IMG/VR virus record: IMGVR_UViG_3300029998_000020
Coordinates: 1-64,000 of that record
Length of the DNA: 64,000 nt
Reading direction: 5' to 3' (one strand)
Source: a virus
This document shows, piece by piece, positions 1-64,000 of this stretch. The notes beneath the pieces are model-generated. The model did no database searches. It was not told the origin of the DNA and saw only the letters and a program-made list of their open reading frames with translations. Numbering within the stretch: position 1 is the stretch's first letter; the number at the start of each line of letters is the position of its first letter. Made by a program: the position numbers and the translations under genes.

Positions 1-210
1 CTTATAAAGTTTCTTAGCAATCTCTTTTGCTTTTGAATTCATTCCTTTTTCTGTTTTAGGAACTTCACTATAATCAATTTTGATTTTATCAGCAAACATT
101 ATAAATTTTTCAGTTCTATCAGATTTCTTTTTCAGTTCATCATAATTTCCTTGAATTCTATTTACTACTTCTGCTGATTCATCAATTTTATTTTCTTTAA
201 CTTTTTTCAT
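1..210 (-). CDS. Hypothetical protein, truncated at window edge
   Basis: An open frame of 70 codons starts at an ATG at 210 and runs leftwards off the window. The visible part begins MKKVKENKIDESAEV and is rich in Lys, Glu and Asp, probably helical. The terminator hairpin at 217-247 lies directly upstream, so it is either the first gene of a new transcript or is expressed by read-through. Function unknown. Confidence 0.6.
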   Translation of the reverse strand, partial: MKKVKENKIDESAEVVNRIQGNYDELKKKSDRTEKFIMFADKIKIDYSEVPKTEKGMNSKAKEIAKKLYK

Positions 211-216
211 AACAAA

Positions 217-247
217 AAATCCAGTCATTTTTTAATTGACTGGATTT
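217..247 (-). terminator. Rho-independent terminator
   Basis: An 11-bp perfect stem (AAATCCAGTCA at 217-227 with TGACTGGATTT at 237-247) closes a 9-nt loop. On the minus strand it is followed by a T-rich run (TTTTTTGTT), so it would end leftward transcripts coming from the small ORF at 275-364 and its two upstream promoters. Confidence 0.8.
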
Positions 248-274
248 ATATATTTATAGGCATAAGCCTTAAAT

Positions 275-364
275 TTATTTCTCAGTCAATTGGGATGTAT
301 CATCAATATTATTGATAATTTCGTTGTTACACATTTCCTCATTTATATATAAATTACGATACAT
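275..364 (-). CDS. Possible 29-residue microprotein
   Basis: A short frame beginning MYRNLYINEEMC and ending QLTEK lies between the duplicated promoters at 470-600 and the terminator at 217-247, with an A-rich leader typical of Bacteroidota starts. It is the only ATG frame in this transcript unit, so the unit is either a microprotein gene or a small untranslated RNA. No family recognised. Confidence 0.4.
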   Translation of the reverse strand: MYRNLYINEEMCNNEIINNIDDTSQLTEK

Positions 365-469
365 CTTGTTTTGTTTTTTTATTATTATTTTTGTTGAAAG
401 TTTAATATTTTATTCTTTGTTATATATTATAGAAAAAAAGTCATTTTTTTCTATTTTTAATTTGTAGTA

Positions 470-501
470 CAAAAGTAATACAAAGTTTTCATTCTACCAA
501 A
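470..501 (-). promoter_or_regulatory. Bacteroidota-type promoter
   Basis: On the minus strand: TTTG (498-501), 20-nt spacer, TACTTTTG (470-477), matching TTTG-N19/20-TANNTTTG. First copy of the duplicated promoter; it faces the ORF at 275-364. Confidence 0.7.
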
Positions 502-568
502 TGTTTTTCAATCTTTTTTATATATTATTGAAAAAATATCATTTTTTTCTACTTTTAATATGATAGTG

Positions 569-600
569 CAAAATTACAATAAAGTTTTCATTCTACCAAA
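569..600 (-). promoter_or_regulatory. Bacteroidota-type promoter (second copy)
   Basis: On the minus strand: TTTG (597-600), 20-nt spacer, TAATTTTG (569-576). The TTTGGTAGAATGA part also encodes the last residues and stop of the upstream gene, so coding and promoter sequence overlap. Confidence 0.7.
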
Positions 601-959
601 TCTTTTGATTGTTTTTCTTCAATATGTTTTTTAAATAGTTTATTAAATAATTTATAAATATTACTGAATTGTATATCATTGTAGAAATTTGTTTGTTTTT
701 CAATTTCTTCTTTAGATTTAGTTTTTAAATCTGTTGGACTTAATCCTGTAATTGATCACCTTTCATACTCACTATTCATGTGTTTTGAAAAGTTTTCATC
801 TATTGTGGTTACTCCTGCTCTGGTTGAACCACCAAAATGATGGGCTTTTACTGTATCACCTTCATTGAACATAGTACCATAAAAAGGTCTTGCTATTGTA
901 CCATCAGCATTGACATATAATCCTAAGAAATCTTTTCTTATTTTTACTATTTTAGACAT
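588..959 (-). CDS. Hypothetical protein interrupted by in-frame TGA
   Basis: The frame from ATG 959 (MSKIVKIRKDFLGLYVN...) meets TGA at 756-758 after NSEYER, then continues open in the same frame for 55 codons (SITGLSPTDLKTK ... KQSKDLVE) to a second TGA at 588-590. The downstream part has normal, charged, amphipathic composition, so it looks like real coding sequence. Reading the TGA as Trp would give a smooth ERWSITGL. Either a nonsense mutation, stop read-through, or two separate products. The ATG at 959 is preferred to 983 because 983 lies inside the preceding gene. Function unknown. Confidence 0.6.
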
Positions 960-963
960 AACC

Positions 964-1197
964 TTATTGTTGTATTGACTCAATAACTATCGAATTTTCA
1001 TAACTTTCTAATTCTTCATAATATTCTTGTTCATCACATTGATTATCTTCACAATATTCTTCTTTTGATTCACCCATATATTCTTTTATGAATTCTGTTT
1101 TTGCAGTATTTGCATCTTTTGGTGTATCAAATATTCCTATGAATATATTATCTGACATTGTACCAGTACTTGTAACGTAATCTACTTTGTATTTCAT
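964..1197 (-). CDS. Hypothetical protein, 77 aa
   Basis: A small acidic protein starting MKYKVDYVTSTGT and rich in Glu and Tyr (EYYEELESYE). A promoter with a 20-nt spacer lies immediately upstream at 1220-1251, so this is a transcript start. It is followed closely by the TGA-interrupted gene at 588-959. No known family recognised. Confidence 0.7.
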   Translation of the reverse strand: MKYKVDYVTSTGTMSDNIFIGIFDTPKDANTAKTEFIKEYMGESKEEYCEDNQCDEQEYYEELESYENSIVIESIQQ

Positions 1198-1219
1198 ATT
1201 AAATTATTTTTAATTTGTG

Positions 1220-1251
1220 TAAAAATACAATAATTTTTTCATTTTACCAAA
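1220..1251 (-). promoter_or_regulatory. Bacteroidota-type promoter
   Basis: On the minus strand: TTTG (1248-1251), 20-nt spacer, TATTTTTA (1220-1227); the last base departs from TANNTTTG. The flanking GGTA(A/G)AATGAAAA is shared with the two copies at 470-600. It drives the gene at 964-1197. Confidence 0.65.
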
Positions 1252-1268
1252 TGTTTATCAACTTATTT

Positions 1269-1308
1269 AAAAAAATAACCTTTCTTTTCAATGAAGAAAA
1301 GAAAGGTT
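1269..1308 (-). terminator. Rho-independent terminator
   Basis: A 13-bp perfect stem (1277-1289 with 1296-1308) is followed on the minus strand by seven T residues. It sits just downstream of the small gene at 1333-1512. Confidence 0.85.
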
Positions 1309-1332
1309 TATGTATTTCTATTTATTGTTTTT

Positions 1333-1512
1333 TTACATTGAAAGTTCTTTCTTTTTCTTTGTATAGAATGAGAAACCACCATATTCTTTATCAATACCAG
1401 GAATTACCATGAAATTTTTAAGATTAACACTTTCTTTTACTGAATAATATTCTTCTTTTGTTAAAAAAAATACTTTTGTAGATTTTGCTGAGTTACTTGA
1501 GTTGGTTGTCAT
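1333..1512 (-). CDS. Hypothetical protein, 59 aa
   Basis: A frame of 59 residues begins MTTNSSNSAKSTKVFFLTKEE and ends KKKKELSM. A canonical promoter (1560-1591) lies upstream and a strong terminator (1269-1308) downstream, so this is a complete monocistronic unit. The N-terminus is Ser/Asn-rich, loosely like the SNSSSSSF proteins nearby, but lacks the MKIR part. Function unknown. Confidence 0.75.
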   Translation of the reverse strand: MTTNSSNSAKSTKVFFLTKEEYYSVKESVNLKNFMVIPGIDKEYGGFSFYTKKKKELSM

Positions 1513-1559
1513 AATGTTTAATTTAAATTGTTTAAATGATTGTTGTTTTAATTTCTACA

Positions 1560-1591
1560 CAAAGATACTTCTGTTTTGAATATCTACCAAA
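1560..1591 (-). promoter_or_regulatory. Bacteroidota-type promoter
   Basis: On the minus strand: TTTG (1588-1591), 20-nt spacer, TATCTTTG (1560-1567), an exact match to TTTG-N20-TANNTTTG, about 50 nt upstream of the start at 1512. Confidence 0.8.
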
Positions 1592-1681
1592 TATTTTAGT
1601 GTTTTTTAATGATTTAGATATATTTTGACTTATATTTTATATTTTAGTAACATTATAAATAAAAAATCAGTTTTATAATAT

Positions 1682-1695
1682 AAATATATACTAAA
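1682..1695 (+). promoter_or_regulatory. Putative late promoter (ATATATAC motif)
   Basis: AAATATATACTAAA lies 17-30 nt upstream of the plus-strand ATG at 1712. The same motif precedes structural genes beyond 36 kb. This is the only such site noticed in the first 11 kb, and it serves the one plus-strand gene there. Confidence 0.5.
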
Positions 1696-1711
1696 AAAAG
1701 ATATTATAAAT

Positions 1712-1954
1712 ATGAAAAATATTAAAAATTTTGTAGATTATAAATCTATGAATGAAAAATGGAAAGATGATGTTAAAGTTAAGCACACTGGCGAACATTC
1801 TGGTAAGACTATTGAAGAGTTAGAAAGTGAATTATCATCACTTAAGAAAAGAAGCAAAAAATATCAAGAATCAGGTAAAGATGTACCAAAGAGTATCATT
1901 GATCAAGAGCAAGAAATAAATTTTGCAATTCGAGCAAAAAAACATTGGAAATAA
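1712..1954 (+). CDS. Small basic protein with virion-type leader motif
   Basis: An 80-residue Lys/Glu-rich protein. Its start (MKNIKNFVDYKSMNEKW) resembles the N-terminal leaders of the putative head proteins at 35-47 kb, especially the KFKDFDENWKD segment of the protein at 46644-47318. It is isolated on the plus strand among minus-strand genes, has its own late-type promoter motif and ends in a strong terminator, so it is probably a single-gene late transcript for a virion-associated protein. That role is inference. Confidence 0.65.
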   Translation: MKNIKNFVDYKSMNEKWKDDVKVKHTGEHSGKTIEELESELSSLKKRSKKYQESGKDVPKSIIDQEQEINFAIRAKKHWK

Positions 1955-1982
1955 AAAAAGCTTCTTAAAAAGAAGCTTTTTT
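1953..1982. terminator. Bidirectional terminator
   Basis: The hairpin AAAAAAAGCTTCTT ... AAGAAGCTTTTTT lies between convergent genes (plus gene ending 1954, minus gene ending 1984), with A and T tracts on both sides. Confidence 0.85.
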
Positions 1983-1983
1983 G

Positions 1984-2502
1984 TTAATGTTGACTAACAG
2001 TTACATTTTTTAATTTGTTAAATAGTCCATCGTGTTCAAGAGAACTAAAATATGAGCTATCATTATCTGAATAACTGAAGCAATACATAACTCCACTTTC
2101 CACATCTTTACCATCAATTACTTGAAGTTTTAATTTTCTTTCATTGAAGAATTCGTTAAGTGCTTTTTTACCATATCTATTCATTGCATCGTTGTAGGCA
2201 TCCCATTTGTCTTGGTCATTCTCAATATGGTTAAAATCATTATAATCAGGAGCGCCTATTAAATAATCACTTTGACATATAATATTAGTTGCCTTTTCAG
2301 TATCATTCTTTTCTTGTTCGCAGATGTCTTTCCATACTGTTTCAGCTACTTGATCAACTGAATATATATCATCTCCATAATACAATTGAGTATCATCGAA
2401 TAACATTTTTTTAACATCTTCAGCGCATTTAGGTTCCATTGGAAAAATAACTACAAAGCTACTTGATGATGAATTACCAACAAATCCCGTTCTAATTTTC
2501 AT
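1984..2502 (-). CDS. SNSSSSSF-leader protein, 172 aa
   Basis: It begins MKIRTGFVGNSSSSSF, the first of seven proteins within 5.5 kb with this leader (here Gly replaces the first Ser). The rest is acidic and shows no catalytic motif I can name. The gene has its own promoter at 2686-2716 and follows the decayed small ORF at 2499-2660, overlapping it by an ATGA. Function unknown. Confidence 0.8.
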   Translation of the reverse strand: MKIRTGFVGNSSSSSFVVIFPMEPKCAEDVKKMLFDDTQLYYGDDIYSVDQVAETVWKDICEQEKNDTEKATNIICQSDYLIGAPDYNDFNHIENDQDKWDAYNDAMNRYGKKALNEFFNERKLKLQVIDGKDVESGVMYCFSYSDNDSSYFSSLEHDGLFNKLKNVTVSQH

Positions 2503-2660
2503 ATTTTATCTTTTTTATCATTTAAATCTATTGTAATATCAGATTTTCTAAAAATTGCTTTAATTATTTATGTTATTATACCACCAGTAATAGAAATTAA
2601 TGAAATACAACCTACAAATATCCAAAATCCTGATGTTACATATTTTAAAAATTATAACAT
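2499..2660 (-). pseudogene. Decayed small membrane protein gene
   Basis: One frame of 54 codons runs from ATG 2660 to a TGA that overlaps the next gene's ATG (ATGA), the junction typical of this genome. It contains two in-frame TAA stops, at codons 3 and 31. The codons between them encode a hydrophobic segment (FWIFVGCISLISITGGIIT), followed by IIKAIFRKSDITIDL. The preserved frame length and junction argue for a former one-pass membrane protein gene. Suppression of TAA is possible but less likely. Confidence 0.5.
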
Positions 2661-2685
2661 ATAATTTTATTATTTTTTTTTTTTG

Positions 2686-2716
2686 CAAATTTACTAAAAT
2701 TATTTGATAATACAAA
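2686..2716 (-). promoter_or_regulatory. Bacteroidota-type promoter
   Basis: On the minus strand: TTTG (2713-2716), 19-nt spacer, TAAATTTG (2686-2693). It lies inside the 3' end of the gene at 2700-3383 and drives the decayed ORF and the gene at 1984-2502. Confidence 0.75.
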
Positions 2717-3383
2717 AATTTATTGTCAAATAATTATTATGAATTTTTTTTATCTCACACAATTTATCTTTTCTTTTGTATACAGGATTACACACTAGGC
2801 ATATAAGACCGTGTTTTTTTGTATTCCACATCATCTGATAATCACCTTTTTGTTTGCATTTAGGACATGATTCGTTACTTTCTGAACCTATAACTTGATA
2901 ATCTAATGAATAATAATCATTATCAAAAGAATAAAATTCAGAGTCTCCATCAAGTAAACTGTTTATGCTATACCATCCATCGTCATTATCGTTATATTTT
3001 TGTAGTATAATTTTAAGTTCTGATTTAGCATCTTCTGATAATTTAGTATTATATTTCCATAAATCCCAATCTTCATTATTACATGTTGAAATTAAATAGC
3101 AATCTGCAACTTTTTTTATATAAGTATCATAATTGCAACTTTGAAATGTTATTGCCTGATTCTCATCTAAATTTTGTAAAAAATTTAGATATTTATCGTG
3201 CTCATTTTTTCGATATTCATCCTGTTTTTTATCTCCACCTCCATAATCTCCATAATCTCCATATTCATCATATTTTCTATTAATCATATATGTAGCAAGT
3301 TCACGTACACTTTTAAAATTCTTATCTGATATTATAAAACTACTTGATGATGAATTACTAACAAATCCAGTTCTTATTTTCAT
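2700..3383 (-). CDS. SNSSSSSF-leader protein with zinc-ribbon, 227 aa
   Basis: The leader MKIRTGFVSNSSSSSF is followed by an acidic/aromatic region with a YGDYGDYGGGD repeat (about residues 41-51) and a C-terminal CPKC-x(18)-CLVC zinc-ribbon-like pair (about residues 174-200). The zinc site suggests nucleic-acid or protein binding, which is inference. It lies in the same minus-strand operon as the other leader-bearing proteins. Confidence 0.8.
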   Translation of the reverse strand: MKIRTGFVSNSSSSSFIISDKNFKSVRELATYMINRKYDEYGDYGDYGGGDKKQDEYRKNEHDKYLNFLQNLDENQAITFQSCNYDTYIKKVADCYLISTCNNEDWDLWKYNTKLSEDAKSELKIILQKYNDNDDGWYSINSLLDGDSEFYSFDNDYYSLDYQVIGSESNESCPKCKQKGDYQMMWNTKKHGLICLVCNPVYKRKDKLCEIKKIHNNYLTINFCIIK

Positions 3384-3402
3384 TTTCTATTATTTTCTAT
3401 TA

Positions 3403-3705
3403 TTAACAATATGTCGTACCAGTTATCAATTCAACTTCACTAATATCAACATTTAATGTGTCTGCTACTAATTTAGATTTTTCTATTATATCTGATATCG
3501 ATGTTGCACTATCACTTAACTCTTCACTTCTTGATATTATATAACCAACAATATATTCGTAATTACTATTTTCAACATTAATTACTTCAATATTATTGTC
3601 AAATCCTTGTTCAATTTCATCTGTAGTGCAATTTGCTCTTTTGATACCAATTACCACAAAGCTACTTGAACTTGAATTACTCACAAATCCTTTTCTTATT
3701 TTCAT
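3403..3705 (-). CDS. SNSSSSSF-leader protein, 100 aa
   Basis: It begins MKIRKGFVSNSSSSSFVV and continues as a small acidic protein (DEIEQGFDNNIEVI ... VELITGTTYC). Apart from the leader it shows no similarity to its neighbours that I can see. Spacing to the flanking genes is under 20 nt, consistent with one operon. Confidence 0.75.
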   Translation of the reverse strand: MKIRKGFVSNSSSSSFVVIGIKRANCTTDEIEQGFDNNIEVINVENSNYEYIVGYIISRSEELSDSATSISDIIEKSKLVADTLNVDISEVELITGTTYC

Positions 3706-3718
3706 ATTTTCTTATTTT

Positions 3719-4180
3719 TTATCCATTTCTACCTGCGCCAAAATAAACTTCTGATTTATTTAAGTCTAACCCTGATTTTTCACTATAAAAAGCATTATAA
3801 ACTTTTTTGTCATTATTCTCAAAGAATGACATATCAATATCATAATCAATATCATCATAATCAGATGTCATAAAATCTGAATCACCTTCATTATTGCATA
3901 TATTAACAACTAAAAATAAATCTTCATCTTTACAATCTTTAGTATCTAACGAAGCATTTGTTTGAAATGACTCTACATAAATTTTATTATTGTTAAAATG
4001 TATATCATAATTACCGCTTTCTTTAATATTAGATAACGTTAATACTTTAACATAATAATCCAATTTAATATTATTATCTTTTGTGTATTGTGTAAATTCG
4101 TTGTAATCATTAATCTTGGCTATACCAACAATAAAACTACTTGATGATGAATTACTTACGAAACCATTTCTTATTTTCAT
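3719..4180 (-). CDS. SNSSSSSF-leader protein, ~153 aa
   Basis: The frame is open back to 4231, but the start is placed at ATG 4180 because the conserved leader MKIRNGFVSNSSSSSF begins exactly there and the upstream part would overlap the IMP dehydrogenase C-half gene. The body is acidic (SDYDDIDYDIDMSFFE) and ends SEVYFGAGRNG. Function unknown. Confidence 0.75.
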   Translation of the reverse strand: MKIRNGFVSNSSSSSFIVGIAKINDYNEFTQYTKDNNIKLDYYVKVLTLSNIKESGNYDIHFNNNKIYVESFQTNASLDTKDCKDEDLFLVVNICNNEGDSDFMTSDYDDIDYDIDMSFFENNDKKVYNAFYSEKSGLDLNKSEVYFGAGRNG

Positions 4181-4193
4181 ATTCTTATTTTTT

Positions 4194-4784
4194 TTACAAT
4201 AAATGTGGTCTTGCTTCAGCAATTCCAGCATTTGTTACTTGATACCATTTTGGATTGTATTCAGATAGATTGTTAGCTCCTCCATAAGATAATGCTGAAC
4301 GAACTCCATAAATTAATCCTTCTATTACAAATCTTACTCCACCTTTGAATGGTATAGTTGTTGACTCTCCTTCTACATTTCTCTCAGCTTGACCATGAAC
4401 AGTTTTAGTTTCCAATGATGCAGAGCCTCTATAGCGTTTATATAAACCATTAGGACTCTCTATAACCTTACCTGGTGATTCTTCTGTTCCTGCTAATAGA
4501 GAACCTAACATGATTGTTGATGATCCTAATGCAAGAGCTTTAGAAATATCTCCACTTGATCTAATTCCACCATCAGCCATAACTGGTACTGTTGCTACAT
4601 TTAAAATTTCTATTAAACTTGTCACATTTGGAACACCAAATCCTGTCTTAATCCTTGTTGTACAAAGAGAATTATGAACAACAATACCATTTATATTATA
4701 CGAATGTGTTTTTTCTACTGTTAAATCATAAACTTTGCCTGTATAATTCTTTTTCTCAATGCTTTTTATTTCTACTAATTTCAT
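4194..4784 (-). CDS. guaB: IMP dehydrogenase C-terminal half with split-intein C domain
   Basis: Residues 1-38 form an intein C-terminal domain: motif F-like YDLTVEKTHSYN and terminal motif G VVHN, followed by Ser+1. From Ser39 the protein is IMP dehydrogenase: SLCTTR holds the catalytic Cys loop, then GFGVPNVTSL, VMADGGIRSSGDI (phosphate site) and the C-terminal RYRGSAS flap. Protein splicing with the product of 4896-5765 would join GIGGG to SLCTTR and restore the active-site loop, giving a ~348-residue enzyme without CBS domains that oxidises IMP to XMP for GTP synthesis. The sequence closely resembles the known IMPDH-1 class of split inteins. Its ATG overlaps the stop of the endonuclease remnant. 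Confidence 0.95.
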   Translation of the reverse strand: MKLVEIKSIEKKNYTGKVYDLTVEKTHSYNINGIVVHNSLCTTRIKTGFGVPNVTSLIEILNVATVPVMADGGIRSSGDISKALALGSSTIMLGSLLAGTEESPGKVIESPNGLYKRYRGSASLETKTVHGQAERNVEGESTTIPFKGGVRFVIEGLIYGVRSALSYGGANNLSEYNPKWYQVTNAGIAEARPHLL

Positions 4785-4906
4785 ATTATATCTTTTAATT
4801 TTTTAATAAAACTTCCATCATTTATCTCATTCTCCCAAATTCTAATTAATTTAAAATTGTGTTCTAATGCAAATTTATTTTTCTTTATATCTTTTTCAAA
4901 TTTCAA
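4781..4906 (-). pseudogene. Remnant of Vsr-like homing endonuclease between intein halves
   Basis: A 41-codon frame without a start codon, preceded directly by TAG. It encodes KDIKKNKFALEHNFKLIRIWENEIND, then FIKKLKDII. The ALEHNFKLIRIWENEI part matches the C-terminal strand/helix of Vsr-like (PD-(D/E)XK fold) endonucleases, as in the ECEKLGYNYIIIIDKNYND tail of the nuclease at 50836-51825. It overlaps the end of the N-half gene by 11 bp, and its stop overlaps the C-half ATG (ATGA). It reads as the last part of a homing endonuclease gene that once separated the two halves and has lost its catalytic region. Confidence 0.75.
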
Positions 4907-5765
4907 CTAAAAAATATTTATCAGTTAAATTTCCTGCTGGTATCCATTCAGCATACTCTTCAATATTTGATGAGTTAACTAAACCTTTATATTTTATATT
5001 TACAACATAAAATTCATGATTTTTTGTGCATTCTATGCCATTTATAATAATAATTTCCTCATTTCTATCAAACTCTAATTTATTTAATACTTTATTGAGT
5101 TCTCCATTATGACTATAAACTTCATCTCCAATTTTTACATCAATTATATCAATATATCCTTCTGAAGTTTTAACTTTCATGCTAGGTGTAAAACAGCCTC
5201 CACCAATACCACATCTTAGTCCATCAGCTCCCCAATTTTGTAAATCAATAGCTGCTTCTGATGTAGCAATATTACCTGCAATTATATCCACTCCTAAATC
5301 TAATCCTTTAATTGCTTCGATTGCTTTTTTTACATTTATGTGATGACCATGTGCAACATCAATAAGAATAACATTTACTCCTGCTTCAATTAATGATTTG
5401 GATCTTTCTAAAAAATCTCCGTTTGAACCTACTGCTGCCATTACTGGAATTTTGTGCCTTATTTTATCTTGATTGAAAGGATCATATGAACTATTCTCAA
5501 TACTTGTAATTAATTTTTTAATTTCATTTGCCTGTTCTTCAATAGACATAAATCTATGAATACATCCTACTCCTCCTAATTGAAACATTTTAAATGCCAT
5601 TTCATGTTCACAAACTGTGTCCATGGGTGATGCTACTAATGGTATCATCAACTCAAAATTTGTCGATAATTTTGTTCTTAAACTAATTTTATTTCTATGT
5701 TTAACTTCACTGTAAAATGGTATGAGTTGAATATCATCATACGTTAACGCTATGTTATTTGTCAT
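4896..5765 (-). CDS. guaB: IMP dehydrogenase N-terminal half with split-intein N domain
   Basis: Residues 1-190 are the N-terminal part of the IMP dehydrogenase barrel: LTYDDIQLIP, PLVASPMDTV, GCIHRFMSIEEQ, then directly the VGSNGD / VILIDVAHGH segments with no CBS pair, ending NWGADGLRCGIGGG. Cys191 opens a 99-residue intein N domain (CFTPSMKVKTSEGYIDIIDV, GDEVYSHNG, EEIIIINGIECTKNHEFYVV) that stops with TGA. No endonuclease domain is fused. It must act in trans with the product of 4194-4784. Phage guanylate synthesis for genome replication is the likely purpose. Confidence 0.95.
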   Translation of the reverse strand: MTNNIALTYDDIQLIPFYSEVKHRNKISLRTKLSTNFELMIPLVASPMDTVCEHEMAFKMFQLGGVGCIHRFMSIEEQANEIKKLITSIENSSYDPFNQDKIRHKIPVMAAVGSNGDFLERSKSLIEAGVNVILIDVAHGHHINVKKAIEAIKGLDLGVDIIAGNIATSEAAIDLQNWGADGLRCGIGGGCFTPSMKVKTSEGYIDIIDVKIGDEVYSHNGELNKVLNKLEFDRNEEIIIINGIECTKNHEFYVVNIKYKGLVNSSNIEEYAEWIPAGNLTDKYFLVEI

Positions 5766-5784
5766 TCTTTATTTTATTTGTTTT

Positions 5785-6240
5785 TTATTTGTTTTTTGGT
5801 AGTAATAATAACTTTAGATATCTACTATTCAAATCAACACTATTGTTCATGTGTGATAATAATATTGGATGTAATTTATAACTTAAATCTGAATCAGATA
5901 TTACATCAAAGTCACCAATGAATTTTTTAAAGTTTTTCATTACACTTTTACTATCACGTATGTCAGAATTTAATATGAAATTTAGAATATTTAGAATTTC
6001 ATATTCATCATTATCAATTTTCCACATTTTACAATATTCTGACCAAAAATCAGCACTATAATCTATTCTTTGTGACCTATATTTATTTTTAACTTCACTT
6101 ATAAATTCATTTTTACCCAATTTATTAAAAAAAGATGTAGTCTTTTCTATTAAATAATCAGGTGATGTAGTTATAATTTTATTATCATTTAACATAATTC
6201 CAAGATAATAAAATACATTATATGCTTGATTTTTAGTCAT
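5785..6240 (-). CDS. Hypothetical protein, 151 aa
   Basis: Begins MTKNQAYNVFYYLGIML and is predicted mostly helical. It lacks the SNSSSSSF leader of the genes on both sides but sits in the same close-packed minus-strand array between guaB and the leader protein at 6247-6639. No recognised motif. Confidence 0.65.
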   Translation of the reverse strand: MTKNQAYNVFYYLGIMLNDNKIITTSPDYLIEKTTSFFNKLGKNEFISEVKNKYRSQRIDYSADFWSEYCKMWKIDNDEYEILNILNFILNSDIRDSKSVMKNFKKFIGDFDVISDSDLSYKLHPILLSHMNNSVDLNSRYLKLLLLPKNK

Positions 6241-6246
6241 AATTTT

Positions 6247-6639
6247 TTAATAGTTATCGTTACTTACCATTTGAATATATGTGTTAATTACTCCTGTGAT
6301 ACCATATTTTTCAAATTTTTTACGTAATTCTTCTTCTTGTTCTGATGTACGATCTTTAAATTCAATCACTTCTCCGTCATCTAATCTTCCTAATGATTCT
6401 CCTACTATAAGAGTATTATAGTCTTTTTCTCCAAAATAATTACCATCTACTTCAACACTAAAATCATTGTCAATTTTATTTGAAAAAAATTCAAATTTAT
6501 CATAATCATCTTCAATGTTATCAAATTCTTCGTCTTTAATGTTTAAGAATTTTGCTAACTCATAAATAGTAAGTTTAATTCCTCTTACAACGAAAGAAGA
6601 ACTACTTGAATTGCTTACAAATCCACTTCTAATTTTCAT
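6247..6639 (-). CDS. SNSSSSSF-leader protein, 130 aa
   Basis: Leader MKIRSGFVSNSSSSSFVV followed by RGIKLTIYELAKFLNI and an acidic body (DDYDKFEFF). The serines are encoded by a mix of TCN and AGY codons, unlike the arrangement in the neighbouring copies. Function unknown. Confidence 0.75.
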   Translation of the reverse strand: MKIRSGFVSNSSSSSFVVRGIKLTIYELAKFLNIKDEEFDNIEDDYDKFEFFSNKIDNDFSVEVDGNYFGEKDYNTLIVGESLGRLDDGEVIEFKDRTSEQEEELRKKFEKYGITGVINTYIQMVSNDNY

Positions 6640-6656
6640 ACTTTTTAATTTATTTT

Positions 6657-7097
6657 TTAATAATTTCCTCCACTTTGTATGTGAATGACATCATTGTTTA
6701 CATTTATTCCTGTTTCACACAAATATCCTTCTAATCCGTCTCCAGAATCATCTGATGCAGAGCCTTCATAATAACGATATTCTTTATTTAATATTTTCAC
6801 TAAATCTTCTCTTGGTATGTGAGGATATCCTTGATCAATTATTTCATCTATCATTTCGTCATCTGATAATTTATTACCTGAATCACAATAATTTTCAAAT
6901 ATATCTTTAATGCTCATTTCTTTAAGATTTCTAATCATCCAATCTGATAGTCCATTTGCAAAGTCAAATAATATTGAATTTTCATTCAAATCAAACAACT
7001 TCATAAGAGTATCTTTTGATAATTCTTTTTCATTTTTTACAGTAACAATGAAAGAACTACTACTGCTATTACTAACAAATCCATTTCTTAATTTCAT
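6657..7097 (-). CDS. SNSSSSSF-leader protein, 146 aa
   Basis: Leader MKLRNGFVSNSSSSSFIV (Leu in place of Ile3). The acidic body ends in a Gly-rich segment (IHIQSGGNY). Its start overlaps the end of the preceding gene at 7094-7453 by ATGA, indicating coupled translation. Confidence 0.75.
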   Translation of the reverse strand: MKLRNGFVSNSSSSSFIVTVKNEKELSKDTLMKLFDLNENSILFDFANGLSDWMIRNLKEMSIKDIFENYCDSGNKLSDDEMIDEIIDQGYPHIPREDLVKILNKEYRYYEGSASDDSGDGLEGYLCETGINVNNDVIHIQSGGNY

Positions 7098-7453
7098 GAT
7101 TTTTTATTTAATAGTTCTGTTATTTTTTTACTATCAGCGACAACAATTTGACCGTCATCTGGTCCACCTTCTACAGTTGCTATTACATATGCACTAATTA
7201 CATCATTTAAATTATCAAAAAAATCATATTCATGATTTTTATCATACTTTTTTGAATAATCATATATTTCTTCATTGTAGAAACCCCCGTCATCAACTAG
7301 CCTTTTTAACAATTCTTTAAATCCATCTAATGGAAAATCTTCATATTCATCAGTGATCTTTTTATAGTCAACAATATCAAGAAAATTCTCAGGTAATAGA
7401 ATTACAAAAGACGAGCTACTTGAGTTGCTAACAAATCCTTTTCTTATTTTCAT
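7094..7453 (-). CDS. SNSSSSSF-leader protein, 119 aa
   Basis: Leader MKIRKGFVSNSSSSSFVI followed by LLPENFLDIVDYKKI and an acidic body, with IATVEGGPDDGQIVVAD near the C-terminus. First-transcribed of the leader-bearing array, directly downstream of the HisRS-like gene. Function unknown. Confidence 0.75.
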   Translation of the reverse strand: MKIRKGFVSNSSSSSFVILLPENFLDIVDYKKITDEYEDFPLDGFKELLKRLVDDGGFYNEEIYDYSKKYDKNHEYDFFDNLNDVISAYVIATVEGGPDDGQIVVADSKKITELLNKKS

Positions 7454-7492
7454 TTTTCTTATTTTTAATTATTTATATTCAATATTTTATTT

Positions 7493-8134
7493 TTAGTTTA
7501 TTAATCTATCTATTCCGATAGCAAATCCAACTCCACCATCATATTCTCCTCCACCACAAATTTGTTTAGATGAACCTAATTTTTCGCAAGTTATTTCAAA
7601 TCCCTTACCATCTTTATAATAATCAAGTCCTCTTCTAACATCGTTATTGACAACATAATCATCAACATTAGTATTGAAATTGTTTGTTAATAATTTCATT
7701 GCTAAATGTTGCAAGTTTGCTCCATCAGAAAGATAATCATGAGATGGATTTAAAATTTCAACTCCAAGTTGAGTGAATTGCCTATATCTTCCCGACTGTG
7801 GTTTTTCCCCACGAAAGCATTCACAAACATAGAACAATAATACATCATTTTCATTTTTGTATGTTGTTTTAGATAGTTTTTGCGCTATTGCAGTATATTC
7901 AGGAGCTAAACACAAATATCTATCTCCTCTATCTTTGAAATTGTACATCATGTTGTTATTTTCTTCTCCTACCTTATCTTTGAATAATTCTTGAAATTGT
8001 ATAATAGGAATTTGTATTTCTTCAAAATGATATTCATCAATTAATATTTTAATCATTGAATTTATCAATTCTCTTTTTTCATTACCAACTAAAATCCTAG
8101 TTCCTTTGTAACAAGTTTCTTTTATTATTTTCAT
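7493..8134 (-). CDS. Miniature histidyl-tRNA synthetase-like catalytic domain, 213 aa
   Basis: Class II aminoacyl-tRNA synthetase core of the HisRS type. It shows the entry motif KGTRIL, the segment FKDKVGEENNNMMYNFKDRG, ATP-binding motif 2 (FRGEKPQSGRYRQFTQLGVE), the histidine-binding RRGLDYYKDGKGFE, QICGGGEYDG, and motif 3 (GVGFAIGIDRLI). Bacterial HisRS is about 420 residues; here the insertion domain and the whole C-terminal anticodon-binding domain are absent. It may activate His, or act like HisZ-type paralogues in another reaction. The downstream gene overlaps by ATGA. Being encoded by a phage in this minimal form is unusual. Confidence 0.85.
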   Translation of the reverse strand: MKIIKETCYKGTRILVGNEKRELINSMIKILIDEYHFEEIQIPIIQFQELFKDKVGEENNNMMYNFKDRGDRYLCLAPEYTAIAQKLSKTTYKNENDVLLFYVCECFRGEKPQSGRYRQFTQLGVEILNPSHDYLSDGANLQHLAMKLLTNNFNTNVDDYVVNNDVRRGLDYYKDGKGFEITCEKLGSSKQICGGGEYDGGVGFAIGIDRLIN

Positions 8135-9018
8135 TTATCAATCTCACTCCATTCTTTAAGTAAATTACCATATTTCCAACATTGTACAAGTATTGATCTA
8201 GCTGCATAATACATTGACCCTGATATTCCTAAAAAATCCATTTCAAATGATGTTTTGCTCGCTACTTCTTTAAGTAAATCTAAATCAATTTCTTTGTTTT
8301 TTGATATTGCTTCTGACTGCATTAATTTAGCCCATCCTTCAGCATATTCAAATATACAATTACCATAAGAGTCAGTATTATTGGACTTCCAATCTTCCCA
8401 AGATTTTTCATCTAATAGTTCAATACTAATTCCTTTTATTTTTTCTTTATATTTTCTTTTTGTTTCAACTTCTTTTTTATGTTCTTCAATTCTTCTTTTT
8501 ATTGATTCCTCTTCAGATTTTTTTAATTTTTTCTCATAATCATTTTTAGTTTTATCATCATATTCATCATCACATATCGGACCAATTTTAGTCCATTTCA
8601 TAAAATGAGCATCATTATAATACTTATGTAAATTATTGAGATTTGTGTTTTTGTCAATTAAACAAATGATACCATTAAAATCAAAGCTACAAATTAAATT
8701 GTTTGCAATAGAAAACTTTTTTGCTTCTTTTGAAGTGTAATCAAAATCATATCCTAGCATAACTTGCATTCTCACTCCTGAAGTAGAATTACTAAGAATT
8801 TCTAAAATTTTTTCTTCTTCACTATTGATGATTAAGTTATTAAGAACTTTTAATTTCAATTTTCTATCAATATCATTATTAACACAGAATGTTATATACT
8901 CTCCATATTCACATTCATAATAACTTGAAAAATTTATATTATTTGATATAAGATATTTAATTAAAATATAATTTTTATCTTTTTTATCTTTTATTGTATA
9001 TGTGAAATATTTATTCAT
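8131..9018 (-). CDS. Conserved phage protein, 295 aa
   Basis: An N-terminal region (1-80) includes RKLKLKVLNNLIINSEEEKILEIL, which resembles a segment of the protein at 9306-9749. A highly charged coiled coil follows (about 160-200, KKLKKSEEESIKRRIEEHKK). The C-terminal domain (NCIFEYAEGWAKLMQ ... FLGISGSMYYAARSILVQCW) resembles a domain common in phage hypothetical proteins. No catalytic motif recognised. Confidence 0.7.
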   Translation of the reverse strand: MNKYFTYTIKDKKDKNYILIKYLISNNINFSSYYECEYGEYITFCVNNDIDRKLKLKVLNNLIINSEEEKILEILSNSTSGVRMQVMLGYDFDYTSKEAKKFSIANNLICSFDFNGIICLIDKNTNLNNLHKYYNDAHFMKWTKIGPICDDEYDDKTKNDYEKKLKKSEEESIKRRIEEHKKEVETKRKYKEKIKGISIELLDEKSWEDWKSNNTDSYGNCIFEYAEGWAKLMQSEAISKNKEIDLDLLKEVASKTSFEMDFLGISGSMYYAARSILVQCWKYGNLLKEWSEIDK

Positions 9019-9302
9019 TTAATTTTTGTTTTTATCATTCCTAATGCAGAATCATCATCATTCCATAATTCGTCTTTTAAATTTCTAATACTAATAATAG
9101 AATCTTTATTGACAATTATATCTTTAATTAAAATATTAATTACATTATCATAAGCATCAGATTGAGCCTTTTTACAAATATAAACTGCATCACTTCTATC
9201 TAAAAATCTTCTATATTCAAAATCATTTTGTAGTAGATTTTTCCAAAATCTACCAGAACCAATTTGTCTAACAAAAACTTCTTTCCATGTATCTTCTTTC
9301 AT
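9015..9302 (-). CDS. Hypothetical protein, 95 aa
   Basis: Begins MKEDTWKEVFVRQIGSG. Its end overlaps the start of 8131-9018 by ATGA, so the two are translationally coupled. No recognised domain. Confidence 0.65.
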   Translation of the reverse strand: MKEDTWKEVFVRQIGSGRFWKNLLQNDFEYRRFLDRSDAVYICKKAQSDAYDNVINILIKDIIVNKDSIISIRNLKDELWNDDDSALGMIKTKIK

Positions 9303-9305
9303 AAA

Positions 9306-9749
9306 TCATTTACGATAGATTCTGTTGTTGTTATATTGTTTTGTCTTTTGACTATACATTTTAGATTGCATCTTATTTGTTATAACTTTACAATTCATGT
9401 CCATTTCTTTTTTGTATAAATTATCATCAATATTTGTATACCAAAAATAAGAGTCAGGATAATGAAAATCTTTAGTGCTATCAACAATTATAGATTTTTC
9501 AATAAAACTTAAAATTAATTCTTCTTTACTATTGTGTTTTGTGTTATTAGTTACACTTAATAATTTTAACTTCCTGTATAATTTCTTATCAATACTAAAA
9601 TTTACAATATGTTCATATGAGCTTTTTATGTTCAATCCAGTATAATTCATTTTTATAAACTTACAAATTTCAATATTGTAAAATTTAAGAACTGCACCAT
9701 GTTTGCTTGACATATCAAATGTGAATAATATTAAATTATTATCTATCAT
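9306..9749 (-). CDS. Hypothetical protein, 147 aa
   Basis: Contains YRKLKLLSVTNNTKHNSKEE, similar to the RKLKLKVLNN segment of the product of 8131-9018, so the two may share an N-terminal domain. The C-terminus is basic and Asn/Gln-rich (YSQKTKQYNNNRIYRK). Function unknown. Confidence 0.65.
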   Translation of the reverse strand: MIDNNLILFTFDMSSKHGAVLKFYNIEICKFIKMNYTGLNIKSSYEHIVNFSIDKKLYRKLKLLSVTNNTKHNSKEELILSFIEKSIIVDSTKDFHYPDSYFWYTNIDDNLYKKEMDMNCKVITNKMQSKMYSQKTKQYNNNRIYRK

Positions 9750-10048
9750 TTTTCTAAATCTTTTTTAGAAATATATTCAATAACGTCTTTTGATTTTTTA
9801 ATTTCAGAAATAACCAATGAATATAATGAATCTTTAATTATTATTTTGTCATCATTTGAAGAACTTTCTAATATTGCTAATAGATTACTCATAGGACTTA
9901 ATTTATTTCTAACATTAGCAAGTTCTTCAATTTGATATTTTTCAATCTCTTTAAGAAGGTCTTGCTTATCATTCCAACTTGATGCTGGTTGTTGCTCGGA
10001 ATCAAATTTCCAAAAACTATTTACTAAATTTAAAATTTTGCTTTTCAT
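9746..10048 (-). CDS. Hypothetical protein, 100 aa
   Basis: A helical, acidic protein (WKFDSEQQPASSWNDKQDLL) that overlaps both neighbours by ATGA. No recognised family. Confidence 0.65.
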   Translation of the reverse strand: MKSKILNLVNSFWKFDSEQQPASSWNDKQDLLKEIEKYQIEELANVRNKLSPMSNLLAILESSSNDDKIIIKDSLYSLVISEIKKSKDVIEYISKKDLEK

Positions 10049-10296
10049 AACATTTTCAATTTTTCCAATTTTTCTAATCTTAATATTTTAATTTTGTAAG
10101 TTTTCATTTTATTCAAGAATAAATCTTCATTAGTGAAATCACCTAAGAAAATATCATATCCACCGTAATATAATTTATAATTAGTAAAATATCTCATTTC
10201 TACTTCACGTACCATAAATTTGTGAGTATAACCATACCAAGTACGATCTTCAATATCATATCTAAAATTATTTAATATTAGGGTAGCTTCTGTCAT
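10045..10296 (-). CDS. Hypothetical protein, 83 aa, basic tail
   Basis: Aromatic-rich (WYGYTHKF, YFTNYKLYYGGYD) and ending KIKILRLEKLEKLKML, a variant of the basic Leu/Lys C-terminal tail seen in many small proteins at 13-34 kb. It has its own promoter at 10302-10333, so it heads the operon running left to 7493 or beyond. Confidence 0.65.
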   Translation of the reverse strand: MTEATLILNNFRYDIEDRTWYGYTHKFMVREVEMRYFTNYKLYYGGYDIFLGDFTNEDLFLNKMKTYKIKILRLEKLEKLKML

Positions 10297-10301
10297 TTAT
10301 A

Positions 10302-10333
10302 TAAAGTTACAAAAATGTTTTGTAATTACCAAA
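10302..10333 (-). promoter_or_regulatory. Bacteroidota-type promoter
   Basis: On the minus strand: TTTG (10330-10333), 20-nt spacer, TAACTTTA (10302-10309). The flanking TTTGGTAATT matches the group at 470-1591. It lies immediately upstream of the ATG at 10296. Confidence 0.65.
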
Positions 10334-10543
10334 TTATTTTTGAATTATTTTAATTTCATAGCCGATATTACTCAATTCCTTGATTATATCTTTCACCATC
10401 TGTTCAGCTTCTTCAACTTGAAGAACAGCATACATACCTTCACCATTTTCTGTGGTTCTGAATATGTATATTGCCTCCAATAGTGCAAATTTTATTTTTT
10501 CGTTGTCTTCTTTCAAAGATAATTCTTCTAACTTGTTATCCAT
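10334..10543 (-). CDS. Hypothetical protein, 69 aa
   Basis: Begins MDNKLEELSLKEDNEK; a short alpha/beta-looking protein (YAVLQVEEAEQMVKDIIKEL). It lies 3 nt after the GNAT-like frame, probably co-transcribed with it. Function unknown. Confidence 0.6.
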   Translation of the reverse strand: MDNKLEELSLKEDNEKIKFALLEAIYIFRTTENGEGMYAVLQVEEAEQMVKDIIKELSNIGYEIKIIQK

Positions 10544-10545
10544 AT

Positions 10546-10969
10546 TTAATTTAATTCTTTATAGTAACCTTTATATTTTATGTTTGTTGTAGAATAGCCA
10601 AGTTTTTCCATTTTATCAGGTTTTACTGTTTCAACATAACCATCCAAATAAAGCCAAGTAATACCTATTTCTTTACATTTTTCTTCATAGTGTTTTAATA
10701 ATTTAACACCAATTCCAGTATTTTGATATTTAGGTAATACACCAACACTCCATAGCATGGAGCCTTGGCATAATAATTTTTCACCTAATACAAATCCAAC
10801 ACATTCTTCATCTAATTCATAGGTGAAAAATAAATCTGTTAGACTTATAAGTTCTAAATACCAATCATAGTAAGATATTCCACCTTCAGTAGATGTGTTG
10901 CTTAATCCTGGTGCATTTGAAATTTCACAGATTTTTTAATAAATCTTTTTCAATTGTTTTTCTTATCAT
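10546..10969 (-). pseudogene. GNAT-family acetyltransferase with a homopolymer frameshift
   Basis: From ATG 10969 the frame reads MIRKTIEKDLLK and then hits a stop. After dropping one A from the six-A run (10932-10937 on the plus strand) it continues ICEISNAPGLSNTS ... through the intact ORF to 10546. The acetyl-CoA motif is present (SVGVLPKYQNTGIGVKLLKH, the R/QxxGxG/A loop), followed by YLDGYVETVKPDKMEKLGY. The promoter at 10989-11019 is correctly placed. Without the shift, only a 70-residue C-terminal piece is made. Mutation, slippage-dependent expression and assembly error cannot be separated here. Confidence 0.7.
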
Positions 10970-10988
10970 TTTTAGGTTTAATTATTTA

Positions 10989-11019
10989 CAAATATACAAA
11001 AAATAATTGACATATCAAA
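10989..11019 (-). promoter_or_regulatory. Bacteroidota-type promoter
   Basis: On the minus strand: TTTG (11016-11019), 19-nt spacer, TATATTTG (10989-10996), about 20 nt upstream of the GNAT start. Confidence 0.7.
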
Positions 11020-11021
11020 AT

Positions 11022-11192
11022 TTATTTGGTTATGTTTTTATCTAAATATTCTTTCCACATCTGTTCAACAAATTCTGAACGATTTATATTGTTATCTTTG
11101 AGGTATTTATCTATCTTATCAAAAACATCATTATTTATTGATATGCTTATGTTCTTCTTCTTTTCTTCTGTTTCTTTTTTTGGTCTACCCAT
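11022..11192 (-). CDS. Ribbon-helix-helix DNA-binding protein, 56 aa
   Basis: The frame MGRPKKETEEKKKNISISIN ... DVFDKIDKYLKDNNINRSEF is a CopG/Arc-type ribbon-helix-helix protein: a basic GRPKK arm, a beta strand (NISISI), then two helices split by NINRSEF. It is divergent from the plus-strand RHH gene at 11302, with about 110 nt between them. It probably represses its own or neighbouring transcription. Confidence 0.85.
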   Translation of the reverse strand: MGRPKKETEEKKKNISISINNDVFDKIDKYLKDNNINRSEFVEQMWKEYLDKNITK

Positions 11193-11269
11193 GATTTATT
11201 TTATATTTTACTATTATATATGAAAAAATATTCTTGGTTTAAAAATAGAAAAATATGACTTATTTTTAT

Positions 11270-11280
11270 TTATATATAGA
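11270..11280 (+). promoter_or_regulatory. Putative late-type promoter (TATATATAGA)
   Basis: TTTATATATAGATAAAAATGA lies 22-32 nt upstream of the RHH start at 11302 and resembles the sequences before the RHH at 50706 and the gene at 57296, all three heading endonuclease-containing units. Confidence 0.4.
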
Positions 11281-11301
11281 TAAAAATGATACACAATTAT
11301 T

Positions 11302-11463
11302 ATGAAAACAGAAAGAAACACAAAAGTAATGTCAATAACTATAGATAAGGATGTATATGACAAAATATCAGAATTAGTTAATAACAAATCCAAATTTACT
11401 GAATGGCTATTCATTAACTATTTAGATAACATCGGAATTGATGTAAAAAATATAAAATTTTAA
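11302..11463 (+). CDS. Ribbon-helix-helix protein paired with endonuclease, 53 aa
   Basis: The frame MKTERNTKVMSITIDKDVYD ... ISELVNNKSKFTEWLFINYL shows the RHH pattern: strand MSITID, helix 1, turn NNKSKF, helix 2. It ends 1 nt before the HNH endonuclease start at 11465, so the two are almost certainly co-translated. A similar pair occurs at 50706-51825 with a different nuclease family. Confidence 0.8.
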   Translation: MKTERNTKVMSITIDKDVYDKISELVNNKSKFTEWLFINYLDNIGIDVKNIKF

Positions 11464-11464
11464 A

Positions 11465-12328
11465 ATGGATTATTTAAAAATATATAAAAAATTGATAACA
11501 AATGCAATAGAAAGGACAATTTCTGATAATGAAGTATATGAAAAACATCATATAATATCAAAATGTATATTCAATGATAACTATTCTATATCAGTATTTA
11601 ATGATTATTATAAATTAGTCAAATCAAAATATAGTCTTAGTAATGTAGTTAAATTAACACTAAGAGAGCATTATATTTCACATTTATTGTTGGTTAGAAT
11701 TTTTGAAAAAAATAAAAATTGTCATTTTAAATTATTATGTGCTGCAAATTTTTTGACCAACAGAACAAAAAATAATAGGGAATATGAATGGCAAAAGAAA
11801 GAATACATTGAGAAATTAAAAATATCTATGACTGGAAAGCCAAGTAGAGCAAAAGGAAAAAAATGGTCAGAAGAATCAAAGAAAAATAAATCAGGCACAA
11901 ATCATTATATGTATAATAAAAATTATGATGAACTTTATGGATTAGAAAAATCTCAAGAGTTGAAAGAAAATAGAAGAAATTCACAATTAGGTAGAATAAA
12001 ATCAACTGAAGAAAAAAATAAATTATCTAACAGAATATTCACAGAAGAATGGAAAAATAATATATCAAAAAATAAAAAAGGTAAAAAACTATCAGAAACA
12101 AATAAAGATAATATTAAGAAGTTTATGTTAAATCCAGATTTGAACCCGAATGTGGATCAGACATTATATAAATTTTACCATATAGATGGCAGGGAAATTA
12201 TATCAAGAAAAATTGAAATGAAAAAAAATTATAATTGTACAGACATACACAAAATAATAAGCGGTATTAGAAAAATTTCTAAAGGATGGAGGTATAAAGG
12301 AGAAATAATAAAAAAAAGTGATGAATAA
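11465..12328 (+). CDS. HNH homing endonuclease with NUMOD3-like repeats, 287 aa
   Basis: Residues about 25-75 hold an HNH-type core: YEKHHIISKC, a Leu-rich spacer, then VKLTLREHYISHLLL. Residues 125-210 carry NUMOD3-like DNA-binding repeats (GKPSRAKGKKWSEESKKN, KGKKLSETNKDNIKK), and the C-terminus (IHKIISGIRKISKGWRYKG) looks like a NUMOD1-type helix-turn-helix. It is plus strand in a minus-strand neighbourhood, between convergent gene ends, as expected for an inserted free-standing homing endonuclease. Confidence 0.85.
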   Translation: MDYLKIYKKLITNAIERTISDNEVYEKHHIISKCIFNDNYSISVFNDYYKLVKSKYSLSNVVKLTLREHYISHLLLVRIFEKNKNCHFKLLCAANFLTNRTKNNREYEWQKKEYIEKLKISMTGKPSRAKGKKWSEESKKNKSGTNHYMYNKNYDELYGLEKSQELKENRRNSQLGRIKSTEEKNKLSNRIFTEEWKNNISKNKKGKKLSETNKDNIKKFMLNPDLNPNVDQTLYKFYHIDGREIISRKIEMKKNYNCTDIHKIISGIRKISKGWRYKGEIIKKSDE

Positions 12329-12340
12329 TCATCACTTTTT
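12311..12340. terminator. Bidirectional terminator
   Basis: AAAAAGTGATGA-ATAA-TCATCACTTTTT overlaps the last codons of the HNH gene and faces the convergent radical SAM gene. Confidence 0.8.
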
Positions 12341-12345
12341 AATTT

Positions 12346-13425
12346 TTAAATTTTATATAGAGGACAATCACGATTACAACGAATAAGGTTATTTCTAAAA
12401 TTAATAGTCTTTTCGTTATTCCAAATATCATCAATAAAATTACCACATTTTAAAACATTTAGTCCTTCTTTCCAATTTTCTGTATTTGGAGTAAATGAGC
12501 AAGGAAAATAATTTCCTTTGACATCAATATAGCTACTATAACAACTTGACTCACATGGCTCTACACATTGCTTCATTTTGTTTCTGTATTCATCTGATAA
12601 TGAGTTATCTGATTCCAAATATTTTAGAAATTTGTGACTACTGCAACTATCAAATCCTATACTTATTTTTTCATCTAATGCAAATTTGCAAAGTTCATTA
12701 AACTTATCCTGTGGTAAAGGGTGAAATCTATTTTCTGCTCTACCTTTAGTTTTTAAACTTAGTAAAACTAATGCGTTAAGATTTTTTAATCTTTCATCAT
12801 TTTTACAATCTTTAATTACTTGCATTGTATAGTCAAAATTTTCCAAGCAAATCATATCGTGAATGTTTACTTGTGTCATTCCTCTATCAGTTAATTCTTT
12901 TATTGCGTTGTAACTATTGTCTTTATTATAAGATGTACCAACTGATACAGCAACTGCTCCCATTGTTTTTGATAATCTATCATACAATTCTGATGTCATT
13001 CGTGATCCATTTATTGTTACATTAGGAACAACATCTTGAGAGCGAGTATAATCAAAAATATCCCACATATCTGGATTTGAATCAATGTCTGTTATTCCAA
13101 ATGCTACCTGAGTTACAGTTAAAGGAAGCTTAGAAAAAATGTTTTTATATGTGTCTAATGACATATATTCACCATCTTTATTGTTGCTCTTGTAGCAAAA
13201 TGAACAGTTTTGTTTACACGCTGTGTCAATTTCAATATCAGCAATTTCAGGTAATCCTATTTCTAAATCACCATCATCATCTTCTGTTTTACCCCATCTG
13301 GCAAAAAACCCTGTTTTTTTGTTAAATAAGAAATTGTAGTTTTCTGATTTTAAAATTTTAACATCTTTATTATCTACAATTAGTGCTTCTTCACCGTTTG
13401 AAAGTTTTAATTTAGTTTGTTTCAT
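12346..13425 (-). CDS. Radical SAM protein with C-terminal Cys-rich (SPASM-like) region, 359 aa
   Basis: The radical SAM cluster motif CxxxCxxC is at residues 70-77 (ACKQNCSFCYKS), followed by the usual barrel features (VTVNINGSRM-like segment, IHDMICLENF). The C-terminal third has further cysteines (CVEPCESSCYSS, YFPCSFTP, RCNRDCPLYKI) arranged like SPASM/twitch auxiliary-cluster domains, which typically act on peptides. Its ATG overlaps the stop of the small gene at 13422-13679. Substrate unknown; a peptide- or protein-modifying enzyme is the best guess. Confidence 0.85.
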   Translation of the reverse strand: MKQTKLKLSNGEEALIVDNKDVKILKSENYNFLFNKKTGFFARWGKTEDDDGDLEIGLPEIADIEIDTACKQNCSFCYKSNNKDGEYMSLDTYKNIFSKLPLTVTQVAFGITDIDSNPDMWDIFDYTRSQDVVPNVTINGSRMTSELYDRLSKTMGAVAVSVGTSYNKDNSYNAIKELTDRGMTQVNIHDMICLENFDYTMQVIKDCKNDERLKNLNALVLLSLKTKGRAENRFHPLPQDKFNELCKFALDEKISIGFDSCSSHKFLKYLESDNSLSDEYRNKMKQCVEPCESSCYSSYIDVKGNYFPCSFTPNTENWKEGLNVLKCGNFIDDIWNNEKTINFRNNLIRCNRDCPLYKI

Positions 13426-13679
13426 ATTTTGTTTAATTTGTTTAATTTGTCTCTTCTTTCAGATTTTAATGATGATTCAAATAATTCAATATAATATAAT
13501 GTATAGGGTTGTTCTGATATTCCTATACGCAAAATGTCTTTGTTAATAGATGAATATTGTAGTCCATCTACAGTGTAATTTTTATCAAAACTCAAATCTG
13601 ATGGTATTCCAATTTGCTCAAATATGTTTGTTGGTTTTTTGAGTATAACTTTATCACCAATTTTCAAGTTTGTTATCAT
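13422..13679 (-). CDS. Small SH3-like phage protein with basic tail, 85 aa
   Basis: N-terminal MITNLKIGDKVILKKP is the KxGDxV start of a small beta-barrel family common in phages (compare 28604, 28845, 29399, 32547). It ends SERRDKLNKLNKI, the recurring C-terminal tail, whose last codons overlap the radical SAM start (ATATGA). Confidence 0.7.
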   Translation of the reverse strand: MITNLKIGDKVILKKPTNIFEQIGIPSDLSFDKNYTVDGLQYSSINKDILRIGISEQPYTLYYIELFESSLKSERRDKLNKLNKI

Positions 13680-13704
13680 GTTTGATTATTTAAAACATTT
13701 TAAT

Positions 13705-13959
13705 TTAACACTCAGATATTTCTATTTCATTTGTTTCATTTACATCACAAAAATTCTCATTTAGAATATTCAATGCTTTGTTAAAATTGTTTTCTGTTGT
13801 ATCTACAACATCTTTATATTCTGATGAACTATCAGCATATAAAATAGTCCAACCATTTTTTCCTGCTTGAATCGTTACAATTAACTGTCCTGCTCCAACT
13901 CTGAAACTTTTTTCTTTTTCTACCTCACTTGAAGGCATCATCCCACAAAATCTATTCAT
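13705..13959 (-). CDS. Conserved small phage protein, 84 aa
   Basis: Begins MNRFCGMMPSSEVEKEKSF and contains TIQAGKNGWTILYADSSSEY. This pattern belongs to a short protein family I recognise from phages and prophages of several phyla, without known function. It lies upstream of, and probably in the same transcript as, the radical SAM gene. Confidence 0.75.
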   Translation of the reverse strand: MNRFCGMMPSSEVEKEKSFRVGAGQLIVTIQAGKNGWTILYADSSSEYKDVVDTTENNFNKALNILNENFCDVNETNEIEISEC

Positions 13960-13985
13960 ATTATTTTACTGTTATTTTTACTAAT

Positions 13986-14125
13986 TTATTCTTCTATTTG
14001 TTTATCAATCTTTCTTTTTGATGCATTATATAATCCTAATCTTTTAATTTTAATTGTTTTGTTTGTTAACCACCATTTAACAAAATAAGATTTTTTAATT
14101 TTCTTTTTTTGTTTTCTGATGACAT
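13986..14125 (-). pseudogene. Small basic protein with frameshift in an A tract
   Basis: From ATG 14125 the frame reads MSSENKKR and soon stops. Adding one A to the seven-A run (14104-14110 plus strand) opens a 46-residue basic protein ending WWLTNKTIKIKRLGLYNASKRKIDKQIEE at 13986. The tail is clearly coding-like. Same type of homopolymer lesion as the GNAT gene. Confidence 0.45.
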
Positions 14126-14138
14126 AAATTTATTTTTT

Positions 14139-14456
14139 TTAAATAGAATAAACAAAGTCTGCTGACATTCTGTGTTCAACTTGTTCTCCTGAGTCATTTT
14201 GAAAAGTTAAATATAAACTGTGAATATATTCAGTTTTTAGTAATTTGTATGTTTCATCACATACAAATAAGTCATCAACTAGACATGCCTCTTCTATTAG
14301 ATGATCAATAACTTCTTTTGACTCTAACTTTTCTTTTATTTCATTATAAGCATCAGAATAAGTGTCTGTATTTTCTACTTTGAAAACAAGTCCATTAGAT
14401 ACCCAGTAATCTTCTCTATCCACATTTGAGAATAAAATTGCATTTTTCTTTTTCAT
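14139..14456 (-). CDS. Hypothetical protein, 105 aa
   Basis: Begins MKKKNAILFSNVDREDYWVS; acidic alpha/beta protein ending EHRMSADFVYSI. Part of a leftward operon from about 16.2 kb. No recognised domain. Confidence 0.65.
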   Translation of the reverse strand: MKKKNAILFSNVDREDYWVSNGLVFKVENTDTYSDAYNEIKEKLESKEVIDHLIEEACLVDDLFVCDETYKLLKTEYIHSLYLTFQNDSGEQVEHRMSADFVYSI

Positions 14457-14468
14457 ATTTTTTATTTT

Positions 14469-14756
14469 TTATTTTTTAAAATCATTCAAAGTTATATAGA
14501 ACACATCAATTAAAAAGTAATAATCTTTATTATATAAATGTTGTTTTGTATAATCGCTATAATTACTTTTCATTGTGCCATACATCATCACACAAGGATA
14601 TATTGAAGGCGATTTAAATGTTGATGTTTGGTACTCATATTGTTCTTTTTTTGAACTGTAAATTGCTTTGTTAATATTTTTATTTGGTATAATATTATAG
14701 ATATCATCTAATAATTTATATAAGTATTTTTCAGTTTCTAATAATTGTTTTTTCAT
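14469..14756 (-). CDS. Hypothetical protein, 95 aa
   Basis: Begins MKKQLLETEKYLYKLLDDIY; Tyr- and Lys-rich. Only 2 nt separate it from the upstream gene, indicating an operon. No family recognised. Confidence 0.6.
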   Translation of the reverse strand: MKKQLLETEKYLYKLLDDIYNIIPNKNINKAIYSSKKEQYEYQTSTFKSPSIYPCVMMYGTMKSNYSDYTKQHLYNKDYYFLIDVFYITLNDFKK

Positions 14757-14758
14757 TT

Positions 14759-15016
14759 TTAAAATAATTTATCTGGAAATATATCTTTATCTAATTTATT
14801 GAGTCTTTCATTTAACTCATTATATTTATCTATTTTATTTTTGTGAATAATCTTACATACTTTTTCAATTTCTTCTGTTAGATTATTAATAAATCCACAT
14901 TTGATGACTGTTATCGAATCATCATTCTCAATTATTGCTACTATTGAATTTTTTTTATATTTCAATTCAATATCGACATCATATTTATCTATAAATTTCA
15001 AAATTATACTTTCCAT
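14759..15016 (-). CDS. Hypothetical protein, 85 aa
   Basis: Begins MESIILKFIDKYDVDIELKY; beta-rich first half, then a helical tail KYNELNERLNKLDKDIFP, a loose relative of the Leu/Lys/Asn tail seen in other small proteins. Function unknown. Confidence 0.6.
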   Translation of the reverse strand: MESIILKFIDKYDVDIELKYKKNSIVAIIENDDSITVIKCGFINNLTEEIEKVCKIIHKNKIDKYNELNERLNKLDKDIFPDKLF

Positions 15017-15025
15017 TATTATTTT

Positions 15026-15451
15026 TTATTGTATAAATATTTGTTTAATCATATTCAATCTTTCTTCATCTGTCATTGGCTTATTCATTTCATATGAATA
15101 TTTTTCAGATATCAATCTCAATCTTTCACTTTCAGAATAATCAAATAAATTATCTATATTTGAACAATCAGCTATGATATTATCTTTGTCATCATAAATT
15201 ATATAATTATCTTTATTCTGTTCTAATTCATCATATATACTATCAGATATAAAATCATTTATTATATTAGCTGTAGATACACCATAAATAGAATTTAATA
15301 AAATAATATTAATCTTATTATAAGTTTCTAAAAAATCAAATAAATCTAATCCATTTTCATGAATACACTTCTCTTTTTTTCCTTCTTCTATAGAAAGTTC
15401 AACAAATTTTGTAAATGTGTATTTTTTCATACTATTTTTTATTTTTGTCAA
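15026..15451 (-). CDS. Hypothetical protein, 141 aa
   Basis: Begins MTKIKNSMKKYTFTKFVELS. The Met at residue 8 is an alternative start that would reduce the 20-nt overlap with the gene at 15432-16235. The C-terminus MTDEERLNMIKQIFIQ is helical. No recognised family. Confidence 0.6.
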   Translation of the reverse strand: MTKIKNSMKKYTFTKFVELSIEEGKKEKCIHENGLDLFDFLETYNKINIILLNSIYGVSTANIINDFISDSIYDELEQNKDNYIIYDDKDNIIADCSNIDNLFDYSESERLRLISEKYSYEMNKPMTDEERLNMIKQIFIQ

Positions 15452-16235
15452 TATCAGGAAATATGTATTCCAAGTAATATCTTGTTAATGAATATACATC
15501 AGCCCATTCAGATTTGCTACCAGAAAAATTTGTATTGATGAATGACAAACCAGTATTATAAAAATATTCTTTATTTATCTCTTTTTTAACATCTGTTATT
15601 ATATAGGCATCACCCAATTTATCACCAACTTTAAAATCAGCTATTTTATTAGCCATATCGTTTTCAGCAAACAATTCACAATGTTTACTGAAAACTTCAT
15701 CACAGGCAAATAATAACAAATCTAAACTGTATATGGTTTCACCTATTTGAGCCATTTTAACCTCAGTGAATTTAGGACGAACAAATGAAAGAGTATTCCA
15801 AATAGCATGAACGTTATCTTTTTCAATAATTTCAATTAGTGAAGGAAGAATTTGTTTCATTGTTAAAAATTTGTCATCAACATGTGCATCAGAGGTTTCA
15901 TCATCCATTTTGTCACGGTCATCACTTATTGTGAAAACAGACATTCTATCTCGATATGAAATTTCTTTATCTTTGTTAATAGATATAAATGTGAAATGAC
16001 TACTATATTGTCTTACTAATAGTTGAACATTATCCTTAACTAAGAAAAACCAATCATAGTTTTTTCCCTCACTAAATTTTAAATCGTCAAAGGTAAATTT
16101 ATCATCAACAGTATTGATAGGTATATATTTTAACAAATATTCAAAACTATATTTTAATTTTTGTATCAGCTTATTTTCATAAACTATGTGTTGTTTAAAA
16201 TTGCTTTCTTCAAACTTGAAAATATCTTTTTCCAT
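15432..16235 (-). CDS. Hypothetical protein, 267 aa
   Basis: Begins MEKDIFKFEESNFKQHIVYE; mixed alpha/beta, no membrane segment. It contains ADFKVGDKLGDAYIITDVKK, similar to the KxGD beta-barrel motif. First gene of the leftward operon after the 16.2-16.6 kb intergenic region, where TATCTTTG occurs on the minus strand at 16259-16266. Confidence 0.65.
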   Translation of the reverse strand: MEKDIFKFEESNFKQHIVYENKLIQKLKYSFEYLLKYIPINTVDDKFTFDDLKFSEGKNYDWFFLVKDNVQLLVRQYSSHFTFISINKDKEISYRDRMSVFTISDDRDKMDDETSDAHVDDKFLTMKQILPSLIEIIEKDNVHAIWNTLSFVRPKFTEVKMAQIGETIYSLDLLLFACDEVFSKHCELFAENDMANKIADFKVGDKLGDAYIITDVKKEINKEYFYNTGLSFINTNFSGSKSEWADVYSLTRYYLEYIFPDIDKNKK

Positions 16236-16615
16236 ATTGTTTTTATTTTTTAATTACACAAAGATACTAATTAATTTGATGATTATATTAATCAAGAGCT
16301 ATTTTTTATTTATTTTTAACTATTTAACTAATATCGTGATTATTAGTTAGTTATAAATAAAAATAAACTATTTGTTTATTTAAGTCTATACAATAACATA
16401 CTAAGTTAATTTATGGTAACTATTTATTACTATATAATAATATAACTAATAATTATAAATCAAATTAGATAATCTAATTTTATAATTAATTGATGATTTA
16501 ATCTGCTGATTTCCTTACTGTGAATCATATCTTATAGGCAGATTTTACTTTTTTACTTTGAATTTATACAATAATTCTACTTTTTAAAATCATCAATCAA
16601 AAACAAATTAAAGAC
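16236..16615. other. Divergent intergenic regulatory region
   Basis: No credible ORF. It separates the leftward operon (start 16235) from the plus-strand lysin (16616). A TATCTTTG -7 box is present on the minus strand (16259-16266) without a well-spaced TTTG. On the plus strand a 7-bp AATCTGC/GCAGATT inverted repeat (about 16499-16545) is followed by TTACTTTTTT, possibly an attenuator or terminator in the lysin leader. Also several short A/T palindromes. Confidence 0.45.
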
Positions 16616-17083
16616 ATGAGAAAAATTATAATAAGCATAATAATTATGCTATTGACTTTTAGTGCTTATACTAATGCACAAAATGAACAAAAAAAATTCA
16701 TAAATAAATTTGATGAATTATCTATATCACTAAGTAATGAATTTAAAATACCAGTCAGCGTAATACTTGCTATTTCATTGTGGGAAAGTGGTTCTGGTAC
16801 AAGTAGATTAAGTAGAACTAAACATAACTATTTTGGAGTAAAACAAGGAAAAAATTATAAACGTTATGATAATGATTCTGTATCATTTAGACATTTTTGT
16901 GAATTCATTTCAAAAAGAAAATATTATAAAAAATTAACATCTAACAATGTAACTGATTATCATATATGGGTACTCAATATCAAAAGAGGAGGATATTCAG
17001 AAACAAAAACATGGGACAAACATGTTATCTCTATGATTGAAATATATAATTTAACTATGATTGATGATAAATCTGAAGAATAA
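16616..17083 (+). CDS. Secreted GH73-type glucosaminidase (lysin), 155 aa
   Basis: An N-terminal signal peptide (MRKIIISIIIMLLTFSAYTNA, cleavage near residue 21) is followed by a FlgJ/GH73-like peptidoglycan hydrolase domain. It has the catalytic Glu in LWESGSGTSRLS (Glu57) and the signature HNYFGVKQGKNYKRY with FISKRKYYKKL and W..NIKRGGYS. It would cleave peptidoglycan glycan chains after export to the periplasm, so it could act in host lysis without a classical holin. It is isolated on the plus strand with its own leader. Confidence 0.85.
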   Translation: MRKIIISIIIMLLTFSAYTNAQNEQKKFINKFDELSISLSNEFKIPVSVILAISLWESGSGTSRLSRTKHNYFGVKQGKNYKRYDNDSVSFRHFCEFISKRKYYKKLTSNNVTDYHIWVLNIKRGGYSETKTWDKHVISMIEIYNLTMIDDKSEE

Positions 17084-17084
17084 T

Positions 17085-17165
17085 TTATAGATTATTTAAT
17101 CTATTTAACTTTTCAGTTCTATCATTTTTTAATTTCTTTCTTTCTTCTTCTCTATCAAATATCAT
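17085..17165 (-). CDS. Possible very short basic protein with recurring tail
   Basis: ATG 17165 opens 26 codons (MIFDREEERKKL ... NDRTEKLNRLNNL). In the same frame the coding-like sequence extends upstream (FSYDLVANPAFYNYTF) to a TTG that would overlap the end of 17221-17532. The EEER...KLNRLNNL end is the C-terminal tail found on many small proteins here, which supports real coding. The true start is uncertain. Confidence 0.45.
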   Translation of the reverse strand: MIFDREEERKKLKNDRTEKLNRLNNL

Positions 17166-17220
17166 TTTAAATGTATAGTTATAAAATGCAGGATTTGCTA
17201 CTAAGTCGTAGCTGAAAAGT

Positions 17221-17532
17221 TTACTTGATTTTATTTCCAATTTGCTTCAATTTCTTTTTTCTTAGATGCTTAACATATTCATTAGGAAAGTTATCATAGT
17301 CCAATACAGGCTTGTTTGAAGCTTCCTTTATGACATCTAATTGCCATTGTATTGACTCAACTGGATCATCACATTCACTTTCATAAGATATTATAGTAAT
17401 TGGATTTTCAGTACAAGCTTCAGGTAAGTCCGTTTCATCGTTATAATATACTTCATAAATACTAAAATGAACATCAGAGTATAAATCTGTTGTTATTCTT
17501 TTTGCTAAAATTCTATAATTCCAATGTGTCAT
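17221..17532 (-). CDS. Conserved small phage/bacterial protein, 103 aa
   Basis: The start MTHWNYRILAKR and the segment EVYYNDETDLPEACTENPI, with NKPVLDYDNFP, belong to a widespread unannotated family that I recognise from phages and bacteria. Here it carries an added basic tail LRKKKLKQIGNKIK. The downstream short ORF may overlap its end. Confidence 0.75.
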   Translation of the reverse strand: MTHWNYRILAKRITTDLYSDVHFSIYEVYYNDETDLPEACTENPITIISYESECDDPVESIQWQLDVIKEASNKPVLDYDNFPNEYVKHLRKKKLKQIGNKIK

Positions 17533-17566
17533 AATAATTATATATCTATAAGATAAAATAGTTTAT

Positions 17567-17600
17567 AAAAAAAGTCAGAATAATTATTCTGACTTTTTTT
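17567..17600. terminator. Bidirectional terminator
   Basis: AAAAAAAGTCAGAAT-AATT-ATTCTGACTTTTTTT, perfectly symmetrical. The same stem-loop sequence recurs at 23211-23242. Confidence 0.85.
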
Positions 17601-17609
17601 ATTGTTGTG

Positions 17610-17810
17610 TTATATCATAACATTTAACCAATTTGCTATTGGAATCATTACATAAATAGCCAATAAACATATAATCAATACTATTATTGAAGTTATTGGA
17701 TATAATCTCCAATAAAATTTTATTCCAATAATAACAGATGATAAATGACAAAAAGCACACACAATGAGTGAAATTATTTGTAAAAAAATAAGAAAATTTA
17801 TATTTACCAT
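17610..17810 (-). CDS. Small two-helix membrane protein, 66 aa
   Basis: Two hydrophobic segments (about residues 4-28 IFLQIISLIVCAFCHLSSVI and 40-58 IVLIICLLAIYVMIPIA) flank a short polar loop KFYWRLYP. Size and topology would fit a small holin-like or anti-superinfection membrane protein, but nothing specific identifies it. Confidence 0.65.
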   Translation of the reverse strand: MVNINFLIFLQIISLIVCAFCHLSSVIIGIKFYWRLYPITSIIVLIICLLAIYVMIPIANWLNVMI

Positions 17811-17823
17811 GATAATTTTTAAT

Positions 17824-18117
17824 TTATTGAATTGAATTTAATTTGTTTAATTTATTTTTTCTTGATAAATTTTTGATAGCATTATCAATTAGGTTATCTG
17901 TAATTTCTTTTTTATAATATCTGAAATTATAAGAAGACTTCATTATTTCTAATTGATGTTCATTTGCATTCATTAATTTATTTAAAATACCCTCTTCTAA
18001 TTCTTTATAGAATAGCATTTGACCTACCACTTGAATATCCTTATATTTTAATGTGAGTTCTGAAATTAATTCTAAGTTATCACAACTTTTTTTTAATTGT
18101 TCAATTAATTCCTCCAT
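17824..18117 (-). CDS. Hypothetical helical protein with basic tail, 97 aa
   Basis: Begins MEELIEQLKKSCDNLELISE; all-helical prediction; ends LSRKNKLNKLNSIQ, a clear copy of the RKxKLxKLN tail. Here the tail does not overlap the next start, so it is not explained by gene overlap. Confidence 0.65.
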   Translation of the reverse strand: MEELIEQLKKSCDNLELISELTLKYKDIQVVGQMLFYKELEEGILNKLMNANEHQLEIMKSSYNFRYYKKEITDNLIDNAIKNLSRKNKLNKLNSIQ

Positions 18118-18125
18118 TTAATTAT

Positions 18126-18458
18126 TTAGATTAAACTTATTTTATATCCTAATTTTTTTAGACATCTATAAAAATTGTCAATATCTAAAACTCCACTATT
18201 TTTTAGTAAAATATTAATATTATCTGTTTCCTTTTTTTCTTCAATTTCAAAATCTAATTGTCCTTTTACAAATCTCTCGACATCTGAATCATTAGGATAA
18301 GAATCTACAATTTCTTGTAAATCTTCAGTAGATAAATCATACCTATTCATCATCTCACCTATTTCTGATAAATAATCTGACATTGTGTAACTACAATAAT
18401 CATCATCATTTACGAATTTTTTCATTTCAATGTAGAATTTCTCTAATTTTGTTTTCAT
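18126..18458 (-). CDS. Hypothetical protein, 110 aa
   Basis: Begins MKTKLEKFYIEMKKFVNDDD; acidic and helical, ending FYRCLKKLGYKISLI. One nucleotide separates it from the upstream gene. No recognised family. Confidence 0.6.
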   Translation of the reverse strand: MKTKLEKFYIEMKKFVNDDDYCSYTMSDYLSEIGEMMNRYDLSTEDLQEIVDSYPNDSDVERFVKGQLDFEIEEKKETDNINILLKNSGVLDIDNFYRCLKKLGYKISLI

Positions 18459-18459
18459 G

Positions 18460-18954
18460 TTACATTATTTTTTTAGTTAATTTATTGAATATTGGAGCAC
18501 AGTGTTTTAATTTGCACCACTGGACAGATTTTAATGTTTTTGTGTCATATAAGCTTCCTGTCATTTCTCCATTATATGAAATATCATGATAATAAACTTT
18601 ACCCCAATGATACACAAGAACCATATTTCTTTTGTTCTCTGAATTGTGATATGGTACTTCTTTACCAAGAATATAATTATCTGATAATTTATAATCCTTA
18701 TATTCAAAGTTATCTAAGCTTTGATATTCTGTACCATCAAACACCCAAGAATCTTTAATACTATTGAAGTAAATATTCATTAATCTACTGAACTCTTGAG
18801 ATTTAATTATAGTAGAGTTAAGAAGAAGAAATTCATTGAATGATATTCTTTTATCTACTAACTTTATATCATTCCTTATAGAAAATGTGTCTGTATTTTC
18901 ATTGTATTGCACTAATTTACCACAATCAGTTTTATAATACACTTTCTTATTCAT
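18460..18954 (-). CDS. Hypothetical protein, 164 aa
   Basis: Begins MNKKVYYKTDCGKLVQYNEN; beta-rich middle with DSWVFDGTEYQSLDNFEYKD and VLVYHWGKVYYHDISYNG. Part of an operon with tight spacing to both neighbours. Function unknown. Confidence 0.6.
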   Translation of the reverse strand: MNKKVYYKTDCGKLVQYNENTDTFSIRNDIKLVDKRISFNEFLLLNSTIIKSQEFSRLMNIYFNSIKDSWVFDGTEYQSLDNFEYKDYKLSDNYILGKEVPYHNSENKRNMVLVYHWGKVYYHDISYNGEMTGSLYDTKTLKSVQWCKLKHCAPIFNKLTKKIM

Positions 18955-18957
18955 GAT

Positions 18958-19290
18958 TTATTTTTTAAGAGTAAGTAAATAATATTCATCTTTATTTATC
19001 ATAGATTTATATGATAATTCAGATTTACATTGATAATTACCAGACGGTAACATCATCAATATATCTTGTTCTTCAATAGGTAAATCAAGTTGTCCATAAT
19101 CGCCATCTAAGAAACATGGAATATCAAATTCTGCTAATTCCTCAGCATCATCGTGTATATAAGCTCCTTTTCCTATTGGAAGATTAATAAGTTTACCTAA
19201 ATTAATATTCTCAGTGGATATTAATAATTCACTTTGTTCAGAAGAAAACATTCCATGCGGATTTGTTGTAGTAAATCTTAATTGCTTCAT
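18958..19290 (-). CDS. Hypothetical protein, 110 aa
   Basis: Begins MKQLRFTTTNPHGMFSSEQS and contains GKGAYIHDDAEELAEFDIPC. Three nucleotides upstream of the gene at 18460-18954. No family recognised. Confidence 0.6.
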   Translation of the reverse strand: MKQLRFTTTNPHGMFSSEQSELLISTENINLGKLINLPIGKGAYIHDDAEELAEFDIPCFLDGDYGQLDLPIEEQDILMMLPSGNYQCKSELSYKSMINKDEYYLLTLKK

Positions 19291-19408
19291 AATTATTTTT
19301 AAAATATAAAAAATCTTATAACATTACATAAAGATATCAAAAGACATATTAGTATAAATTTCATTTCTTTTTTCATATGATTTTTTATTAGTATACATTT
19401 TTCACATA

Positions 19409-19948
19409 TTATTTAATATCTACAAATTGATGTAAGTTTAAACCAACACTGATTCCTTGTTCTCTTATTCCACACGTATATTTAATGTCAATTTTTTTGA
19501 ATGATGAACAGATTATAATGCCTGTATTATAATATGAACTAGAACTACCCAATTTAATATGTCCATATTCCATATCACTATATAATTGTGATTTAGAAAC
19601 AAGCCCCACAAATGGTATGACATATAACCATTTGTTTGTTGTAATACAATATCCAACTTTGAAACTTTCAAGTAATTCTTTATCTGTTAAATATCCTTCA
19701 CCATATACATTTTCTGGACTCGAACCATAATTACTACCATATGAAAAATAACAATTAAGAAAAGTAATACCAAATGATAATACGATAGGAGAAGAATAAT
19801 TTGTGTTTAAATATGACACTCCTAAATCAAACGTGTTAATACCAAATGGATATTTACCAGTGTATGGTTTTTTAAAACTCCAATCTGATTTAGATTGTGA
19901 AAACACACTCACAGAAACAATCAACATTAACAATGATATTTTTTTCAT
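19409..19948 (-). CDS. Exported outer-membrane-like beta protein, 179 aa
   Basis: A signal peptide (MKKISLLMLIVSVSVFSQS, cleavage after about residue 17) precedes a body of alternating hydrophobic/aromatic strands (FGINTFDLGVSYLNTNY, WLYVIPFVGLVS, KLGSSSSYYNTGIII) that ends in short amphipathic strands, consistent with a small outer-membrane barrel. A phage protein sent to the outer membrane could block superinfection by masking receptors; that is inference. Confidence 0.65.
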   Translation of the reverse strand: MKKISLLMLIVSVSVFSQSKSDWSFKKPYTGKYPFGINTFDLGVSYLNTNYSSPIVLSFGITFLNCYFSYGSNYGSSPENVYGEGYLTDKELLESFKVGYCITTNKWLYVIPFVGLVSKSQLYSDMEYGHIKLGSSSSYYNTGIIICSSFKKIDIKYTCGIREQGISVGLNLHQFVDIK

Positions 19949-19959
19949 ATAATTTTTTA

Positions 19960-20376
19960 TTAGTATACATTTACTTCAGAAAATTTGCAAATATTTAGTA
20001 TTTCTATATCTTTTGATACATCATTACCTATACTTCTATTATATGGTATATCAACAGTGAAAAAATAATCTTTCCTGATGTTCCACATTTTTGATTCTCT
20101 GTTACCCCAGAATATCACAAAATATGAGCTATCTGATTTCAATTTAATTGTCATGTCAGTATAATAGCTATCTTTGAAGTACATTTTAAATGTTGTGTCA
20201 TTAAAACTAGCATACTCACTTAATGACAGATAATCTTTATTCTCGATGATACAATCTTTAAAATTGTCTTTTCTGAAATCTGATTTTTCTGATATTTTAA
20301 TAGCAAATTGATATATTAATGCTGAATATAAACTGAATATCAGTATAAACCATAATGCAACTAATGTTTTTTTCAT
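19960..20376 (-). CDS. Membrane-anchored WGNR-domain protein, 138 aa
   Basis: One N-terminal transmembrane helix (about residues 6-27, VALWFILIFSLYSALIYQFA) is followed by a soluble domain with SYYTDMTIKLKSDSSYFVIF, WGNRESKMWNIRKDYFF. The same domain, without the membrane anchor, is encoded at 20881-21201, so these are paralogues with different location. Function unknown. Confidence 0.65.
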   Translation of the reverse strand: MKKTLVALWFILIFSLYSALIYQFAIKISEKSDFRKDNFKDCIIENKDYLSLSEYASFNDTTFKMYFKDSYYTDMTIKLKSDSSYFVIFWGNRESKMWNIRKDYFFTVDIPYNRSIGNDVSKDIEILNICKFSEVNVY

Positions 20377-20384
20377 ACTTTTTA

Positions 20385-20900
20385 TTATTCTTCTATAAAA
20401 TTACCAATTAAATTATCACTAAATAGACTATCTGATTTGATAAAAATAGTATAACCATTTTCATATTTTTCTATGAAATTTTCATAATTATCATCAATTG
20501 TTCCTTTGAGTTCTTTAAGTTCAAGACAATCAAAAACTTTAAATGCATTATAATCATACTCTTTTGATTTTTTACTCAGCCAGTCCTTTCTTTCTTCTTT
20601 TGTTTTAAAAGACTCAACGCCATGCCTATGTTCATATGCAATAAAATCATGCTCTACTATTACCACATTTCCGTCGTCAATTATAATGTATGATTTCTCA
20701 GATAATTTAGATTTTGTTATACTTTTATCATATTCATATAACAATGAATCAACATCACCCTTATTTTCAACAAAACTGGATAACCAATAGTCATTGAATT
20801 TATTTTTATCATTAGATTTTTTAAATTCTTCAATGAGTTCTTGCCTAATGGACAAATATCTTGAAATTAAATCATTATCTTTATTTACTATTGGTTTCAT
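20385..20900 (-). CDS. Hypothetical protein, 171 aa
   Basis: Begins MKPIVNKDNDLISRYLSIRQ; charged, mixed alpha/beta (SYIIIDDGNVVIVEHDFIAY). It sits between the two WGNR paralogues and overlaps the upstream one by 20 nt. No recognised motif. Confidence 0.6.
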   Translation of the reverse strand: MKPIVNKDNDLISRYLSIRQELIEEFKKSNDKNKFNDYWLSSFVENKGDVDSLLYEYDKSITKSKLSEKSYIIIDDGNVVIVEHDFIAYEHRHGVESFKTKEERKDWLSKKSKEYDYNAFKVFDCLELKELKGTIDDNYENFIEKYENGYTIFIKSDSLFSDNLIGNFIEE

Positions 20901-21201
20901 AATAATGAGTTTTTGATTTAAGAATGTTCAAAATATGAGTATCAATATCTGTGTGTTTGGTTTTACTGACAATGTTAGCACAAAAAAAGAAATCTTCTTT
21001 AAAATACCATAACCATGATTTTCTATTACCCCAGTAACACACACAATAAAATCTATCATCATTCCCACATTCAGATAGTTTAATAGTTAACATGGTATAA
21101 TAACTATTTTTTATAGGCATAAAAAAATGATGATTAATACTATCATATTCAAACTTATCAAAGTTTTTTAGTATGAAATCTTTACATTTTGATTTTCTCA
21201 T
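20881..21201 (-). CDS. Soluble WGNR-domain protein, 106 aa
   Basis: Contains NSYYTMLTIKLSECGND, YCVCYWGNRKSWLWYFKEDF, aligning with the soluble part of the product of 19960-20376 but starting directly without a membrane segment. Overlaps both flanking genes by a few nucleotides. Confidence 0.65.
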   Translation of the reverse strand: MRKSKCKDFILKNFDKFEYDSINHHFFMPIKNSYYTMLTIKLSECGNDDRFYCVCYWGNRKSWLWYFKEDFFFCANIVSKTKHTDIDTHILNILKSKTHYYETNSK

Positions 21202-21572
21202 GATTCAATTTTTAAATCACCAAAAATATCTTTATTGTCATTCACCATCTCTTGTAGCTGTTTTGATCTTGGTGCCATTTTAAATACATTTAAATAAAGT
21301 TGAGCAACATCATTTAAATCTATTATGATCAAGTGAGTATATAACAAGTCGATTGTCATTTCTTCTATGTTCCAACCTTCTTTTTCCCTAATACCATCAG
21401 ATAATTCTTCAATTAATGCAAAATCTCCACAGATTAACTTAATTAATCTTGAAACTTCAGAATTATACTTTTTTTCTTTGTGACATATTGTAATTACTTT
21501 ATCAGATTTTTTTCTAATTTTTTTCAATATTTCCTCAAAATTACCAAGTGGCTTTATATCTTCTATTTTCAT
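21198..21572 (-). CDS. Hypothetical protein, 124 aa
   Basis: Begins MKIEDIKPLGNFEEILKKIR; helical, with VITICHKEKKYNSEVSRLIK. Coupled by ATGA overlap to both neighbours. No recognised family. Confidence 0.6.
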   Translation of the reverse strand: MKIEDIKPLGNFEEILKKIRKKSDKVITICHKEKKYNSEVSRLIKLICGDFALIEELSDGIREKEGWNIEEMTIDLLYTHLIIIDLNDVAQLYLNVFKMAPRSKQLQEMVNDNKDIFGDLKIES

Positions 21573-21805
21573 ATCTTAGATTCTTCTTTTGTCTTTTTTA
21601 ATTCTATTTCTTTGAATTTCTTCTTTGTTTCTTCAATGTTTTTATTCATTTTTCTGATAATTGAACGAATTTCATCTTCTCTTTGTTCAGCTAAACTATC
21701 TTCACTCCATTGTTCGTACCTAAAATGATATTTTGGATGATAAATTTTAGCAATACTATTCAATGCTTCACTTTTATACTGTCGTATGATTTCATTTTTT
21801 GTCAT
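21569..21805 (-). CDS. Small paralogue A, 78 aa
   Basis: Begins MTKNEIIRQYKSEALNSIAK and has IYHPKYHF, AEQREDEIRSIIRKMNKNIEE. The next gene upstream (21844-22050) has the same layout: MTRDQILQQIRNEALNNIAK, IYNPKYKF, SEQREHKISSIIEQMHKDIE. They are tandem duplicates. Function unknown; helical with a conserved H/NPKYxF turn. Confidence 0.7.
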   Translation of the reverse strand: MTKNEIIRQYKSEALNSIAKIYHPKYHFRYEQWSEDSLAEQREDEIRSIIRKMNKNIEETKKKFKEIELKKTKEESKI

Positions 21806-21843
21806 TGCCTTATAATTTAGATTGTTTTATATTTTCTCTTTGT

Positions 21844-22050
21844 TTACTCAATGTCTTTATGCATCTGTTCAATGATAGAACTTATTTTATGCTCCCTTTG
21901 TTCAGAACAACTTACATCATCACCAAAGTCATAGTAATCTCCTATATCATCCCTGTCATAGTAGTCAAACTTATATTTTGGATTATAAATTTTCGCAATA
22001 TTATTCAATGCCTCATTTCTAATTTGTTGTAATATTTGATCTCTTGTCAT
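21844..22050 (-). CDS. Small paralogue B, 68 aa
   Basis: Tandem duplicate of the gene at 21569-21805, with an extra acidic insertion DDIGDYYDFGDD in the middle and a shorter C-terminus. Confidence 0.7.
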   Translation of the reverse strand: MTRDQILQQIRNEALNNIAKIYNPKYKFDYYDRDDIGDYYDFGDDVSCSEQREHKISSIIEQMHKDIE

Positions 22051-22070
22051 TGAATTATATTTTAGAATGT

Positions 22071-22250
22071 TTATTCATTAAGTCCAGATAGTTCAATAAC
22101 AATATCTTCTTTTAATTTACCAGTACAAATTGCAAGAACCTCACTAATTTCAAAAATTGAAATTTGGTTTTCAACGTCTGCTTGATTTTTGTTTGATCTA
22201 ACAAATGCTCTTGCATTATTAATCATCATTTGATAATAAGGATTTTCCAT
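22071..22250 (-). CDS. Hypothetical protein, 59 aa
   Basis: A frame of 59 residues begins MENPYYQMMINNARAFVRSN and ends KEDIVIELSGLNE. It fits exactly between the genes at 21844-22050 and 22252-22461, and EVLAICTGKLKEDIV looks like an ordinary helical domain. No family recognised. Confidence 0.65.
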   Translation of the reverse strand: MENPYYQMMINNARAFVRSNKNQADVENQISIFEISEVLAICTGKLKEDIVIELSGLNE

Positions 22251-22251
22251 T

Positions 22252-22461
22252 TTATTTAGTTTTTATTGATAATTCATTAACTATAGTATTCATGTCCTCA
22301 ACTATTGGAACAATCTTGGCTCTTACTTCTTCTGATAGAATATAGTCCTTTACAAATAACAATTGGCACGAAATAGAGTCAAACTCATTCTTCAATTTGT
22401 TTAGTTCCTCAGATATTTTTCTGTACTTTTCTTTTTGATCTGGATTAAGCTGTTTCATTTT
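22252..22461 (-). CDS. Hypothetical coiled-coil protein, 69 aa
   Basis: The frame is open back to 22494, but that would place the start inside the -7 box at 22484-22491. The ATG at 22461 has the leader AAAACTAAATAAA, as does the gene starting at 50044. The protein MKQLNPDQKEKYRKISEELN is a single heptad-like helix pair. Function unknown. Confidence 0.65.
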   Translation of the reverse strand, partial: KMKQLNPDQKEKYRKISEELNKLKNEFDSISCQLLFVKDYILSEEVRAKIVPIVEDMNTIVNELSIKTK

Positions 22462-22483
22462 ATTTAGTTTTATAATTATGATA

Positions 22484-22513
22484 CAAAGATACAACTATTT
22501 TTTATGATTCAAG
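22484..22513 (-). promoter_or_regulatory. Bacteroidota-type promoter
   Basis: On the minus strand: CTTG (22510-22513), 18-nt spacer, TATCTTTG (22484-22491). The 37 nt after the -7 box are nearly identical to those before the gene starting at 50044. Confidence 0.55.
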
Positions 22514-22804
22514 TAAAATATTATTATTTTTTGTGATTTTTTGTGATTCTTCTATTTGTTTTAATTTTACTTTCCTTTCTTCTTTCTCAGAATAAAAAAA
22601 TCTATTAAAATTAGGAAGTTCTTCATAATCTTTTTCTAATGAGAAACAATAATAAGTATATCGATTATTTTCATTAATATTACGCATCTCAACAAAATAT
22701 CTAAATAACTCATTCATAACATAATAATTACCTCTAACGAAATCATATATTGATTCTTTACAACAATATTTCCTTTTTGTGTTTTTAATTCTACTATCCA
22801 ACAT
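22502..22804 (-). CDS. Small aromatic-rich protein, 100 aa
   Basis: Begins MLDSRIKNTKRKYCCKESIY. It shares KY.CK.SIY.F..G..Y and the FYSEKEERKVKLKQIEESQ end with the upstream gene (22794-23042), so the two are diverged tandem paralogues. The tail is a variant of the RKxKLxKL motif. The start codon overlaps the upstream gene's last codons. Confidence 0.65.
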   Translation of the reverse strand: MLDSRIKNTKRKYCCKESIYDFVRGNYYVMNELFRYFVEMRNINENNRYTYYCFSLEKDYEELPNFNRFFYSEKEERKVKLKQIEESQKITKNNNILLES

Positions 22805-23042
22805 TATTGAGGCTTTCTAATTTTAACATTCTTTCTTCTTTTTCACTGTAAAAATAATCATAAAAATAAAAATAGTAAGTTGTATATTTAAATATACAGA
22901 AAATTTCATCAAACTCTATTCCATCCACTATCAAACGTAATATAACATCACTGTTGCTACACCAAGTTGTGTAATAACTATGCCCTTTTTCAAATCTATA
23001 TATTGACTTCTTACAAAGATACTTTGTACCTATTTTCAACAT
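22794..23042 (-). CDS. Small aromatic-rich protein, 82 aa
   Basis: MLKIGTKYLCKKSIYRFEKG starts like the KxGxKY beta-barrel family, and it ends YSEKEERMLKLESLNNVG. Paralogue of 22502-22804. Own promoter at 23058-23088, so it heads a two-gene unit. Confidence 0.65.
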   Translation of the reverse strand: MLKIGTKYLCKKSIYRFEKGHSYYTTWCSNSDVILRLIVDGIEFDEIFCIFKYTTYYFYFYDYFYSEKEERMLKLESLNNVG

Positions 23043-23057
23043 TGTTTATATTTTTTA

Positions 23058-23088
23058 CAAAGATAATAAAAATATTTTATATGACAAT
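23058..23088 (-). promoter_or_regulatory. Bacteroidota-type promoter
   Basis: On the minus strand: ATTG (23085-23088), 19-nt spacer, TATCTTTG (23058-23065), directly upstream of the ATG at 23042. Confidence 0.6.
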
Positions 23089-23120
23089 TTTTTTATATAA
23101 GAGAAATAAAAAAATTAAAT

Positions 23121-23210
23121 ATGAAATATGCAAAAATATTTGAATTGTATCATGAGTATGATATAAATTATGTGGGTACTCGTGGTGGCTCTCCTAATAA
23201 TAAAAAATAA
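23121..23210 (+). CDS. Possible 29-residue microprotein with its own terminator
   Basis: A plus-strand frame MKYAKIFELYHEYDINYVGT, then RGGSPNNKK, with an A-rich leader, ending one base before a perfect terminator hairpin. It stands alone between minus-strand operons. Microprotein or part of a small RNA. Confidence 0.45.
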   Translation: MKYAKIFELYHEYDINYVGTRGGSPNNKK

Positions 23211-23242
23211 AAAAAAGTCAGAATAATTATTCTGACTTTTTT
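23211..23242. terminator. Bidirectional terminator
   Basis: AAAAAAGTCAGAAT-AATT-ATTCTGACTTTTTT, same sequence as at 17567-17600. It ends the plus-strand microprotein unit and the leftward dnaK transcript. Confidence 0.85.
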
Positions 23243-23261
23243 ATGTTAATTATGTTAAATA

Positions 23262-25136
23262 TTATTTTATTTCCTCAAAATCCACGTCTGTTACATTTTC
23301 AGAATCATCTTTTTTGTCAGATGAATTGCTTTCATTCGTTGACTGATTTTTTGATTCTTCATAAAGTTTACCACTAATGTTTTGCCAAACATCATTAAGT
23401 TCTTTGGTGTATTTATCAATATTATCAACATTTTGAGTTTTGTGAGCTTCTTTAAGATTATCAAGTTTAGAATTCAATTCAGTTTTGTTTTCTTCATTCA
23501 ATTTATCACCAAATTCTTCAATTTGTTTTTCAGTTTGAAAAATCATTGAGTCAGCTTGATTCAACTTATCAACTTTTTCTTTTTCTTTCTTATCAGCATC
23601 AGAATTTTGTTCAGCTTCCATTTTCATTCTTTCAATCTCTTCTTTTGTTAGAGATGAATTACCTTCAATCCTAATGTCATTCTTTTTTCCTGTTGCTTTA
23701 TCAACTGCAGTAACTGTCAAAATATTATTTGCATCAATTGAAAACGAAATTTCTATTTGCGGTACTCCTCGTCTGGCTGGCATAATTCCATCTAAATTAA
23801 AAGTTCCCAACATTTTATTATCCTTAAACATACTTCTATTTCCAGTTGAAACATTAATCTGAACACCAGGCTGATTGTCAGTGGCTGTACTGAATATTTG
23901 TGTCTTAGTTGTAGGAATTGTTGTATTAGCCTCTACCATGACACTGGCTACACCGCCCATACTCTCCAGTGAGAAGTTTAAAGCTGTAACATCGAGTAAT
24001 AAGATGTCAGTTGTATCACCAGCAAGAACAGATGCTTGTATAGCTGCACCTGATGCAATTGCAGTATCAGGATTAAGTGACTTATTCGCTTTCTTACCAA
24101 AATATTTTTCAATACTTTCTGACAAATATGGAATTCTAGTGCTACCTCCAACAAGTACAATTTCGTCAATATCTGAAACTTTCTTACCACTTTTATTCAT
24201 TGATGATTGAATCAATGATATTGTTTTATCAACATAGAATTGAATCAATTGTTCAAATTTAGATCTTGTTAATTTTTGAACCAAATGTTTAGGTTGTCCA
24301 TCTACAGCAGTGATGTATGGTAAATTTATTTCTGTTTGTGTAGTATTAGACAATTCTATTTTTGCTTTTTCTGATGCTTCTGTAACACGTTGTAGAGCCA
24401 TTGGATCTTTACGAATATCAACGCCTGTTTCTTTTAAAAATTCATCAGATATAAAATTCACAAGTGCGTCATCAATTAAATTACCACCTAAATCTAAATC
24501 ACCATCAGTTCCAATAACTTCAAATAATCCGTCCTCTATATCTAAAACTGAAAAATCACTTGTACACCCACCACTATCAACTATCATATAAAGTTTACCA
24601 GTTTTATCTTTAATATTTAATGATGCTGCTGTTGGTTCAGATATAATTCTATCAACAGTAAATCCTGCTATTTCACCTGCAACTTTTGTACTGCTTCTTT
24701 CATCTGAATTGAAATATGCTGGAGTTGTTATGACCGCATTGGTTACATTTGTTCCAAGGTAATCTTCTGCTGTTTTTTTCATTTTTTGAAGGATCATTGC
24801 AGAAATTTCTTCTGGTGAATATATTCTTTCACCAATTTTTACACCAGCCTTACCATTATTATCAACTATATCATAAGGACGTTTAAGATGTTTAACTTCC
24901 TCATAAGTTCTACCAATAAGTCTTTTGATATTAAAAATTGTGTTTTTTGGATTTAATGCTGCTTGTCTTTTTGCAGATTCACCAACTTTAATTTCTCCTG
25001 TTTTTTCATCAAATGATACAATTGAAGGAGTTGATAGCGATCCTTCTGAATTAGGTATGACAATTGTTTGTCCACCTTCTACTATAGATACGGCTGAATT
25101 GTATGAACCTAAATCTATTCCAATAATTTTTCCCAT
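23262..25136 (-). CDS. dnaK: DnaK/Hsp70 chaperone, 624 aa
   Basis: Full-length Hsp70. Nucleotide domain: Asp8 in GIDLGSYNSAV (usually GIDLGTTNS), Lys71 in NIKRLIGR, Glu167 in SEPTAAS, and phosphate-2 loop DSGGCTSD (usually DLGGGTFD), which keeps both Asp and the Thr. The linker DILLLDVTALN is followed by a substrate domain with ESMGGVASVMVEANTTIPT and the helical lid, and the bacterial end VTDVDFEEIK. It presumably folds or assembles phage proteins with host co-chaperones; no dnaJ or grpE is in the window. The altered phosphate loops suggest divergence from the host copy. A complete dnaK is rare in phages. Confidence 0.95.
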   Translation of the reverse strand: MGKIIGIDLGSYNSAVSIVEGGQTIVIPNSEGSLSTPSIVSFDEKTGEIKVGESAKRQAALNPKNTIFNIKRLIGRTYEEVKHLKRPYDIVDNNGKAGVKIGERIYSPEEISAMILQKMKKTAEDYLGTNVTNAVITTPAYFNSDERSSTKVAGEIAGFTVDRIISEPTAASLNIKDKTGKLYMIVDSGGCTSDFSVLDIEDGLFEVIGTDGDLDLGGNLIDDALVNFISDEFLKETGVDIRKDPMALQRVTEASEKAKIELSNTTQTEINLPYITAVDGQPKHLVQKLTRSKFEQLIQFYVDKTISLIQSSMNKSGKKVSDIDEIVLVGGSTRIPYLSESIEKYFGKKANKSLNPDTAIASGAAIQASVLAGDTTDILLLDVTALNFSLESMGGVASVMVEANTTIPTTKTQIFSTATDNQPGVQINVSTGNRSMFKDNKMLGTFNLDGIMPARRGVPQIEISFSIDANNILTVTAVDKATGKKNDIRIEGNSSLTKEEIERMKMEAEQNSDADKKEKEKVDKLNQADSMIFQTEKQIEEFGDKLNEENKTELNSKLDNLKEAHKTQNVDNIDKYTKELNDVWQNISGKLYEESKNQSTNESNSSDKKDDSENVTDVDFEEIK

Positions 25137-25154
25137 AATTTTTTAATTTATTTT

Positions 25155-25388
25155 TTATTTTTTATTAATTTTTATTAATTGTAATTTTCTATATTCTTTT
25201 AGTGATATGAATCTGTTAGCATCAAATCTACCTTTTATATTAGTTAATCCTACACTATTAACATTATAACTATAACAATACTCATCTATGACATACGTAG
25301 AATATTTTTTTAAATTCTTATATGGTTCAAAAGTAGTAGCATCATCACCATCATCAATACAAACAACTATATCTCCTATTTTAAACAT
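25155..25388 (-). CDS. Small SH3-like phage protein with basic tail, 77 aa
   Basis: MFKIGDIVVCIDDGDDATTF ... LKKYSTYVIDEY is the KxGDxVxCIDD...LxxxxxYxV pattern of a small beta-barrel family widespread in phages. It ends RFISLKEYRKLQLIKINKK, matching the ends of 28845-29183 and 32547-32804. Lies 18 nt upstream of dnaK; the tail does not overlap the dnaK start. Confidence 0.75.
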   Translation of the reverse strand: MFKIGDIVVCIDDGDDATTFEPYKNLKKYSTYVIDEYCYSYNVNSVGLTNIKGRFDANRFISLKEYRKLQLIKINKK

Positions 25389-25435
25389 ATAATATTTAAT
25401 TACTTATTATTAATCAATAGTCATGCCAAAACAAT

Positions 25436-25478
25436 GATAGTGTCATTGAGTCATAATATATGACAAATTGACACTATC
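25436..25478. terminator. Terminator-like nested hairpin
   Basis: GATAGTGTCA (25436-25445) pairs with TGACACTATC (25469-25478) around an inner TCATA/TATGA stem. A T-rich run follows on the plus strand and a weaker one on the minus strand. It separates 25155-25388 from 25488-25766. Confidence 0.65.
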
Positions 25479-25487
25479 TTTATTTTT

Positions 25488-25766
25488 TTAACTGTCAAAC
25501 ACGATCATCATTTTATTTATCCAAGGATGTGCTTCAAAAAAAGCTAATATCCAATAATATGCTTCTGGATCATAATCATCTTTATTTTCTTCAATTAATT
25601 CTGATTTTCTCCAATGAGATTTACCTTCGACTGATGATATATGATGTTCTCTTATATAATCACAACATTTGTTCCATTCCATATTAGAATTTATTGTTAT
25701 AAATTCTATAATATCACATTCATCCACATAATGTATCTGTTGAGTTTCGTCTAATACTTGTTTCAT
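25488..25766 (-). CDS. Hypothetical protein, 92 aa
   Basis: Begins MKQVLDETQQIHYVDECDII; contains WNKCCDYIREHHISSVEGKS and YYWILAFFEAHPWINKMMIV. No recognised family. Pairs with the gene at 25776-25958 under the promoter at 25973-26004. Confidence 0.65.
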   Translation of the reverse strand: MKQVLDETQQIHYVDECDIIEFITINSNMEWNKCCDYIREHHISSVEGKSHWRKSELIEENKDDYDPEAYYWILAFFEAHPWINKMMIVFDS

Positions 25767-25775
25767 ATTTTATAT

Positions 25776-25958
25776 TTAATAATACCAACAATTTAAACAA
25801 GCTTCAACATTATCATCAATTTGAACTAATGATTCTAAATCTTGACTTCCATGTGGAAAATCCTCATTGCTTGAAATCTTTTCTCTCAAATCATCAATAT
25901 GTTTTAATAGATTTTCTCTAAGAGTTACTTCATATTTTTTTCTATCTTCTTCTGTCAT
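25776..25958 (-). CDS. Hypothetical protein, 60 aa
   Basis: Begins MTEEDRKKYEVTLRENLLKH; short helical protein ending VEACLNCWYY. The promoter lies 15 nt upstream. Confidence 0.6.
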   Translation of the reverse strand: MTEEDRKKYEVTLRENLLKHIDDLREKISSNEDFPHGSQDLESLVQIDDNVEACLNCWYY

Positions 25959-25972
25959 TTTTATATTTTGTG

Positions 25973-26004
25973 CAAAGATAATAAAAATATTTGTATCTTA
26001 CAAA
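25973..26004 (-). promoter_or_regulatory. Bacteroidota-type promoter
   Basis: On the minus strand: TTTG (26001-26004), 20-nt spacer, TATCTTTG (25973-25980), an exact consensus match. Confidence 0.8.
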
Positions 26005-26012
26005 TTTTCGCA

Positions 26013-26047
26013 AAAAAAGGATGAAAATAATTTTTTCATCCTTTTTT
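26013..26047 (-). terminator. Terminator after rtcB
   Basis: AAAAAAGGATGAAAA pairs with TTTTTTCATCCTTTTTT around TAA, just beyond the rtcB stop and before the promoter of the next unit. Confidence 0.8.
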
Positions 26048-26049
26048 AA

Positions 26050-26922
26050 TTAAAACTTTTTCATTTTTTGGTAAGAAATTTCATTTCTTTCGTTACTACG
26101 TTGCTTATCTTTCTTTTTTTGTTCTTTCTTGTCCTTCCAAGATGTACCTTCAGATTTATCTTTGATATTTAAGATTGGTTTGATTTTATCAAGAATCAAA
26201 GCAGTAGGTCCAATTGCTTTTTCAATCATTTCAGAGTTTTTGTAAGCAAATGGTGATTCATCAATTGTACTTTTACATACAGAAGTTGAATATATACCTT
26301 TCATTACTCTCTGAAAGTCTTTTAAATCAACTGACTCTTTTGCTTTTGATCTTGACATCAAACGACCAGAACCATGTGGAGCTGAGTTATTCCAATCTTC
26401 ATTTGATTTACCTTCACATATAAGTATTCCATCTCTCATATTGAATGGTATAATCATTTTTTCTCCAACATATGAAGATATAGCACCTTTTCTTATGATA
26501 AAGTCTTTGAAATCCACATAGTTATGTATTGAATGAATTTCTTCATCAAATTTTTTGATATTCAATGCTTTTTTTATCAAAGACAACATAGTTTTTCTGC
26601 TCCATAGAGCATATTGTTGAGCAAAAATCATATCAAATAGATAACCAATAAGATATTCTCCGTCTAAATATTCTTTGCCAATATTAAGACTGTATCTTGT
26701 TCTCAATTCTTTTATTTTTTTATCAATATCAGATTTTGGATAAGTATTCATAGTAATGTCATCCAATTCCATGTTATATTCTTTGGTTGCAACAAATACT
26801 TTACCATTTGCTACTTTAGTCCAGTGTTCAGCTATTTTCAAACCAAAGTTTCTTGAGCCAGAGTGAACTGTTACCCAATAATCATTAGTCTTATCTGACT
26901 TACCAAGTTCAATAAAGTGATT
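26050..26922 (-). CDS. rtcB: RtcB RNA ligase, exon 2
   Basis: 290 codons of the C-terminal RtcB domain. They start at NHFIEL (second part of the GGGNHFIE metal-binding motif) and continue VTVHSGSRNFG and SAPHGSGRLMSRSKAK, which holds the guanylylated His region. RtcB joins 2',3'-cyclic phosphate or 3'-phosphate RNA ends to 5'-OH ends using GTP and Mn2+, so it could repair tRNAs cut by host defence nucleases. A lysine-rich tail (WKDKKEQKKKDKQRSNERNE) extends the usual end. The reading frame joins exon 1 exactly when the intron at 26923-28016 is removed. Confidence 0.9.
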   Translation of the reverse strand, partial: NHFIELGKSDKTNDYWVTVHSGSRNFGLKIAEHWTKVANGKVFVATKEYNMELDDITMNTYPKSDIDKKIKELRTRYSLNIGKEYLDGEYLIGYLFDMIFAQQYALWSRKTMLSLIKKALNIKKFDEEIHSIHNYVDFKDFIIRKGAISSYVGEKMIIPFNMRDGILICEGKSNEDWNNSAPHGSGRLMSRSKAKESVDLKDFQRVMKGIYSTSVCKSTIDESPFAYKNSEMIEKAIGPTALILDKIKPILNIKDKSEGTSWKDKKEQKKKDKQRSNERNEISYQKMKKF

Positions 26923-28016
26923 CAATTTTGTTACTATTATTTTAATTTCAATCTAAATAACCTCATTTTTATAGATTGCTTTGTTCTTTTAAGATTTTCT
27001 ATTGATTCAGATATATCATTATTTATAATATAATTATCTTCATAGTCTGTCCATATTTTACGTTCAAAATCTATTTTTTTGATATTAATTGGTCTTTCCC
27101 AATTTAATATTTTTTGAGCAGAATCATATTTTCTATTTATACTCATACAATCTTTATAATATAATATTTCAATTATTTTTTGAGAATTTTCATTCATCAC
27201 CATTATATTATATAAGTTATCTCTTTTATTTTTATTTGTTATTTTTTTATATCCAATAATGTTAGATAAAAAAACAACAAATTGTTCAGCAAGTTTACTA
27301 GAACATGTAACTAAAGATATGAAAGGTAATCCTTTTTTTGTAAATCCTAATGATCCATCGCCATCTATAACTCCTCTCCAGTAATCAATTTCTATTATAT
27401 TATCTGGTTTCTGAATTGTGTGTGATTTTTTACCAACAGGTAAATACTTTTTAAATTCATTTCTTGTTTCTAATTCAAATATTTTTAATGCTGATGTATT
27501 TGAAATATATTTGTATTCTTTAATATTAATATTTCTTGTTCTTTCAGTTATTGAAACATTACAATTAAGAATAGATTTTATATATTTTAATATATTATCA
27601 TCACTTTTATTTATTTCAAGTGTGATTCTTCCTCTATTTCTAGTTGATTCGTATAAATTACCATCAGTTTGTAATAAACCTATAATGTATGCATGTTTCT
27701 TATTTAAAATGTCTATTTTCATAATGTGTTTTTATTTGTATATATAATTTCACTTTATTGAAAATTTACATTTCATTGAAATTGTAATAACGAGATAGAC
27801 ATTTCTGCTATCTTCAATATCTTCTTATTAAATATTGTTCAGAATGTACCTTTTACCTTTGTGTATTACAGTGAGATAAAACAAGTCCCTCCATTCGTTA
27901 CAGGGTGTTATCTAAAATGACAGAGCACTTCCCTCGGTATTAGCATCACAGCCGTCCACCGATTTGGACGATTTTAACTACTATTAGCTATTAACTAATA
28001 CGGTGGCAATCAATTC
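26923..28016 (-). ncRNA. Group I intron in rtcB
   Basis: Removing these 1,094 nt restores GGG|NHFIEL in frame. Group I hallmarks: the 5' exon ends CGGTGGT, whose last U would wobble-pair with G in the intron guide GCCACCG (P1). The GATT just 5' of that guide is complementary to AATC at the start of exon 2 (P10). The intron ends in G (AAAATTG|AATCAC). Further hairpins follow P1, e.g. ATTAGTTAATAGCTAAT and CGTCC...GGACG. About 290 nt upstream of the LAGLIDADG ORF should hold most of the ribozyme core; I could not assign P3-P7. Confidence 0.85.
26937..27722 (-). CDS. LAGLIDADG homing endonuclease (intron-encoded), 261 aa
   Basis: Two LAGLIDADG motifs: AYIIGLLQTDGNL (about residues 11-23) and YWRGVIDGDGSLGF (about 118-131), the pattern of a single-chain two-repeat meganuclease with catalytic Asp residues at TDG and GDG. 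The C-terminal 40 residues (WTDYEDNYIINNDISESIEN, then IKMRLFRLKLK) form a Myb/SANT-like helix-turn-helix extension. It stops 14 nt before the intron end. Expected to cut intronless rtcB at the GGGNHF site. Confidence 0.9.
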   Translation of the reverse strand: MKIDILNKKHAYIIGLLQTDGNLYESTRNRGRITLEINKSDDNILKYIKSILNCNVSITERTRNINIKEYKYISNTSALKIFELETRNEFKKYLPVGKKSHTIQKPDNIIEIDYWRGVIDGDGSLGFTKKGLPFISLVTCSSKLAEQFVVFLSNIIGYKKITNKNKRDNLYNIMVMNENSQKIIEILYYKDCMSINRKYDSAQKILNWERPINIKKIDFERKIWTDYEDNYIINNDISESIENLKRTKQSIKMRLFRLKLK

Positions 28017-28538
28017 ACCACCGCCTAACGTTCCAATTGATTTATAAAATTTACCTTCGTCAATACCTATATCTTTCAATTTTGATGTTAGCCATTTTTC
28101 ATTGTATGTAGGTGATTCATAAGAAGTTCCAAATTTTTCATTAAATTTTACAATGAAATTATCCGCAATTACTTGAACATCGCCAAACGGTATATTTTTA
28201 AATTTAATATCTTCGTGCATACCAAATCCCATAGGAACATTTTCACGTATAAGATTGTCAATTTTCTCTAAATCTAATGAAGTCTTACCTGAAAAACTTG
28301 CGCTAAGCATCCCGCAGCCCAAATCTACTCCGATCGTCGACGGCTTAATGTATTTACCTAATTCTTGTGTATATCCGATTACGCATCCCGATCCAACATG
28401 TGTATCTGGCATTATTCTGATTTTCAATCCTTTAGATGTCTCAGAATTAATACTATCATATATTTGAGTATATACTCCTTCTTCAACTTCATCGATAAAT
28501 ATTTTAGCGTCAGTATATTTACCTTTTAATTCAATCAT
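28017..28538 (-). CDS. rtcB: RtcB RNA ligase, exon 1
   Basis: 174 codons: MIELKGKYTDAKIFIDEVEE, PDTHVGSGCVIGY (Asp/His metal site), STIGVDLGCGML with the Mn-binding Cys75, FGMHEDI, ending SIGTLGGG. Unspliced RNA would add only ELIATVLVNS before a stop. Promoter at 28590-28620. Confidence 0.9.
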
Positions 28539-28589
28539 AATTTACCTCCTTTTTTTAATTGATTTTAATTATTATTTTAATATATTTTG

Positions 28590-28620
28590 CAAATGTACTA
28601 CATTTATTTTGATTGACAAA
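28590..28620 (-). promoter_or_regulatory. Bacteroidota-type promoter of rtcB
   Basis: On the minus strand: TTTG (28617-28620), 19-nt spacer, TACATTTG (28590-28597). It lies across the end of the preceding gene. Confidence 0.75.
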
Positions 28621-28861
28621 ATATTTCATTCAATTTATTTATTTTATTTATTTTATTCATTCTTAAAACTCTTTTACTAATGAAAAATGATCCATAACTT
28701 ATATAACATATAACTCCAGCATCTGTCATTATTGATATAGCTCCAAGCATTATTTCTAATACTTTATAATCTTTGCCTACTGAAATAAGGTGATCATTTG
28801 TGTTATCAATTTTGATGCAAGTAACAATTTCACCAATTTTATATTTATTTATTTTTTTCAT
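28604..28861 (-). CDS. Small SH3-like phage protein with basic tail, 85 aa
   Basis: MKKINKYKIGEIVTCIKIDN ... ISVGKDYKVLEIM fits the KxGDxVxC...GKxYxV family. It ends VLRMNKINKINKLNEIFCQSK. Its start overlaps the end of 28845-29183. One of five tandem relatives between 28.6 and 29.7 kb. Confidence 0.75.
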   Translation of the reverse strand: MKKINKYKIGEIVTCIKIDNTNDHLISVGKDYKVLEIMLGAISIMTDAGVICYISYGSFFISKRVLRMNKINKINKLNEIFCQSK

Positions 28862-29183
28862 TTATTTTATTAAGTTTCAATGTTCTATATTCTTTTACCC
28901 CAATGAATCTTTTCATATCAAAAACAGTATGTCCATGTATCTTTTCAACTTCATCTAATATATATGATGTGTTTTCATATGTACTACTGGTATTATCAAT
29001 TTTGTCTCCACAATTTCCATCATCTCCCCAATATGTATGAATTTCTTTAATTGTATAATATTTATACTTTTCTAATGGATTTATTTTATGATATTCTAAA
29101 ATACAAGAAGAATAATCATAAAATATTTCCTTTGAGTAAGGTTTATCATCAATACAAACCATAATATCACCTACTTTGTACAT
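28845..29183 (-). CDS. Small SH3-like phage protein, 112 aa
   Basis: MYKVGDIMVCIDDKPYSKEI, YKYYTIKEIHTYWGDDG and the end RFIGVKEYRTLKLNKINEKNK place it with 25155-25388, which ends almost identically. An insertion in the middle (SSTYENTSYILDEVEKIHGH) makes it longer than its relatives. Confidence 0.75.
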   Translation of the reverse strand: MYKVGDIMVCIDDKPYSKEIFYDYSSCILEYHKINPLEKYKYYTIKEIHTYWGDDGNCGDKIDNTSSTYENTSYILDEVEKIHGHTVFDMKRFIGVKEYRTLKLNKINEKNK

Positions 29184-29411
29184 ATCTTATTAAGTTTTTC
29201 TAATTTCATTTTTCTATAATAAGAAGTTTTAATAAAATATGATGATTTAAACCATAATACAATATTTCTTGTTTCAATACGAATGTAGATTGAATAAAAA
29301 AGATGATTTGTTGATTTTATTTTATATCTTTCTCATTTTTTTTAGATATTCACGAGAAAGGTAATCTCCATCATCATTAATAAAAGTAACAGAATCACCT
29401 ACTTTGAACAT
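29171..29411 (-). pseudogene. Frameshifted SH3-like paralogue
   Basis: From ATG 29411: MFKVGDSVTFINDDGDYLSR, then EYLKKMRKI and stop. Removing one base near AGAAAG (about 29320-29332) restores RYKIKSTNHLFYSIYIRI ... YRKMKLEKLNKICTK, which aligns with GKKYKINDLDYHFF ... IRKMKLEKLNKICSK of the gene at 29399-29668. The end overlaps the next start exactly as in the intact copies (TATG). A recently broken tandem duplicate, or a sequencing indel. Confidence 0.65.
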
Positions 29412-29668
29412 ATTTTATTGAGTTTTTCTAATTTCATTTTTCTAATTGATTGATCATCTGTGAAAAATTCTATCGGTATAAATTGGGAAAATCTTTTTGT
29501 GTCAGTTTTTATACAAATTTTATTAAAAAAATGATAATCTAAATCATTGATTTTATATTTTTTGCCTATTGTTAAATGTTGTTCCCAGTAATCATCATTG
29601 TCATATTTTACGCAAGTAACAACTTGTCCAATTTTAAAATCTTGATAAGTCAATTCTTTATTTTGCAT
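29399..29668 (-). CDS. Small SH3-like phage protein, 89 aa
   Basis: FKIGQVVTCVKYDND ... LTIGKKYKINDLD and the tail IRKMKLEKLNKICSK. The last codons AAG ATA TGT overlap the ATG of the frameshifted downstream paralogue. Confidence 0.75.
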   Translation of the reverse strand: MQNKELTYQDFKIGQVVTCVKYDNDDYWEQHLTIGKKYKINDLDYHFFNKICIKTDTKRFSQFIPIEFFTDDQSIRKMKLEKLNKICSK

Positions 29669-29937
29669 AATTTATTGAGTTTTATTTTTCTTAAAATTGA
29701 AATCAATTCTCTTTCAGTTATAAAATGATTACTTATTGATTGTCTGCATATATTTCCATTGATATTAGATTTAATAATTATTCCATATTTTGAATTATTA
29801 TTGTTATAACTTATTGAAAGTATATCTACATCATGTGAAATATTTAAATTAAATTTTTTGTTATAATATTGTCTTAATTCTCTTAATAAGAGTAAATATG
29901 ATTTAATGTCTAAGTTTGAAACTATATTGTCTGACAT
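29650..29937 (-). CDS. Hypothetical protein with basic tail, 95 aa
   Basis: Begins MSDNIVSNLDIKSYLLLLRE; contains DILSISYNNNNSKYGIIIKS and ends ILRKIKLNKLCKIKN, whose codons overlap the next ATG. It resembles 29922-30260 in layout (YYNKKFNLNISHDVDIL compared with YNRRFEIFYSCETSFSI), so it may be a diverged duplicate. Confidence 0.65.
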   Translation of the reverse strand: MSDNIVSNLDIKSYLLLLRELRQYYNKKFNLNISHDVDILSISYNNNNSKYGIIIKSNINGNICRQSISNHFITERELISILRKIKLNKLCKIKN

Positions 29938-30260
29938 AATTTTACAAGTTTTTGTTTTCTCAAAAAAATATTATGTTCTTTATCATCAACAAATTGATAT
30001 AGCACATCACCTATAACTTCATGATTAGAATACATAAGTGTATATATTTTGTGTTCAAACCTAATAGAAAAAGATGTTTCGCATGAATAGAAAATTTCAA
30101 ACCTTCTATTGTATCTTTCATTAAGTAATGTTATTGCAGCAGACCTAATTATTTCTTTTCTTTCATCTTTTGTAATAAAATTATCCATTTGATAACAATT
30201 ACGAGGCATACCCCATAATCCATTATCTTGTTTTTTTGATTTTATTGGTATTATATCCAT
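29922..30260 (-). CDS. Hypothetical protein with basic tail, 112 aa
   Basis: Begins MDIIPIKSKKQDNGLWGMPR; contains YNRRFEIFYSCETSFSIRFE and ends IFLRKQKLVKLCQTI with the tail overlapping the downstream ATG. Function unknown. Confidence 0.65.
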   Translation of the reverse strand: MDIIPIKSKKQDNGLWGMPRNCYQMDNFITKDERKEIIRSAAITLLNERYNRRFEIFYSCETSFSIRFEHKIYTLMYSNHEVIGDVLYQFVDDKEHNIFLRKQKLVKLCQTI

Positions 30261-30270
30261 GATAATTTAA

Positions 30271-30777
30271 TTATAATTTGCCTAAACTATTCAGTTCATT
30301 ATTCAGTTTAGATCCAAGCAGTTCCAAATTTTTCAGTTGATTTTTTACTTGATTTATACTATCATTAAAATCTTCTTTGATATTATTATTAAATTCTTCT
30401 ATATCATCTTTATTTATTAACTCATCTAATTTTTTATACAATTCTTCACGTTCCATATTGTTTGCATTATAATCAAATTCATCATTTTCAGTATCTTTTT
30501 CATATTGAGATTCATTTTCAGATATCTTTTTGTTTACAGATAGTATATCATCTTTTGTTTTATTAGATAATTCTTTAAATTTGAAAGTATATTCTTCAGT
30601 TATAAGAGGACACCATTTTGGTTTATATTCATTCTCATCTAACTCGATATAATGTTCATTTAATTTTAAATAATTTGATAATACGCATATATTTGTGTCT
30701 GGATTTACTGTTGCATCATAGTCATATTCTGTGTGACAAAAAGGGCAATTCAAGCAACCATTTACTGTTTTTTTCAT
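30271..30777 (-). CDS. Zinc-binding N-terminus plus coiled coil, 168 aa
   Basis: The N-terminal CLNCPFCHTEY with later C (NICVLS) and WCPL looks like a Cys-rich metal site. The remainder (about 75-168) is acidic coiled coil (ENESQYEKDTENDEFDYNAN, LKNLELLGSKLNNELNSLG). No family assigned. The start overlaps the small gene at 30774-30944 by ATGA. Confidence 0.65.
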   Translation of the reverse strand: MKKTVNGCLNCPFCHTEYDYDATVNPDTNICVLSNYLKLNEHYIELDENEYKPKWCPLITEEYTFKFKELSNKTKDDILSVNKKISENESQYEKDTENDEFDYNANNMEREELYKKLDELINKDDIEEFNNNIKEDFNDSINQVKNQLKNLELLGSKLNNELNSLGKL

Positions 30778-30944
30778 TTTAAGTTATTTATTTTTTCTAT
30801 CTTTTTCTTTCTTTCTATTTTTGTTATTTTTCTTTTTAGTTCAGCAGCTAATTTTTCATCTATATCAAAAGATTCTGGATATAAACTTGCATAATCAAAA
30901 TTAGATATACTATATAAATCTTCAAATTTCAGATTCTTCTTCAC
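30774..30944 (-). CDS. Small protein with basic tail, 56 aa
   Basis: GTG 30944 opens VKKNLKFEDLYSISNFDYAS ... ESFDIDEKLAAELKRK and ends RKKKIEKINNLK. The GTG overlaps the end of 30922-31581 and the TGA overlaps the next ATG, the usual junctions here. The recurring C-terminal tail supports it as a real gene. Confidence 0.6.
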   Translation of the reverse strand: MKKNLKFEDLYSISNFDYASLYPESFDIDEKLAAELKRKITKIERKKKIEKINNLK

Positions 30945-31581
30945 TACAATTTATTTTATTTAATTTTATTTTTCTATTGAATTTTATCAATAGTTCAGTA
31001 TCCTTATATCTTAATATAGACAATTCAAATCCGTTATTATTATAATGATTTTCTAATTTAGATATAAATAATTCAAAATTTTCAGATAGAACTCCATTTT
31101 TTTCAAATATTTTTGGCTTGTTATTTTTATTTTCATATATTCCTCTAATTAGAACCTTATTTATACGTGTTGAAAAATTTATATAATCTTGGTCATTGCA
31201 TAATTTCCAATTTTGATTTAATATTAATTTTTTAATTTTTTTATATTGTTCATCTATGATACCCCAATAGTGATATTCATTTTCACTGTCAGCTCCTTTG
31301 TTATAGCTACTTATAAATATTACATATGGAGTATCTTTATATAAAGTTTTGAATAATTCATATTTAGATTTGCAATCTAAATCAAACACTGGATAAATAA
31401 CATTTTTAAATTTTGACTCAATTAAAACTTCACAATATCTATCAATATTAATCATAGTTCTGAAGTATTTCATTATACTACCAATAGATTTATATTTTAG
31501 TTTTGATGTTGTATCATAACTTCCATAATGTGTTGTTTGATGTAGATATATTAATTCATTTTTATTTTTAAATAAAATCAT
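30922..31581 (-). CDS. Possible archaeo-eukaryotic primase-like protein, 219 aa
   Basis: Contains VIYPVFDLDCKSKYELF (hhhDhD), SENEYHYWGI (sxH-like) and NDQDYINFSTRINKVLIRG, in the order of the catalytic motifs of AEP/PrimPol-like proteins, but each is degenerate and the protein is short. It ends RKIKLNKINCSEEESEI, a basic tail plus acidic extension. The primase link is a tentative motif reading. Confidence 0.4.
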   Translation of the reverse strand: MILFKNKNELIYLHQTTHYGSYDTTSKLKYKSIGSIMKYFRTMINIDRYCEVLIESKFKNVIYPVFDLDCKSKYELFKTLYKDTPYVIFISSYNKGADSENEYHYWGIIDEQYKKIKKLILNQNWKLCNDQDYINFSTRINKVLIRGIYENKNNKPKIFEKNGVLSENFELFISKLENHYNNNGFELSILRYKDTELLIKFNRKIKLNKINCSEEESEI

Positions 31582-31593
31582 ATTATTTTTTAA

Positions 31594-31812
31594 TTATTTA
31601 TACTGATGATTTCTGTTATGTTTCCAAGTTTTATACATTCTTATTTGGTACATTAACAATTGTTTCTTTTTATATTTCCTTGTTAATCTTGAGCATTCTG
31701 GATAAAAGTGTAAACCCTCATCCCAATAAGGATCAGTATTATCGTTAGTTATAATATTGTAGGTTTTGTTGTCAGTTACTACTTCTGATTTCGGACATTT
31801 TATTCTTTTCAT
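31594..31812 (-). CDS. Conserved small phage protein, 72 aa
   Basis: Begins MKRIKCPKSEVVTDNKTYNI and ends with the basic MYKTWKHNRNHQYK. A similar YRTWKHNRKTQ ending occurs in a small family I know from other large phages. Function unknown. First gene after the promoter at 32001-32031. Confidence 0.7.
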   Translation of the reverse strand: MKRIKCPKSEVVTDNKTYNIITNDNTDPYWDEGLHFYPECSRLTRKYKKKQLLMYQIRMYKTWKHNRNHQYK

Positions 31813-32000
31813 TTCTATTTGATTATTTTTTAATAATCTAATAGTTATCTAATTTTTTCTTCATTTTGTATATTATGTCATCTTTAAATTTTATATATAT
31901 GTTTTTTAATTAAATGTTTTTTAAAAATATAAAACTTTTTTTATTTATATGATATAAGTGATATAATTTTAAATTGATTCTATACTCAAATAGATTTTTA

Positions 32001-32031
32001 CAAAGATAACAAAAATATTCAATAAAACAAT
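32001..32031 (-). promoter_or_regulatory. Bacteroidota-type promoter
   Basis: On the minus strand: ATTG (32028-32031), 19-nt spacer, TATCTTTG (32001-32008). It would drive the leftward operon from 31812; the ~190-nt leader between has no ORF I can support. Confidence 0.6.
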
Positions 32032-32037
32032 TTTTAT

Positions 32038-32328
32038 ATGGTAAATAATAAAGTTGAAAGACTTTTAGCAGGAGAAACAATTATTAGTAAAGAACCTGGT
32101 AACTCAATGCTTCCATTAATTAAATCAAAACAACCTGTAACATTAGAACCAGCAACTTGGGAATCAGTTGAAGTAGGTGATATAGTTTATGCTAAATATC
32201 ACGGAAAATTATACACTCACATAGTAAAATCAAAAAATTCAGAACAAGGAGTTCAAATTGGAAACAATAAAGGACATATCAATGGATGGACAAAGAATGT
32301 CTATGGAAAAGTCATAAATATATCATAA
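32038..32328 (+). CDS. S24/S26-like serine peptidase domain, 96 aa
   Basis: EPGNSMLPLIKSKQ (catalytic Ser23 in the GxSMxP motif), VEVGDIVYAKYHGKLYTHIV (with candidate dyad Lys53 or Lys57) and INGWTKNVYGKV are features of the LexA/UmuD/signal-peptidase fold. No DNA-binding domain and no membrane anchor. Could self-process or clip a repressor; stand-alone copies are seen in other phages. First gene of the plus-strand operon to 35218. Confidence 0.7.
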   Translation: MVNNKVERLLAGETIISKEPGNSMLPLIKSKQPVTLEPATWESVEVGDIVYAKYHGKLYTHIVKSKNSEQGVQIGNNKGHINGWTKNVYGKVINIS

Positions 32329-32347
32329 AAAATAAATAACAAAATAT

Positions 32348-32536
32348 ATGAGAGCTACATGCAAGCTAGATTACGGACAGTTTGAAAACAACAAAACCTA
32401 CAATTATTCATACACTAAAGACAACAAATACCACGTCGATGGACAATATGGAAAAACAGAATTCAATAAAAGACAATTTGGTGCACTATTCACATCAGAA
32501 AAAATAAAAAACCCAAACAAATCATTTAATTTTTAA
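32348..32536 (+). CDS. Hypothetical protein, 62 aa
   Basis: Begins MRATCKLDYGQFENNKTYNY; Tyr/Lys-rich beta-like protein ending NPNKSFNF. No recognised family. Confidence 0.55.
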   Translation: MRATCKLDYGQFENNKTYNYSYTKDNKYHVDGQYGKTEFNKRQFGALFTSEKIKNPNKSFNF

Positions 32537-32546
32537 TATCTAAGAA

Positions 32547-32804
32547 ATGAAATATCATGTCGGTGATAACGTTGTGTTCATAAATAATTCCAAAAATGCT
32601 TACGATTGGAACATAACTGAGTATAAAATCTATAAAATTTATGGATATTCAATTCATAAATCTCAAATTGTATATTCTGTCAAATTTGGAACAACTATTC
32701 AAAGTTGGTACAGTGAATGTGACTTCATGTCATTAAAAGAATATAGAAAATTGAAAATAGAAAAAATAAATAAACTAAAAAATGGGTATATTGGAGATAG
32801 ATAG
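32547..32804 (+). CDS. Small SH3-like phage protein with basic tail, 85 aa
   Basis: MKYHVGDNVVFINNSKNAYD and TEYKIYKIYGYSI match the KxGDxV family, and DFMSLKEYRKLKIEKINKLK parallels the ends of 25155-25388 and 28845-29183. Unlike those it is on the plus strand. The end overlaps the TGA-interrupted ORF. Confidence 0.75.
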   Translation: MKYHVGDNVVFINNSKNAYDWNITEYKIYKIYGYSIHKSQIVYSVKFGTTIQSWYSECDFMSLKEYRKLKIEKINKLKNGYIGDR

Positions 32805-33003
32805 TGAATATATACAGAAAGAAGAATTGACTACATTAGGATTAGTTTGTCACTGAGTAAAGACAGTCAATAATAAATTTTATTATCACATTATGAATAT
32901 TGGTGATAGTAAAAAAATAGACATTTATGTTACACAGCAAGAACTTAATAATATTGAAGAATATATGAAAAATTATTATAAAGAAATTAGATTAAAAAAT
33001 TAA
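32782..33003 (+). CDS. Hypothetical protein interrupted by in-frame TGA
   Basis: From ATG 32782: MGILEIDSEYIQKEELTTLG, LVCH, TGA at 32854-32856, then 48 codons in the same frame: VKTVNNKFYYHIMNIGDSKK ... NYYKEIRLKN, ending TAA 33001-33003. The part after the TGA is clearly coding-like. Second case in this window in which a Trp codon at the stop would give a natural protein (VCHWVKTV). Unknown function. Confidence 0.55.
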
Positions 33004-33013
33004 AAAAATTAAA

Positions 33014-33331
33014 ATGAAAAAAATTAAAAAAATAATAATTTTTTTAAATAAGTCATTTAATCCATATTATGAATTAAATAAACAGGCAAAAACAATTGAA
33101 AATATATATGAAAAACTTATATCAAGTCAATTAGATAGTAGACTGAATGAACTTGAAAGACTTAGAAATATGAGTGAAGAAGATATAAAAAATGAGAAAG
33201 AAAAAATCTTAAATATAGAGGCAACTAAAATATTAACTCAGTTAGAATGTAATCCAGAATTATATAGAGTATTTAATAATATATTAAGAATAAATAAATT
33301 TAAAAAAATAGAAGATAGTAAAAATGAGTAA
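33014..33331 (+). CDS. Hypothetical coiled-coil protein, 105 aa
   Basis: Begins MKKIKKIIIFLNKSFNPYYE; helical and highly charged (RLRNMSEEDIKNEKEKILNI), ending NKFKKIEDSKNE. Overlaps the next gene's start. Confidence 0.6.
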   Translation: MKKIKKIIIFLNKSFNPYYELNKQAKTIENIYEKLISSQLDSRLNELERLRNMSEEDIKNEKEKILNIEATKILTQLECNPELYRVFNNILRINKFKKIEDSKNE

Positions 33332-33908
33332 TTTAATAGAACATGCAAAAAAAGAATTTATAGCATTAGGATATAAACCAGTTGATGAATGTGAAGAAGG
33401 ACCAAATAGATGGGTACAAGAAAATGTATTGGAATTACTTGAGATGTTTTCTAAACAAGGACATTCAGGATTTTCAGCAAAAATTGTTATTGACTATTTT
33501 AAAAAATTAGCAAATTTTAAACCAATTGCGCCAATTATGTGTACTGATGATGAATGGATCGATGTTTCTATATATAATAATGATGTGACTTATCAAAATA
33601 CTCGTTGTTCTGCTGTTTTTAAAAATTCAATAAATGACTCACCATATTATTTGGATGCAATAGTTTTTGTTGAAGATGGAAATTCATCTTATACTGGAGG
33701 TGCTTTTAATAAGAAGCATGAACGTATCACAAGTAGTCAAGAAATAAAAATTCCGTTTATTCCAAAATCTTTTTATGTCGATGTTGTAGATATTGATGGA
33801 GAACATCACATTAAAGATGAATCTCAATTAAAGGAAATTTGGGAATATTATGAGCATCAAGAAACAAAATCATTTATTAGATTACAAAAATTAAAAGCAT
33901 TAAAATGA
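33324..33908 (+). CDS. Conserved phage protein, 194 aa
   Basis: MSNLIEHAKKEFIALGYKPV, RWVQENVLELLEMFSKQGHS, GFSAKIVIDYFKKLANFKPI and a Trp/Cys-containing middle (QNTRCSAVFK) mark a family I recognise from many tailed phages, function unknown. The phage-family body here carries an added short tail SFIRLQKLKALK overlapping the next ATG. Confidence 0.8.
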   Translation: MSNLIEHAKKEFIALGYKPVDECEEGPNRWVQENVLELLEMFSKQGHSGFSAKIVIDYFKKLANFKPIAPIMCTDDEWIDVSIYNNDVTYQNTRCSAVFKNSINDSPYYLDAIVFVEDGNSSYTGGAFNKKHERITSSQEIKIPFIPKSFYVDVVDIDGEHHIKDESQLKEIWEYYEHQETKSFIRLQKLKALK

Positions 33909-34123
33909 AAATAACAATAGATGAATCACAATTTGATGTCAAATGGGATTTTGGAGATTTACCAGATAATCCCAGTAAAAGTTTGACTATTGATATGTTA
34001 AATAGGTGGCAAGAATTTATAAATTATGACAAAATAAATGAAGCAAGAAAAGAAGCAAGAAAATTAAGAATTGATAAATTAAATGAAATAATTTCAAAAT
34101 CAAATGACAATACAGAATTATAA
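33905..34123 (+). CDS. Small protein with basic tail, 72 aa
   Basis: Begins MKITIDESQFDVKWDFGDLP; the second half is a basic helix EARKEARKLRIDKLNEIISK, another copy of the tail. Overlaps both neighbours. Confidence 0.6.
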   Translation: MKITIDESQFDVKWDFGDLPDNPSKSLTIDMLNRWQEFINYDKINEARKEARKLRIDKLNEIISKSNDNTEL

Positions 34124-34424
34124 GAAGAAATATTTAATATGTAAAGATGACTTTTATAAAAATATATATGCTGGCGATACAGTTGAATTGTATTGTCCAA
34201 CGGAAATATCAACTACATGGAATTCAATAGTTTATTGGAATATGTTAGATGGTGCTTTTATTCATTCTCATCAGGTTGGTAAACTGTTGTATGGAGAAAA
34301 TAGTATGACTAAATTATCTTCAATGATTAATCAACAAGAATTGAATATTTGTGATGTTGGAAGTGATATTCCAATCAAATATAAGGGATATTGTAAAAAA
34401 ATTAAATCTTTTTATCAAGAATAA
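34104..34424 (+). CDS. Hypothetical protein, 106 aa
   Basis: Begins MTIQNYKKKYLICKDDFYKN, with AGDTVELYCP resembling a beta-barrel GD motif. No tail motif. Ends about 50 nt before the methyltransferase. Confidence 0.55.
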   Translation: MTIQNYKKKYLICKDDFYKNIYAGDTVELYCPTEISTTWNSIVYWNMLDGAFIHSHQVGKLLYGENSMTKLSSMINQQELNICDVGSDIPIKYKGYCKKIKSFYQE

Positions 34425-34474
34425 CATATAAAATAATATAAAATAATAGAATAATATAAAATAATAGAATAAGA

Positions 34475-35218
34475 ATGTTAAATATAAATGAAATTTATTT
34501 AGGAGATTGCCTTGATGTTATGAAAGACATTGATGACAAATCTGTTGATATGATATTAGCGGATTTACCTTATGGTACAACAAAATGTAAATGGGATTCT
34601 CAGATTGATTTAGATAAATTATGGGTTCAATATAATAGAATAATTAAAGATCATGGAGTAATTGTATTGTTTTCTCAAACTCCTTTTGATAAAGTTCTTG
34701 GAAGTAGTAATTTAAAAATGTTAAGATATGAATGGATATGGGAAAAATCTCAATCAACTGGACATCTAAACGCAAAAAAAATGCCAATGAAGTCTCATGA
34801 AAATTTGCTAGTATTTTATAAAAAGTTACCAACATTTAATCCTCAAAAAACATTTAATCATAAAAGAAAAATTTCTACAGCTTTTCACAAAAGAAATACA
34901 AATACAGGAGAAATATATGGTAAATGTGATGTATTTTCTGATTATGATTCAACAGAAAGATATCCTAGAAGTATTCAGTTGTTTCCTAGTGATAAACAAA
35001 AATTAAATCTACATAGCACACAGAAACCTTTGTCCTTATGTGAATATTTGATAAAAACTTACACGAACGAAAATGATTTAGTTCTTGATAATGTTTGTGG
35101 AAGTGGAACCACTGGGGTAGCTTGCTCAAAATTAAATAGAAATTTTATCATGATAGAAAAAGATTTGACTTTTTTTAATACCTCTACAGAAAGATTAAAA
35201 AAATTTCCTTTGGAATAA
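34475..35218 (+). CDS. DNA adenine/cytosine-N4 methyltransferase, 247 aa
   Basis: Beta-type amino-methyltransferase: motif IV DLPYG (about residues 30-34) precedes the SAM-binding motif LDNVCGSGTTGVAC (about 207-220), with LHSTQKPLSLCEYLI between. It transfers a methyl group from SAM to adenine-N6 or cytosine-N4. No restriction gene is adjacent, so it is an orphan enzyme, probably protecting phage DNA from host restriction. The run of short ATAATATAAA repeats upstream (34430-34470) separates it from the preceding gene. Confidence 0.9.
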   Translation: MLNINEIYLGDCLDVMKDIDDKSVDMILADLPYGTTKCKWDSQIDLDKLWVQYNRIIKDHGVIVLFSQTPFDKVLGSSNLKMLRYEWIWEKSQSTGHLNAKKMPMKSHENLLVFYKKLPTFNPQKTFNHKRKISTAFHKRNTNTGEIYGKCDVFSDYDSTERYPRSIQLFPSDKQKLNLHSTQKPLSLCEYLIKTYTNENDLVLDNVCGSGTTGVACSKLNRNFIMIEKDLTFFNTSTERLKKFPLE

Positions 35219-35248
35219 AAAAAGCTTCATTAAAAATGAAGCTTTTTT
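35217..35248. terminator. Bidirectional terminator
   Basis: AAAAAAAGCTTCATT-AAA-AATGAAGCTTTTTT between the convergent methyltransferase and the gene at 35253-35630. Confidence 0.85.
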
Positions 35249-35252
35249 GTTT

Positions 35253-35630
35253 TTAATTTATAGTTGGATCAGTAGTACCAGGATCTCCAGTAGAATTAGT
35301 TTTAGTTGTTATGATGTCTGTTTTATTATCATTGGAATCAATTGCACTAATATTTGTTGTATTTGTTTGAGTTTTCTCTTTTTGAATTTGAAAAAGAATA
35401 AATCCAGCCAGTGTAAATTGTATACCAGCCCAAATTGCGAAATCTCCAGCAGAGATTTTACTAATATTCACAATTAAAAAATAAATCATACCCCATTGTC
35501 CTATAACAAATGCGAAAAATTCTTCAATTCTTTTTCTAGAAAAAAATGAACTTTTATCTGAGAATGTTTTTAACAATTCAGTAATGAATTTTTTTATATT
35601 TGTCCAGCCAAAAAAATAATTCTTTCTCAT
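35253..35630 (-). CDS. Small membrane protein, holin-like, 125 aa
   Basis: Two hydrophobic helices (about 40-57 FFAFVIGQWGMIYFLIV and 64-82 FAIWAGIQFTLAGFILF) with a short linker, a basic N-terminus and a polar, Thr/Asn-rich C-tail (STGDPGTTDPTIN). The layout fits a phage holin, which is inference. Confidence 0.55.
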   Translation of the reverse strand: MRKNYFFGWTNIKKFITELLKTFSDKSSFFSRKRIEEFFAFVIGQWGMIYFLIVNISKISAGDFAIWAGIQFTLAGFILFQIQKEKTQTNTTNISAIDSNDNKTDIITTKTNSTGDPGTTDPTIN

Positions 35631-35633
35631 AAT

Positions 35634-36176
35634 TTATTTACCTTGTCTTTTTAAAATAGCTTTTTGTAAGCCTTCTGGTAATTTTTTTTGAGATGCGGAC
35701 AATCCTTTTTTGTCTTCTTCATCATCTTCATCATCATCATCATCATCATCTTTTTTAGATTTGCTCATTGGTTTTTTCTTTTCATCTTTATCTTTCTTAT
35801 CATCATCTTTCATCTTTTTTACAACTTTGCCTTTCTTTTCACTCTTTTCATCATCGTCATCATCGTCTTCATCTTTGATGTTTTTGAATTCTTTAAGAAT
35901 ATCTTTTGCTACATCAGTACGTTTAGTTGGTCCTGATTTTTTAAACAAGTCTTTTTCAGAAAAATCATTAAGACAACAAAGATTGTTTAATTTACCATAT
36001 GAGTTTTCTTCTTTGCTCTTTGATTTTTCTGTGATGTTTTTTCCGCCAGATTCTTCTTTGTTTTCAAAAATATCTTTTGCAACTTCAGTTCTTTTCGTAA
36101 CTTTTGCGTTTTTGAATACTTCTTTTTCTGAAAAATTATCCATGCTAAGTAGATTATTTAATTTAGTATCTTTCAT
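35634..36176 (-). CDS. Acidic prohead-core-like protein with duplicated module, 180 aa
   Basis: Two copies of a ~35-residue module: LNNLLSMDNFSEKEVFKN ... VTKRTEVAKDIFE (about 5-40) and LNNLCCLNDFSEKDLFKK ... PTKRTDVAKDILKEF (about 63-98). Long Asp/Lys-rich stretches follow (DDDDDDDE repeats), and the end KKLPEGLQKAILKRQGK. Acidic low-complexity plus the LPxxLQKAI ending is typical of prohead core/scaffold components of T4-like phages. TKRTDVAKD recurs in the product of 46644-47318. Confidence 0.65.
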   Translation of the reverse strand: MKDTKLNNLLSMDNFSEKEVFKNAKVTKRTEVAKDIFENKEESGGKNITEKSKSKEENSYGKLNNLCCLNDFSEKDLFKKSGPTKRTDVAKDILKEFKNIKDEDDDDDDEKSEKKGKVVKKMKDDDKKDKDEKKKPMSKSKKDDDDDDDEDDEEDKKGLSASQKKLPEGLQKAILKRQGK

Positions 36177-36209
36177 GTGTTTTTATTTTATTTTTATATT
36201 GTATATATA

Positions 36210-36476
36210 TTATTTTTTATTTACTTTTTCTTCACCGCAAATGTCAATTTTTATTTTATCTAAATCTTTCGTTGCACCTTTTCCTTTAGTCCAATATTTG
36301 TTTATATTATCAAAAAATTCACTTTTCTTTTCATCTGATAATTTTGCAGGAGATTTAACATCATAGCAATCAAGTATAAATTTAAAATATTCTCTATACT
36401 CTATTTGTAAATCTGATAATTTTTCATTTAAAGATAAACTTTCATTATATTGTTTAAAATCTTTGATTTTATTCAT
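36210..36476 (-). CDS. Putative virion/prohead protein, 88 aa
   Basis: Leader MNKIKDFKQYNESLSLNEKL followed by YDVKSPAKLSDEKKSEFFDN and YWTKGKGA; the SPAxLSDEKKxEFFxxV pattern occurs in head-associated proteins of T4-like phages. Late-promoter motif at 36496-36507. Confidence 0.6.
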   Translation of the reverse strand: MNKIKDFKQYNESLSLNEKLSDLQIEYREYFKFILDCYDVKSPAKLSDEKKSEFFDNINKYWTKGKGATKDLDKIKIDICGEEKVNKK

Positions 36477-36495
36477 GCGTATATTTTCTTTTTTT

Positions 36496-36507
36496 GTATA
36501 TATTAAA
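36496..36507 (-). promoter_or_regulatory. Putative late promoter
   Basis: Minus strand TTTAATATATAC, 20-31 nt upstream of the ATG at 36476. Confidence 0.5.
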
Positions 36508-36522
36508 TAATAAAAATCATTT

Positions 36523-36729
36523 TTATTTTAATGTAAATTGTCTTTTGATTAAATTACCTTTTAACTTAACTATTTTCTTAGATCCATCTTCAAAATATAT
36601 AGTAATCTCAAAATTATCAAATATTAAGCCAAAATCTTGATATTCAATATTATCATATGAATTTGATATAATAATTACATTTTTGTTGTGATAAAAACCT
36701 TTTCTTCCTACATAATATTCTTTAAACAT
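36523..36729 (-). CDS. Hypothetical protein, 68 aa
   Basis: Begins MFKEYYVGRKGFYHNKNVII; beta-rich, ending KLKGNLIKRQFTLK. TTTAATATATAAATG sits directly at its start. Function unknown. Confidence 0.6.
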   Translation of the reverse strand: MFKEYYVGRKGFYHNKNVIIISNSYDNIEYQDFGLIFDNFEITIYFEDGSKKIVKLKGNLIKRQFTLK

Positions 36730-36755
36730 TTATATATTAAATTTTTGATATTTTT

Positions 36756-37244
36756 TCATCTTGGATTAATTCTATTTGCAACCTGCATCATTGAATTGTA
36801 TCTTGCCTTTTCAAACATTTCTAAAGATATATAATCAGAATTTGAGAAATCAATATTTTCATTTAATCTTTGACGTTCCTGAGTTTGTTTTATTTCATTT
36901 AATCTTTCGTCACGAAGTTTTTGCATAACTTCATTTAACTTATTTTCTCTTTCTTCTTGTTTAACTTCATTGATAATCTGTCCATTTACTCTTTTCTCAA
37001 TGTTAAATTCATTAATGTTAAAATCTTGTGAGTATTCTTGTCTTCTTACTTCATTTATATTTTGAGTTTTAAAATTACTATAATTATCGTTATAATTAGT
37101 ATAGTCAGTAGTTTCTTTTAACATTTGAGTGTTGTATGAGTTGTCGTTACCTCGTAATTGCTCATATGCATAATTTGTTGATTCTGATTTTTGTGTATTT
37201 ACTTGTTTAAACAAGTCTAAATACGATTGATCGTAATATTCCAT
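36756..37244 (-). CDS. Asn/Gln/Glu-rich coiled-coil protein, 162 aa
   Basis: Begins MEYYDQSYLDLFKQVNTQKS; repeated NEV/NE-containing charged stretches (KLNEVMQKLRDERLNEIKQT) suggest an extended helix. In the virion gene block with a late motif at 37282-37293; likely structural, unproven. Confidence 0.6.
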   Translation of the reverse strand: MEYYDQSYLDLFKQVNTQKSESTNYAYEQLRGNDNSYNTQMLKETTDYTNYNDNYSNFKTQNINEVRRQEYSQDFNINEFNIEKRVNGQIINEVKQEERENKLNEVMQKLRDERLNEIKQTQERQRLNENIDFSNSDYISLEMFEKARYNSMMQVANRINPR

Positions 37245-37281
37245 TCTATTGTATTGTTTTTGTTATATATTATTATGATGA

Positions 37282-37293
37282 GTATATATTAAT
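37282..37293 (-). promoter_or_regulatory. Putative late promoter
   Basis: Minus strand ATTAATATATAC, 38-49 nt upstream of the ATG at 37244. Confidence 0.5.
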
Positions 37294-37294
37294 A

Positions 37295-38242
37295 TTACAA
37301 GTTAAATTTGGTTATATCTTCATAAAATGGATTTTCCTTTATAAAATCAGCAAATCTCTCATAAAAAAGTTCTCCATTATTCTTTTTTAACATATTATAA
37401 AATTTAGGATATGCACCCAATCTCAATAATTTTGTTGATATGTCAATACCTCCTAATCCAGATTCATAATATAATCTATTGTATATTAAAATAACAAAAT
37501 CATCATACATATATTTTTTAAGTGGAGTCATAAAATCATCTATTATATTAAAATTTTTCTCAATCATTGGTAACATATTTGAAAATGTTTTCATATCTTG
37601 AATTATCACACCATTATCAAATAGAGTTTTAAATATATTTATTACTATATTTTTACTTTTATCACTATAATGTCTTAGTTGATAAGTCAAAGGATATAAA
37701 TAACTTACTTGGTCCTTACCATTTAAATTTACATTGTTTTTTATTAATAATTCTAATATTTTTTTATTTAATATGGATCCTGTGAGAACTGATTGAGAAT
37801 TGATATCTATTTTATTTATATCTACTCCATCGTTAATTATTTTTTGATATAACTCAACATTGAACAACTTCTTTATTGCTAATGTAATTAGTGTTGTTCT
37901 ATTAATTTTGGTTACTTGATTAATATTAGCTCCTAAATCATACAATTTTTTGAATACTTTAAGACTCTTGCAAAAAAATAACACATTCTCGCCTGTAGAT
38001 TTTACTACTTGATTTAAGTCAACTTTAAATTTTAAAATATAATCAATCAAATCTTCATTATTAGATGAAACTACACTCATTAATACGTTTTTACCACTTT
38101 TATCACTATAATTAACTAATCTATTAATTAATGCTGAGTTTTTGTTGTCTTCTGTTTCTAATGATTTTAATATTTCAATTATATCTTCATTAGACATTGA
38201 TATGTTTTCATTTAATAGAAACATGTTATATTTTTTTATCAT
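37295..38242 (-). CDS. Ankyrin-repeat protein, 315 aa
   Basis: Leader MIKKYNMFLLNENISMSNED followed by ankyrin-like repeats (about 50-225): SGKNVLMSVVSSNNEDLIDY, STGENVLFFCKSLKVFKKLY, LGANINQVTKINRTTLITLA and DGVDINKIDINSQSVLTGSI. It ends ITKFNL, a C-terminal KFN[IL] end shared with four nearby proteins. Ankyrin repeats bind proteins; with the virion-type leader it could be a packaged effector. Confidence 0.75.
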   Translation of the reverse strand: MIKKYNMFLLNENISMSNEDIIEILKSLETEDNKNSALINRLVNYSDKSGKNVLMSVVSSNNEDLIDYILKFKVDLNQVVKSTGENVLFFCKSLKVFKKLYDLGANINQVTKINRTTLITLAIKKLFNVELYQKIINDGVDINKIDINSQSVLTGSILNKKILELLIKNNVNLNGKDQVSYLYPLTYQLRHYSDKSKNIVINIFKTLFDNGVIIQDMKTFSNMLPMIEKNFNIIDDFMTPLKKYMYDDFVILIYNRLYYESGLGGIDISTKLLRLGAYPKFYNMLKKNNGELFYERFADFIKENPFYEDITKFNL

Positions 38243-38243
38243 A

Positions 38244-38630
38244 TTATATATTGAATTTATTTGAGTTTTTATAAAATTCTAAGTTTTCTGGATGTTCTAA
38301 AAAAGAAACATTGTTATATCCTATAATTATTCCATAATCGTCTATTAATAATCCACAATTTTTTGCATATTTCTCAGCCTCAATATCATCTTTAATTAAA
38401 ATTGAGTCATCATCTTTTTGTATTTGCCAATAATCTCCATATTTATTTGTATATGGTACATTATATTCATTTGGAATATTCAATCCTGATGCATGTGAAA
38501 TAAGCCAACCTTCTTTTTTCATTATATCATCATAAAGATTACAAAACCATTCAATGAAGGGCTGAAATAAATCTATTGGATATATTTTCTTATTATCTTT
38601 AATATTTTCATATTTTTTGATATATTTCAT
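38244..38630 (-). CDS. Hypothetical protein with KFNI end, 128 aa
   Basis: Begins MKYIKKYENIKDNKKIYPID; contains WLISHASGLNIPNEYNVPYT and ends HPENLEFYKNSNKFNI. The last ten residues match the ends of 39908-40249 and 40251-40580. Function unknown. Confidence 0.65.
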   Translation of the reverse strand: MKYIKKYENIKDNKKIYPIDLFQPFIEWFCNLYDDIMKKEGWLISHASGLNIPNEYNVPYTNKYGDYWQIQKDDDSILIKDDIEAEKYAKNCGLLIDDYGIIIGYNNVSFLEHPENLEFYKNSNKFNI

Positions 38631-38678
38631 TTATAACATATATTTATTTATATATATTAAAAAATTAAAGTTATTTTT

Positions 38679-39305
38679 ATGAGCAAAAGTGAAACACCAA
38701 CAGAGAAAGATTATAGAGAATCATTTCAATCAAATATAGACAAATTAAAAACTGAAATTGAAGATGCACAAGAAGAATTGGATTTTGATCCATCAGAATT
38801 TTTTCCAGTTAATAATAACATAGATTTAAATTTCAAAATTGAAATGCATGATTATGAAAAAGATTTGGAAGTAATAAGAGAAGAATCTAAAGAAACACTT
38901 GAATGCATAGCAAATTTATATTTATCAGAAGATATTATGTTAAATAAAAATATAAATAACATAATAAAAAATGATGCACTTGCAATTTCTGATTTAAAAT
39001 TTTCAATTTCATGTTCAAAAAGAGGATTAATAAATCTGATGAAGCAAATAGATAATGGCAGTTCAGACGCTGATTTATTTCAGGCTGTTTCTATGTTTCA
39101 AAGAGAAATGAAAGATTGTATTGAAACTTTATATAAATTACAAAAAAGTATGAAAGAATTTTTTAAAGATTTAAAAGAAGAATTAAAGGAAATAAACATA
39201 GGTGATAGTGAAGTAGAAATACACGATAAGTATAAAGATATGAGAATTTCAGATAGAGATATTAACAAATCAATTGATATTATATTAGCATCTAAAAAGA
39301 AATAA
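38679..39305 (+). CDS. Coiled-coil protein, 208 aa
   Basis: Begins MSKSETPTEKDYRESFQSNI; predicted helical throughout with heptads (IDKLKTEIEDAQEELDF, LQKSMKEFFKDLKEELKEIN). The only plus-strand gene between 35.3 and 43.6 kb. Small-terminase-like composition, but no defining motif, so unassigned. Confidence 0.65.
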   Translation: MSKSETPTEKDYRESFQSNIDKLKTEIEDAQEELDFDPSEFFPVNNNIDLNFKIEMHDYEKDLEVIREESKETLECIANLYLSEDIMLNKNINNIIKNDALAISDLKFSISCSKRGLINLMKQIDNGSSDADLFQAVSMFQREMKDCIETLYKLQKSMKEFFKDLKEELKEINIGDSEVEIHDKYKDMRISDRDINKSIDIILASKKK

Positions 39306-39338
39306 AAAAATCAGTAGATATTCTACTGATTTTTTTTA
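39304..39338. terminator. Bidirectional terminator
   Basis: AAAAAAATCAGTAGA-TAT-TCTACTGATTTTTTTT between convergent genes. Confidence 0.85.
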
Positions 39339-39607
39339 AATGTTTCTGATTTAATTTTTTCTATTGCTACTATCACTATGCTAACGTACACTTTCTTTTT
39401 TTCATCTAAAAGTTCACACATATGCTTTGTACTATCAGACAATCCTTTTAATTTATCATATTCTTCATCAGTTAAATAAACAGTTTTATTATTATTTCTT
39501 CTTGTTGAATATTCCTGAGTTTTAGTTAACTCTCCATTTTCACTCAACTCATAAGGATTTCTAAATTTATCCTTATCAACTTCTTCATTAAATTTTTCTA
39601 TTTTCAT
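39323..39607 (-). CDS. Small helical paralogue, 94 aa
   Basis: MKIEKFNEEVDKDKFRNPYE leader, then ENGELTKTQEYS, VYLTDEEYDKLKGLSDSTKH. Aligns with 39622-39906 (KNGELKLGNTMS, IFLTDDEYSRIKDLADNIKK): tandem duplicates with the same leader type. Confidence 0.65.
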   Translation of the reverse strand: MKIEKFNEEVDKDKFRNPYELSENGELTKTQEYSTRRNNNKTVYLTDEEYDKLKGLSDSTKHMCELLDEKKKVYVSIVIVAIEKIKSETFKKNQ

Positions 39608-39621
39608 ATTACTTTTTATTT

Positions 39622-39906
39622 TTATAAATTAAATTTATTAGTTGTTCTCATAAATTCAGAGTCATCTTTAACTTTTGATATTGCAGTTCTTAGTCTTAAT
39701 ATCTGTGTTTCTTTCATTGCATTATAATTCTCACAAGATTTTTTTATATTATCAGCTAAATCTTTTATTCTACTATACTCATCATCAGTTAAGAAAATAT
39801 TAGAACTCATGGTGTTGCCAAGTTTCAATTCTCCATTTTTAGGTTCAATAAAATATCCTTTTTCTCTTGAACTTTCGTTTATTTCTTCAAATTTATTCAC
39901 CTTCAT
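39622..39906 (-). CDS. Small helical paralogue with KFNL end, 94 aa
   Basis: Duplicate of 39323-39607 with leader MKVNKFEEINESSREKGYFI and end EFMRTTNKFNL. Confidence 0.65.
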   Translation of the reverse strand: MKVNKFEEINESSREKGYFIEPKNGELKLGNTMSSNIFLTDDEYSRIKDLADNIKKSCENYNAMKETQILRLRTAISKVKDDSEFMRTTNKFNL

Positions 39907-39907
39907 A

Positions 39908-40249
39908 TTATATGTTAAATTTTTTTGAATTTTTATACACCTCAGGATTGTCTACAAATTTCATTATATCATCAAATTCACTTTGATTTATAATATCACA
40001 ATATTTTTTTTTAGAACTAGATTCTATAATAATCATAACAGAATAAAAATATCCGTTATTTTCAAAATCTTTCTCAATAGTCTTTTCTATACTAATTGCT
40101 TTAACTTTTTTAAGTCCATATCCATAATGATTTATTCTAAATTGATCATTGAAATTATAATAATCACTTATGAGATTCATAATATCTAACCTTATTCTTT
40201 CACACTCATGGTTTAATTTTAAATATTCATCATATTTATTTACCTTCAT
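39908..40249 (-). CDS. Tandem paralogue with YKNSKKFNI end, 113 aa
   Basis: The start is placed at ATG 40249 (MKVNKYDEYLKLNHECERIR) because the in-frame upstream extension to 40285 only re-reads the end of the preceding gene. Contains LISDYYNFNDQFRINHYGYG and QSEFDDIMKFVDNPEVYKNS. Duplicate of 40251-40580. Confidence 0.7.
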   Translation of the reverse strand: MKVNKYDEYLKLNHECERIRLDIMNLISDYYNFNDQFRINHYGYGLKKVKAISIEKTIEKDFENNGYFYSVMIIIESSSKKKYCDIINQSEFDDIMKFVDNPEVYKNSKKFNI

Positions 40250-40250
40250 A

Positions 40251-40580
40251 TTATATGTTAAATTTTTTTGAGTTTTTATATACATCAGGATTTTCTATAA
40301 ATTTAATCATATCATCATATTCACTTTGAGTTAACTTATCATAATTTCTACCTCCTGGTACATAATATTCTATCCAATAAAAATATTCTCCTGAATCATA
40401 ATCTATTTCATCAGACTTACTAACATTTAAGACAATTTTAATATTATTATCTCCAATATGAGTTATTCTGAAATCATCATTCAAATTATAATAATCTTGA
40501 ATTAGACTCATAATATTACTTCTTTCGATATCGTATTTATCTTTCAACTTTAAAAATTGTTCATATCTAGTTACTTTCAT
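40251..40580 (-). CDS. Tandem paralogue with YKNSKKFNI end, 109 aa
   Basis: MKVTRYEQFLKLKDKYDIER, LIQDYYNLNDDFRITHIGDN, QSEYDDMIKFIENPDVYKNS, KKFNI. Ends and starts of the two copies are almost identical, even at the DNA junction (AAATTTAACATATAATATGAA). Confidence 0.7.
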   Translation of the reverse strand: MKVTRYEQFLKLKDKYDIERSNIMSLIQDYYNLNDDFRITHIGDNNIKIVLNVSKSDEIDYDSGEYFYWIEYYVPGGRNYDKLTQSEYDDMIKFIENPDVYKNSKKFNI

Positions 40581-40586
40581 GCCAAT

Positions 40587-40892
40587 TTAATTCATTTTGA
40601 AATATTTATCATAAACAAACTCAGCGGTATATTCTTTTCTTTTATCTTTAAGATTATTTATTTCTTCTAATATTTCTGGATTGTTATCAAACATATTTTT
40701 TAGATAAGATTCCGCTTCATCTAATTGATTAAAAGACTTTTCACTTATATGTTTTTCATTACAATATATGTGTGATATGTGATCAAATACATCATCAACA
40801 TAATTTCTTACTGGAAATTTCCATCCAAATGAATTTATTTCATATTCTGGATTTTTATTGTACATTTCCGTTATTAATTTAACGTGATTCAT
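40587..40892 (-). CDS. Hypothetical protein, 101 aa
   Basis: Begins MNHVKLITEMYNKNPEYEIN; contains DVFDHISHIYCNEKHISEKS. Ends YDKYFKMN. A TATATATAC motif lies 20-30 nt upstream. No family recognised. Confidence 0.6.
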   Translation of the reverse strand: MNHVKLITEMYNKNPEYEINSFGWKFPVRNYVDDVFDHISHIYCNEKHISEKSFNQLDEAESYLKNMFDNNPEILEEINNLKDKRKEYTAEFVYDKYFKMN

Positions 40893-40920
40893 TTAAATAT
40901 ATTTATTTTTCAGTATATAT

Positions 40921-40953
40921 AAAAAAAAATACACTTAAATAAGTGTATTTTTT
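40921..40953. terminator. Terminator
   Basis: AAAAAATACACTTA-AAT-AAGTGTATTTTTT, overlapping the 3' end of the DHH gene. Confidence 0.8.
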
Positions 40954-42794
40954 AATAATATTTCAAACTTTATATTTGTATCATTTTTAATATATACTCT
41001 ATTCATTATATTGAAAATATATTTAAATATTCTTTTAAGTTCTTTTCTTTGAGTTTTTCTTGCATCTATTAGAGTGCTACTGTAAATATCATTCAATTCA
41101 AATTTTGTATAAATTTTTTCAAATAGTATACTATTTTCAATGTCTTTATTTCTTTTGAAATATATTTTTTCTAAATCATTTGATTTTACTGTTCTACATT
41201 TAATTTCATTAAAGTCTGTATCTAGCCAAATATCATATATTTTTCTGATAGTATCATTTTTGAATTTTGAAATTATATTTTCATCTTTAATACTATTTGT
41301 AATAATATAATTTAATATTTCTATTTCATCATTTTCAACTTTAATATCATTTTCACTACTAATATTATTAATATCCATTAATTTTTTATTGACTTCATCA
41401 GGTGCAAAAACTTTGCCTTTTTCATCTGATTCATTCCAAGCCATTGTGATACCCCACTTAACTCCTGAAATATCATTAATAATTTTATTTCTTAATAAAT
41501 CTAAAAATTTAATATTTTTATAATTTTCTTTTTTGCATTTTTTGAAAATATTAGATATTGAACCAATACCAGTATGTCCACCTGCAACTGTTCTATCATC
41601 ATCATATTCTAAATGTTGTTTGAAGTTTTTTAATAAACCATCCATATATGAACCTAAATTATCAATTGGTATACCATTCTTATCTTTTGGTAAATCATCT
41701 GGCGACATATCAGACATTTTAGTTGTCAAATTTGCAATTTGAAGTGTATTACCATATTGTAACAGAACGAAATTTAATTTAGTATTATACTGAATAATAC
41801 CTGATTCAACATCTTGTGAAAAAATAGCCTTAGCTCTTAATGCATTCGCCCAAGTTCCTGACGGTACATACATTAAATTTCCTATTATTTGATATACAAC
41901 AGGCTTAACTTGCCATTTTAATTCATCAGTATTTATTACATTACCTTCATCATCATGATCTATGTATGGAATTTTTTGTGCAAATTTTTTCCAAAATTCA
42001 TCTTGTGATGAAAATATTATTTTTTTACCATCTTCTGTGAACCCTTGTGATTCATTTCCAATACCTTTTGTTTTTGATTTCATTTGTTCTAATCTTAAAT
42101 ATGCATCAGATACAAATTCAGGTTCATCACCATTTTTGAAATTAGGATTATTTTTAGGATAGAATATTTTAAATAATCTGAAAATGTTATATATTGATGG
42201 TTCTTGAGATGCATTTATAACTTCAATAAATGTTTTATGGTCAGAACGCTTGAGCATTTGATTAAATGATGCTGCAAAATTTAACTTTGCATTATCACTA
42301 TTGATAATATTATTTAAATCAAAATCTAATATACCTTTGATGTCTACATGATACTCATCATATTTTGCAGAATCAATCATGTCTATCCAATCTTTTGTGT
42401 CATTTGAAAATGGTATGCCTAATTGTTGAGCTAAACCTTCAGCTGCAGAACCAGTATTTGTTTTTATACTACCTTTCTTTTGTGCTATTATTTTCTCTTC
42501 TTCAGAAAAAATTCCATGGTGGTCGACATAATAATTAAATGACTCATCATCCGAAGAAAAATCTAATGTTATATTAATCAGTGAGTTATCTAATTTGAAT
42601 GCATCAACACCTTCTTGGTAATCAATCAAACCATATCTAAGAATTTTAAAATCATGATTAATTAAATAATTCTTCATTATTATTGCGGAAACTATTCCGT
42701 CTAAATCATTGTGTGTAATTAAACATACATTTTTTCCAGATTTGCCTTTTTTTAGCCAATAATTTATATCATTTGGAAGTCTTGGTGCAGCCAT
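40935..42794 (-). CDS. DHH-family phosphoesterase with long C-terminal extension, 619 aa
   Basis: N-terminal VCLITHNDLDGIVSAII (DHH motif I, Asp cluster), TLDFSSDDE, YYVDHHGIFSEEE (the DHH motif) and later DRTVAGGHTGIGSISN (DHHA1-type GGH). These are features of RecJ/NrnA-like exonucleases or oligoribonucleases acting with Mn2+. The C-terminal ~170 residues are unrelated to any domain I know. Own promoter at 42820-42850. Likely nucleotide recycling or DNA/RNA end processing. Confidence 0.8.
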   Translation of the reverse strand: MAAPRLPNDINYWLKKGKSGKNVCLITHNDLDGIVSAIIMKNYLINHDFKILRYGLIDYQEGVDAFKLDNSLINITLDFSSDDESFNYYVDHHGIFSEEEKIIAQKKGSIKTNTGSAAEGLAQQLGIPFSNDTKDWIDMIDSAKYDEYHVDIKGILDFDLNNIINSDNAKLNFAASFNQMLKRSDHKTFIEVINASQEPSIYNIFRLFKIFYPKNNPNFKNGDEPEFVSDAYLRLEQMKSKTKGIGNESQGFTEDGKKIIFSSQDEFWKKFAQKIPYIDHDDEGNVINTDELKWQVKPVVYQIIGNLMYVPSGTWANALRAKAIFSQDVESGIIQYNTKLNFVLLQYGNTLQIANLTTKMSDMSPDDLPKDKNGIPIDNLGSYMDGLLKNFKQHLEYDDDRTVAGGHTGIGSISNIFKKCKKENYKNIKFLDLLRNKIINDISGVKWGITMAWNESDEKGKVFAPDEVNKKLMDINNISSENDIKVENDEIEILNYIITNSIKDENIISKFKNDTIRKIYDIWLDTDFNEIKCRTVKSNDLEKIYFKRNKDIENSILFEKIYTKFELNDIYSSTLIDARKTQRKELKRIFKYIFNIMNRVYIKNDTNIKFEILLKNTLI

Positions 42795-42819
42795 ATTTTT
42801 TATTTTTATAATTAGATTA

Positions 42820-42850
42820 CAAAGATAACAAAATATTTCTAATATACAAC
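42820..42850 (-). promoter_or_regulatory. Bacteroidota-type promoter
   Basis: On the minus strand: GTTG (42847-42850), 19-nt spacer, TATCTTTG (42820-42827), 26 nt upstream of the DHH gene. One of few host-type promoters in the virion half of the window. Confidence 0.65.
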
Positions 42851-42861
42851 CATTTGACTGT

Positions 42862-43347
42862 TTAATTTTTCTTGGAGAGTAGAGATGTTATATCACTAAT
42901 AAACTTATCAGAATGTTTTGGATTCATATTTTCAACAATTGAAAAATTACCATTCCCTTTTACTTTTATTCCTTCTGTGATTTTTCTAAGTTCTGGCTTA
43001 GTTGAATAGTATTTCAATAAACTATTAACAAATTCATTAATATTCATTTTTAATTTTTCATTGTACTTAACAATGTGTAATTGATTATCTTTCTTTCTGA
43101 TAAAATAATCAGTATCAGAATATTTATTTTTAATTGTTTCAAGTATATCAGTTATATTACCGTTATTGAATTTGATAATTCTTTCTTCTAATATTTCAAT
43201 TGTTGAAGTAGAATCATCTTTAGGAGTCAATAAAACTTCTTCTTTTATAGGTTCATCTTCAATATAAGTATTAATTGAAATTTTAGATTCAGTAGGTATG
43301 TTTTGTACATTTAATGTATCAAAATCACTATAGCGTTTTATTGGCAT
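42862..43347 (-). CDS. Putative virion-associated protein, 161 aa
   Basis: Leader MPIKRYSDFDTLNVQNIPTE; acidic middle; the C-terminal half (IVKYNEKLKMNINEFVNSLL, NGNFSIVEN, KFISDITSLLSKK) is homologous to the C-terminal half of the protein at 57296-57700. Late-type TTAATATATAA motif upstream (about 43377-43390). Confidence 0.65.
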   Translation of the reverse strand: MPIKRYSDFDTLNVQNIPTESKISINTYIEDEPIKEEVLLTPKDDSTSTIEILEERIIKFNNGNITDILETIKNKYSDTDYFIRKKDNQLHIVKYNEKLKMNINEFVNSLLKYYSTKPELRKITEGIKVKGNGNFSIVENMNPKHSDKFISDITSLLSKKN

Positions 43348-43466
43348 ATTTTTTTATTAATTTTATATTAATTTATATTATATATTAATAAATTAAAGTC
43401 ATTTTATTTTTATTGACAAATAAATGTTATTTGTAGTTAAATAAATACCTTATTCATTCAAATTGT

Positions 43467-43497
43467 ATTGTATATTTATGATAATGTTGTATCTTTG
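43467..43497 (+). promoter_or_regulatory. Bacteroidota-type promoter
   Basis: Plus strand ATTG (43467-43470), 19-nt spacer, TATCTTTG (43490-43497), leaving a ~105-nt leader before the gene at 43608. Confidence 0.7.
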
Positions 43498-43607
43498 TAT
43501 TCAAATTAATTGAAATGATGAAAGAATAAATTAAAATAGACTGAATTTGCACTACAATATGACGGAGATTATTCATTTAAAGTATTTAAAATTTAATAAA
43601 AAACATT

Positions 43608-43922
43608 ATGAACTTGGAACAAATCGAATTTAAAACAATTGAAGATTTTGATAGTATTAAAAATTCAAAATTTTATGACATTCTTAAAGATTTTGATATT
43701 CTCAAAATGACATCTGAACAGGAAGAAGAACTTAAGATTTTTATTCTTAGTTTATCTGATGAAGAAATTGACTCTGTTATGATTAAAATTATTGATGATG
43801 ATTATTGTAATTGTTCCACTATTTATGAGCACAAAAAAAATAAAAAGATGAAAGAATTCTTATCAGATTTAAGATTTGAAAAAATTTTAGAAAGAATATT
43901 ATATGTACCTAAGAATTATTAA
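43608..43922 (+). CDS. Hypothetical acidic protein, 104 aa
   Basis: Begins MNLEQIEFKTIEDFDSIKNS; helical, with DDDYCNCSTIYEHKKNKKMK. Complete unit with promoter (43467-43497) and terminator (43939-43978). Function unknown. Confidence 0.65.
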   Translation: MNLEQIEFKTIEDFDSIKNSKFYDILKDFDILKMTSEQEEELKIFILSLSDEEIDSVMIKIIDDDYCNCSTIYEHKKNKKMKEFLSDLRFEKILERILYVPKNY

Positions 43923-43938
43923 ATATTAATAAATTCGC

Positions 43939-43978
43939 AAAAAAAAAGATTATTACTATTAAGTAATAATCTTTTTTT
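43939..43978. terminator. Bidirectional terminator
   Basis: AAAAAAAGATTATTACT-ATTA-AGTAATAATCTTTTTTT between convergent genes. Confidence 0.85.
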
Positions 43979-43991
43979 GTTTAAAAATTAA

Positions 43992-44504
43992 TTAGATTTC
44001 TTGTGCTGGAACTTGTGCAGCAGCAGATTGAGCACTTGGTTGAATAGTTGCCTGAACTTGTGCCTGAGCACTACCTGCAGGTTGAGCTTGTGCTGTACCT
44101 GGCTGAACTTGTGCTTGTGCCTGTGCTCCTTGTGCTGGCTGAACTTGTGATTCATCACCATACTCATCTTGTGCACCTTGTGCCTGTGGTTGTGCTTGAA
44201 CTGGTCCTTTATCAGATCCTGTTACTATTTCAACTGGAAGATTTTCAATATTCAAATAGTTTTCATTAGCCCATTGTACTAATCTTTCAGCTAATCTTTT
44301 TTCACCCATTTCTGCTCTCAAATCTTTTCCTGTACTTTCTTTAACTTTCTTAATGAATGAGCCAACTAAAGATTTTGGAAGATCGACATCAACACTTACA
44401 CGATAAAAATCGTCAATTGCGTCTACCATTTCATTTACTGCTGATACTTGTGTTGTAGATTTCTTACCTTTGAAATCATTTAAACTTAAAATATTTTTTG
44501 TCAT
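43992..44504 (-). CDS. Virion-type protein with Ala/Gln-rich low-complexity tail, 170 aa
   Basis: Leader MTKNILSLNDFKGKKSTTQ, a helical domain to about residue 97 (DDFYRVSVDVDLPKSLVGSF, GEKRLAERLVQWANENYLNI), then ~70 residues of Gln, Ala, Pro and Gly (AQAQPQAQGAQ, PAGSAQAQVQATIQP). The tail is far more GC-rich than the surroundings. Probably a head or tail component with a flexible extension. Confidence 0.65.
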   Translation of the reverse strand: MTKNILSLNDFKGKKSTTQVSAVNEMVDAIDDFYRVSVDVDLPKSLVGSFIKKVKESTGKDLRAEMGEKRLAERLVQWANENYLNIENLPVEIVTGSDKGPVQAQPQAQGAQDEYGDESQVQPAQGAQAQAQVQPGTAQAQPAGSAQAQVQATIQPSAQSAAAQVPAQEI

Positions 44505-44543
44505 TTTTTCAATATTATTTTTTTTGTATATTAATTTTGTATA

Positions 44544-44556
44544 TTATATATTAAAA
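44544..44556 (-). promoter_or_regulatory. Putative late promoter
   Basis: Minus strand TTTTAATATATAA, about 40-52 nt upstream of the ATG at 44504. Confidence 0.45.
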
Positions 44557-44685
44557 TTCATATGTTCATTTTTATTCAATCATATATATTAAATAAAAAA
44601 TATGAATTTTTGTATTTTTACTAATTATTATTTATTAAACTTTAAATGAAAATTTTTATAAATAAATTAAATTAAATTAGAAAAC

Positions 44686-45189
44686 ATGAAAATAAATATA
44701 ATTGTAGCAGTATCAGAAAATTGGGTAATTGGAAAAGATAATAAATTATTATGGAGATTGAGTAACGATCTTAAAAAATTCAAAGAATTAACATTAAATA
44801 AGCCTATTATTATGGGTGACAAAACTTTTTATTCTTTACCAAAAGGAGCATTACCAAATAGAACTAACATTATTTTGACATTAGACAAGAGTTTTAATGA
44901 ACCTGATACTATTCCAGTATATTCAATAGAAGATGCTTTAAAAACAGCCGAGATGTATGGTGATGATGTGTTTATAACAGGAGGAGGAAGTATATATAAA
45001 CAATTCTTAGATATATCAGATACTGTGTATTTAACTGTAGTTCATACAATTATAGATGGAGATACTATATTTCCAGAACTTGATGATAAATGGATTTGTA
45101 TATCAGAAGAATTTAAATCAAAAGATGAAAAGAATGATTATGACCATACTTATAAAATATATAATAAAAAATATGATAATGTTAAATAA
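44686..45189 (+). CDS. folA: Dihydrofolate reductase, 167 aa
   Basis: MKINIIVAVSENWVIGKDNK, LLWRLSNDLKKFKELT with catalytic Asp28, KPIIMGDKTFYSLP, and the NADPH loop VFITGGGSIYKQFL are standard DHFR features; length is typical. It reduces dihydrofolate to tetrahydrofolate, supporting phage thymidylate supply. No thymidylate synthase is in the window. Confidence 0.95.
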   Translation: MKINIIVAVSENWVIGKDNKLLWRLSNDLKKFKELTLNKPIIMGDKTFYSLPKGALPNRTNIILTLDKSFNEPDTIPVYSIEDALKTAEMYGDDVFITGGGSIYKQFLDISDTVYLTVVHTIIDGDTIFPELDDKWICISEEFKSKDEKNDYDHTYKIYNKKYDNVK

Positions 45190-45244
45190 TATATAAAATA
45201 ACAAATCATAAAATTAACAATCAAACAAAAAATAATTAAAATAA

Positions 45245-46585
45245 ATGGCTAAAAAAGAAAAAAGTGATAAAATATTTGTACTTGATACAAGTGTAATACT
45301 TTATGATCACAATGCAATTTACAATTTTGAAGAAAATGATGTTGCAATTCCTATTACAGTATTCGAAGAATTAGATGATTTCAAAAAGGGTAATGACACA
45401 ATTAATTATGAGGCAAGAGAATTTATTAGAAAAACAGATAAATTAGCATCTAAATGTAATTTGAGCGATTGGATTCCTATTGGTAAAGGAAAAGGTAGAG
45501 TTAAGGTTGTGATGAATGAAACAACTGGAACAACTGATGCTTGTTTAGTTTTTAAATCTACAAAGCCAGATCATTTAATTTTAAATACTGCGTTGTCATT
45601 GGTAGAAGAATATCCTGACAAAAAGATTATACTTGTATCAAAAGATATAAATTTAAGATTGAAAGCTAAATCTTTAAATGTTAATTCTGAAGATTATTTA
45701 ACAGGTAAAATTAAAGATACTGATAAATTATTTACAGGTAGATCAACAATTGAATTAGATACAGATGATATAATTACTAAACTATATCAAGATAATGTTT
45801 GTACACCACAAGAACTTGGTATTACAGATTTATTAAATAATAAATATTTAATTATTAAATCATCTATTTCTGCTGCATCAGCTTTAGCATATTATAATTC
45901 ATCAAAACAGCAAGTGGAAAGAATAGATAAAGAAACATGTTATAAAATAACACCAAGAAATTCTGAACAAGTATTTGCGTTACATGCATTATTAAATCCT
46001 GATGTTAAATTAGTATCATTACAAGGAGTTGCAGGAACAGGAAAAACATTGTTAGCTTTGGCTGCTGCACTTAGTCAGAAGAGAAATTTTAAACAAATAT
46101 TTTTGGCGAGACCAATTGTGCCATTAAGTGGAAAAGACATAGGCTATCTTCCTGGCGATGTTGATCAGAAGACATCAGTGTACATGATGCCTCTGTTCGA
46201 TAATCTAAAATTTATACAAAGTCAGTTTAAAGATACTGATAAGGAATATAAATTCATTCAAGATTGTATTAAAGACGAAAAAGTAATAATAACTCCTTTG
46301 ACATATATTCGTGGACGTAGTATTTCAAATGTTTTTTTTATTGTTGACGAATCTCAGAACCTTACTCCTCATGAAATAAAAACTATTATAACAAGAGCAG
46401 GAGAAGGTACAAAGATTGTGTTCACTGGAGATATAAATCAGATCGACACACCTTATTTAGATGCTCAAAGTAATGGATTATCACATTTAATTGCTAAAAT
46501 AAAAGGACAACCTATTTATTCTCATGTGACTCTTGAAAAAGGAGAACGTTCTGAATTAGCAAATATTGCAAATGAATTACTTTAA
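45245..46585 (+). CDS. phoH: PIN-PhoH fusion (PhoH2-type ATPase), 446 aa
   Basis: A PIN nuclease domain (about 1-160: IFVLDTSVILYDH, FEELDDFKKG, TTDACLVFKS, ILVSKDINLRLKA) precedes a PhoH ATPase domain (about 240-446: Walker A GVAGTGKTLLALAAA, RPIVPLSGKDIGYLPGD, Walker B FFIVDESQNLTPHE, TGDINQIDTPY). Such fusions act as sequence-dependent RNA-unwinding ribonucleases; phages often carry PhoH. It is probably co-transcribed with folA. Confidence 0.9.
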   Translation: MAKKEKSDKIFVLDTSVILYDHNAIYNFEENDVAIPITVFEELDDFKKGNDTINYEAREFIRKTDKLASKCNLSDWIPIGKGKGRVKVVMNETTGTTDACLVFKSTKPDHLILNTALSLVEEYPDKKIILVSKDINLRLKAKSLNVNSEDYLTGKIKDTDKLFTGRSTIELDTDDIITKLYQDNVCTPQELGITDLLNNKYLIIKSSISAASALAYYNSSKQQVERIDKETCYKITPRNSEQVFALHALLNPDVKLVSLQGVAGTGKTLLALAAALSQKRNFKQIFLARPIVPLSGKDIGYLPGDVDQKTSVYMMPLFDNLKFIQSQFKDTDKEYKFIQDCIKDEKVIITPLTYIRGRSISNVFFIVDESQNLTPHEIKTIITRAGEGTKIVFTGDINQIDTPYLDAQSNGLSHLIAKIKGQPIYSHVTLEKGERSELANIANELL

Positions 46586-46613
46586 TCTATCCCTTTTAAA
46601 ATTATTATAAACT

Positions 46614-46645
46614 AAAAAAGCTACTCATTATGAGTAGCTTTTTTT
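46614..46645. terminator. Bidirectional terminator
   Basis: AAAAAAGCTACTCA-TTA-TGAGTAGCTTTTTT between convergent phoH and the gene at 46644-47318. Confidence 0.85.
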
Positions 46646-47318
46646 ATTCCTTTTTTTCTTTTTTAAGTTTAACTGCATCTTTTATGCTAAATTTCTTTAT
46701 TACCATTGGTTCATCTACTGATTCTACATAAACATCTCTACCATTTATTCTATTGACATATCCTTTAACTATATCATTATCAATAAATACACCAGCATTT
46801 AGTATAGGTCTTTCTTTTGGTGTTTGTGGGTCAATAATATTAAAGTCTGAAATCTTCTTTATTTCTTGTGCTTTAACTGCTCCAATACCAAAAAGAGGAT
46901 TTGATTTGTATTCTTTTTCTTGACCTAACATTGTATATTTAGGCATTTCATTAGACTCTTTTACCACATCTTTTGCAACATCTGTTCTTTTAGTTTTTGT
47001 AGATTCTAAATCTTTCCAATTTTCATCAAAATCTTTAAATTTCAAAACATTTTTTATATCTTTCATATTACTATATTTATTTTCTTTTACTGTTTTATTT
47101 ACTAATTTAGATTTGAATGCTATAGTTTGTAGTTTACTATCTTTAGCAGCAAATTCTTCCCAACTACTGATATGATTATCAACAGGATTTCCTATATATT
47201 GAAGATTTGGTATACCTTTATTCAATCTATCATTTGTTGTTAAATCTCCAATGTCTTTTCCTTTTGTTTCTTTTCTTAACTTTTTTAATTGTTTAATTGT
47301 AGTATCTCTGGGTAACAT
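46644..47318 (-). CDS. Putative virion protein with TKRTDVAKD module, 224 aa
   Basis: The middle (about 85-120) carries VLKFKDFDENWKDLESTKTK, RTDVAKDVVKE, the same module present twice in the product of 35634-36176. The C-terminal domain (VFIDNDIVKGYVNRINGRDV) is beta-rich. Late-promoter motif at 47339-47350. Confidence 0.6.
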   Translation of the reverse strand: MLPRDTTIKQLKKLRKETKGKDIGDLTTNDRLNKGIPNLQYIGNPVDNHISSWEEFAAKDSKLQTIAFKSKLVNKTVKENKYSNMKDIKNVLKFKDFDENWKDLESTKTKRTDVAKDVVKESNEMPKYTMLGQEKEYKSNPLFGIGAVKAQEIKKISDFNIIDPQTPKERPILNAGVFIDNDIVKGYVNRINGRDVYVESVDEPMVIKKFSIKDAVKLKKEKKE

Positions 47319-47338
47319 ATTAATTAGTTATTTTTTAT

Positions 47339-47350
47339 GTATATATTAAA
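47339..47350 (-). promoter_or_regulatory. Putative late promoter
   Basis: Minus strand TTTAATATATAC, 21-32 nt upstream of the ATG at 47318; same 12-mer as at 36496-36507. Confidence 0.5.
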
Positions 47351-47391
47351 TATCATTTTCCGTTTTTTTATATAAAAAAATGTTGTGAAAA

Positions 47392-47919
47392 TTAATCCAC
47401 AACATTTTTATTTTCTTTATTCATTTTTTCTAATAATTCAAGAATTTTTGTTTTCTCTGTGAAGGTTTGAATTTTTTCATCTGAAATTTCTAACGGTATA
47501 AAATGTAAAACTATTTCACCTCCTGCCAATTTATGTAATTTACCTTCAACAGTATGCCAATCTAAAATTCTATGTATTCCTTTTATAGGTGGAATAACAT
47601 TAACATTTTTTGAAATTTTAATAGCATGTTTTTTGAGTCTTTTATAAATTTCAATGCTAGGTGTTCCTTGATTGCTAATAACTCCAATCTCTTTACCATT
47701 CTCATCAAATAGTTTAGAATAAACAGTAAAATCAATATTACAACGTGTTACTGTATATCCAAGTTCTATACATATATCTTCCATGAATCCAACATTAAAT
47801 ATATCGCTTATTACATAGTAAGCTATTATACCATATTTTTCAATTATTGGATTTTTAATGTTGTTGTTTTTTTCTATGAATTCTTCTTTTGTCATTTTGA
47901 TATTTTTACCAACAGTCAT
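47392..47919 (-). CDS. Hypothetical protein, 175 aa
   Basis: Starts MTVGKNIKMTKEEFIEKNNN (the Met at residue 9 is an alternative). Contains ELGYTVTRCNIDFTVYSKLF and GIHRILDWHTVEGKLHKLAG. A hairpin ATGTTGTG...CACAACAT with T tract (47374-47409) overlaps its end. No family recognised. Confidence 0.65.
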   Translation of the reverse strand: MTVGKNIKMTKEEFIEKNNNIKNPIIEKYGIIAYYVISDIFNVGFMEDICIELGYTVTRCNIDFTVYSKLFDENGKEIGVISNQGTPSIEIYKRLKKHAIKISKNVNVIPPIKGIHRILDWHTVEGKLHKLAGGEIVLHFIPLEISDEKIQTFTEKTKILELLEKMNKENKNVVD

Positions 47920-48124
47920 AATCAGTTATATTTTTTTCTTCTTTAAGATAATTATCTATTATAGTTACTGCTGTTGCTATTCCTGTTGGAGTAAATCTAT
48001 AACTAAATCTACCACCTATTCCTGTTTGTGGAGATTTTTTTATTTTTTTTTGTTTTTCCATCCACTCATTTGCGGATTTTTCTTCTTTCTCTGTTAAATC
48101 AAATTTAATCATATTTTTAATCAT
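47906..48124 (-). CDS. Conserved small phage protein, 72 aa
   Basis: EKSANEWMEKQKKI and FSYRFTPTGIATAVTIIDNY ... KNITDYDCW match a small family I recognise in diverse phages (FTFxPTGIG...V...DxxDYDCW). Function unknown. Confidence 0.7.
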   Translation of the reverse strand: MIKNMIKFDLTEKEEKSANEWMEKQKKIKKSPQTGIGGRFSYRFTPTGIATAVTIIDNYLKEEKNITDYDCW

Positions 48125-48986
48125 TTGGTTCTATGTGAATATAAATTTCACTTCTCTTTATTTTATTTTTTATTTCATTCTCAATTTTATCACAGACAGA
48201 ATGAGCTTCTAATAAAGTTAATTCAGAATTTAAATGTAAGTCAAATTTTATAAATGTATCTGCACCTGAGCTTCTAACTTTTAAATCATGAAATAGTTTT
48301 ACATCTTCACAACTATTTAATATATCTACTATAATATCACTCACACCTACTGGTGCTTTATCTAACAGAACATCAATTGCATTTTTAGCTAATCTATAAG
48401 AAACTAATATAATTATAAAGGCAACACCTAATGCAGCAACAGAATCAGCCCAATAAACATTAAAATTTATAAGAATCAAACCAACTAATACAACACATGA
48501 ACTCCATATATCTGTTTTAAAATGAATAGAATCTGCTTCTAATGCTTGACTGTTATATTTTTTTGCTACTTTTTTTAACATTCTTGAACGATTTATATCA
48601 ATTATAATAGATGATATAATAACCACATAACTCCATATAGTTACTTCAACATCAAAATCGTTAGAAATTAATTTTGATAATGATTCTGAAATTATCCAAA
48701 TGCTTGTAACACCTAATAACATTGCTTCTGCAAATGCTGATAAATTCTCTACTTTACCGTGCCCATAATTATGTTTATAATCTGCAGGTTTATCTGATAC
48801 TCTAACAGAAAAATATGTAATAATAGCAGCAACCATATCCAATGTTGAATGTAATGCTTCTGATAATATTCCTAAACTGCCTGTCATCAATCCAATTATA
48901 AGCTTGAATAATGTCAATGCTCCTGATGCAATAACAGATAAAAAAGCTGCTTTCTTTTTTTCAGTTGTGTCTAATTTTTGTTCCAT
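48117..48986 (-). CDS. Cation diffusion facilitator (CDF) transporter, 289 aa
   Basis: Six transmembrane helices and a C-terminal cytosolic domain. The metal-site motifs are HSTLDMVAA in TM2 and DSIHFKTDIWSS in TM5 (HxxxD in each), with the loop signature YKHNYGHGKVENLSAFAEA. The soluble end (KFDLHLNSELTLLEAHSVCD, IHIEPND) is the CDF ferredoxin-like dimerisation domain. It exports divalent metals (Zn, Fe, Mn or similar) by proton antiport. A full-length CDF gene in a phage is unusual and probably host-derived. Confidence 0.9.
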   Translation of the reverse strand: MEQKLDTTEKKKAAFLSVIASGALTLFKLIIGLMTGSLGILSEALHSTLDMVAAIITYFSVRVSDKPADYKHNYGHGKVENLSAFAEAMLLGVTSIWIISESLSKLISNDFDVEVTIWSYVVIISSIIIDINRSRMLKKVAKKYNSQALEADSIHFKTDIWSSCVVLVGLILINFNVYWADSVAALGVAFIIILVSYRLAKNAIDVLLDKAPVGVSDIIVDILNSCEDVKLFHDLKVRSSGADTFIKFDLHLNSELTLLEAHSVCDKIENEIKNKIKRSEIYIHIEPND

Positions 48987-48997
48987 TTTTCTTATAA

Positions 48998-49240
48998 TTA
49001 ATTTACTTCACTAAGAGTTTTGAGTTTTTGTTTACGAATCATTTTTTTTACAAATAAATGATAATCATATAGTTTTATTGATATTTTAATATTTCTATAT
49101 TTTGCCAATTCCATATCAAAATACTTTACTGTGTAGCAAGCTACTTCATCAGAGTAAGAGTGTATTTTTATATCTTCTATTGTATTTTCCCCTAATGCAT
49201 TTATAGATAATAAATAACTCTTTACTGTTGGATTTTTCAT
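48998..49240 (-). CDS. Small protein with basic tail, 80 aa
   Basis: Begins MKNPTVKSYLLSINALGENT; beta-rich, ending MIRKQKLKTLSEVN, the tail motif far from its main cluster, and without an overlapping downstream start. Confidence 0.65.
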   Translation of the reverse strand: MKNPTVKSYLLSINALGENTIEDIKIHSYSDEVACYTVKYFDMELAKYRNIKISIKLYDYHLFVKKMIRKQKLKTLSEVN

Positions 49241-49653
49241 GGTTTTAGTTTACCTATTGTTTCAATTTTTATATTAATTAATGATACTAATCTATTTATT
49301 TCTTGTGAATGTATACCTCCCTGTGACATAGTCCACATTTTTTTTATTTCTACATCAAACAAATCTTTCAATTCTTTAACTGTATCAGTATCATTTATCA
49401 AAGATTCAACTTTATCACGATAATCAAAAAATACATCACTTTTTCTACTTATATTAAATGAAAATGTTATTAAAATTGAAAACATAAATGACAAACCAAC
49501 AGAGAATTTCAACATAACATTATGAATCCTAATATCATCATTAGGAATAACATAATAGAATAATAGATAACAAAAACTAACAAAAAATACAAATGATAAC
49601 ACAAAAACAATCCATAAAGAACATGTATCAAAATACTTACTTAATGTTTTCAT
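49237..49653 (-). CDS. Two-helix membrane protein, 138 aa
   Basis: The ATG at 49653 is chosen because MKTLSKYFDTCSLW follows an A-rich leader. Two transmembrane helices (about 12-36 WIVFVLSFVFFVSFCYLLFYY and 50-69 FSVGLSFMFSILITFSF) precede a cytosolic helical domain. Function unknown. Confidence 0.6.
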   Translation of the reverse strand: MKTLSKYFDTCSLWIVFVLSFVFFVSFCYLLFYYVIPNDDIRIHNVMLKFSVGLSFMFSILITFSFNISRKSDVFFDYRDKVESLINDTDTVKELKDLFDVEIKKMWTMSQGGIHSQEINRLVSLINIKIETIGKLKP

Positions 49654-49711
49654 AATTTTTATTTTTATAAGTGTAAATAATAAAGAATTGACCACAATAA
49701 AATTGATATTT

Positions 49712-50044
49712 TCATAATCCTATGCTTATAAATAACATTATACAATTACTTTTAAAAATGCTAGAAAAAATACAATATGCATTTAAAAATTCAGCAAATT
49801 CAGATGTGATTTCCCTATATTTTATGTCAGCATCTTTTTGAGATATTTTTTTATCAAGTAATTTATTTTTTATATCAATCATTCTGATAGCAAGGCTAAA
49901 TACTTTTTTAACCAATTTATCTGAAAAAACTCCAACAAATTCAAAAGTTTCCATTAATTTATTGAATGCTTTATAATTATCAATATTATTCTCGTTTATC
50001 CAAGAATTTTCTAAGTCATATCCATATTCTGATTTCATGCTCAT
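49712..50044 (-). CDS. Hypothetical protein, 110 aa
   Basis: The start is placed at ATG 50044 (MSMKSEYGYDLENSWINENN) with leader AAACTAAATAAA; the frame open to 50074 would read into the -7 box. Helical, with a hydrophobic C-terminus IFSSIFKSNCIMLFISIGL. Confidence 0.6.
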   Translation of the reverse strand: MSMKSEYGYDLENSWINENNIDNYKAFNKLMETFEFVGVFSDKLVKKVFSLAIRMIDIKNKLLDKKISQKDADIKYREITSEFAEFLNAYCIFSSIFKSNCIMLFISIGL

Positions 50045-50071
50045 TTTATTTAGTTTTTTATAATTATTGTA

Positions 50072-50079
50072 CAAAGATA
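50072..50079 (-). promoter_or_regulatory. Likely promoter -7 box
   Basis: TATCTTTG on the minus strand followed by a leader nearly identical to that after the promoter at 22484-22513. No good TTTG at -33. Confidence 0.45.
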
Positions 50080-50084
50080 ATAAA

Positions 50085-50117
50085 AAAATGAGCTATAATA
50101 ATCTATAGCTCATTTTA
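50085..50117. terminator. Terminator
   Basis: AAAATGAGCTATA-ATAATC-TATAGCTCATTTTATTT separates 50129-50419 from the next unit. Confidence 0.8.
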
Positions 50118-50128
50118 TTTTTAATGAT

Positions 50129-50419
50129 TTAATGTTTTTTGTGTTTATAATATAATTTTTTACTATATTTTTCTTCTTGTTTTTTTCTTTCTTCTAATTT
50201 TTTATTAATTTCATTATAAGTGTTATTGGATAATTTTTCCAAGTATTTCAACTTTTTCTTTCTATCTTCTTTTTTCCTTACTTGTGATTCGTATTTTTCT
50301 ATTATTTTAGCAGTAATAGAATCAATAATTACATAATTACCAGATCCGTTCAAATTTTTCTGGTGAATAATATTCGCAGCATTTAGTATTTTTTGATATA
50401 GTTCACTGTTTTTTGACAT
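50129..50419 (-). CDS. Hypothetical coiled-coil protein, 96 aa
   Basis: Begins MSKNSELYQKILNAANIIHQ; second half is Lys/Glu-rich coiled coil ending KKLYYKHKKH. Flanked by terminators on both sides. Confidence 0.6.
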   Translation of the reverse strand: MSKNSELYQKILNAANIIHQKNLNGSGNYVIIDSITAKIIEKYESQVRKKEDRKKKLKYLEKLSNNTYNEINKKLEERKKQEEKYSKKLYYKHKKH

Positions 50420-50433
50420 GTTACATTTTTAAT

Positions 50434-50460
50434 AAAAAAAGTCTCATAAAGAGACTTTTT
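50434..50460 (-). terminator. Terminator downstream of tRNA-like gene
   Basis: AAAAAGTCTC-TTTAT-GAGACTTTTT on the minus strand, 5 nt after the tRNA-like sequence. Confidence 0.8.
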
Positions 50461-50465
50461 ATTTG

Positions 50466-50534
50466 AGCAAGAGGTCTGATTTGAACAGAATCTTTTTACT
50501 GGAAGTAAAAAGCATTAACATATGCTACCTCTGC
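50466..50534 (-). tRNA. tRNA-Gly(UCC)-like gene, possibly degenerate
   Basis: The minus strand folds as a cloverleaf. D arm GCAT...ATGC, anticodon arm TTTTA-CTTCCAG-TAAAA giving anticodon UCC (Gly), T arm with the GTTCAAATC loop. The acceptor GCAGAGG pairs with CCTCTTGC only with a bulge, the outermost T-stem pair is mismatched and the variable loop is very short. No CCA is encoded. A terminator follows directly. A modified or decayed Gly tRNA; homing endonucleases often lie beside such genes, as here. Confidence 0.6.
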
Positions 50535-50705
50535 ATTTTAATAATATAGTAATAAAAAAAATTATAGTTTATAAATTATATATAAATTTTAAATTACCAG
50601 AATCAAAAATTCTATATATTTTTCTATCTAACATAATTTGTCAATTAATTGGTATCAAAAAATTAATAAATACCACCTTTTTATTTTTATATATAAAAAT
50701 AAAAA

Positions 50706-50858
50706 ATGAAAAACAAATCAAAAATTTCGATATCATTAAAAAATGAATTGATAGATTATTTAAATGACTTGAGTTTAAATAAATCTAAATTTATAGAAAA
50801 ATTAATAGAAGAGTATAAAATAATAAAAATAAATAATGATAATAACAAAAAAAGTTAA
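50706..50858 (+). CDS. Ribbon-helix-helix protein paired with endonuclease, 50 aa
   Basis: MKNKSKISISLKNELIDYLN, DLSLNKSKFIEKLIEEYKII: strand KISISL, helix, turn LNKSKF, helix, the RHH pattern also seen at 11302 (NNKSKFTEWL). It overlaps the nuclease gene by 23 nt. Confidence 0.8.
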   Translation: MKNKSKISISLKNELIDYLNDLSLNKSKFIEKLIEEYKIIKINNDNNKKS

Positions 50859-51825
50859 AATTCATATTAAAGGAATATCAATAAAAAGATATAAAAAATT
50901 AGGTTATAATGTTGATACTAAAGGATTAAATACTATTAATGTTGAAGATCTTCCTAAATGTAGTAATATTAAAGTCATGGTGAAATGTGATAATTGTGAT
51001 TATGAAAAAGAATTAAAGATTCAAGATTATTATTTATCTTTTAAAAATAATAAATATTGTTGTAATAAATGCTCATATGAAAATTATAAAAAAACAATGT
51101 TAGAAAGATATGGAGTTGAAAATGGATTTCAATATAAAGACATAAAAGAAAAATCTAATAGCACTAAAATAAAATTATATGGAGATGAAAATTACAATAA
51201 TAGAGAAAAAGCGATAGAAACATGTTTAGATAAATATGGTGTTGAAAATCCTAATCAAAATTATAAAATAAAAAAAAAATCTAATAATACTTGCTTAGAA
51301 AAATATGGATTTGAAACAGCATCTAAAAATGAAAAAGTAAAGGAAAAAATAAAAAAAACAAATTTGAAAAGATGGAACAGTACATGTACATTACATTCAG
51401 AAAAACAAATTGATAAAATTAAACAAATATTTATTGATAAATATGGAGTTGATAATCCTATGAAGAATTTAGAAATATTTTTAAAAGCCCAAAAAACAGC
51501 TCTAAATCGTAAAAAATTTAAAGAAACTGAATTATTATATCAAGGTACATATGAATTAGATTTTTTAAATAATTATTATGAAAAAATTAATATTGAAAAT
51601 GGTAAATCAATAAAAATAATTTATAATAATAATAAAACTGTGTATCATTCTGATTTTTTTTTATCTGAAAAAAATTTAATTATAGAAATAAAATCATCAT
51701 ATTGGTATAATAGATATTATGATAAAAATATAATTAAACAAAAAGAATGTGAAAAATTAGGATATAATTATATCATAATAATAGATAAAAATTATAATGA
51801 TTTTAATAAATTAATAATGATTTAA
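50836..51825 (+). CDS. Free-standing homing endonuclease, PD-(D/E)XK/Vsr-like, 329 aa
   Basis: An N-terminal zinc-ribbon (VKCDNCDYEKEL ... YCCNKCSYE) is followed by repeated ~30-residue DNA-binding units with the signature YGVENPxQ (LERYGVENGFQYKDIKEKSN, LDKYGVENPNQNYKIKKKSN, IDKYGVDNPMKN). The C-terminal nuclease domain has VYHSDFFLSEKNLIIEIKSS with Asp and Glu-Ile-Lys as active-site residues, then KQKECEKLGYNYIIIIDKNY. It lies between a tRNA-like gene and the split polymerase gene. The remnant inside guaB (4781-4906) is from the same family. Confidence 0.85.
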   Translation: MIITKKVKIHIKGISIKRYKKLGYNVDTKGLNTINVEDLPKCSNIKVMVKCDNCDYEKELKIQDYYLSFKNNKYCCNKCSYENYKKTMLERYGVENGFQYKDIKEKSNSTKIKLYGDENYNNREKAIETCLDKYGVENPNQNYKIKKKSNNTCLEKYGFETASKNEKVKEKIKKTNLKRWNSTCTLHSEKQIDKIKQIFIDKYGVDNPMKNLEIFLKAQKTALNRKKFKETELLYQGTYELDFLNNYYEKINIENGKSIKIIYNNNKTVYHSDFFLSEKNLIIEIKSSYWYNRYYDKNIIKQKECEKLGYNYIIIIDKNYNDFNKLIMI

Positions 51826-51866
51826 AATAAAACAACTTAGATTTTAATCTAAGTTGTTTTATTTTT
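51824..51866. terminator. Bidirectional terminator
   Basis: An 18-bp stem AATAAAACAACTTAGATT with AATCTAAGTTGTTTTATT between convergent genes. Confidence 0.85.
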
Positions 51867-53346
51867 ATATATTTGTTTCTTCTAATTTTTTTAATTCATC
51901 TTTTAACTTTTCAAGTTCTTCGTGTTTTTGATTCATTACTTTCTTCCATTTTTTTCTATCAGAATAAACTTCTCCCATTACTTGAGTAACAACACCATCT
52001 TCATTCTTAAATACTGATCCATTGAGAGTTACAATATCATCAGGTTCAATTGTTAATTGATGTCCATTAAATAATGAGTAATCTTTACCTTTTACTTTTT
52101 GTCCTTTATATGAGTCTGCTGATATGTTAAATTCTCTCATTGTGGTAGGATACAGGGATGCGAAGTCAAAACAACAAGTCCATGTTGCCATTCCTCTCAC
52201 TGGATCTTTAACCCATCCACCTTTAATAGATTCAGATTCAGAATCACTATATTCACTATCTTCATTTCTTACAAGTACAATATTCTTTTGATCTCTTAAT
52301 TTTTCTCTTAAAATTCCTTCTGTCAGTGCAAGTGTTGAAATTGCATCTTTAATTTTAATTTTACCTAATACAGCCATACCATAAAGAATATCTACATATT
52401 TCATTTTAACGTGAATTCTTTGTACCAGACAACTATCTACAGCATTATAAAAAACGAATTTCTTAAAATCTTCTCTATGTAATCTTTTTAAATCTCCATC
52501 ATAGTTAATTTTCTTGACTTCTTTACCAAGAATTTTTTCTGATGCAAAATCAAGAGATAAACTTTCTTTAACTTTAACAGATTGATCCCATTTCTTAAAT
52601 AATTCCATATAATCCACTATAACTCTATGAGCTGGTAATTCAGCATAATCTAAATGTATTGCATTAGGAGGATTGAATGGTTTGTTAAGTTTCTTTGTGA
52701 AAGATGCTACTTCAGGTTCTAGTCCTAATTTTCTTGCCCTTGCAACTAAGAATGTCCAGTCATATGCAATAAAATTCCAGCCAGTCATTACTGGCATTTT
52801 TGGAACTAATTTATTGAAAAATGCATGAAGCATATCAAATTCAGTTTTATAATGAACATATTTAAATTTATAATCAGTATCAAATTTTTTGAAGTGAGTA
52901 TTTAAATCTGATTCAATGTTTTCAATTTGTTTTGAATCCAGTGATTCTGTTCCAATTACTAACACTTTATTCTTATTTACAATTGATATTGTTTGAATCG
53001 CACTTTCTGCTAAATGAGGTTCAGGTTTTTTATCTAATATTTCATTTTCAATATCGACAAAGAATATATCTGGTTCATTATAACTATATATTTCATTTTT
53101 TTCATCTTCATCAAAACTATCAATAAAATCATAAATAGAATATCTATTAGGATATTTTGTGAATATTTCTTTTACAGCACTACCATCCCATGTAACATAT
53201 CTACCAGATTTTTCTGAATCATCATCAGTAGTTTTTATGAATTTTGTACATCTTGCCCAAGGTTTATATTTTAATTTTATTTGACCTGATTTATCTATGT
53301 AACTTATTATAAGGTTATTATTTCTGTATTCTGTGTCTATAAGCAT
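51865..53346 (-). CDS. Family B DNA polymerase, N-terminal part (gp43-like), 493 aa
   Basis: Exonuclease motifs: FFVDIENE (Asp98, Glu100), GWNFIAYDWTFL and FYNAVDSCLV; then polymerase motif A, CCFDFASLYPTTMREFNISA (about residue 393). The frame ends soon after, in DRKKWKKVMNQKHEELEKLK, which corresponds to the fingers domain, so motifs B (KxxxNSxYG) and C (DTD) are missing. No intein sequence at the end. The C-terminal half must be encoded outside the window for activity. Split gene 43 is known in some Aeromonas T4-like phages. Confidence 0.9.
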   Translation of the reverse strand: MLIDTEYRNNNLIISYIDKSGQIKLKYKPWARCTKFIKTTDDDSEKSGRYVTWDGSAVKEIFTKYPNRYSIYDFIDSFDEDEKNEIYSYNEPDIFFVDIENEILDKKPEPHLAESAIQTISIVNKNKVLVIGTESLDSKQIENIESDLNTHFKKFDTDYKFKYVHYKTEFDMLHAFFNKLVPKMPVMTGWNFIAYDWTFLVARARKLGLEPEVASFTKKLNKPFNPPNAIHLDYAELPAHRVIVDYMELFKKWDQSVKVKESLSLDFASEKILGKEVKKINYDGDLKRLHREDFKKFVFYNAVDSCLVQRIHVKMKYVDILYGMAVLGKIKIKDAISTLALTEGILREKLRDQKNIVLVRNEDSEYSDSESESIKGGWVKDPVRGMATWTCCFDFASLYPTTMREFNISADSYKGQKVKGKDYSLFNGHQLTIEPDDIVTLNGSVFKNEDGVVTQVMGEVYSDRKKWKKVMNQKHEELEKLKDELKKLEETNI

Positions 53347-53455
53347 ATATTATATATTTTTATTTTATTATCTAATAAAGTTTCAATGAACTTTTACTTA
53401 TTTAGTCCAATTCATATTAAAGGTTTAATAAAAATATCATAAAAAATATCATAAA

Positions 53456-53484
53456 AAATGTGCATCGTTTAACGATGCACATTT
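53456..53484 (-). terminator. Terminator after fibre gene
   Basis: AAATGTGCATCG-TTTAA-CGATGCACATTT, 20 nt beyond the fibre stop. Confidence 0.75.
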
Positions 53485-53505
53485 ATATTTTAATTGTCAA
53501 TTTAT

Positions 53506-57081
<3,576 letters not shown>

Positions 57082-57132
57082 TGTTATTTAATTGTTTTTT
57101 TGATATTATATAGAATTATCATTTTTATTTAT

Positions 57133-57146
57133 GATATATATTAAAA
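57133..57146 (-). promoter_or_regulatory. Putative late promoter of fibre gene
   Basis: Minus strand TTTTAATATATATC, 52-65 nt upstream of the ATG at 57081. Confidence 0.45.
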
Positions 57147-57261
57147 TAAAAATGTATTTAAGACTAATCAGAAGCATTTTTTGATAAAATGTCAAGTTTT
57201 AACTTTTTTTAACTTCAAAATAAAAATAAATATATTTTAATCAAAAATGAACCATTTAATG

Positions 57262-57275
57262 TTAATATATAGATG
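57262..57275 (+). promoter_or_regulatory. Putative late promoter
   Basis: Plus strand TTAATATATAGATG, 21-34 nt upstream of the ATG at 57296; divergent from the fibre promoter. Confidence 0.45.
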
Positions 57276-57295
57276 TATAAAAATAAATATATTTA

Positions 57296-57700
57296 ATGAT
57301 AAATAATCAAGAGAATGATAACGATAAAATTGTTCAATTTACTGGAAAAGTAGCTAAAATGCCAAGAAACACTAAAGCTAAAAGTGCATATACTTTTTTG
57401 GAAAATATAAAAGTGAGTAAAAGCAAGTTGTGGTATATTCTCATTGAAAAGGATGAGAATGAACTTCAGTGCATTAAATATAATAATAAGATGGGTGTAA
57501 ATTTGAAAGTTTTTATTGAAGAATTGATGGAATATCATAAGAAAGACGATAAGCTATCTGAATATATGAAAAAACTCACGATTGAAGGTAATCAGATTTT
57601 TTCAATAATAAAGGGTATATCCGATGTAGAAGTTAAAGATGGTAAGAAAATGATTACATTTTTAACAGAAGAACTTATACAACTACTAAAAGATAAATAA
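57296..57700 (+). CDS. Hypothetical protein, 134 aa, paralogue of 42862-43347
   Basis: The C-terminal half (CIKYNNKMGVNLKVFIEELM, EGNQIFSIIKGISD, MITFLTEELIQLLKDK) matches that of the product of 42862-43347. Its N-terminus MINNQENDNDKIVQFTGKVA lacks the leader of that paralogue. Four nt before the HNH gene, so they share a transcript. Confidence 0.65.
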   Translation: MINNQENDNDKIVQFTGKVAKMPRNTKAKSAYTFLENIKVSKSKLWYILIEKDENELQCIKYNNKMGVNLKVFIEELMEYHKKDDKLSEYMKKLTIEGNQIFSIIKGISDVEVKDGKKMITFLTEELIQLLKDK

Positions 57701-57704
57701 TATT

Positions 57705-58403
57705 ATGAGAATAAATAAAGTAGATAATAACAAATATGCAAAAGAATATAGAAATAAAAATTCTGAAAAAATAAAAGAGTATAGAAATAAAAATTCTGAA
57801 AAAAATAAAGAATATCAAAAAAAATATTTCAATGATAACAAAGAAATAATTAAAGAGAAACAAAATAAATATAATATTGAGAATAAAGAAAAAATAAAAG
57901 ATACCAAAAAATTATATTCAGAAAGCAACAGAGAAACAATATTAGAAAAAAAGAAAGAATATTATAATAACAATAAAGAAAAAATCAAAGAATATAATAA
58001 AGAATATTTTAAAAATAATAAACCTGAACTAAATAAAAAAAGAAATATTTATTTGAAAAATAAAATATCAACTGATGATTTATTCAAATTGAAAATAAAG
58101 ATAAGAACAATAATTTATAAATCTTTAAAAAAAAAGAAATATATTAAAAAAGAAAGTACTGAAGAAATACTTGGTTGTTCGTTTGAAATTTTTAAAAATT
58201 ATATTGAATATCAATTCGAATCTTGGATGAATTGGGCTAATTATGTGAAATATAATGGAAATTATAAATATGGTTGGGATATTGACCATATAATAGAACT
58301 AAAAATAGCAGAAACAGATAGTGATATATTAAAATTAAATTATTATACAAATCTAAGAACATTAGATTCTAAAATAAATAGGGTGGATAGAAATTTTCTG
58401 TAA
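57705..58403 (+). CDS. HNH homing endonuclease with charged repeats, 232 aa
   Basis: Residues 10-115 are a run of ~13-residue units (YRNKNSEKIKE, YNNNKEKIKEYNKEYFKNNK) forming a basic helical DNA-binding region. The C-terminus holds the HNH core YGWDIDHIIELKIAETDSDI ... NYYTNLRTLDSKINR (DH and N residues). Free-standing nuclease inserted next to the fibre and glycosyltransferase genes. Confidence 0.8.
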   Translation: MRINKVDNNKYAKEYRNKNSEKIKEYRNKNSEKNKEYQKKYFNDNKEIIKEKQNKYNIENKEKIKDTKKLYSESNRETILEKKKEYYNNNKEKIKEYNKEYFKNNKPELNKKRNIYLKNKISTDDLFKLKIKIRTIIYKSLKKKKYIKKESTEEILGCSFEIFKNYIEYQFESWMNWANYVKYNGNYKYGWDIDHIIELKIAETDSDILKLNYYTNLRTLDSKINRVDRNFL

Positions 58404-58448
58404 TAAAAAATATACCTGATGTAGAAATAACTCCAGGTAAATCTAATT

Positions 58449-58478
58449 AAGTTCATATTTTTAAATATGAACATTTTT
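58449..58478. terminator. Bidirectional terminator
   Basis: GTTCATATTT-TT-AAATATGAAC followed by ATTTTT, between convergent genes. Confidence 0.75.
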
Positions 58479-58481
58479 AAT

Positions 58482-59099
58482 TTATTTTAAAACCTCTATA
58501 ATTTTATCTATCCATAAAAATTTAGTAACATCAGATGTGTAATCATTTTGAAAAAAATATGGACCATCCTTAGGAGTTAAAAAAATATTTTCGTTAGAAG
58601 ATAATGCTAAATATATATCACTAAACTCAGATTTTTCTATTGATTTTTTCATTATAGTTATATATAATTTTGCATTTTTTAGATTAGTAATTAGAATTGA
58701 GTGAGATGATAGCATATTATAAACTCTATAATAATTTTCATTATAATTTTCAATATACATATCATATTTTATGCCTCCACAATTATATAAGCTACCTCCT
58801 AAATATATAAGATCAGATTCATCTGGAATATCAAAAAATTCTGGAAAATCATTTATTAAAGTTGCATCATCTTCAAATATAATAAATGGAAAATTATTAT
58901 CACTTATAGCATTTTCAACCGCTGCTATGTGAGCATTGGCTATTGTTTCAGTTCTAATTGTAGATATATCATCAAATGTAATACGAGTAAATGATGATAA
59001 ATTAAGACTTTTTAATGTATTTGTGATATCATTTAACCTATGAGAAAATTTTTCAGGATTAATAAAATATCCATGAATGTCGGTATTTTTAAATTTCAT
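58482..59099 (-). CDS. GT25-like glycosyltransferase, 205 aa
   Basis: HGYFINPEKFSHRLNDI, then ANAHIAAVENAISDNNFPFI and FEDDATLINDFPEF, the EDD metal-binding motif typical of GT25 (LOS/collagen-type) transferases, then DLIYLGGSLYN and SSHSILITN. Probably transfers a hexose to a sugar or hydroxyl on a virion protein or surface polysaccharide. Confidence 0.7.
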   Translation of the reverse strand: MKFKNTDIHGYFINPEKFSHRLNDITNTLKSLNLSSFTRITFDDISTIRTETIANAHIAAVENAISDNNFPFIIFEDDATLINDFPEFFDIPDESDLIYLGGSLYNCGGIKYDMYIENYNENYYRVYNMLSSHSILITNLKNAKLYITIMKKSIEKSEFSDIYLALSSNENIFLTPKDGPYFFQNDYTSDVTKFLWIDKIIEVLK

Positions 59100-59113
59100 A
59101 TTTTTTTATTTTT

Positions 59114-59845
59114 TTAATAATATTTTAATCTAGATTTATTTAAACTTATATTTCTCACTAAAGTAGAATAAGTTAAATTTAAATCTTTTGAGGCTTGTCC
59201 TATGGTATCATAAATTTTAGAAGTTAATGTATCAATAACTTTTTTTAATTTTTTGTGATTTTTACCAGATCTTTTTTCAATTTGATCAAAAGATTGAGTT
59301 ATTCCAAAAAAATGAGAAGTTGTTCCTGTTTTTCCATACCAATAATTATTTTCTCCACTAGTTTTTAATTTCCTTTCTATGCTTTGTTTTTTTCCAAAAT
59401 TAGGATTTTTTTCTCCTTTATTGCCAAAATTTGCATTGCCTTCACCTTTAATTTTTTCACAAAATTCTTTAGATCTTTTTTTACCATAAGAAGGATGCAA
59501 TGTTCCTTTTATTTTTCTTAATTTTTCTTTAGTTTCTTCACTATGTTTACCTTTACTACCACCTGATGCTAAATTCATCATTTCAAATCCATTTTTTTTA
59601 TACTCATTTATATAAAAAATTTCTTTTTGATCTAATATATCTTGTGTAACATCATCACAATTAAATTCGCATATTATTTCTATTGTGTGATTGTCAAAAC
59701 CATATTTTACTAAAGAATTAAATATTTTTGGTTGACGTTCACATTTTAAATTTTTATATTTTCTAAAACGTTTTTTTAAATCCCAACTTTGTCCTATATA
59801 AATTTTATCAGATGGACTTGTTATTTTATATATTCCAATATTCAT
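59114..59845 (-). CDS. GIY-YIG homing endonuclease, 243 aa
   Basis: The GIY-YIG module is at residues 1-95: GIYKITSPSDKIYIGQSWDLKKRF, with catalytic Arg and the Glu in ILDQKEIFYINEY. NUMOD3 repeats follow (HPSYGKKRSKEFCEKIKG, NFGNKGEKNPNFGKKQS), then a C-terminal NUMOD1-like HTH (IGQASKDLNLTYSTLVRNIS). The start lies 20 nt inside the end of the GT6 gene. Confidence 0.9.
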   Translation of the reverse strand: MNIGIYKITSPSDKIYIGQSWDLKKRFRKYKNLKCERQPKIFNSLVKYGFDNHTIEIICEFNCDDVTQDILDQKEIFYINEYKKNGFEMMNLASGGSKGKHSEETKEKLRKIKGTLHPSYGKKRSKEFCEKIKGEGNANFGNKGEKNPNFGKKQSIERKLKTSGENNYWYGKTGTTSHFFGITQSFDQIEKRSGKNHKKLKKVIDTLTSKIYDTIGQASKDLNLTYSTLVRNISLNKSRLKYY

Positions 59846-60596
59846 AAGTTAATTTGTTGTTTTGTATATTTATTGAATTGTTTTTATGTATTAACAATTC
59901 ATTTTTTATATCATTAACATCTAAATCAGTGTATCTAGTTTCGCCTATACCACCTTTATCACTAATCGCAAATGCAAAATCTTTACATGAAACTACTTTT
60001 GTAGGTGGATTGAAATGAAAATAACCATTAATATAACTTTCGTCATTTACGCCGGGCTCATATGGTATTTTTTTATCTTCAAGTTGATAAAATAACATAA
60101 TATTACAAAATTTTATCATGTTTTCAGAATTACCTCCAAAAAATGCACCGTAGTAATACATTTGAGGTAATTTAGTATCAAGTGGTACATATGCTTTTGA
60201 TAATGGATTTCTATCGAATCCTTTTTCATTTTTCATCCAATCTTGATCTGCATAATGTTGTCCTCCAACCAAATCACCAACAAACCATTCTTCTGTAAAA
60301 TCAGTATTTACATTAGTATCAGCATCAAAATAAAACAAGTAATCACTTTTTAATTTATTTTTTATTGATAATATTGATGTAAATTTCAAATTAGTACCAT
60401 CAACCCAATTGCTATTAGATGCATAAAAATATTCTACATCTATATCATCAGGAATATAATCTTTTGGATTATTATCAGAGAAAAAATAAAATGTTATATT
60501 TTTATCTCCTTTATAAAAATTCATAAATCTTTTAATAAATCTCACACCCAATACAAAATATGCATTTGTTGCTAATACTACTATTCCTATATTCAT
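59826..60596 (-). CDS. GT6-family glycosyltransferase, 256 aa
   Basis: Strong resemblance to family GT6 (blood-group A/B and alpha-1,3-galactosyl transferases): YLFYFDADTNVNTDF with a DxD motif, SKAYVPLDTKLPQMYYYGAF, FGGNSENMIKFC, and NDESYINGYFHFNPPTKVVS matching the acceptor-binding DESHLNKYLL..KPTK region. Soluble, without a membrane anchor, as in bacterial members. It would add an alpha-1,3-linked Gal or GalNAc. GT6 is rare in viruses (one is known in a cyanophage). Confidence 0.8.
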   Translation of the reverse strand: MNIGIVVLATNAYFVLGVRFIKRFMNFYKGDKNITFYFFSDNNPKDYIPDDIDVEYFYASNSNWVDGTNLKFTSILSIKNKLKSDYLFYFDADTNVNTDFTEEWFVGDLVGGQHYADQDWMKNEKGFDRNPLSKAYVPLDTKLPQMYYYGAFFGGNSENMIKFCNIMLFYQLEDKKIPYEPGVNDESYINGYFHFNPPTKVVSCKDFAFAISDKGGIGETRYTDLDVNDIKNELLIHKNNSINIQNNKLTYEYWNI

Positions 60597-60614
60597 TTAA
60601 TTATATTTAATTTT

Positions 60615-61526
60615 TTACCAGATGATATCTTTGAAATTCTCTTCTGTTTCTTTTATTTCTTGTACATAATTATATGTACAATTATCAGTATCAACTTTTA
60701 TATCTTTATTAAATGGTGAAACTTGATATTCAATTTTACTAAAGTGAGTATCACTTTTACCTACTATTCCTGCATTATGAAAAATATAAGTTTCATCCCA
60801 TCTGTTTATATTATCAGTAGCCCAACTAAATTCTAACTCTTTGTTAATCTCAACTTCATGATTAAAATAAACTGCATTCCATAGAACTGCCCACATATCA
60901 GACGTCCATGATTGAATAGGATGCTCAGGATTATATATACTTTCTGTGCTTTTCATATGAGAATATAATTTTTCACAATCATTATACACTTTTTTCCAAT
61001 ATTCAGAATTTATTCCTTTCATTAGATATTGTGCTCCTCCTGCATTTTCATCAATTGCTACTATATCTTCTGGTTTTACTTTAGATATTTCACACATCTC
61101 ATTAAATAATTTTTCACTTTTACTTTTTATATACACTGTATCAATATAAGATCTAGTGTCACTCAAATGCCATTTATTGTCGTTTTCCATTTCAGTGAAA
61201 TCTATTTTTTTAGTAAAAATCATATCTGGATCACAATAAAAAAATGTTTCATTATTATACTCAGGATGTTCTAAAAACATTTTTTCTAATATGTGAGGTC
61301 TTAATGAAGATGGATATTTTGGATTTATTCTTTCATCTTTATAGATGAAAAATTTAGATTTAATTTTATCATTATTCATTATTGATTTTAGAACTGGACT
61401 AGGACTTGAAGTTGATATTACATATATTGTATCATCGTCATATCCGTATTTCATAAAATTGTTAATTTGTACAAGAACTTGCCACAAATAATAATTATGA
61501 TCAAAAGTTGCTACTAATATTTTCAT
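60615..61526 (-). CDS. Putative glycosyltransferase, 303 aa
   Basis: MKILVATFDHNYYLWQVLVQ, then FFYCDPDMIFTKKIDF (DxD-type metal site), HLSDTRSYIDT and AIDENAGGAQYLMKGIN. GT-A fold composition and position beside two other transferases support the call; CAZy family not assigned. Confidence 0.65.
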   Translation of the reverse strand: MKILVATFDHNYYLWQVLVQINNFMKYGYDDDTIYVISTSSPSPVLKSIMNNDKIKSKFFIYKDERINPKYPSSLRPHILEKMFLEHPEYNNETFFYCDPDMIFTKKIDFTEMENDNKWHLSDTRSYIDTVYIKSKSEKLFNEMCEISKVKPEDIVAIDENAGGAQYLMKGINSEYWKKVYNDCEKLYSHMKSTESIYNPEHPIQSWTSDMWAVLWNAVYFNHEVEINKELEFSWATDNINRWDETYIFHNAGIVGKSDTHFSKIEYQVSPFNKDIKVDTDNCTYNYVQEIKETEENFKDIIW

Positions 61527-61585
61527 TTTTATATTTTTTATTTGATTATTGTATATAAAAAATATCTAAATGTTTATAATTTATA

Positions 61586-61622
61586 AAAAAATAACTGATT
61601 ACATTGATAATCAGTTATTTTT
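61586..61622. terminator. Terminator
   Basis: AAAAAATAACTGATTA-CATTGA-TAATCAGTTATTTTT, after the IPT/TIG gene. Confidence 0.8.
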
Positions 61623-61640
61623 AATCATATACTTAATGAA

Positions 61641-63671
61641 TTATGGATAAACATATAAATTCGGTTCTTGATCAATTCCAGCAGATGTTACAACTTTAAT
61701 ACTAGAAGGACCAGTATATCCAAGAGTATTAGGAATGATTCCTTTTATTTCTGACTCAGATACATATTCTTGTGAATCTAAATATATATATTCTACATTA
61801 CCTGTATTTCCAGATGGTATTACACTAATGTAAGCATCTGTATAATATTTAACAAAATTTTGTCCTGATATAGTAATTAAAGATCCTTCTGAATAAGTAG
61901 AACCTGTTACATAAGTTATAGGATATGATAGTAATGATGGTGGCAAAGATGCTTGAATATAAGATTCAAATGGAGAATGTGATATGGTTCCATTTAATGT
62001 AGTAGCATAAATATTCATAATTTCATTCGTACCAGAATGTGTTATTCCAGATGGTACAATCACTCTCAAATGATTGTTATTTATAGTCGTTGTTGTGCCA
62101 TAAGTACCTGGATAAGATACACCAAAACTAATTGTACCTCCAGATAGAAGACTACCATATATGTTAATAACATCGCCATATTTTCCAAATATAGGACTTA
62201 TTTTTGATATTATAGGTTCATTTACAGAATCAACAGTAAATCCGCTCATAGTATAATTACCATTTGTACTTTCTACTCTAATATCAACATCACCTGTAGG
62301 TATGATATCAGTTGTTGATGCTGCATTTAATATTTGTACAGTTAATCCTGATGCGCTGTTATATGAAAATCTAGACAACACATTTCCGACATATACACTC
62401 ATTGAAGGATTGGTTATAAATCCAGTACCATATAAACCTATTGAATGTAGTCCTCTTTGTGAATGAGTAGTACTAAAACTTGTTATAGATAATGGTTTGT
62501 TAGATAGTACGTCGTAAGAATAAGATAATGATGAGCCATATTTATTTATTACTATTACAGTATTTTTACCTGGTATTACATCATTTCCTATATGAATATC
62601 GCAAGTTGTTGAACTAATTATAGTATAATCACATATTACTCCACTAAATGTAATTGTTAAAGGTATATTAAAATTTGTACCTATCATTGTTACTGTGTTT
62701 CCTGGATAAACTGACGGACTTATACTTGATATTGTTGGAATTATACTATTAGTAACTCCGCAAACTGTGAATCCAGATAATGATGTATCATCTACTTTTA
62801 TTGATGTGTCTCCTATTGGTGTTTCATTTGAAATAACTGCTGTCATATAACCAGAATTGTGTACAGTTACATTTGTTGATTGAGTTGGACCAAAACGTAT
62901 TAATGTTGTGCCAGTATTAAAATTTGCACCAAATATATCAATTGTGTCTCCTATATTGGCATATGTAGGATTAAAACTATCAAATAATGGAATTAAGCCA
63001 TTATCAATAGTTATATTTTTGAATAAACTTTGACCAATATTTGTTTGTATATATAATTGAGTAGGTCCAAGTGCCAATAAAGGTACCTTTGCAGTCAATT
63101 TAGTTGAGCTAATTACAGTTGTAACAACCTCAATTGATGGTACAAAATATAATTTTGTTTTTCCAGCTATGAAATATAATCCTTCTATAGTTATTGTAGA
63201 ATTAATACTTGCAATAGAAGGACATATTGTTATTATTGGTTTATTAATTTGATTATAAACTCTATATTTTACTGCTGGCCCAAATCCAAATGGTGATGTT
63301 AATATGACATCAACTTCATTGTCATAATTTGATAGTTCAGGTATTATAACTGTTAATTGATTTGGTGAAAATATTGTTGTTACTCCTGTTACTCCACTAA
63401 ATGATGCTACAGTATCATTAACAAAATTTATTCCATATATTGTTATAGAATCTCCATTATATGCACTAGTTGGATTGAAGTTTAATATGGTTGGTACATT
63501 TGAATATCCTGCTAATAAATATGTAGAATCACTACCATTATCATCTTTTATCCAAAATCCTTTAGTATCTCCACTACTTACAGTAGAATCATCATAACCA
63601 AAATAAACATAACCTTTTTCAGGCGTTTCAACCTCTTCTTTAAGTATTTTTTTAATTTTAATATAACTCAT
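61641..63671 (-). CDS. IPT/TIG-repeat virion adhesin, 676 aa
   Basis: An N-terminal segment GYVYFGYDDSTVSSGDTKGF precedes seven ~80-residue immunoglobulin-like IPT/TIG domains, each opening with a P-x-I-x-x-x-x-P pattern and a GxxxxIxGxxF strand (SAYNGDSITIYGINF, ANIGDTIDIFGANF, VYPGNTVTMIGTNF, GKYGDVINIYGSLL, SEGSLITISGQNF). No signal peptide, so it is assembled on the virion rather than secreted. Likely a fibre or baseplate decoration binding host surface glycans. Confidence 0.85.
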   Translation of the reverse strand: MSYIKIKKILKEEVETPEKGYVYFGYDDSTVSSGDTKGFWIKDDNGSDSTYLLAGYSNVPTILNFNPTSAYNGDSITIYGINFVNDTVASFSGVTGVTTIFSPNQLTVIIPELSNYDNEVDVILTSPFGFGPAVKYRVYNQINKPIITICPSIASINSTITIEGLYFIAGKTKLYFVPSIEVVTTVISSTKLTAKVPLLALGPTQLYIQTNIGQSLFKNITIDNGLIPLFDSFNPTYANIGDTIDIFGANFNTGTTLIRFGPTQSTNVTVHNSGYMTAVISNETPIGDTSIKVDDTSLSGFTVCGVTNSIIPTISSISPSVYPGNTVTMIGTNFNIPLTITFSGVICDYTIISSTTCDIHIGNDVIPGKNTVIVINKYGSSLSYSYDVLSNKPLSITSFSTTHSQRGLHSIGLYGTGFITNPSMSVYVGNVLSRFSYNSASGLTVQILNAASTTDIIPTGDVDIRVESTNGNYTMSGFTVDSVNEPIISKISPIFGKYGDVINIYGSLLSGGTISFGVSYPGTYGTTTTINNNHLRVIVPSGITHSGTNEIMNIYATTLNGTISHSPFESYIQASLPPSLLSYPITYVTGSTYSEGSLITISGQNFVKYYTDAYISVIPSGNTGNVEYIYLDSQEYVSESEIKGIIPNTLGYTGPSSIKVVTSAGIDQEPNLYVYP

Positions 63672-63706
63672 ATATAACGATTTTTCTTTTCGTTATATAT
63701 AAATAT

Positions 63707-64000
63707 TTAAATTTCATATTGTATTTCCAATATTTTATTTCTTTCATAAAATACTATTAGCAATTTGTTTGTATCTTCAAATAATTTTATTTTCGGAATA
63801 CACCAACTTACACTATTTTTATTTAAAGATATTTCAGATATTGTGTAATATGTTTTATTAGTATTTAAATCTTTAATGTCAATATTTAATGACTGCAAAT
63901 CATCACCATTATAATATATCATCAATTTATTTTCATTTCTATCATAACTTATTTTTATGTTATTTTTATCTAAATTGTAATCAATTATATATTTTTTAAA
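63707..64000 (-). CDS. Hypothetical protein, truncated at window edge
   Basis: The frame is open from the right edge (FKKYIIDYNLDKNNIKISYD) through YYNGDDLQSLNIDIKDL to EIQYEI. Beta-rich, in the tail/adhesin block; the start is outside the window. Confidence 0.6.
   Translation of the reverse strand, partial: FKKYIIDYNLDKNNIKISYDRNENKLMIYYNGDDLQSLNIDIKDLNTNKTYYTISEISLNKNSVSWCIPKIKLFEDTNKLLIVFYERNKILEIQYEI

Follow-up and report, generated by a model that had tools for sequence, protein, structure and literature searches.

The RHH-nuclease cassette and its genomic context

The window analysed here, a stretch of 64,000 nucleotides, is identical, base for base across its 64 kb, to positions 59607-123606 of the viral contig IMGVR_UViG_3300029983_000007 (hereafter, G001; 330,208 bases, 24% GC). 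G001 encodes a family-B DNA polymerase and a type II topoisomerase and is presumably the genome, or a large fragment of the genome, of a T4-like jumbo phage. At the locus of interest, two ribbon-helix-helix (RHH) genes are divergently oriented and separated by 109 bp; RHH-A is transcribed leftward and, on the other side of a predicted operator and promoter, RHH-B is followed by a nuclease gene and a terminator-like hairpin, all in the rightward direction. The features, in window coordinates, are as follows:

11022..11192, minus strand: RHH-A, 56 aa, probable operator-binding repressor (Pfam RHH_1; class A)
11241..11259, plus strand: predicted operator element AAAAATAGAAAAATATGAC, upstream of the promoter box (fixed distance in the cassettes; matrix match)
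11269..11279, plus strand: promoter box TTTATATATAG for the RHH-B/nuclease operon (aligned in 33 intergenic regions)
11302..11463, plus strand: RHH-B, 53 aa, nuclease-coupled RHH partner (AlphaFold; RHH-A profile match; class B)
11465..12328, plus strand: HNH homing endonuclease, 287 aa (phrog_655; HH-N-H residues kept)
12313..12340, no strand assigned: bidirectional terminator-like hairpin at the nuclease gene end (12 pairs)

The RHH-B stop codon lies 1 nt before the ATG of the HNH ORF, exactly where the original prediction had placed a 53-aa RHH protein and an adjoining HNH nuclease, and the nuclease assignment stands as well (phrog_655, 'homing endonuclease', 3.8e-31 across residues 1-276). 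The pair described in that prediction is thus real, although it is an incomplete unit, which normally includes two RHH genes; RHH-A, the operator/promoter region and the 12313-12340 hairpin had been missed. This hairpin, present on both strands, has no counterpart in the region scanned (shuffle mean 0.1), and an Rfam search of the window gave no match. In the HNH protein, which matches Pfam NUMOD3 only below the cutoff, residues H28, H29, N60 and H69/H73 are invariant with three annotated T4-type homing endonucleases. Its relatives come from 401 phage records and, among the matches listed, show 26-40% identity and belong mostly to T4-type phages; the search for close relatives of this protein alone returned only the same genome. 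No empty site of the locus was found via the neighbouring radical-SAM gene, for which two relatives with 47% identity were recovered, without synteny, so that mobility of the window copy is presumed. To the left of the cassette (10546-10990), there is a GNAT-like acetyltransferase gene with an apparent frameshift near the N-terminus, seen in both identical records.

The second RHH-nuclease pair of the window, originally reported at 50.7 kb, is equally real and consists of the following elements:

50669..50697, plus strand: promoter-like element, degenerate, with CACC replacing GAC (matrix match 17.5)
50706..50858, plus strand: RHH-B, 50 aa, without an adjoining RHH-A (class B homologue; weak CcdA/RHH_3 matches)
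50836..51825, plus strand: DUF7487 homing-endonuclease-type nuclease, 329 aa (Pfam DUF7487, 1.6e-37; phrog_3339, annotated as homing endonuclease, 1.5e-15)
51824..51865, plus strand: terminator-like hairpin closing the cassette (19 pairs; shuffle mean 0)

Here, the RHH and nuclease ORFs overlap. The single DUF7487 protein scanned matched itself only. The DNA polymerase B gene seems to be split into two pieces, on opposite strands and with about 86 kb between them: the N-terminal piece (window 51865-53346; G001 111471-112952, minus) adjoins this second cassette, and the C-terminal piece (G001 23642-25003, plus) comes after two homing endonucleases.

Two classes of RHH proteins

RHH-A is the stronger RHH match of the two proteins, with a Pfam RHH_1 score of 22.5 bits against a cutoff of 20.5, and its profile matches the structures of NikR (1.1e-5) and CopG (0.011). 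When RHH-B was searched alone, there was no Pfam RHH match and no PDB match, and a Foldseek comparison of this very small chain with the PDB gave nothing significant. The AlphaFold model of RHH-B (pLDDT 88), a monomer from which the intermolecular strand is not assignable, has an extended N-terminus followed by helices at residues 16-25 and 29-43, and the RHH-B profile aligns with the RHH-A profile (hhalign, 98.2%, E 3e-14). The succession of a strand and two helices that characterizes RHH proteins of the MetJ/Arc/CopG type is accordingly found in the RHH-B model and, through Pfam RHH_1, in RHH-A; the kinship to proven RHH proteins is direct for RHH-A, via NikR and CopG, and for RHH-B runs through the RHH-A profile. 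By this family evidence, namely, the predicted fold together with the RHH-A profile match, RHH-B is an RHH protein.

The relatives of these proteins form two cleanly separate classes, class A (40 relatives) and class B (47 relatives), the latter being the one that adjoins the nuclease. No RHH-B was detected by tblastn in cultured phages at E up to 1, or in two scans of 84,980 bacterial and archaeal species genomes, where confirmation relied on one sequence and distant copies could escape. Both RHH genes are under purifying selection; in the locus pair L047/L077 described below, dN/dS is about 0.1 (RHH-B) and 0.08 (RHH-A). In four single-RHH cassettes (L059, L078, L079 and L086), an RHH-A-like basic N-terminal arm is combined with an RHH-B-like core, which suggests that one protein could do both jobs.

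Cassettes within G001

An iterative profile search of the whole contig yielded 13 RHH genes in G001, 12 of which belong to seven nuclease cassettes. The only one that is not beside a nuclease (G001 40685-41476) encodes a 263-aa protein with an N-terminal RHH domain and a C-terminal part of unknown function. Five of the seven cassettes are full, with RHH-A facing away from RHH-B and RHH-B followed by the nuclease, and carry HNH, DUF723-like (two) and DUF7487 (two, one broken) payloads; the other two, with DUF7487 at 110 kb (the second pair of the window) and GIY-YIG at 263 kb, contain a single RHH gene. All seven RHH-B-type genes precede a nuclease (hypergeometric P 6e-12, given 18 homing-endonuclease-like genes among about 593 crude genes). 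About eleven further homing-endonuclease-like genes of G001 have no RHH, and therefore, the module is optional. In the cassette with the broken DUF7487 nuclease (G001 211359-212356), several stops interrupt the nuclease gene and the RHH pair is intact.

One of the G001 cassettes is located between split-intein halves in topoisomerase II (177290-182264; L035); the N-terminal half contains a Hint domain (2e-4), and the C-terminal intein part was recognised by eye. Likewise, in L074, a cassette is flanked by the split-intein halves of topoisomerase II. The two split-intein cassettes differ in both their nucleases and their RHH subtypes.

Distribution and payloads in viral genomes

Searches of 2.9 million viral contigs with the RHH alignments alone (57 loci for RHH-B and 29 for RHH-A) revealed about 50 distinct cassettes with the same layout as in G001. 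For 48 of the 53 RHH-B genes, the gap to the nuclease falls within -4 to +3 nt, and the median A-B intergenic spacing is 99 bp. The 53 distinct genes downstream of RHH-B represent, nearly without exception, nuclease families: DUF723 (15 matches), DUF4379 (12), NUMOD3 (6), DUF7487 (5), GIY-YIG (4), T5orf172 (2), LAGLIDADG (1) and TnpB/Cas12f (1), counts that overlap because a single protein can match several families. There are also matches to PHROG families of HNH, homing and VII-type endonucleases (endonuclease VII), and seven of the 53 share phrog_20046 (function unknown), one of these with a weak GIY-YIG homing match. For the payloads of L086 and L067, the searches that name proteins singly gave no clear nuclease match. 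Among the listed payload families, none is a known toxin family (CcdB, ParE, RelE, MazF, HicA), and the RHH-B payload matches include no methyltransferase family.

On the RHH-A side, the downstream genes are for the most part ordinary ones of the phage, such as those for topoisomerase, polB, RtcB and peptidase, and these are the flanks of the insertion. A DUF1848 gene directly follows RHH-A in L104, L108 and L112 (with a 4-nt overlap in two of these), and L108 has TnpB on the RHH-B side. In L062 (2471-3208), RHH-A overlaps an apparent DNA methyltransferase gene (N6_N4_Mtase), the only methyltransferase seen beside RHH-A, such that this one cassette resembles a restriction-modification control unit.

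When approached from the nuclease side, the association looks different. An RHH gene is directly upstream of 9 of 62 distinct DUF723-type genes, and one more has RHH-A only; across the 62 loci, just one other RHH is present anywhere, and about 85% of these nucleases have no RHH. Hence, RHH-B nearly always implies a nuclease, and a nuclease rarely implies an RHH. There are also cassettes with RHH-B only and cassettes with RHH-A only, so that neither RHH is indispensable. The survey bears out the expectation of the original prediction that RHH genes are enriched beside homing endonucleases in other genomes, and that the arrangement recurs with unrelated nuclease families (HNH, GIY-YIG, LAGLIDADG, DUF723, DUF7487 and TnpB).

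A predicted operator common to the cassettes

The 33 A-B intergenic regions align on the TTTATATATA box, which precedes RHH-B by about 20-30 nt; upstream of the box, at a fixed distance, lies a GAC element (3.3 bits for G and 2.3 bits for C). In the GRP-type cassettes, in which RHH-A starts with MGRP, the element and box read AAAATAGAAAAATATGACTTTATTTTATTTATATATACT, as at 11241-11279 of the window. In the RKKL-type cassettes, the corresponding place is taken by 11-bp direct repeats, for example, AATAATTGAAA in L043, with a z of 4.1 for the 11-bp period against shuffles. Tandem sites are typical of RHH operators. The window element (11241-11259) has a matrix score of 28.3, the second highest in the 330-kb genome; the matrix also scores high one ordinary G001 gene (102953, minus, 25.9) with a GAC-type element.

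The TATATATA box is found 18-40 nt upstream of 48 G001 genes of 60 aa or more, and only three of these, including one RHH-B and one DUF7487 nuclease, also have the GAC element. The TWWATATAWA box before these genes has the appearance of a promoter element in general use by the phage. We considered and rejected a sigma-70 promoter: matches to the consensus are not clearly above those in shuffles, and the box is common to other phage genes. The upstream element is therefore read as an operator rather than a -35 box.

A strict search for TGACTTTWWWWWATTTATATATAC at the DNA level, across all viral contigs, returned 42 sites, about 26 of them distinct given that some sequences are repeated among contigs. 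RHH-B follows 31 of the sites (one is cut by the contig end and was identified from the first codons), an HNH gene directly follows two, both with RHH-A opposite, and TnpB follows nine; none precedes an ordinary gene. The nine TnpB sites represent two TnpB types with a AAAATAGAAAAATATGAC-like element upstream. These loci, in which phage TnpB (IS605 OrfB) genes carry the operator/promoter, are L144, L145, L148, L151, L156, L158, L159, L161 and L162. The operator-bearing TnpB genes have no RHH gene directly beside them, and regulation in trans is possible; an RHH cassette and an operator-bearing TnpB can coexist on one contig, as do L137 and L156 on IMGVR_UViG_3300022555_000011. With the DNA signature TGACTTT-N5-ATTTATATATAC, selfish nucleases, among them TnpB, can be located independently of protein homology.

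Covariation within the cassette and exchange of the nuclease

Covariation of the cassette parts was assessed with Spearman Mantel correlations over 32 cassettes. The similarity of RHH-A tracks that of the operator (0.40, p 0.0005; 0.39 with RHH-B held constant), and RHH-B shows hardly any such relationship (0.12, p 0.07; -0.07 given RHH-A). The two RHH proteins covary with each other (0.44), chiefly via helix 2 plus the tail of RHH-A (0.43) and helix 1 (0.32) and the tail (0.37) of RHH-B. Nuclease similarity is correlated with none of RHH-A, RHH-B (rho 0.01) and the operator, all values being about 0, and the RHH-B tail alone likewise shows a rho of 0.01 with the nuclease. The promoter box itself follows RHH-A about as well as the operator does (0.36), and none of the RHH-A segments, each correlated alone with the operator, gives a strong signal. 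This pattern suggests that RHH-A is the protein that binds the operator and that RHH-B is the protein partner of RHH-A. The A-operator covariation could partly reflect linked inheritance, yet RHH-B, which is closer to the operator, shows none. Sequence-specific DNA binding by RHH dimers is a prediction, for which the conserved operator and the A-operator covariation provide indirect evidence.

Two pairs of loci capture the exchange of the nuclease. L047 and L077 are 87% identical from a peptidase gene through RHH-A, the intergenic region and RHH-B to 6 nt past the RHH-B stop; beyond this break, one encodes a GIY-YIG nuclease and the other a DUF723 nuclease. L042 and L044 resemble each other across the RHH pair as far as the RHH-B stop and, once more, from the nuclease end onward, with GIY-YIG in one and LAGLIDADG in the other between the shared parts. 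The RHH pair stays constant and the nuclease behind it is exchangeable, with the break at the RHH-B stop.

A probable portable repressor module for exchangeable homing nucleases

Taken together, these findings make it likely that the window locus is a copy of a mobile cassette in which a portable repressor module limits exchangeable homing nucleases. That the cassette contains a regulatory module is strongly supported; that the regulation consists in repression, as well as the role of RHH-B and the timing, we infer. RHH-A dimers would occupy tandem half-sites that lie upstream of the promoter box, and would thereby repress the promoters in both directions. RHH-B, whose translation is apparently coupled to that of the nuclease, would pair with RHH-A and tune the repression, as a co-repressor or a titrating partner. 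Upon entry of the cassette into a repressor-free genome, a brief burst of nuclease expression would follow; the nuclease would cut the cassette-free allele, into which the cassette would be copied by repair, and the accumulating RHH-A and RHH-B would then shut down expression, limiting damage to the phage. In large uncultivated phages, then, the cutting gene is exchangeable among several unrelated families and its probable on/off switch stays.

The original prediction offered three roles for the RHH partner, of which the present data favour expression control. An accessory, DNA-targeting subunit, that is, RHH-B binding the homing site and delivering the nuclease there, appears unlikely. RHH-B always adjoins the nuclease with a near-zero gap, and many homing nucleases bear extra DNA-binding domains, as such a subunit would lead one to expect; however, the similarities of RHH-B and the nuclease are uncorrelated, at a given locus, one and the same RHH pair goes with GIY-YIG and DUF723 nucleases, or with GIY-YIG and LAGLIDADG nucleases, and RHH is missing from most DUF723-type relatives and from the relatives inspected in cultured T4-type phages. 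Still less credible is a toxin-antitoxin or antidote system, in which RHH-B (or RHH-A) would neutralise the nuclease by binding and a longer-lived nuclease would punish loss of the cassette. RHH proteins are commonly antitoxins, there are weak Pfam matches to CcdA and HicB-like families, and the order of antitoxin and then effector fits, but the listed payload families include no known toxin family, unrelated nuclease folds are served by a single RHH pair, and the RHH-B tail, expected to be the effector-binding part, does not covary with the nuclease.

Another proposal, made for moraphages (PMC12619734), is that the RHH genes benefit the phage as cargo, perhaps as antidotes to the toxin-antitoxin systems with which hosts fend off phages, and would so offset the cost of the selfish nuclease. 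Purifying selection on the RHH genes is compatible with this scenario, which nonetheless seems improbable given that it leaves unexplained the conserved operator between the RHH genes, its covariation with RHH-A, and the operator-bearing TnpB and HNH genes without RHH-B. That the RHH genes are ordinary phage regulators hitch-hiking beside nucleases inserted nearby is very improbable: homing nucleases do insert beside conserved genes, with co-conversion of flanks (PMC2988022), but nearly all RHH genes of G001 are in cassettes, and cassettes occupy many unrelated sites, including the inside of a split intein. Purifying selection, conserved position and the conserved operator all indicate that, as originally proposed, the RHH has a function within the unit.

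A bolder and distinctly more tentative extension of the repressor module is that the operator and RHH-A constitute a trans-acting homing regulon, in which the repressor of one cassette would control every operator-bearing selfish nuclease of the phage, including the RHH-less TnpB. If so, resident cassettes would silence newcomers and coordinate homing, and the RHH platform would be a selfish system of control able to recruit nucleases of any kind, whether guided by protein or by RNA.

Comparison with known systems

Small DNA-binding regulators of dangerous nuclease or replicon genes are well known, namely, the C-proteins of restriction-modification systems, CopG, NikR and Arc. As in these systems, an adjoining small regulator would cap or delay expression in the cassettes, where it is a separate, portable part. 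C-proteins are helix-turn-helix proteins paired with a methyltransferase, which is not consistently present in the cassettes. Free-standing endonuclease genes are also known from split inteins (fractured genes); in contrast to these, the G001 insert adds two RHH genes and an operator, and most cassettes are outside inteins. The T4 mob (HNH) homing endonucleases share with the window nuclease a homologous N-terminal domain, the HH-N-H residues and insertion between phage genes, but no RHH genes were found beside the three mob relatives inspected. In Escherichia phage phT4A, an HNH relative is adjoined by a divergent 64-aa gene, the translation of which was judged by eye not to be RHH-like.

The closest precedent is a report on moraphages (PMC12619734; Arch Virol, November 2025), which describes CcdA/HicB-like antitoxins beside PacI-like putative homing endonucleases and suggests regulation or a fitness offset for the antitoxin-like genes. 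Like the cassettes, the moraphage pairs combine a small RHH/antitoxin-type gene with putative homing endonucleases, in several copies per genome, in large aquatic phages with predicted Bacteroidota hosts. However, the report concerns one lineage and one nuclease type, compared with the many families here, and the section consulted does not describe the divergent RHH-A/RHH-B pair, the operator, the nuclease exchange, the split-intein setting or the TnpB link. The original statement that such pairs are not a described class was thus almost right, this association in a single phage lineage being the exception. In the literature searched, which left out preprints and most subscription papers, the two-RHH layout, the shared operator, the payloads from multiple families, the exchange and the TnpB link appear to be unreported.

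How free-standing homing endonucleases spare their phage is a question that is largely unanswered outside I-TevI. According to PMC2988022, expression of I-TevI (T4 td intron) is limited by a repressor that sits over the promoter of the nuclease, and seven free-standing homing endonuclease genes of T4 are apparently promoterless cassettes. With I-TevI, the nuclease itself is the repressor, whereas the cassette would rely on separate RHH proteins, which are common to unrelated nucleases. The cassette is a real, widespread and under-described regulatory unit of phage homing nucleases; a portable repressor/operator module common to unrelated nucleases offers a general and directly testable answer to this question, and the cassette is a natural example of effector genes being swapped behind a constant regulatory platform.

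Follow-up and report, generated by a model that had tools for sequence, protein, structure and literature searches.

What is the insertion that splits the rtcB gene of this phage, and how did its parts come together at this site? In the window (the whole stretch of 64,000 nt analysed here) rtcB lies on the minus strand at 28538..26050, and an insertion of 1094 nt at 28016..26923 divides it in two. We are highly confident in the following overall account: the insertion, a mobile group I intron, lies in the active-site codons of rtcB and would excise itself, and it carries an rtcB-specialised endonuclease that was most likely exchanged with a free-standing lineage.

The 5' exon (28017..28538, minus strand) runs from its ATG to GGC GGT GGT and comprises 174 codons. 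The 3' exon (26050..26922, minus strand) continues with AAT CAC TTT to the stop, comprises 290 codons and has no ATG at its start. Excision keeps the reading frame, and the joined exons encode 464 aa reading GTLGGG/NHFIEL across the junction (marked by the slash). The Pfam RtcB profile is contiguous over this junction, with positions 15-153 in the first exon and 154-425 in the second. Phage relatives whose exon-2 protein is 76-97% identical have an empty site at exactly the same base (L004, L006, L008, L010 and others), and most rtcB-bearing relatives are intronless; precise excision thus restores both the frame and the form of the intronless alleles. With the empty sites and the contiguous profile, the host gene, the insertion point and the GGG/NHFIEL join proposed in the initial annotation all hold to the base.

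Compared with the intact rtcB of the relative L014, dN/dS is 0.077 in the 5' exon, 0.041 in the 3' exon and 0.065 over the joined exons, indicating purifying selection. Since synonymous change far exceeds non-synonymous change in both exons, rtcB appears to be kept as a single coding unit. We also observed that dS against L014 changes stepwise across the intron, from 0.98 in the 5' exon to 0.39 in the 3' exon, and that identity to L014 is 90-97% from the intron site to about +1.4 kb and lower 5' of the site. The step suggests a recombination boundary between the window and L014 at the insertion point. A co-conversion (homing) tract next to the intron is not claimed, as the background identity to L014 is too variable.

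Several other features of the window were noted. A full-length DnaK/Hsp70 gene (23262..25136, minus strand) lies near rtcB in this phage. Nine small ORFs between 22794 and 34123 have unlike bodies and a common C-terminal tail, R-x-L-K-L-x-K-[IL]-N (for example ..RKLQLIKINKK, ..RTLKLNKINEKNK and ..RKIKLNKLCKIKN), which could be a shared signal or the mark of a paralogous array. Three adjacent ORFs (2700..4180, minus strand) start with a nearly identical N-terminus, MKIR[TKN]GFVSNSSSSSF. A DNA polymerase B ORF (51868..53349, minus strand) breaks off at position 147 of the 453 in its Pfam profile, and no further piece was found in the 92.8-kb record; this gene is truncated, split or divergent.

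Ribozyme anatomy and group I identity

The intron (26923..28016, minus strand) begins with G and ends with G at 26923. In P1 (28001..28023, minus strand) the exon sequence CGGUGGU (28023..28017) pairs with the internal guide GCCACCG (28007..28001) through six Watson-Crick pairs and a U-G at the splice site, and the P10 guide GAUU (28008..28011, minus strand) pairs with AAUC of the 3' exon (26922..26919) in four of four positions. P1, P10 and the terminal G were thus all found where the initial annotation had placed them. We tabulated 22 introns at the identical rtcB base: all of them have the U-G and the terminal G, and most have the 3' end GUAACA(A/G)AUUG. In the relatives P1 covaries with the exon codons (GGUGGU:GCCACC, GGAGGU:GCCUCC, GGGGGU:GCCCC). 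The P2 hairpin, read from the sequence as UAUUAG-UUAAUAG-CUAAUA (27982..28000, minus strand), has a loop similar to that of the phage introns L035 and L036; this loop is not a GNRA tetraloop and here the window differs from the chromosomal introns. The catalytic core (27785..27975, minus strand) comprises P3, P4, P5, P6, P7, P8, P9 and P9.1 according to our covariance model R1 and pair counts, with P3 formed by GUCC (27969..27966) and GGAC (27888..27885), P4 by UCGGU:ACCGA, and the bulged P7 by A[C]GAAUG (27898..27892) and CAUUCU (27846..27841).

In a core alignment of 13 introns the helices P3, P4, P6, P7, P8, P9 and P9.1 are paired in 99.4% of cells, and 25 of the 40 core pairs have changed on both sides. 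Compensated cells number 62, versus 13.1 (sd 2.9) in shuffles, which sequence relatedness can inflate, and versus 3-4 with the partners slid, a control that retains relatedness and in which pairing drops to about 40%. The bulge of P7 is kept while its pairs change (GAGCA:UGCUC; GAACA:UGUUC in L061; GAAUG:CAUUC in the window). P3 is invariant among the aligned rtcB introns. It varies and yet pairs in Bacillus phage, L033, ribonucleotide reductase and gut-phage introns: CCUGU:ACAGG (L022), CGCCU:AGGCG (L033), UCCGGC:GCCGGA (L101) and UCGAGC:GCUCGA (L142). A core from P3 to P9 with a bulged P7 and the P3/P7 pseudoknot was therefore found, P4 and P6-P9.1 by covariation and P3 by comparison between families.

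A covariance-model search for the group I core had been proposed as a check, with failure to find a core to count as refutation, and it gave two answers. Rfam model RF00028 did not match the window copy at its gathering threshold, nor did relaxed limits of E<=10 for the locus and E<=0.5 for the whole window bring up a match. R1, which was built from the relatives' introns, scores the window intron at 153.7 bits within its own training set, and pair counting agrees. Outside its training R1 finds the introns of Bacillus phages at 46 bits (E 5e-10) and that of L033 at 61 bits; the Rfam group I scores are 72.6 and 67.4 bits for the Bacillus phage introns and 68.4 bits for L033. Because the same-site relatives L022, L024 and L033 pass RF00028, we take the miss as a detection limit of the Rfam model, that is, of a detection aid and not of a structural requirement. 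In our reading the comparative evidence, with a full core P1-P10 and compensatory changes, settles that the insertion in rtcB is a group I intron, as had been suggested.

It is hardly conceivable that the element is instead an archaeal-type (bulge-helix-bulge) intron, a group II intron or an intein. The endonuclease belongs to Pfam LAGLIDADG_3, enzymes of archaeal introns and of inteins are among its PDB matches, and RtcB inteins are known (NCBIfam NF052663, NF038162), but the group I helices covary and the same-site relatives are group I introns by Rfam. The intein reading is refuted by stop codons in the exon frame, and protein-splicing motifs are absent as well. Elsewhere in the window, the IMP dehydrogenase/GMP reductase gene (5765..4197, minus strand) is interrupted at GIGGG/SLCTTR by an apparent split intein. 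Its putative N-intein extends from a Cys at 5195 to a stop at 4896 and is followed by a 111-nt gap and a C-intein ORF (4784..4671) ending in VVHN/S. This interruption presumably resembles the IMPDH split inteins known from phage metagenomes.

Judging from this anatomy, the intron RNA would fold as a standard group I ribozyme and excise itself with exogenous guanosine. Splicing would join GGU to AAU and produce full-length RtcB of 464 aa. Single-strand folding, which is uninformative on a pseudoknotted core, gives the intron only a slight advantage over shuffles (z -1.9), and the minimum-energy fold swaps P3/P4 for a local hairpin, UCGUCCA/UGGACGG; hence the efficiency of splicing is uncertain. 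The sequence in question, UCGUCCA-AAUCGG-UGGACGG at 27969..27950 (minus strand), could form a 7-bp hairpin in competition with P3/P4 and is missing from the aligned rtcB introns.

Could the insertion be degenerate, with a dead ribozyme and a phage RtcB that is inactivated or made as two pieces? The Rfam miss and the competing hairpin would fit such a state, and in one relative (L032, 2954..5097) rtcB is present as two ORFs with an endonuclease gene of the same family between them and no R1 ribozyme match. However, the core pairs of the window intron are intact with compensatory changes, P1 and P10 are perfect, both exons are under strong purifying selection and the 3' exon lacks a start codon of its own, so that we regard non-splicing as improbable. 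Mechanistically, the window element is an ordinary mobile group I intron.

The endonuclease and its family

The intron contains a LAGLIDADG homing endonuclease ORF (26937..27722, minus strand) of 261 aa that sits after P9.1, on the 3' side of the core, which it does not interrupt. The protein matches Pfam LAGLIDADG_3 (E 1.9e-9) and the profiles of I-HjeMI, I-Tsp061I and I-AniI. It has the two motifs GLLQTDG and GVIDGDG, whose aspartates D20 and D122 are conserved in the alignment, and a C-terminal helical domain. An AlphaFold model (mean pLDDT 92.1) matches the bI3 maturase, I-Tsp061I and I-SceI in the PDB. Two LAGLIDADG helices with their acidic residues and a duplicated fold are therefore present by alignment, predicted structure and PDB matches, which bears out the LAGLIDADG assignment of the initial annotation. 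From its location and the association of its family with rtcB, the enzyme most likely cleaves rtcB alleles that lack the intron, at the point where the intron inserts, and repair would then copy the intron in. A second homing-type enzyme of the window is a GIY-YIG endonuclease with a NUMOD3 motif (59117..59848, minus strand).

Scans with the single endonuclease sequence and with a core DNA pattern found only the same phage. The endonuclease profile alone opened up the family, and searching with it retrieved other interrupted rtcB genes. In the clade that holds the window enzyme, 34 of 37 members lie in or beside rtcB, the remaining three being on long branches. Intron-borne members occur at the same codon boundary in the window, in Bacillus phages and in the phages L035, L036, L038 and L033; in L033, a 202-kb phage, the endonuclease of the rtcB group I intron (3501..4483) is antisense to rtcB. 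They also occur in cyanobacteria (Nostoc, Anabaena, Brasilonema, Phormidium, Elainella and Kastovskya), in two Acidobacteriota and in one contig that is filed under Gracilibacteria but has an intron of the cyanobacterial type. In our samples the rtcB intron was present in 7 of 292 cyanobacterial genomes and in 1 of 247 genomes of Acidobacteriota. The cyanobacterial sample includes an rtcB intron of 242 nt without an endonuclease (L097) and two introns with deleted endonucleases (L098, L099).

Free-standing members lie beside an intact rtcB in the phages L010, L031, L034, L039 (apparently frameshifted) and L037 (partial, without the first motif). Among 199 Streptomyces genomes 21 carry the endonuclease gene, 17 at near full length (one with an internal stop) and four as remnants, and in 21 of 21 it adjoins rtcB and is convergent with it. 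Taken together, the genomic positions indicate a LAGLIDADG family that is specialised to rtcB. The rtcB of free-standing carriers often has GAG, GSG or GTG in place of GGG. We make no claim of host-site immunity here, as these variants may reflect the phylogeny of RtcB and the requirement for U at the splice site.

Does it matter to the intron that RtcB is an RNA ligase? The initial annotation considered a self-splicing RNA in an RNA ligase gene notable. Group I splicing yields 3'-OH and 5'-phosphate ends and ligates them itself, and RtcB joins 2',3'-cyclic-phosphate or 3'-phosphate ends to 5'-OH ends. Because these end chemistries do not match, we reject as highly improbable a functional link in which RNA ends from the intron are substrates of RtcB or RtcB is under the control of the intron, and the mechanistic interest seen in this host gene finds no support. 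The one point in favour of such a link is that the host gene happens to code for an RNA ligase, whereas the choice of gene is accounted for by the endonuclease family, and most rtcB genes among the relatives, as in the cyanobacterial sample, do without the intron. Conserved gene stretches are the usual target of intron homing (PMC2814812), and GGGNHF as a highly conserved stretch of rtcB is the simpler reason for the intron site. That RtcB is an RNA ligase is probably incidental to the intron.

Phylogeny of the two parts of the intron

In the endonuclease tree the window enzyme is sister to the free-standing one of L010 (100/95) and then to that of L031 (100/98). In the ribozyme tree the window intron falls with the intron-borne L035, L036 and L038 (92/84) inside the cyanobacterial/acidobacterial type, a place of moderate support at the end of a long branch; the Bacillus and L033 ribozymes form a separate clade (100/100). 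Since the endonuclease groups with free-standing L010 while the ribozyme groups with other rtcB introns, the two appear to have separate histories. The segment shared with the L010 endonuclease gene (26947..27781, minus strand; intron positions 236-1070) covers a 59 bp leader and most of the ORF, with 77% identity over 842 alignment columns, and homology stops at both of its ends. On these comparisons the simplest account would be that a cassette with the endonuclease moved between a free-standing location and an rtcB intron already in residence. The direction of movement we infer, short of proof, from the nesting in the tree. Most likely the endonuclease came from the free-standing lineage of related phages into an rtcB intron that already existed, or the reverse, and most likely it did not co-evolve with its ribozyme from the start. 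Between the window endonuclease and the free-standing L010 gene dN/dS is 0.23; hence both the intron-borne and the free-standing state seem to be selected for function.

Alternatively, the intron-borne enzyme might be a recent passenger, and the intron might have spread mainly by collaborative homing, with free-standing rtcB endonucleases of co-infecting phages cutting the same site. We consider it a serious possibility, although we lean against it, that this route dominates. The free-standing members beside intact rtcB in L010, L031, L034 and L039, with a partial one in L037, speak for it, as do the position beside rtcB in all 21 Streptomyces carriers, the nesting of the window endonuclease among free-standing ones, the endonuclease-less intron of L097 and the deleted endonucleases of L098 and L099. 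However, no phage was seen with both a free-standing copy and an intron lacking an endonuclease. We prefer the account of a mobile intron whose own endonuclease was most likely exchanged with a free-standing lineage. To a broader proposition we would give an even chance: GGG/NHF of rtcB may be a long-lived exchange platform. One LAGLIDADG family dedicated to this site, free-standing and intron-borne, in phages and in bacteria of three phyla, would have switched repeatedly between free-standing loci and two or more distinct group I ribozymes inserted at an identical base.

If true, one natural series would show how mobile introns assemble, decay and assemble again. How group I introns gain homing endonucleases is an old question for which few such series exist. 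A single rtcB site presents intronless alleles, an intron without an endonuclease, deleted or antisense endonucleases and full mobile introns of two ribozyme types, to which are added free-standing relatives of the enzyme and one gene that it divides in two, where no ribozyme was detected. The rtcB elements are thus a good natural series on how mobile introns are put together. In addition, a whole lineage of group I introns in bacteria and phages escapes the standard Rfam model, and where a phage rtcB is annotated in pieces, an intron can be concealed between them.

Comparison with known systems

Our searches of a collection of open-access papers gave no report of rtcB as a group I intron host, and rtcB is unmentioned in the main text of a review of bacterial group I introns (PMC3984707) and of a 2025 database paper (PMC11835236); notice elsewhere or unannotated database entries are possible. 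Group I introns with homing endonucleases occur in conserved bacterial and phage genes such as nrdE, recA, DNA polymerase and terminase (PMC3984707). Like these, the rtcB intron has a core P1-P10, an insertion in conserved codons, an endonuclease ORF outside the core and empty sites in relatives. Unlike them, it has a host gene that the review does not mention and, in the window, a ribozyme that escapes the Rfam model.

Group I introns have been described from cyanobacterial ribonucleotide reductase genes (Meng 2007, as cited in PMC3984707). R1 detects such introns and an intron of a crAss-like phage (cr6_1) at 27-67 bits, and the P4-J5/4-P6 sequence UGCUAAUNCCGAGG is common to both and to the rtcB introns. 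The ribonucleotide reductase and cr6_1 introns differ in lying in other genes and in having an extra hairpin between P7 and P3 where sequences were read (L101, L142). The rtcB introns of Bacillus herelleviruses (BSP36, 278BB001, Goe17, Goe20 and Goe27) are inserted at the same base as that of the window and carry an endonuclease about 41% identical to it; their ribozyme, an Rfam group I intron in both cases tested, belongs to the separate clade (100/100). In the database records these loci are annotated as rtcB pieces, homing endonucleases or hypothetical proteins, with no intron annotated. The known RtcB inteins are selfish as well and reside in the same protein family, with protein splicing in place of RNA splicing, and the split rtcB of L032 is reminiscent of the split nrdA in phage Aeh1 (PMC2988022).

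A close parallel to the free-standing members may be collaborative homing, as in cyanophage psbA with F-CphI and in mobE/I-TevIII of T4-like phages (PMC3984707, PMC2988022). There, as in rtcB, a single conserved gene or site attracts both free-standing and intron-linked elements. The arrangement in rtcB differs in that the predicted free-standing and intron-borne enzymes form one LAGLIDADG family found in phages as well as on bacterial chromosomes.

Follow-up and report, generated by a model that had tools for sequence, protein, structure and literature searches.

The window analysed here, 64,000 nucleotides corresponding to positions 1 to 64,000 of the IMG/VR virus record IMGVR_UViG_3300029998_000020, contains two pairs of RHH and nuclease genes. 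The second of these, hereafter pair 2, is flanked by a tRNA-Gly-like gene on one side and a DNA polymerase gene on the other (Table 1). Its first gene encodes a 50-aa RHH protein (P0002), and its second gene a free-standing homing-type endonuclease (P0001). The two ORFs share positions 50836-50858, so that the 23-nt overlap proposed in the first-pass annotation of this DNA is confirmed by the ORF coordinates. The start assigned to P0001 fits those of its relatives, whose first residues, MI[IL][TS]K, align with it. A hairpin separates the convergent nuclease and polymerase genes and is likely a two-way terminator. Compared with the copies found in locus L005, the tRNA-Gly-like gene displayed a compensatory A-T/T-A change in the acceptor stem. 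The exact pair was found in a single phage, represented by the window and two identical contigs.

Table 1 Coordinates of pair 2, of the first pair and of neighbouring features in the window
Feature	Position	Strand	Remarks
RHH-B partner of the first pair	11022-11192	-	Passes Pfam RHH_1 (22.5 vs 20.5)
TGACTT-N5-TATTTATATATA element of the first pair	11256-11278		Perfect
RHH-A of the first pair	11302-11463	+	
Homing nuclease of the first pair	11465-12328	+	HNH-type
tRNA-Gly(UCC)-like gene	50465-50534	-	ARAGORN; flanks the insert
3' remnant of an earlier, larger DUF7487/Vsr-type homing endonuclease gene	50569-50640	-	Reads MLDRKIYRIFDSGNLKFIYNL*
CCACCT, putative degenerate counterpart of the TGACTT box	50673-50678	+	Same 5-nt spacing to promoter; 3/6 positions agree
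Phage-type promoter TTTATATATAAAAATAAAA	50686-50704	+	Just upstream of RHH start; 4 in the window vs 0.13 expected by chance
RHH ORF of pair 2 (P0002)	50706-50858	+	50 aa; CopG/Arc-like regulator; type A, short helix A-B loop
Nuclease ORF of pair 2 (P0001)	50836-51825	+	329 aa; free-standing homing-type endonuclease
Hairpin	51824-51865	.	19-bp stem; none in shuffles
N-terminal half of split B-family DNA polymerase	51865-53346	-	Exonuclease and palm motif A; Pfam, PHROG 2062

The tRNA-Gly-like genes of this phage group occur in other settings as well. At L005 (9460-11540), two copies flank a 1.9-kb gene pair with HExxH motifs, and several HExxH proteins with capsid-targeting-like N-termini (MKKYLNFINEG...) were found in these phages. 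A candidate RHH gene upstream of an HExxH gene (L005 2906-3024) was rejected, as it was a low-complexity match with no open RHH frame.

The nuclease of pair 2 is composed of an N-terminal Cys domain (residues 1-75), KYG/DUF7487 helical repeats (77-222) and a C-terminal PD-(D/E)XK domain (about 237-329). P0001 matched DUF7487 with an E-value of 1.6e-37 (130 bits, above the Pfam cut-off of 27), and also PHROG homing endonuclease families. In its AlphaFold2 model (pLDDT 84.8), the N-terminal part folds as a mixed domain, the KYG repeats line up as a row of helix pairs, and the C-terminal part is an alpha-beta domain. The closest structure to the latter was the catalytic domain of I-Bth0305I (Z 8.7, rmsd 2.7 over 84 residues, 24% identity), with Vsr and TnsA ranking close after it, and a sequence profile independently placed I-Bth0305I (PDB 3r3p) first, albeit weakly (E 0.036). 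An alignment of ten P0001 relatives revealed that E240, D273, E284 and K286 are invariant, and that C51, C54, C76 and C79 of the N-terminal domain are kept as well. The alpha-beta core carries D ... (D/E)-x-K on adjacent strands. The PD-(D/E)XK assignment made from the sequence alone thus withstood both the residue and the fold comparison, and P0001 is predicted to be a nuclease of this class that would cleave DNA in a metal-dependent manner. Although I-Bth0305I, an EDxHD/Vsr-like homing endonuclease, is the best structural match of the catalytic domain, P0001 differs from it in having the invariant D273 and E284-x-K286, and its target recognition is putatively assigned to the KYG repeats.

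P0002 was recovered by a leave-one-out profile made from the 39 other RHH proteins of these phages, with an E-value of 8.9e-9 among 1796 short ORFs and a high composition bias, for which 21.6 bits were subtracted. It scored 28.2 bits against the A-type model and 20.1 bits against the B-type model. Single-sequence searches of Pfam, PHROG and NCBIfam gave weak matches (CcdA, E 0.01; Arc-like PHROG, 0.03; MazE, 1e-4), and P0002 alone fell below the curated Pfam cut-offs for CcdA (16.6 vs 22.4) and RHH_3 (13.3 vs 21.6). The family profile reached CopG and the antitoxin Rv0298 in the PDB. The AlphaFold2 model (pLDDT 77) placed helices at residues 13-23 and 26-49; the beta strand was not formed in this monomer model, and the Foldseek match was weak, with no confident fold match. 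The RHH pattern of a beta strand, a helix, an N/G-x-S turn and a second helix was recognised from the family alignment, the leave-one-out profile and the modelled helices. Judged by its sequence, P0002 is a real RHH gene. The NKSKF turn said to be common to both pairs of the window is indeed present (N[KR]SK[FY]), but it is general to nearly the whole RHH set, and we rejected it as a special link between the two pairs.

The polymerase gene next to pair 2 stops between PolB motifs A and B. Its relatives in IMG/VR stop at almost the same residue, as does the gene of the 735-kb phage LR756501. The C-terminal half was located in the 330-kb contig G001, which is identical to the window over the compared stretch: a 453-aa ORF at G001:23642-25003 contains motif B (KLVINGTYGAF) and motif C (YGDTDS). 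The location given in the first-pass annotation, between a tRNA-like gene and a truncated polymerase gene, holds, but the label 'truncated' is wrong: the relatives have closely similar gene ends and the C-terminal half exists as a separate gene, and on these grounds truncation by insertion was rejected. Motif content and gene ends characterise the polymerase gene as a natural two-piece PolB. The C-terminal half lies about 86 kb from the N-terminal half, directly behind two homing nucleases, and is followed by a third nuclease-like ORF. In Aeromonas phage 25, gene 43 is likewise split (43A/43B) and the seg43(25) nuclease lies beside it (PMC2988022). Both cases place a free-standing nuclease gene beside a DNA polymerase gene in two functional pieces. 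However, that nuclease is Seg-like, whereas the one described here is of the DUF7487/PD-(D/E)XK type, and the polymerase pieces are here 86 kb apart, both beside nuclease genes.

The content of this site varies among related phages. In L003 and L004, whose polymerases are 91% identical to that of the window, there is no nuclease, RHH gene or tRNA, and a 168-aa ORF directly follows the polymerase. In L179, a P0001 ortholog (70% identical) occupies the site, and both the RHH gene and the tRNA are missing. Meanwhile, the L005 group, L010/L011 and L014 carry another, larger DUF7487/Vsr-type nuclease on the opposite strand. The site is therefore occupied in the window and L179, empty in L003/L004, and held by a different nuclease in L005, L010 and L014, as for a free-standing homing endonuclease. 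Between the tRNA and the RHH gene of the window, we identified a relic of the larger nuclease, overlooked in the first-pass annotation, with its last 20 or so codons kept (LDRKIYRIFDSGNLKFIYNL), whose translation matches the C-terminus of the intact nucleases in L005, L010 and L014 (80-84% DNA identity over 72-80 nt), indicating that pair 2 replaced an older nuclease. Together with the L179 ortholog, this relic marks the site as a nuclease hot spot and the RHH gene as an optional partner, dispensable for persistence since the L179 ortholog lacks it. Among 20 polymerase loci (two of them from the window phage), an RHH gene on this side of the polymerase was found in the window phage only, together with the nuclease; 5' of the polymerase gene, nine loci have RHH-A, RHH-B and a nuclease together. 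Comparison of the flanks with phages lacking the insertion thus supports the mobility and favoured insertion site that had been suspected. An RHH gene conserved here in phages without the nuclease, named beforehand as evidence to the contrary, did not turn up in these 20 loci, and the view of RHH and nuclease as a pair stands as an association, not as an obligate one.

RHH genes accompany mobile nucleases repeatedly in these phages. A profile search of four related contigs (889 kb) yielded 23 clear RHH genes, 20 of which form ten divergent pairs in which RHH-A faces away from RHH-B. RHH-A is about five residues shorter than RHH-B and abuts or overlaps the nuclease gene. Across the four contigs, an RHH gene lies directly upstream of 13 of the 34 mobile nucleases versus 7 of the 1413 other genes (odds ratio 124, p 3.5e-18), and six of these seven are neighbours of RHH-B. 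The nucleases behind RHH genes belong to the DUF7487, treble-clef, GIY-YIG, HNH, LAGLIDADG and TnpB classes. Distances among RHH-A proteins correlate with those among RHH-B proteins (Mantel r 0.72, p 5e-5), also at nine non-orthologous sites (r 0.68, p 2e-4). Behind closely related RHH pairs, the nuclease differs (treble-clef vs TnpB, the TnpB being confirmed, and DUF7487 vs GIY-YIG). As far as these comparisons reach, RHH-A and RHH-B are inherited together while the nuclease behind them changes from one unrelated fold to another. At empty sites, too, the two RHH genes and the nuclease are missing together: G001 187.4-189.1 kb compared with G002, where a 50-nt gap separates the flanking genes, and G001 0.4-2.7 kb compared with G003.

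The first pair of the window is a complete divergent RHH-B/RHH-A cassette, missing at the matching place in G003. Divergent pairs of this type are the prevailing layout in this phage group, and the RHH-B gene of the first pair had escaped the first-pass annotation. Pair 2 has the overlap and the A-type indel pattern of such cassettes, but no minus-strand RHH gene was found near 50500-50700, nor a divergent RHH-B within about 150 nt. The most fitting view of pair 2 is that of a reduced cassette in which the A-type RHH, the overlap and the promoter were kept. Nucleases of the P0001 family occur in L202 with an overlapping RHH gene (29 nt), in L177 with a full divergent RHH pair, in L089 and at G002:107081 beside a divergent RHH-like gene, and in L179 and L205 without RHH.

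Some of these cassettes have unusual neighbours. At L085 16113-17432 (G006 113613-114932), a TnpB gene (Cas12f1-like_TNB, 1e-13) lies directly behind an RHH-A that is divergent from an RHH-B and a radical-SAM-like gene. L049 (G001 177290-182261) contains a topoisomerase II gene in two halves with an RHH-A/RHH-B cassette and a DUF7487-HNH nuclease between them, a 'fractured gene', along with an apparent split intein C-half (ending ...VHN before the C-extein). At L089 2164-4789 (LR756501), where the P0001-family nuclease is divergent from the RHH gene, an adenine methyltransferase gene begins 9 nt after the RHH, and this could be a restriction-modification-like element.

The P0002 gene could be an unrelated small phage gene that lies upstream of the nuclease by chance, with no functional unit between the two. 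The RHH-less L179 nuclease, the confinement of the exact pair to one phage and the many phages that have RHH genes are all consistent with this. However, the strong statistical association of RHH genes with mobile nucleases, the independent overlapping pair in L202, the divergent arrangement in L177 and the fact that, in the 20 polymerase loci, an RHH gene was never seen at this site without the nuclease make such a coincidence distinctly improbable. Another possibility is that of a toxin-antitoxin module, in which the RHH protein, as the antitoxin, would inhibit the nuclease by binding it and would also repress the operon. Type II modules usually have such a layout, with a small RHH gene that overlaps the nuclease gene behind it, and the matches of P0002 to the CcdA and MazE antitoxins, weak as they are, point the same way. 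Nevertheless, RHH proteins of 47-62 aa barely exceed the DNA-binding fold and leave almost no toxin-binding tail, while closely related RHH-A proteins precede unrelated nucleases, swaps that a specific inhibitor would not allow. The L179 nuclease persists without any RHH, and PADLOC gave no match. We consider a toxin-antitoxin module very unlikely.

The DNA upstream of these genes provided insights into their possible regulation. The TATATATA...TAAAA part is a promoter in general use among these phages, also found before structural genes, and 106 of 130 matches to a looser form of the promoter in relatives lie at most 90 nt upstream of genes. RHH-A genes are preceded by an extended form, TGACTT-N5-TATTTATATATA-N-TAAAA. 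Elsewhere, the TGACTT part is seldom seen (9/13 vs 4/256; since the motif was found by looking, the p-value of this comparison is optimistic). It also precedes all five RHH-A genes from other phages, which were not part of the sample behind the motif. A complete DNA-only scan of 2.9 million viral contigs returned 70 loci, some of them from the contigs that supplied the motif, with an RHH gene directly downstream in 46 and a spacing of exactly 5 in 68. Reduced to 49 distinct cases, 29 had an RHH gene directly downstream and 22 had an RHH-B. The same scan of bacterial genomes gave eight matches, none of which had a spacing of 5 or an RHH gene. At pair 2, the corresponding sequence is CCACCT-N5-TTTTTATATATA (50673-50695), outside the matches with up to three mismatches; a related nuclease (G002:107308) is preceded by TGACCT. 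Given this poor TGACTT box (3/6) and the missing RHH-B, the regulation of pair 2 may be lost or different.

The TGACTT element may serve as an operator for regulators acting in trans, or as a promoter element. Since some nucleases (L221, L233, L301) carry the box without RHH-A, it may be a promoter element rather than an RHH operator, and we do not accept it as a proven operator. The same promoter element precedes a MerR-like (IS607 TnpA-like) gene in L220, L224 and L244. In the window, a TGACTT-N5 promoter-like element with one mismatch (43379-43401, minus strand) lies upstream of the ORF at 42862-43347 (MPIKRYSDF...), which is not a nuclease; this upstream element is conserved in G002. A perfect 28-nt A/T palindrome at 50678-50705 was set aside, as by our own estimate it is expected by chance in such AT-rich DNA.

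The RHH protein might instead activate the nuclease gene or time its expression, so that the nuclease comes on late in infection. The promoter type serves many genes in these phages, structural ones included, and the TGACTT box lies upstream of the promoter core at a fixed 5-nt spacing, where activators also bind. However, nucleases without RHH have the same promoter, many small RHH proteins, such as Arc and CopG, are repressors, and the T4 homing nucleases whose regulation is known are repressed (PMC2988022). Activation is thus an unlikely role for this protein.

Based on these findings, we postulate, with a probability of roughly two in three, that pair 2 consists of a mobile homing nuclease gene and a dedicated RHH transcriptional regulator that are transcribed together. 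The gene content, the overlap, the domains, the presence and absence at the site and the recurrent company of RHH genes and mobile nucleases are the observations from which this reading starts. Gene order and motif suggest that the RHH protein is probably an autorepressor. Both genes would be transcribed from the phage-type promoter. The N-terminal domain and helical repeats of the nuclease would recognise a long DNA site, which its PD-(D/E)XK domain would cut, and repair of the cut would copy the element into phages lacking it. The element occupies a nuclease hot spot where the naturally split polymerase gene breaks off, and took the place of an older nuclease there. Most likely, a dimer of the RHH protein binds the promoter DNA before its own gene, which would limit transcription of the nuclease.

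Homing endonucleases are well known, but to our knowledge few ways of restraining the free-standing ones have been studied, namely self-repression and RNA hairpins. I-TevI and other homing endonucleases of T4 introns are autorepressed at a late promoter (PMC2988022). This is reminiscent of pair 2, a homing nuclease under a phage promoter with a presumed operator-based brake. Yet I-TevI is its own repressor, whereas in the phages studied here the candidate regulator is encoded apart from the nuclease, by an RHH gene or, more usually, a pair of them, and the nuclease is not in an intron. The separate RHH protein would thus do the job that I-TevI does with its own DNA-binding domain. Interchangeable homing nucleases have been described in phages as HEG islands, where, as here, a nuclease can give way to an unrelated one at a given essential-gene site, although no regulator genes are described there (PMC10448857). 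A literature search, which reached few subscription journals, found no published RHH-homing nuclease pairs. Pair 2 is a known kind of mobile gene, a homing nuclease, with an unusual, recurrent companion whose regulatory role is suggested by gene order and motif.

More tentatively, and at somewhat less than even odds, unrelated selfish nucleases of T4-like huge phages (LAGLIDADG, GIY-YIG, HNH, PD-(D/E)XK/Vsr and TnpB) may have converged on one portable cassette of two divergent RHH genes and TGACTT-N5-TATTTATATATA, forming a common regulon. RHH proteins would then act in trans on other elements and set when all of them fire, with pair 2 as an eroded member. If true, a swappable two-protein regulator common to unrelated nuclease folds, TnpB included, would be a new form of selfish-gene control, and a short DNA element would mark mobile nucleases in phage genomes.
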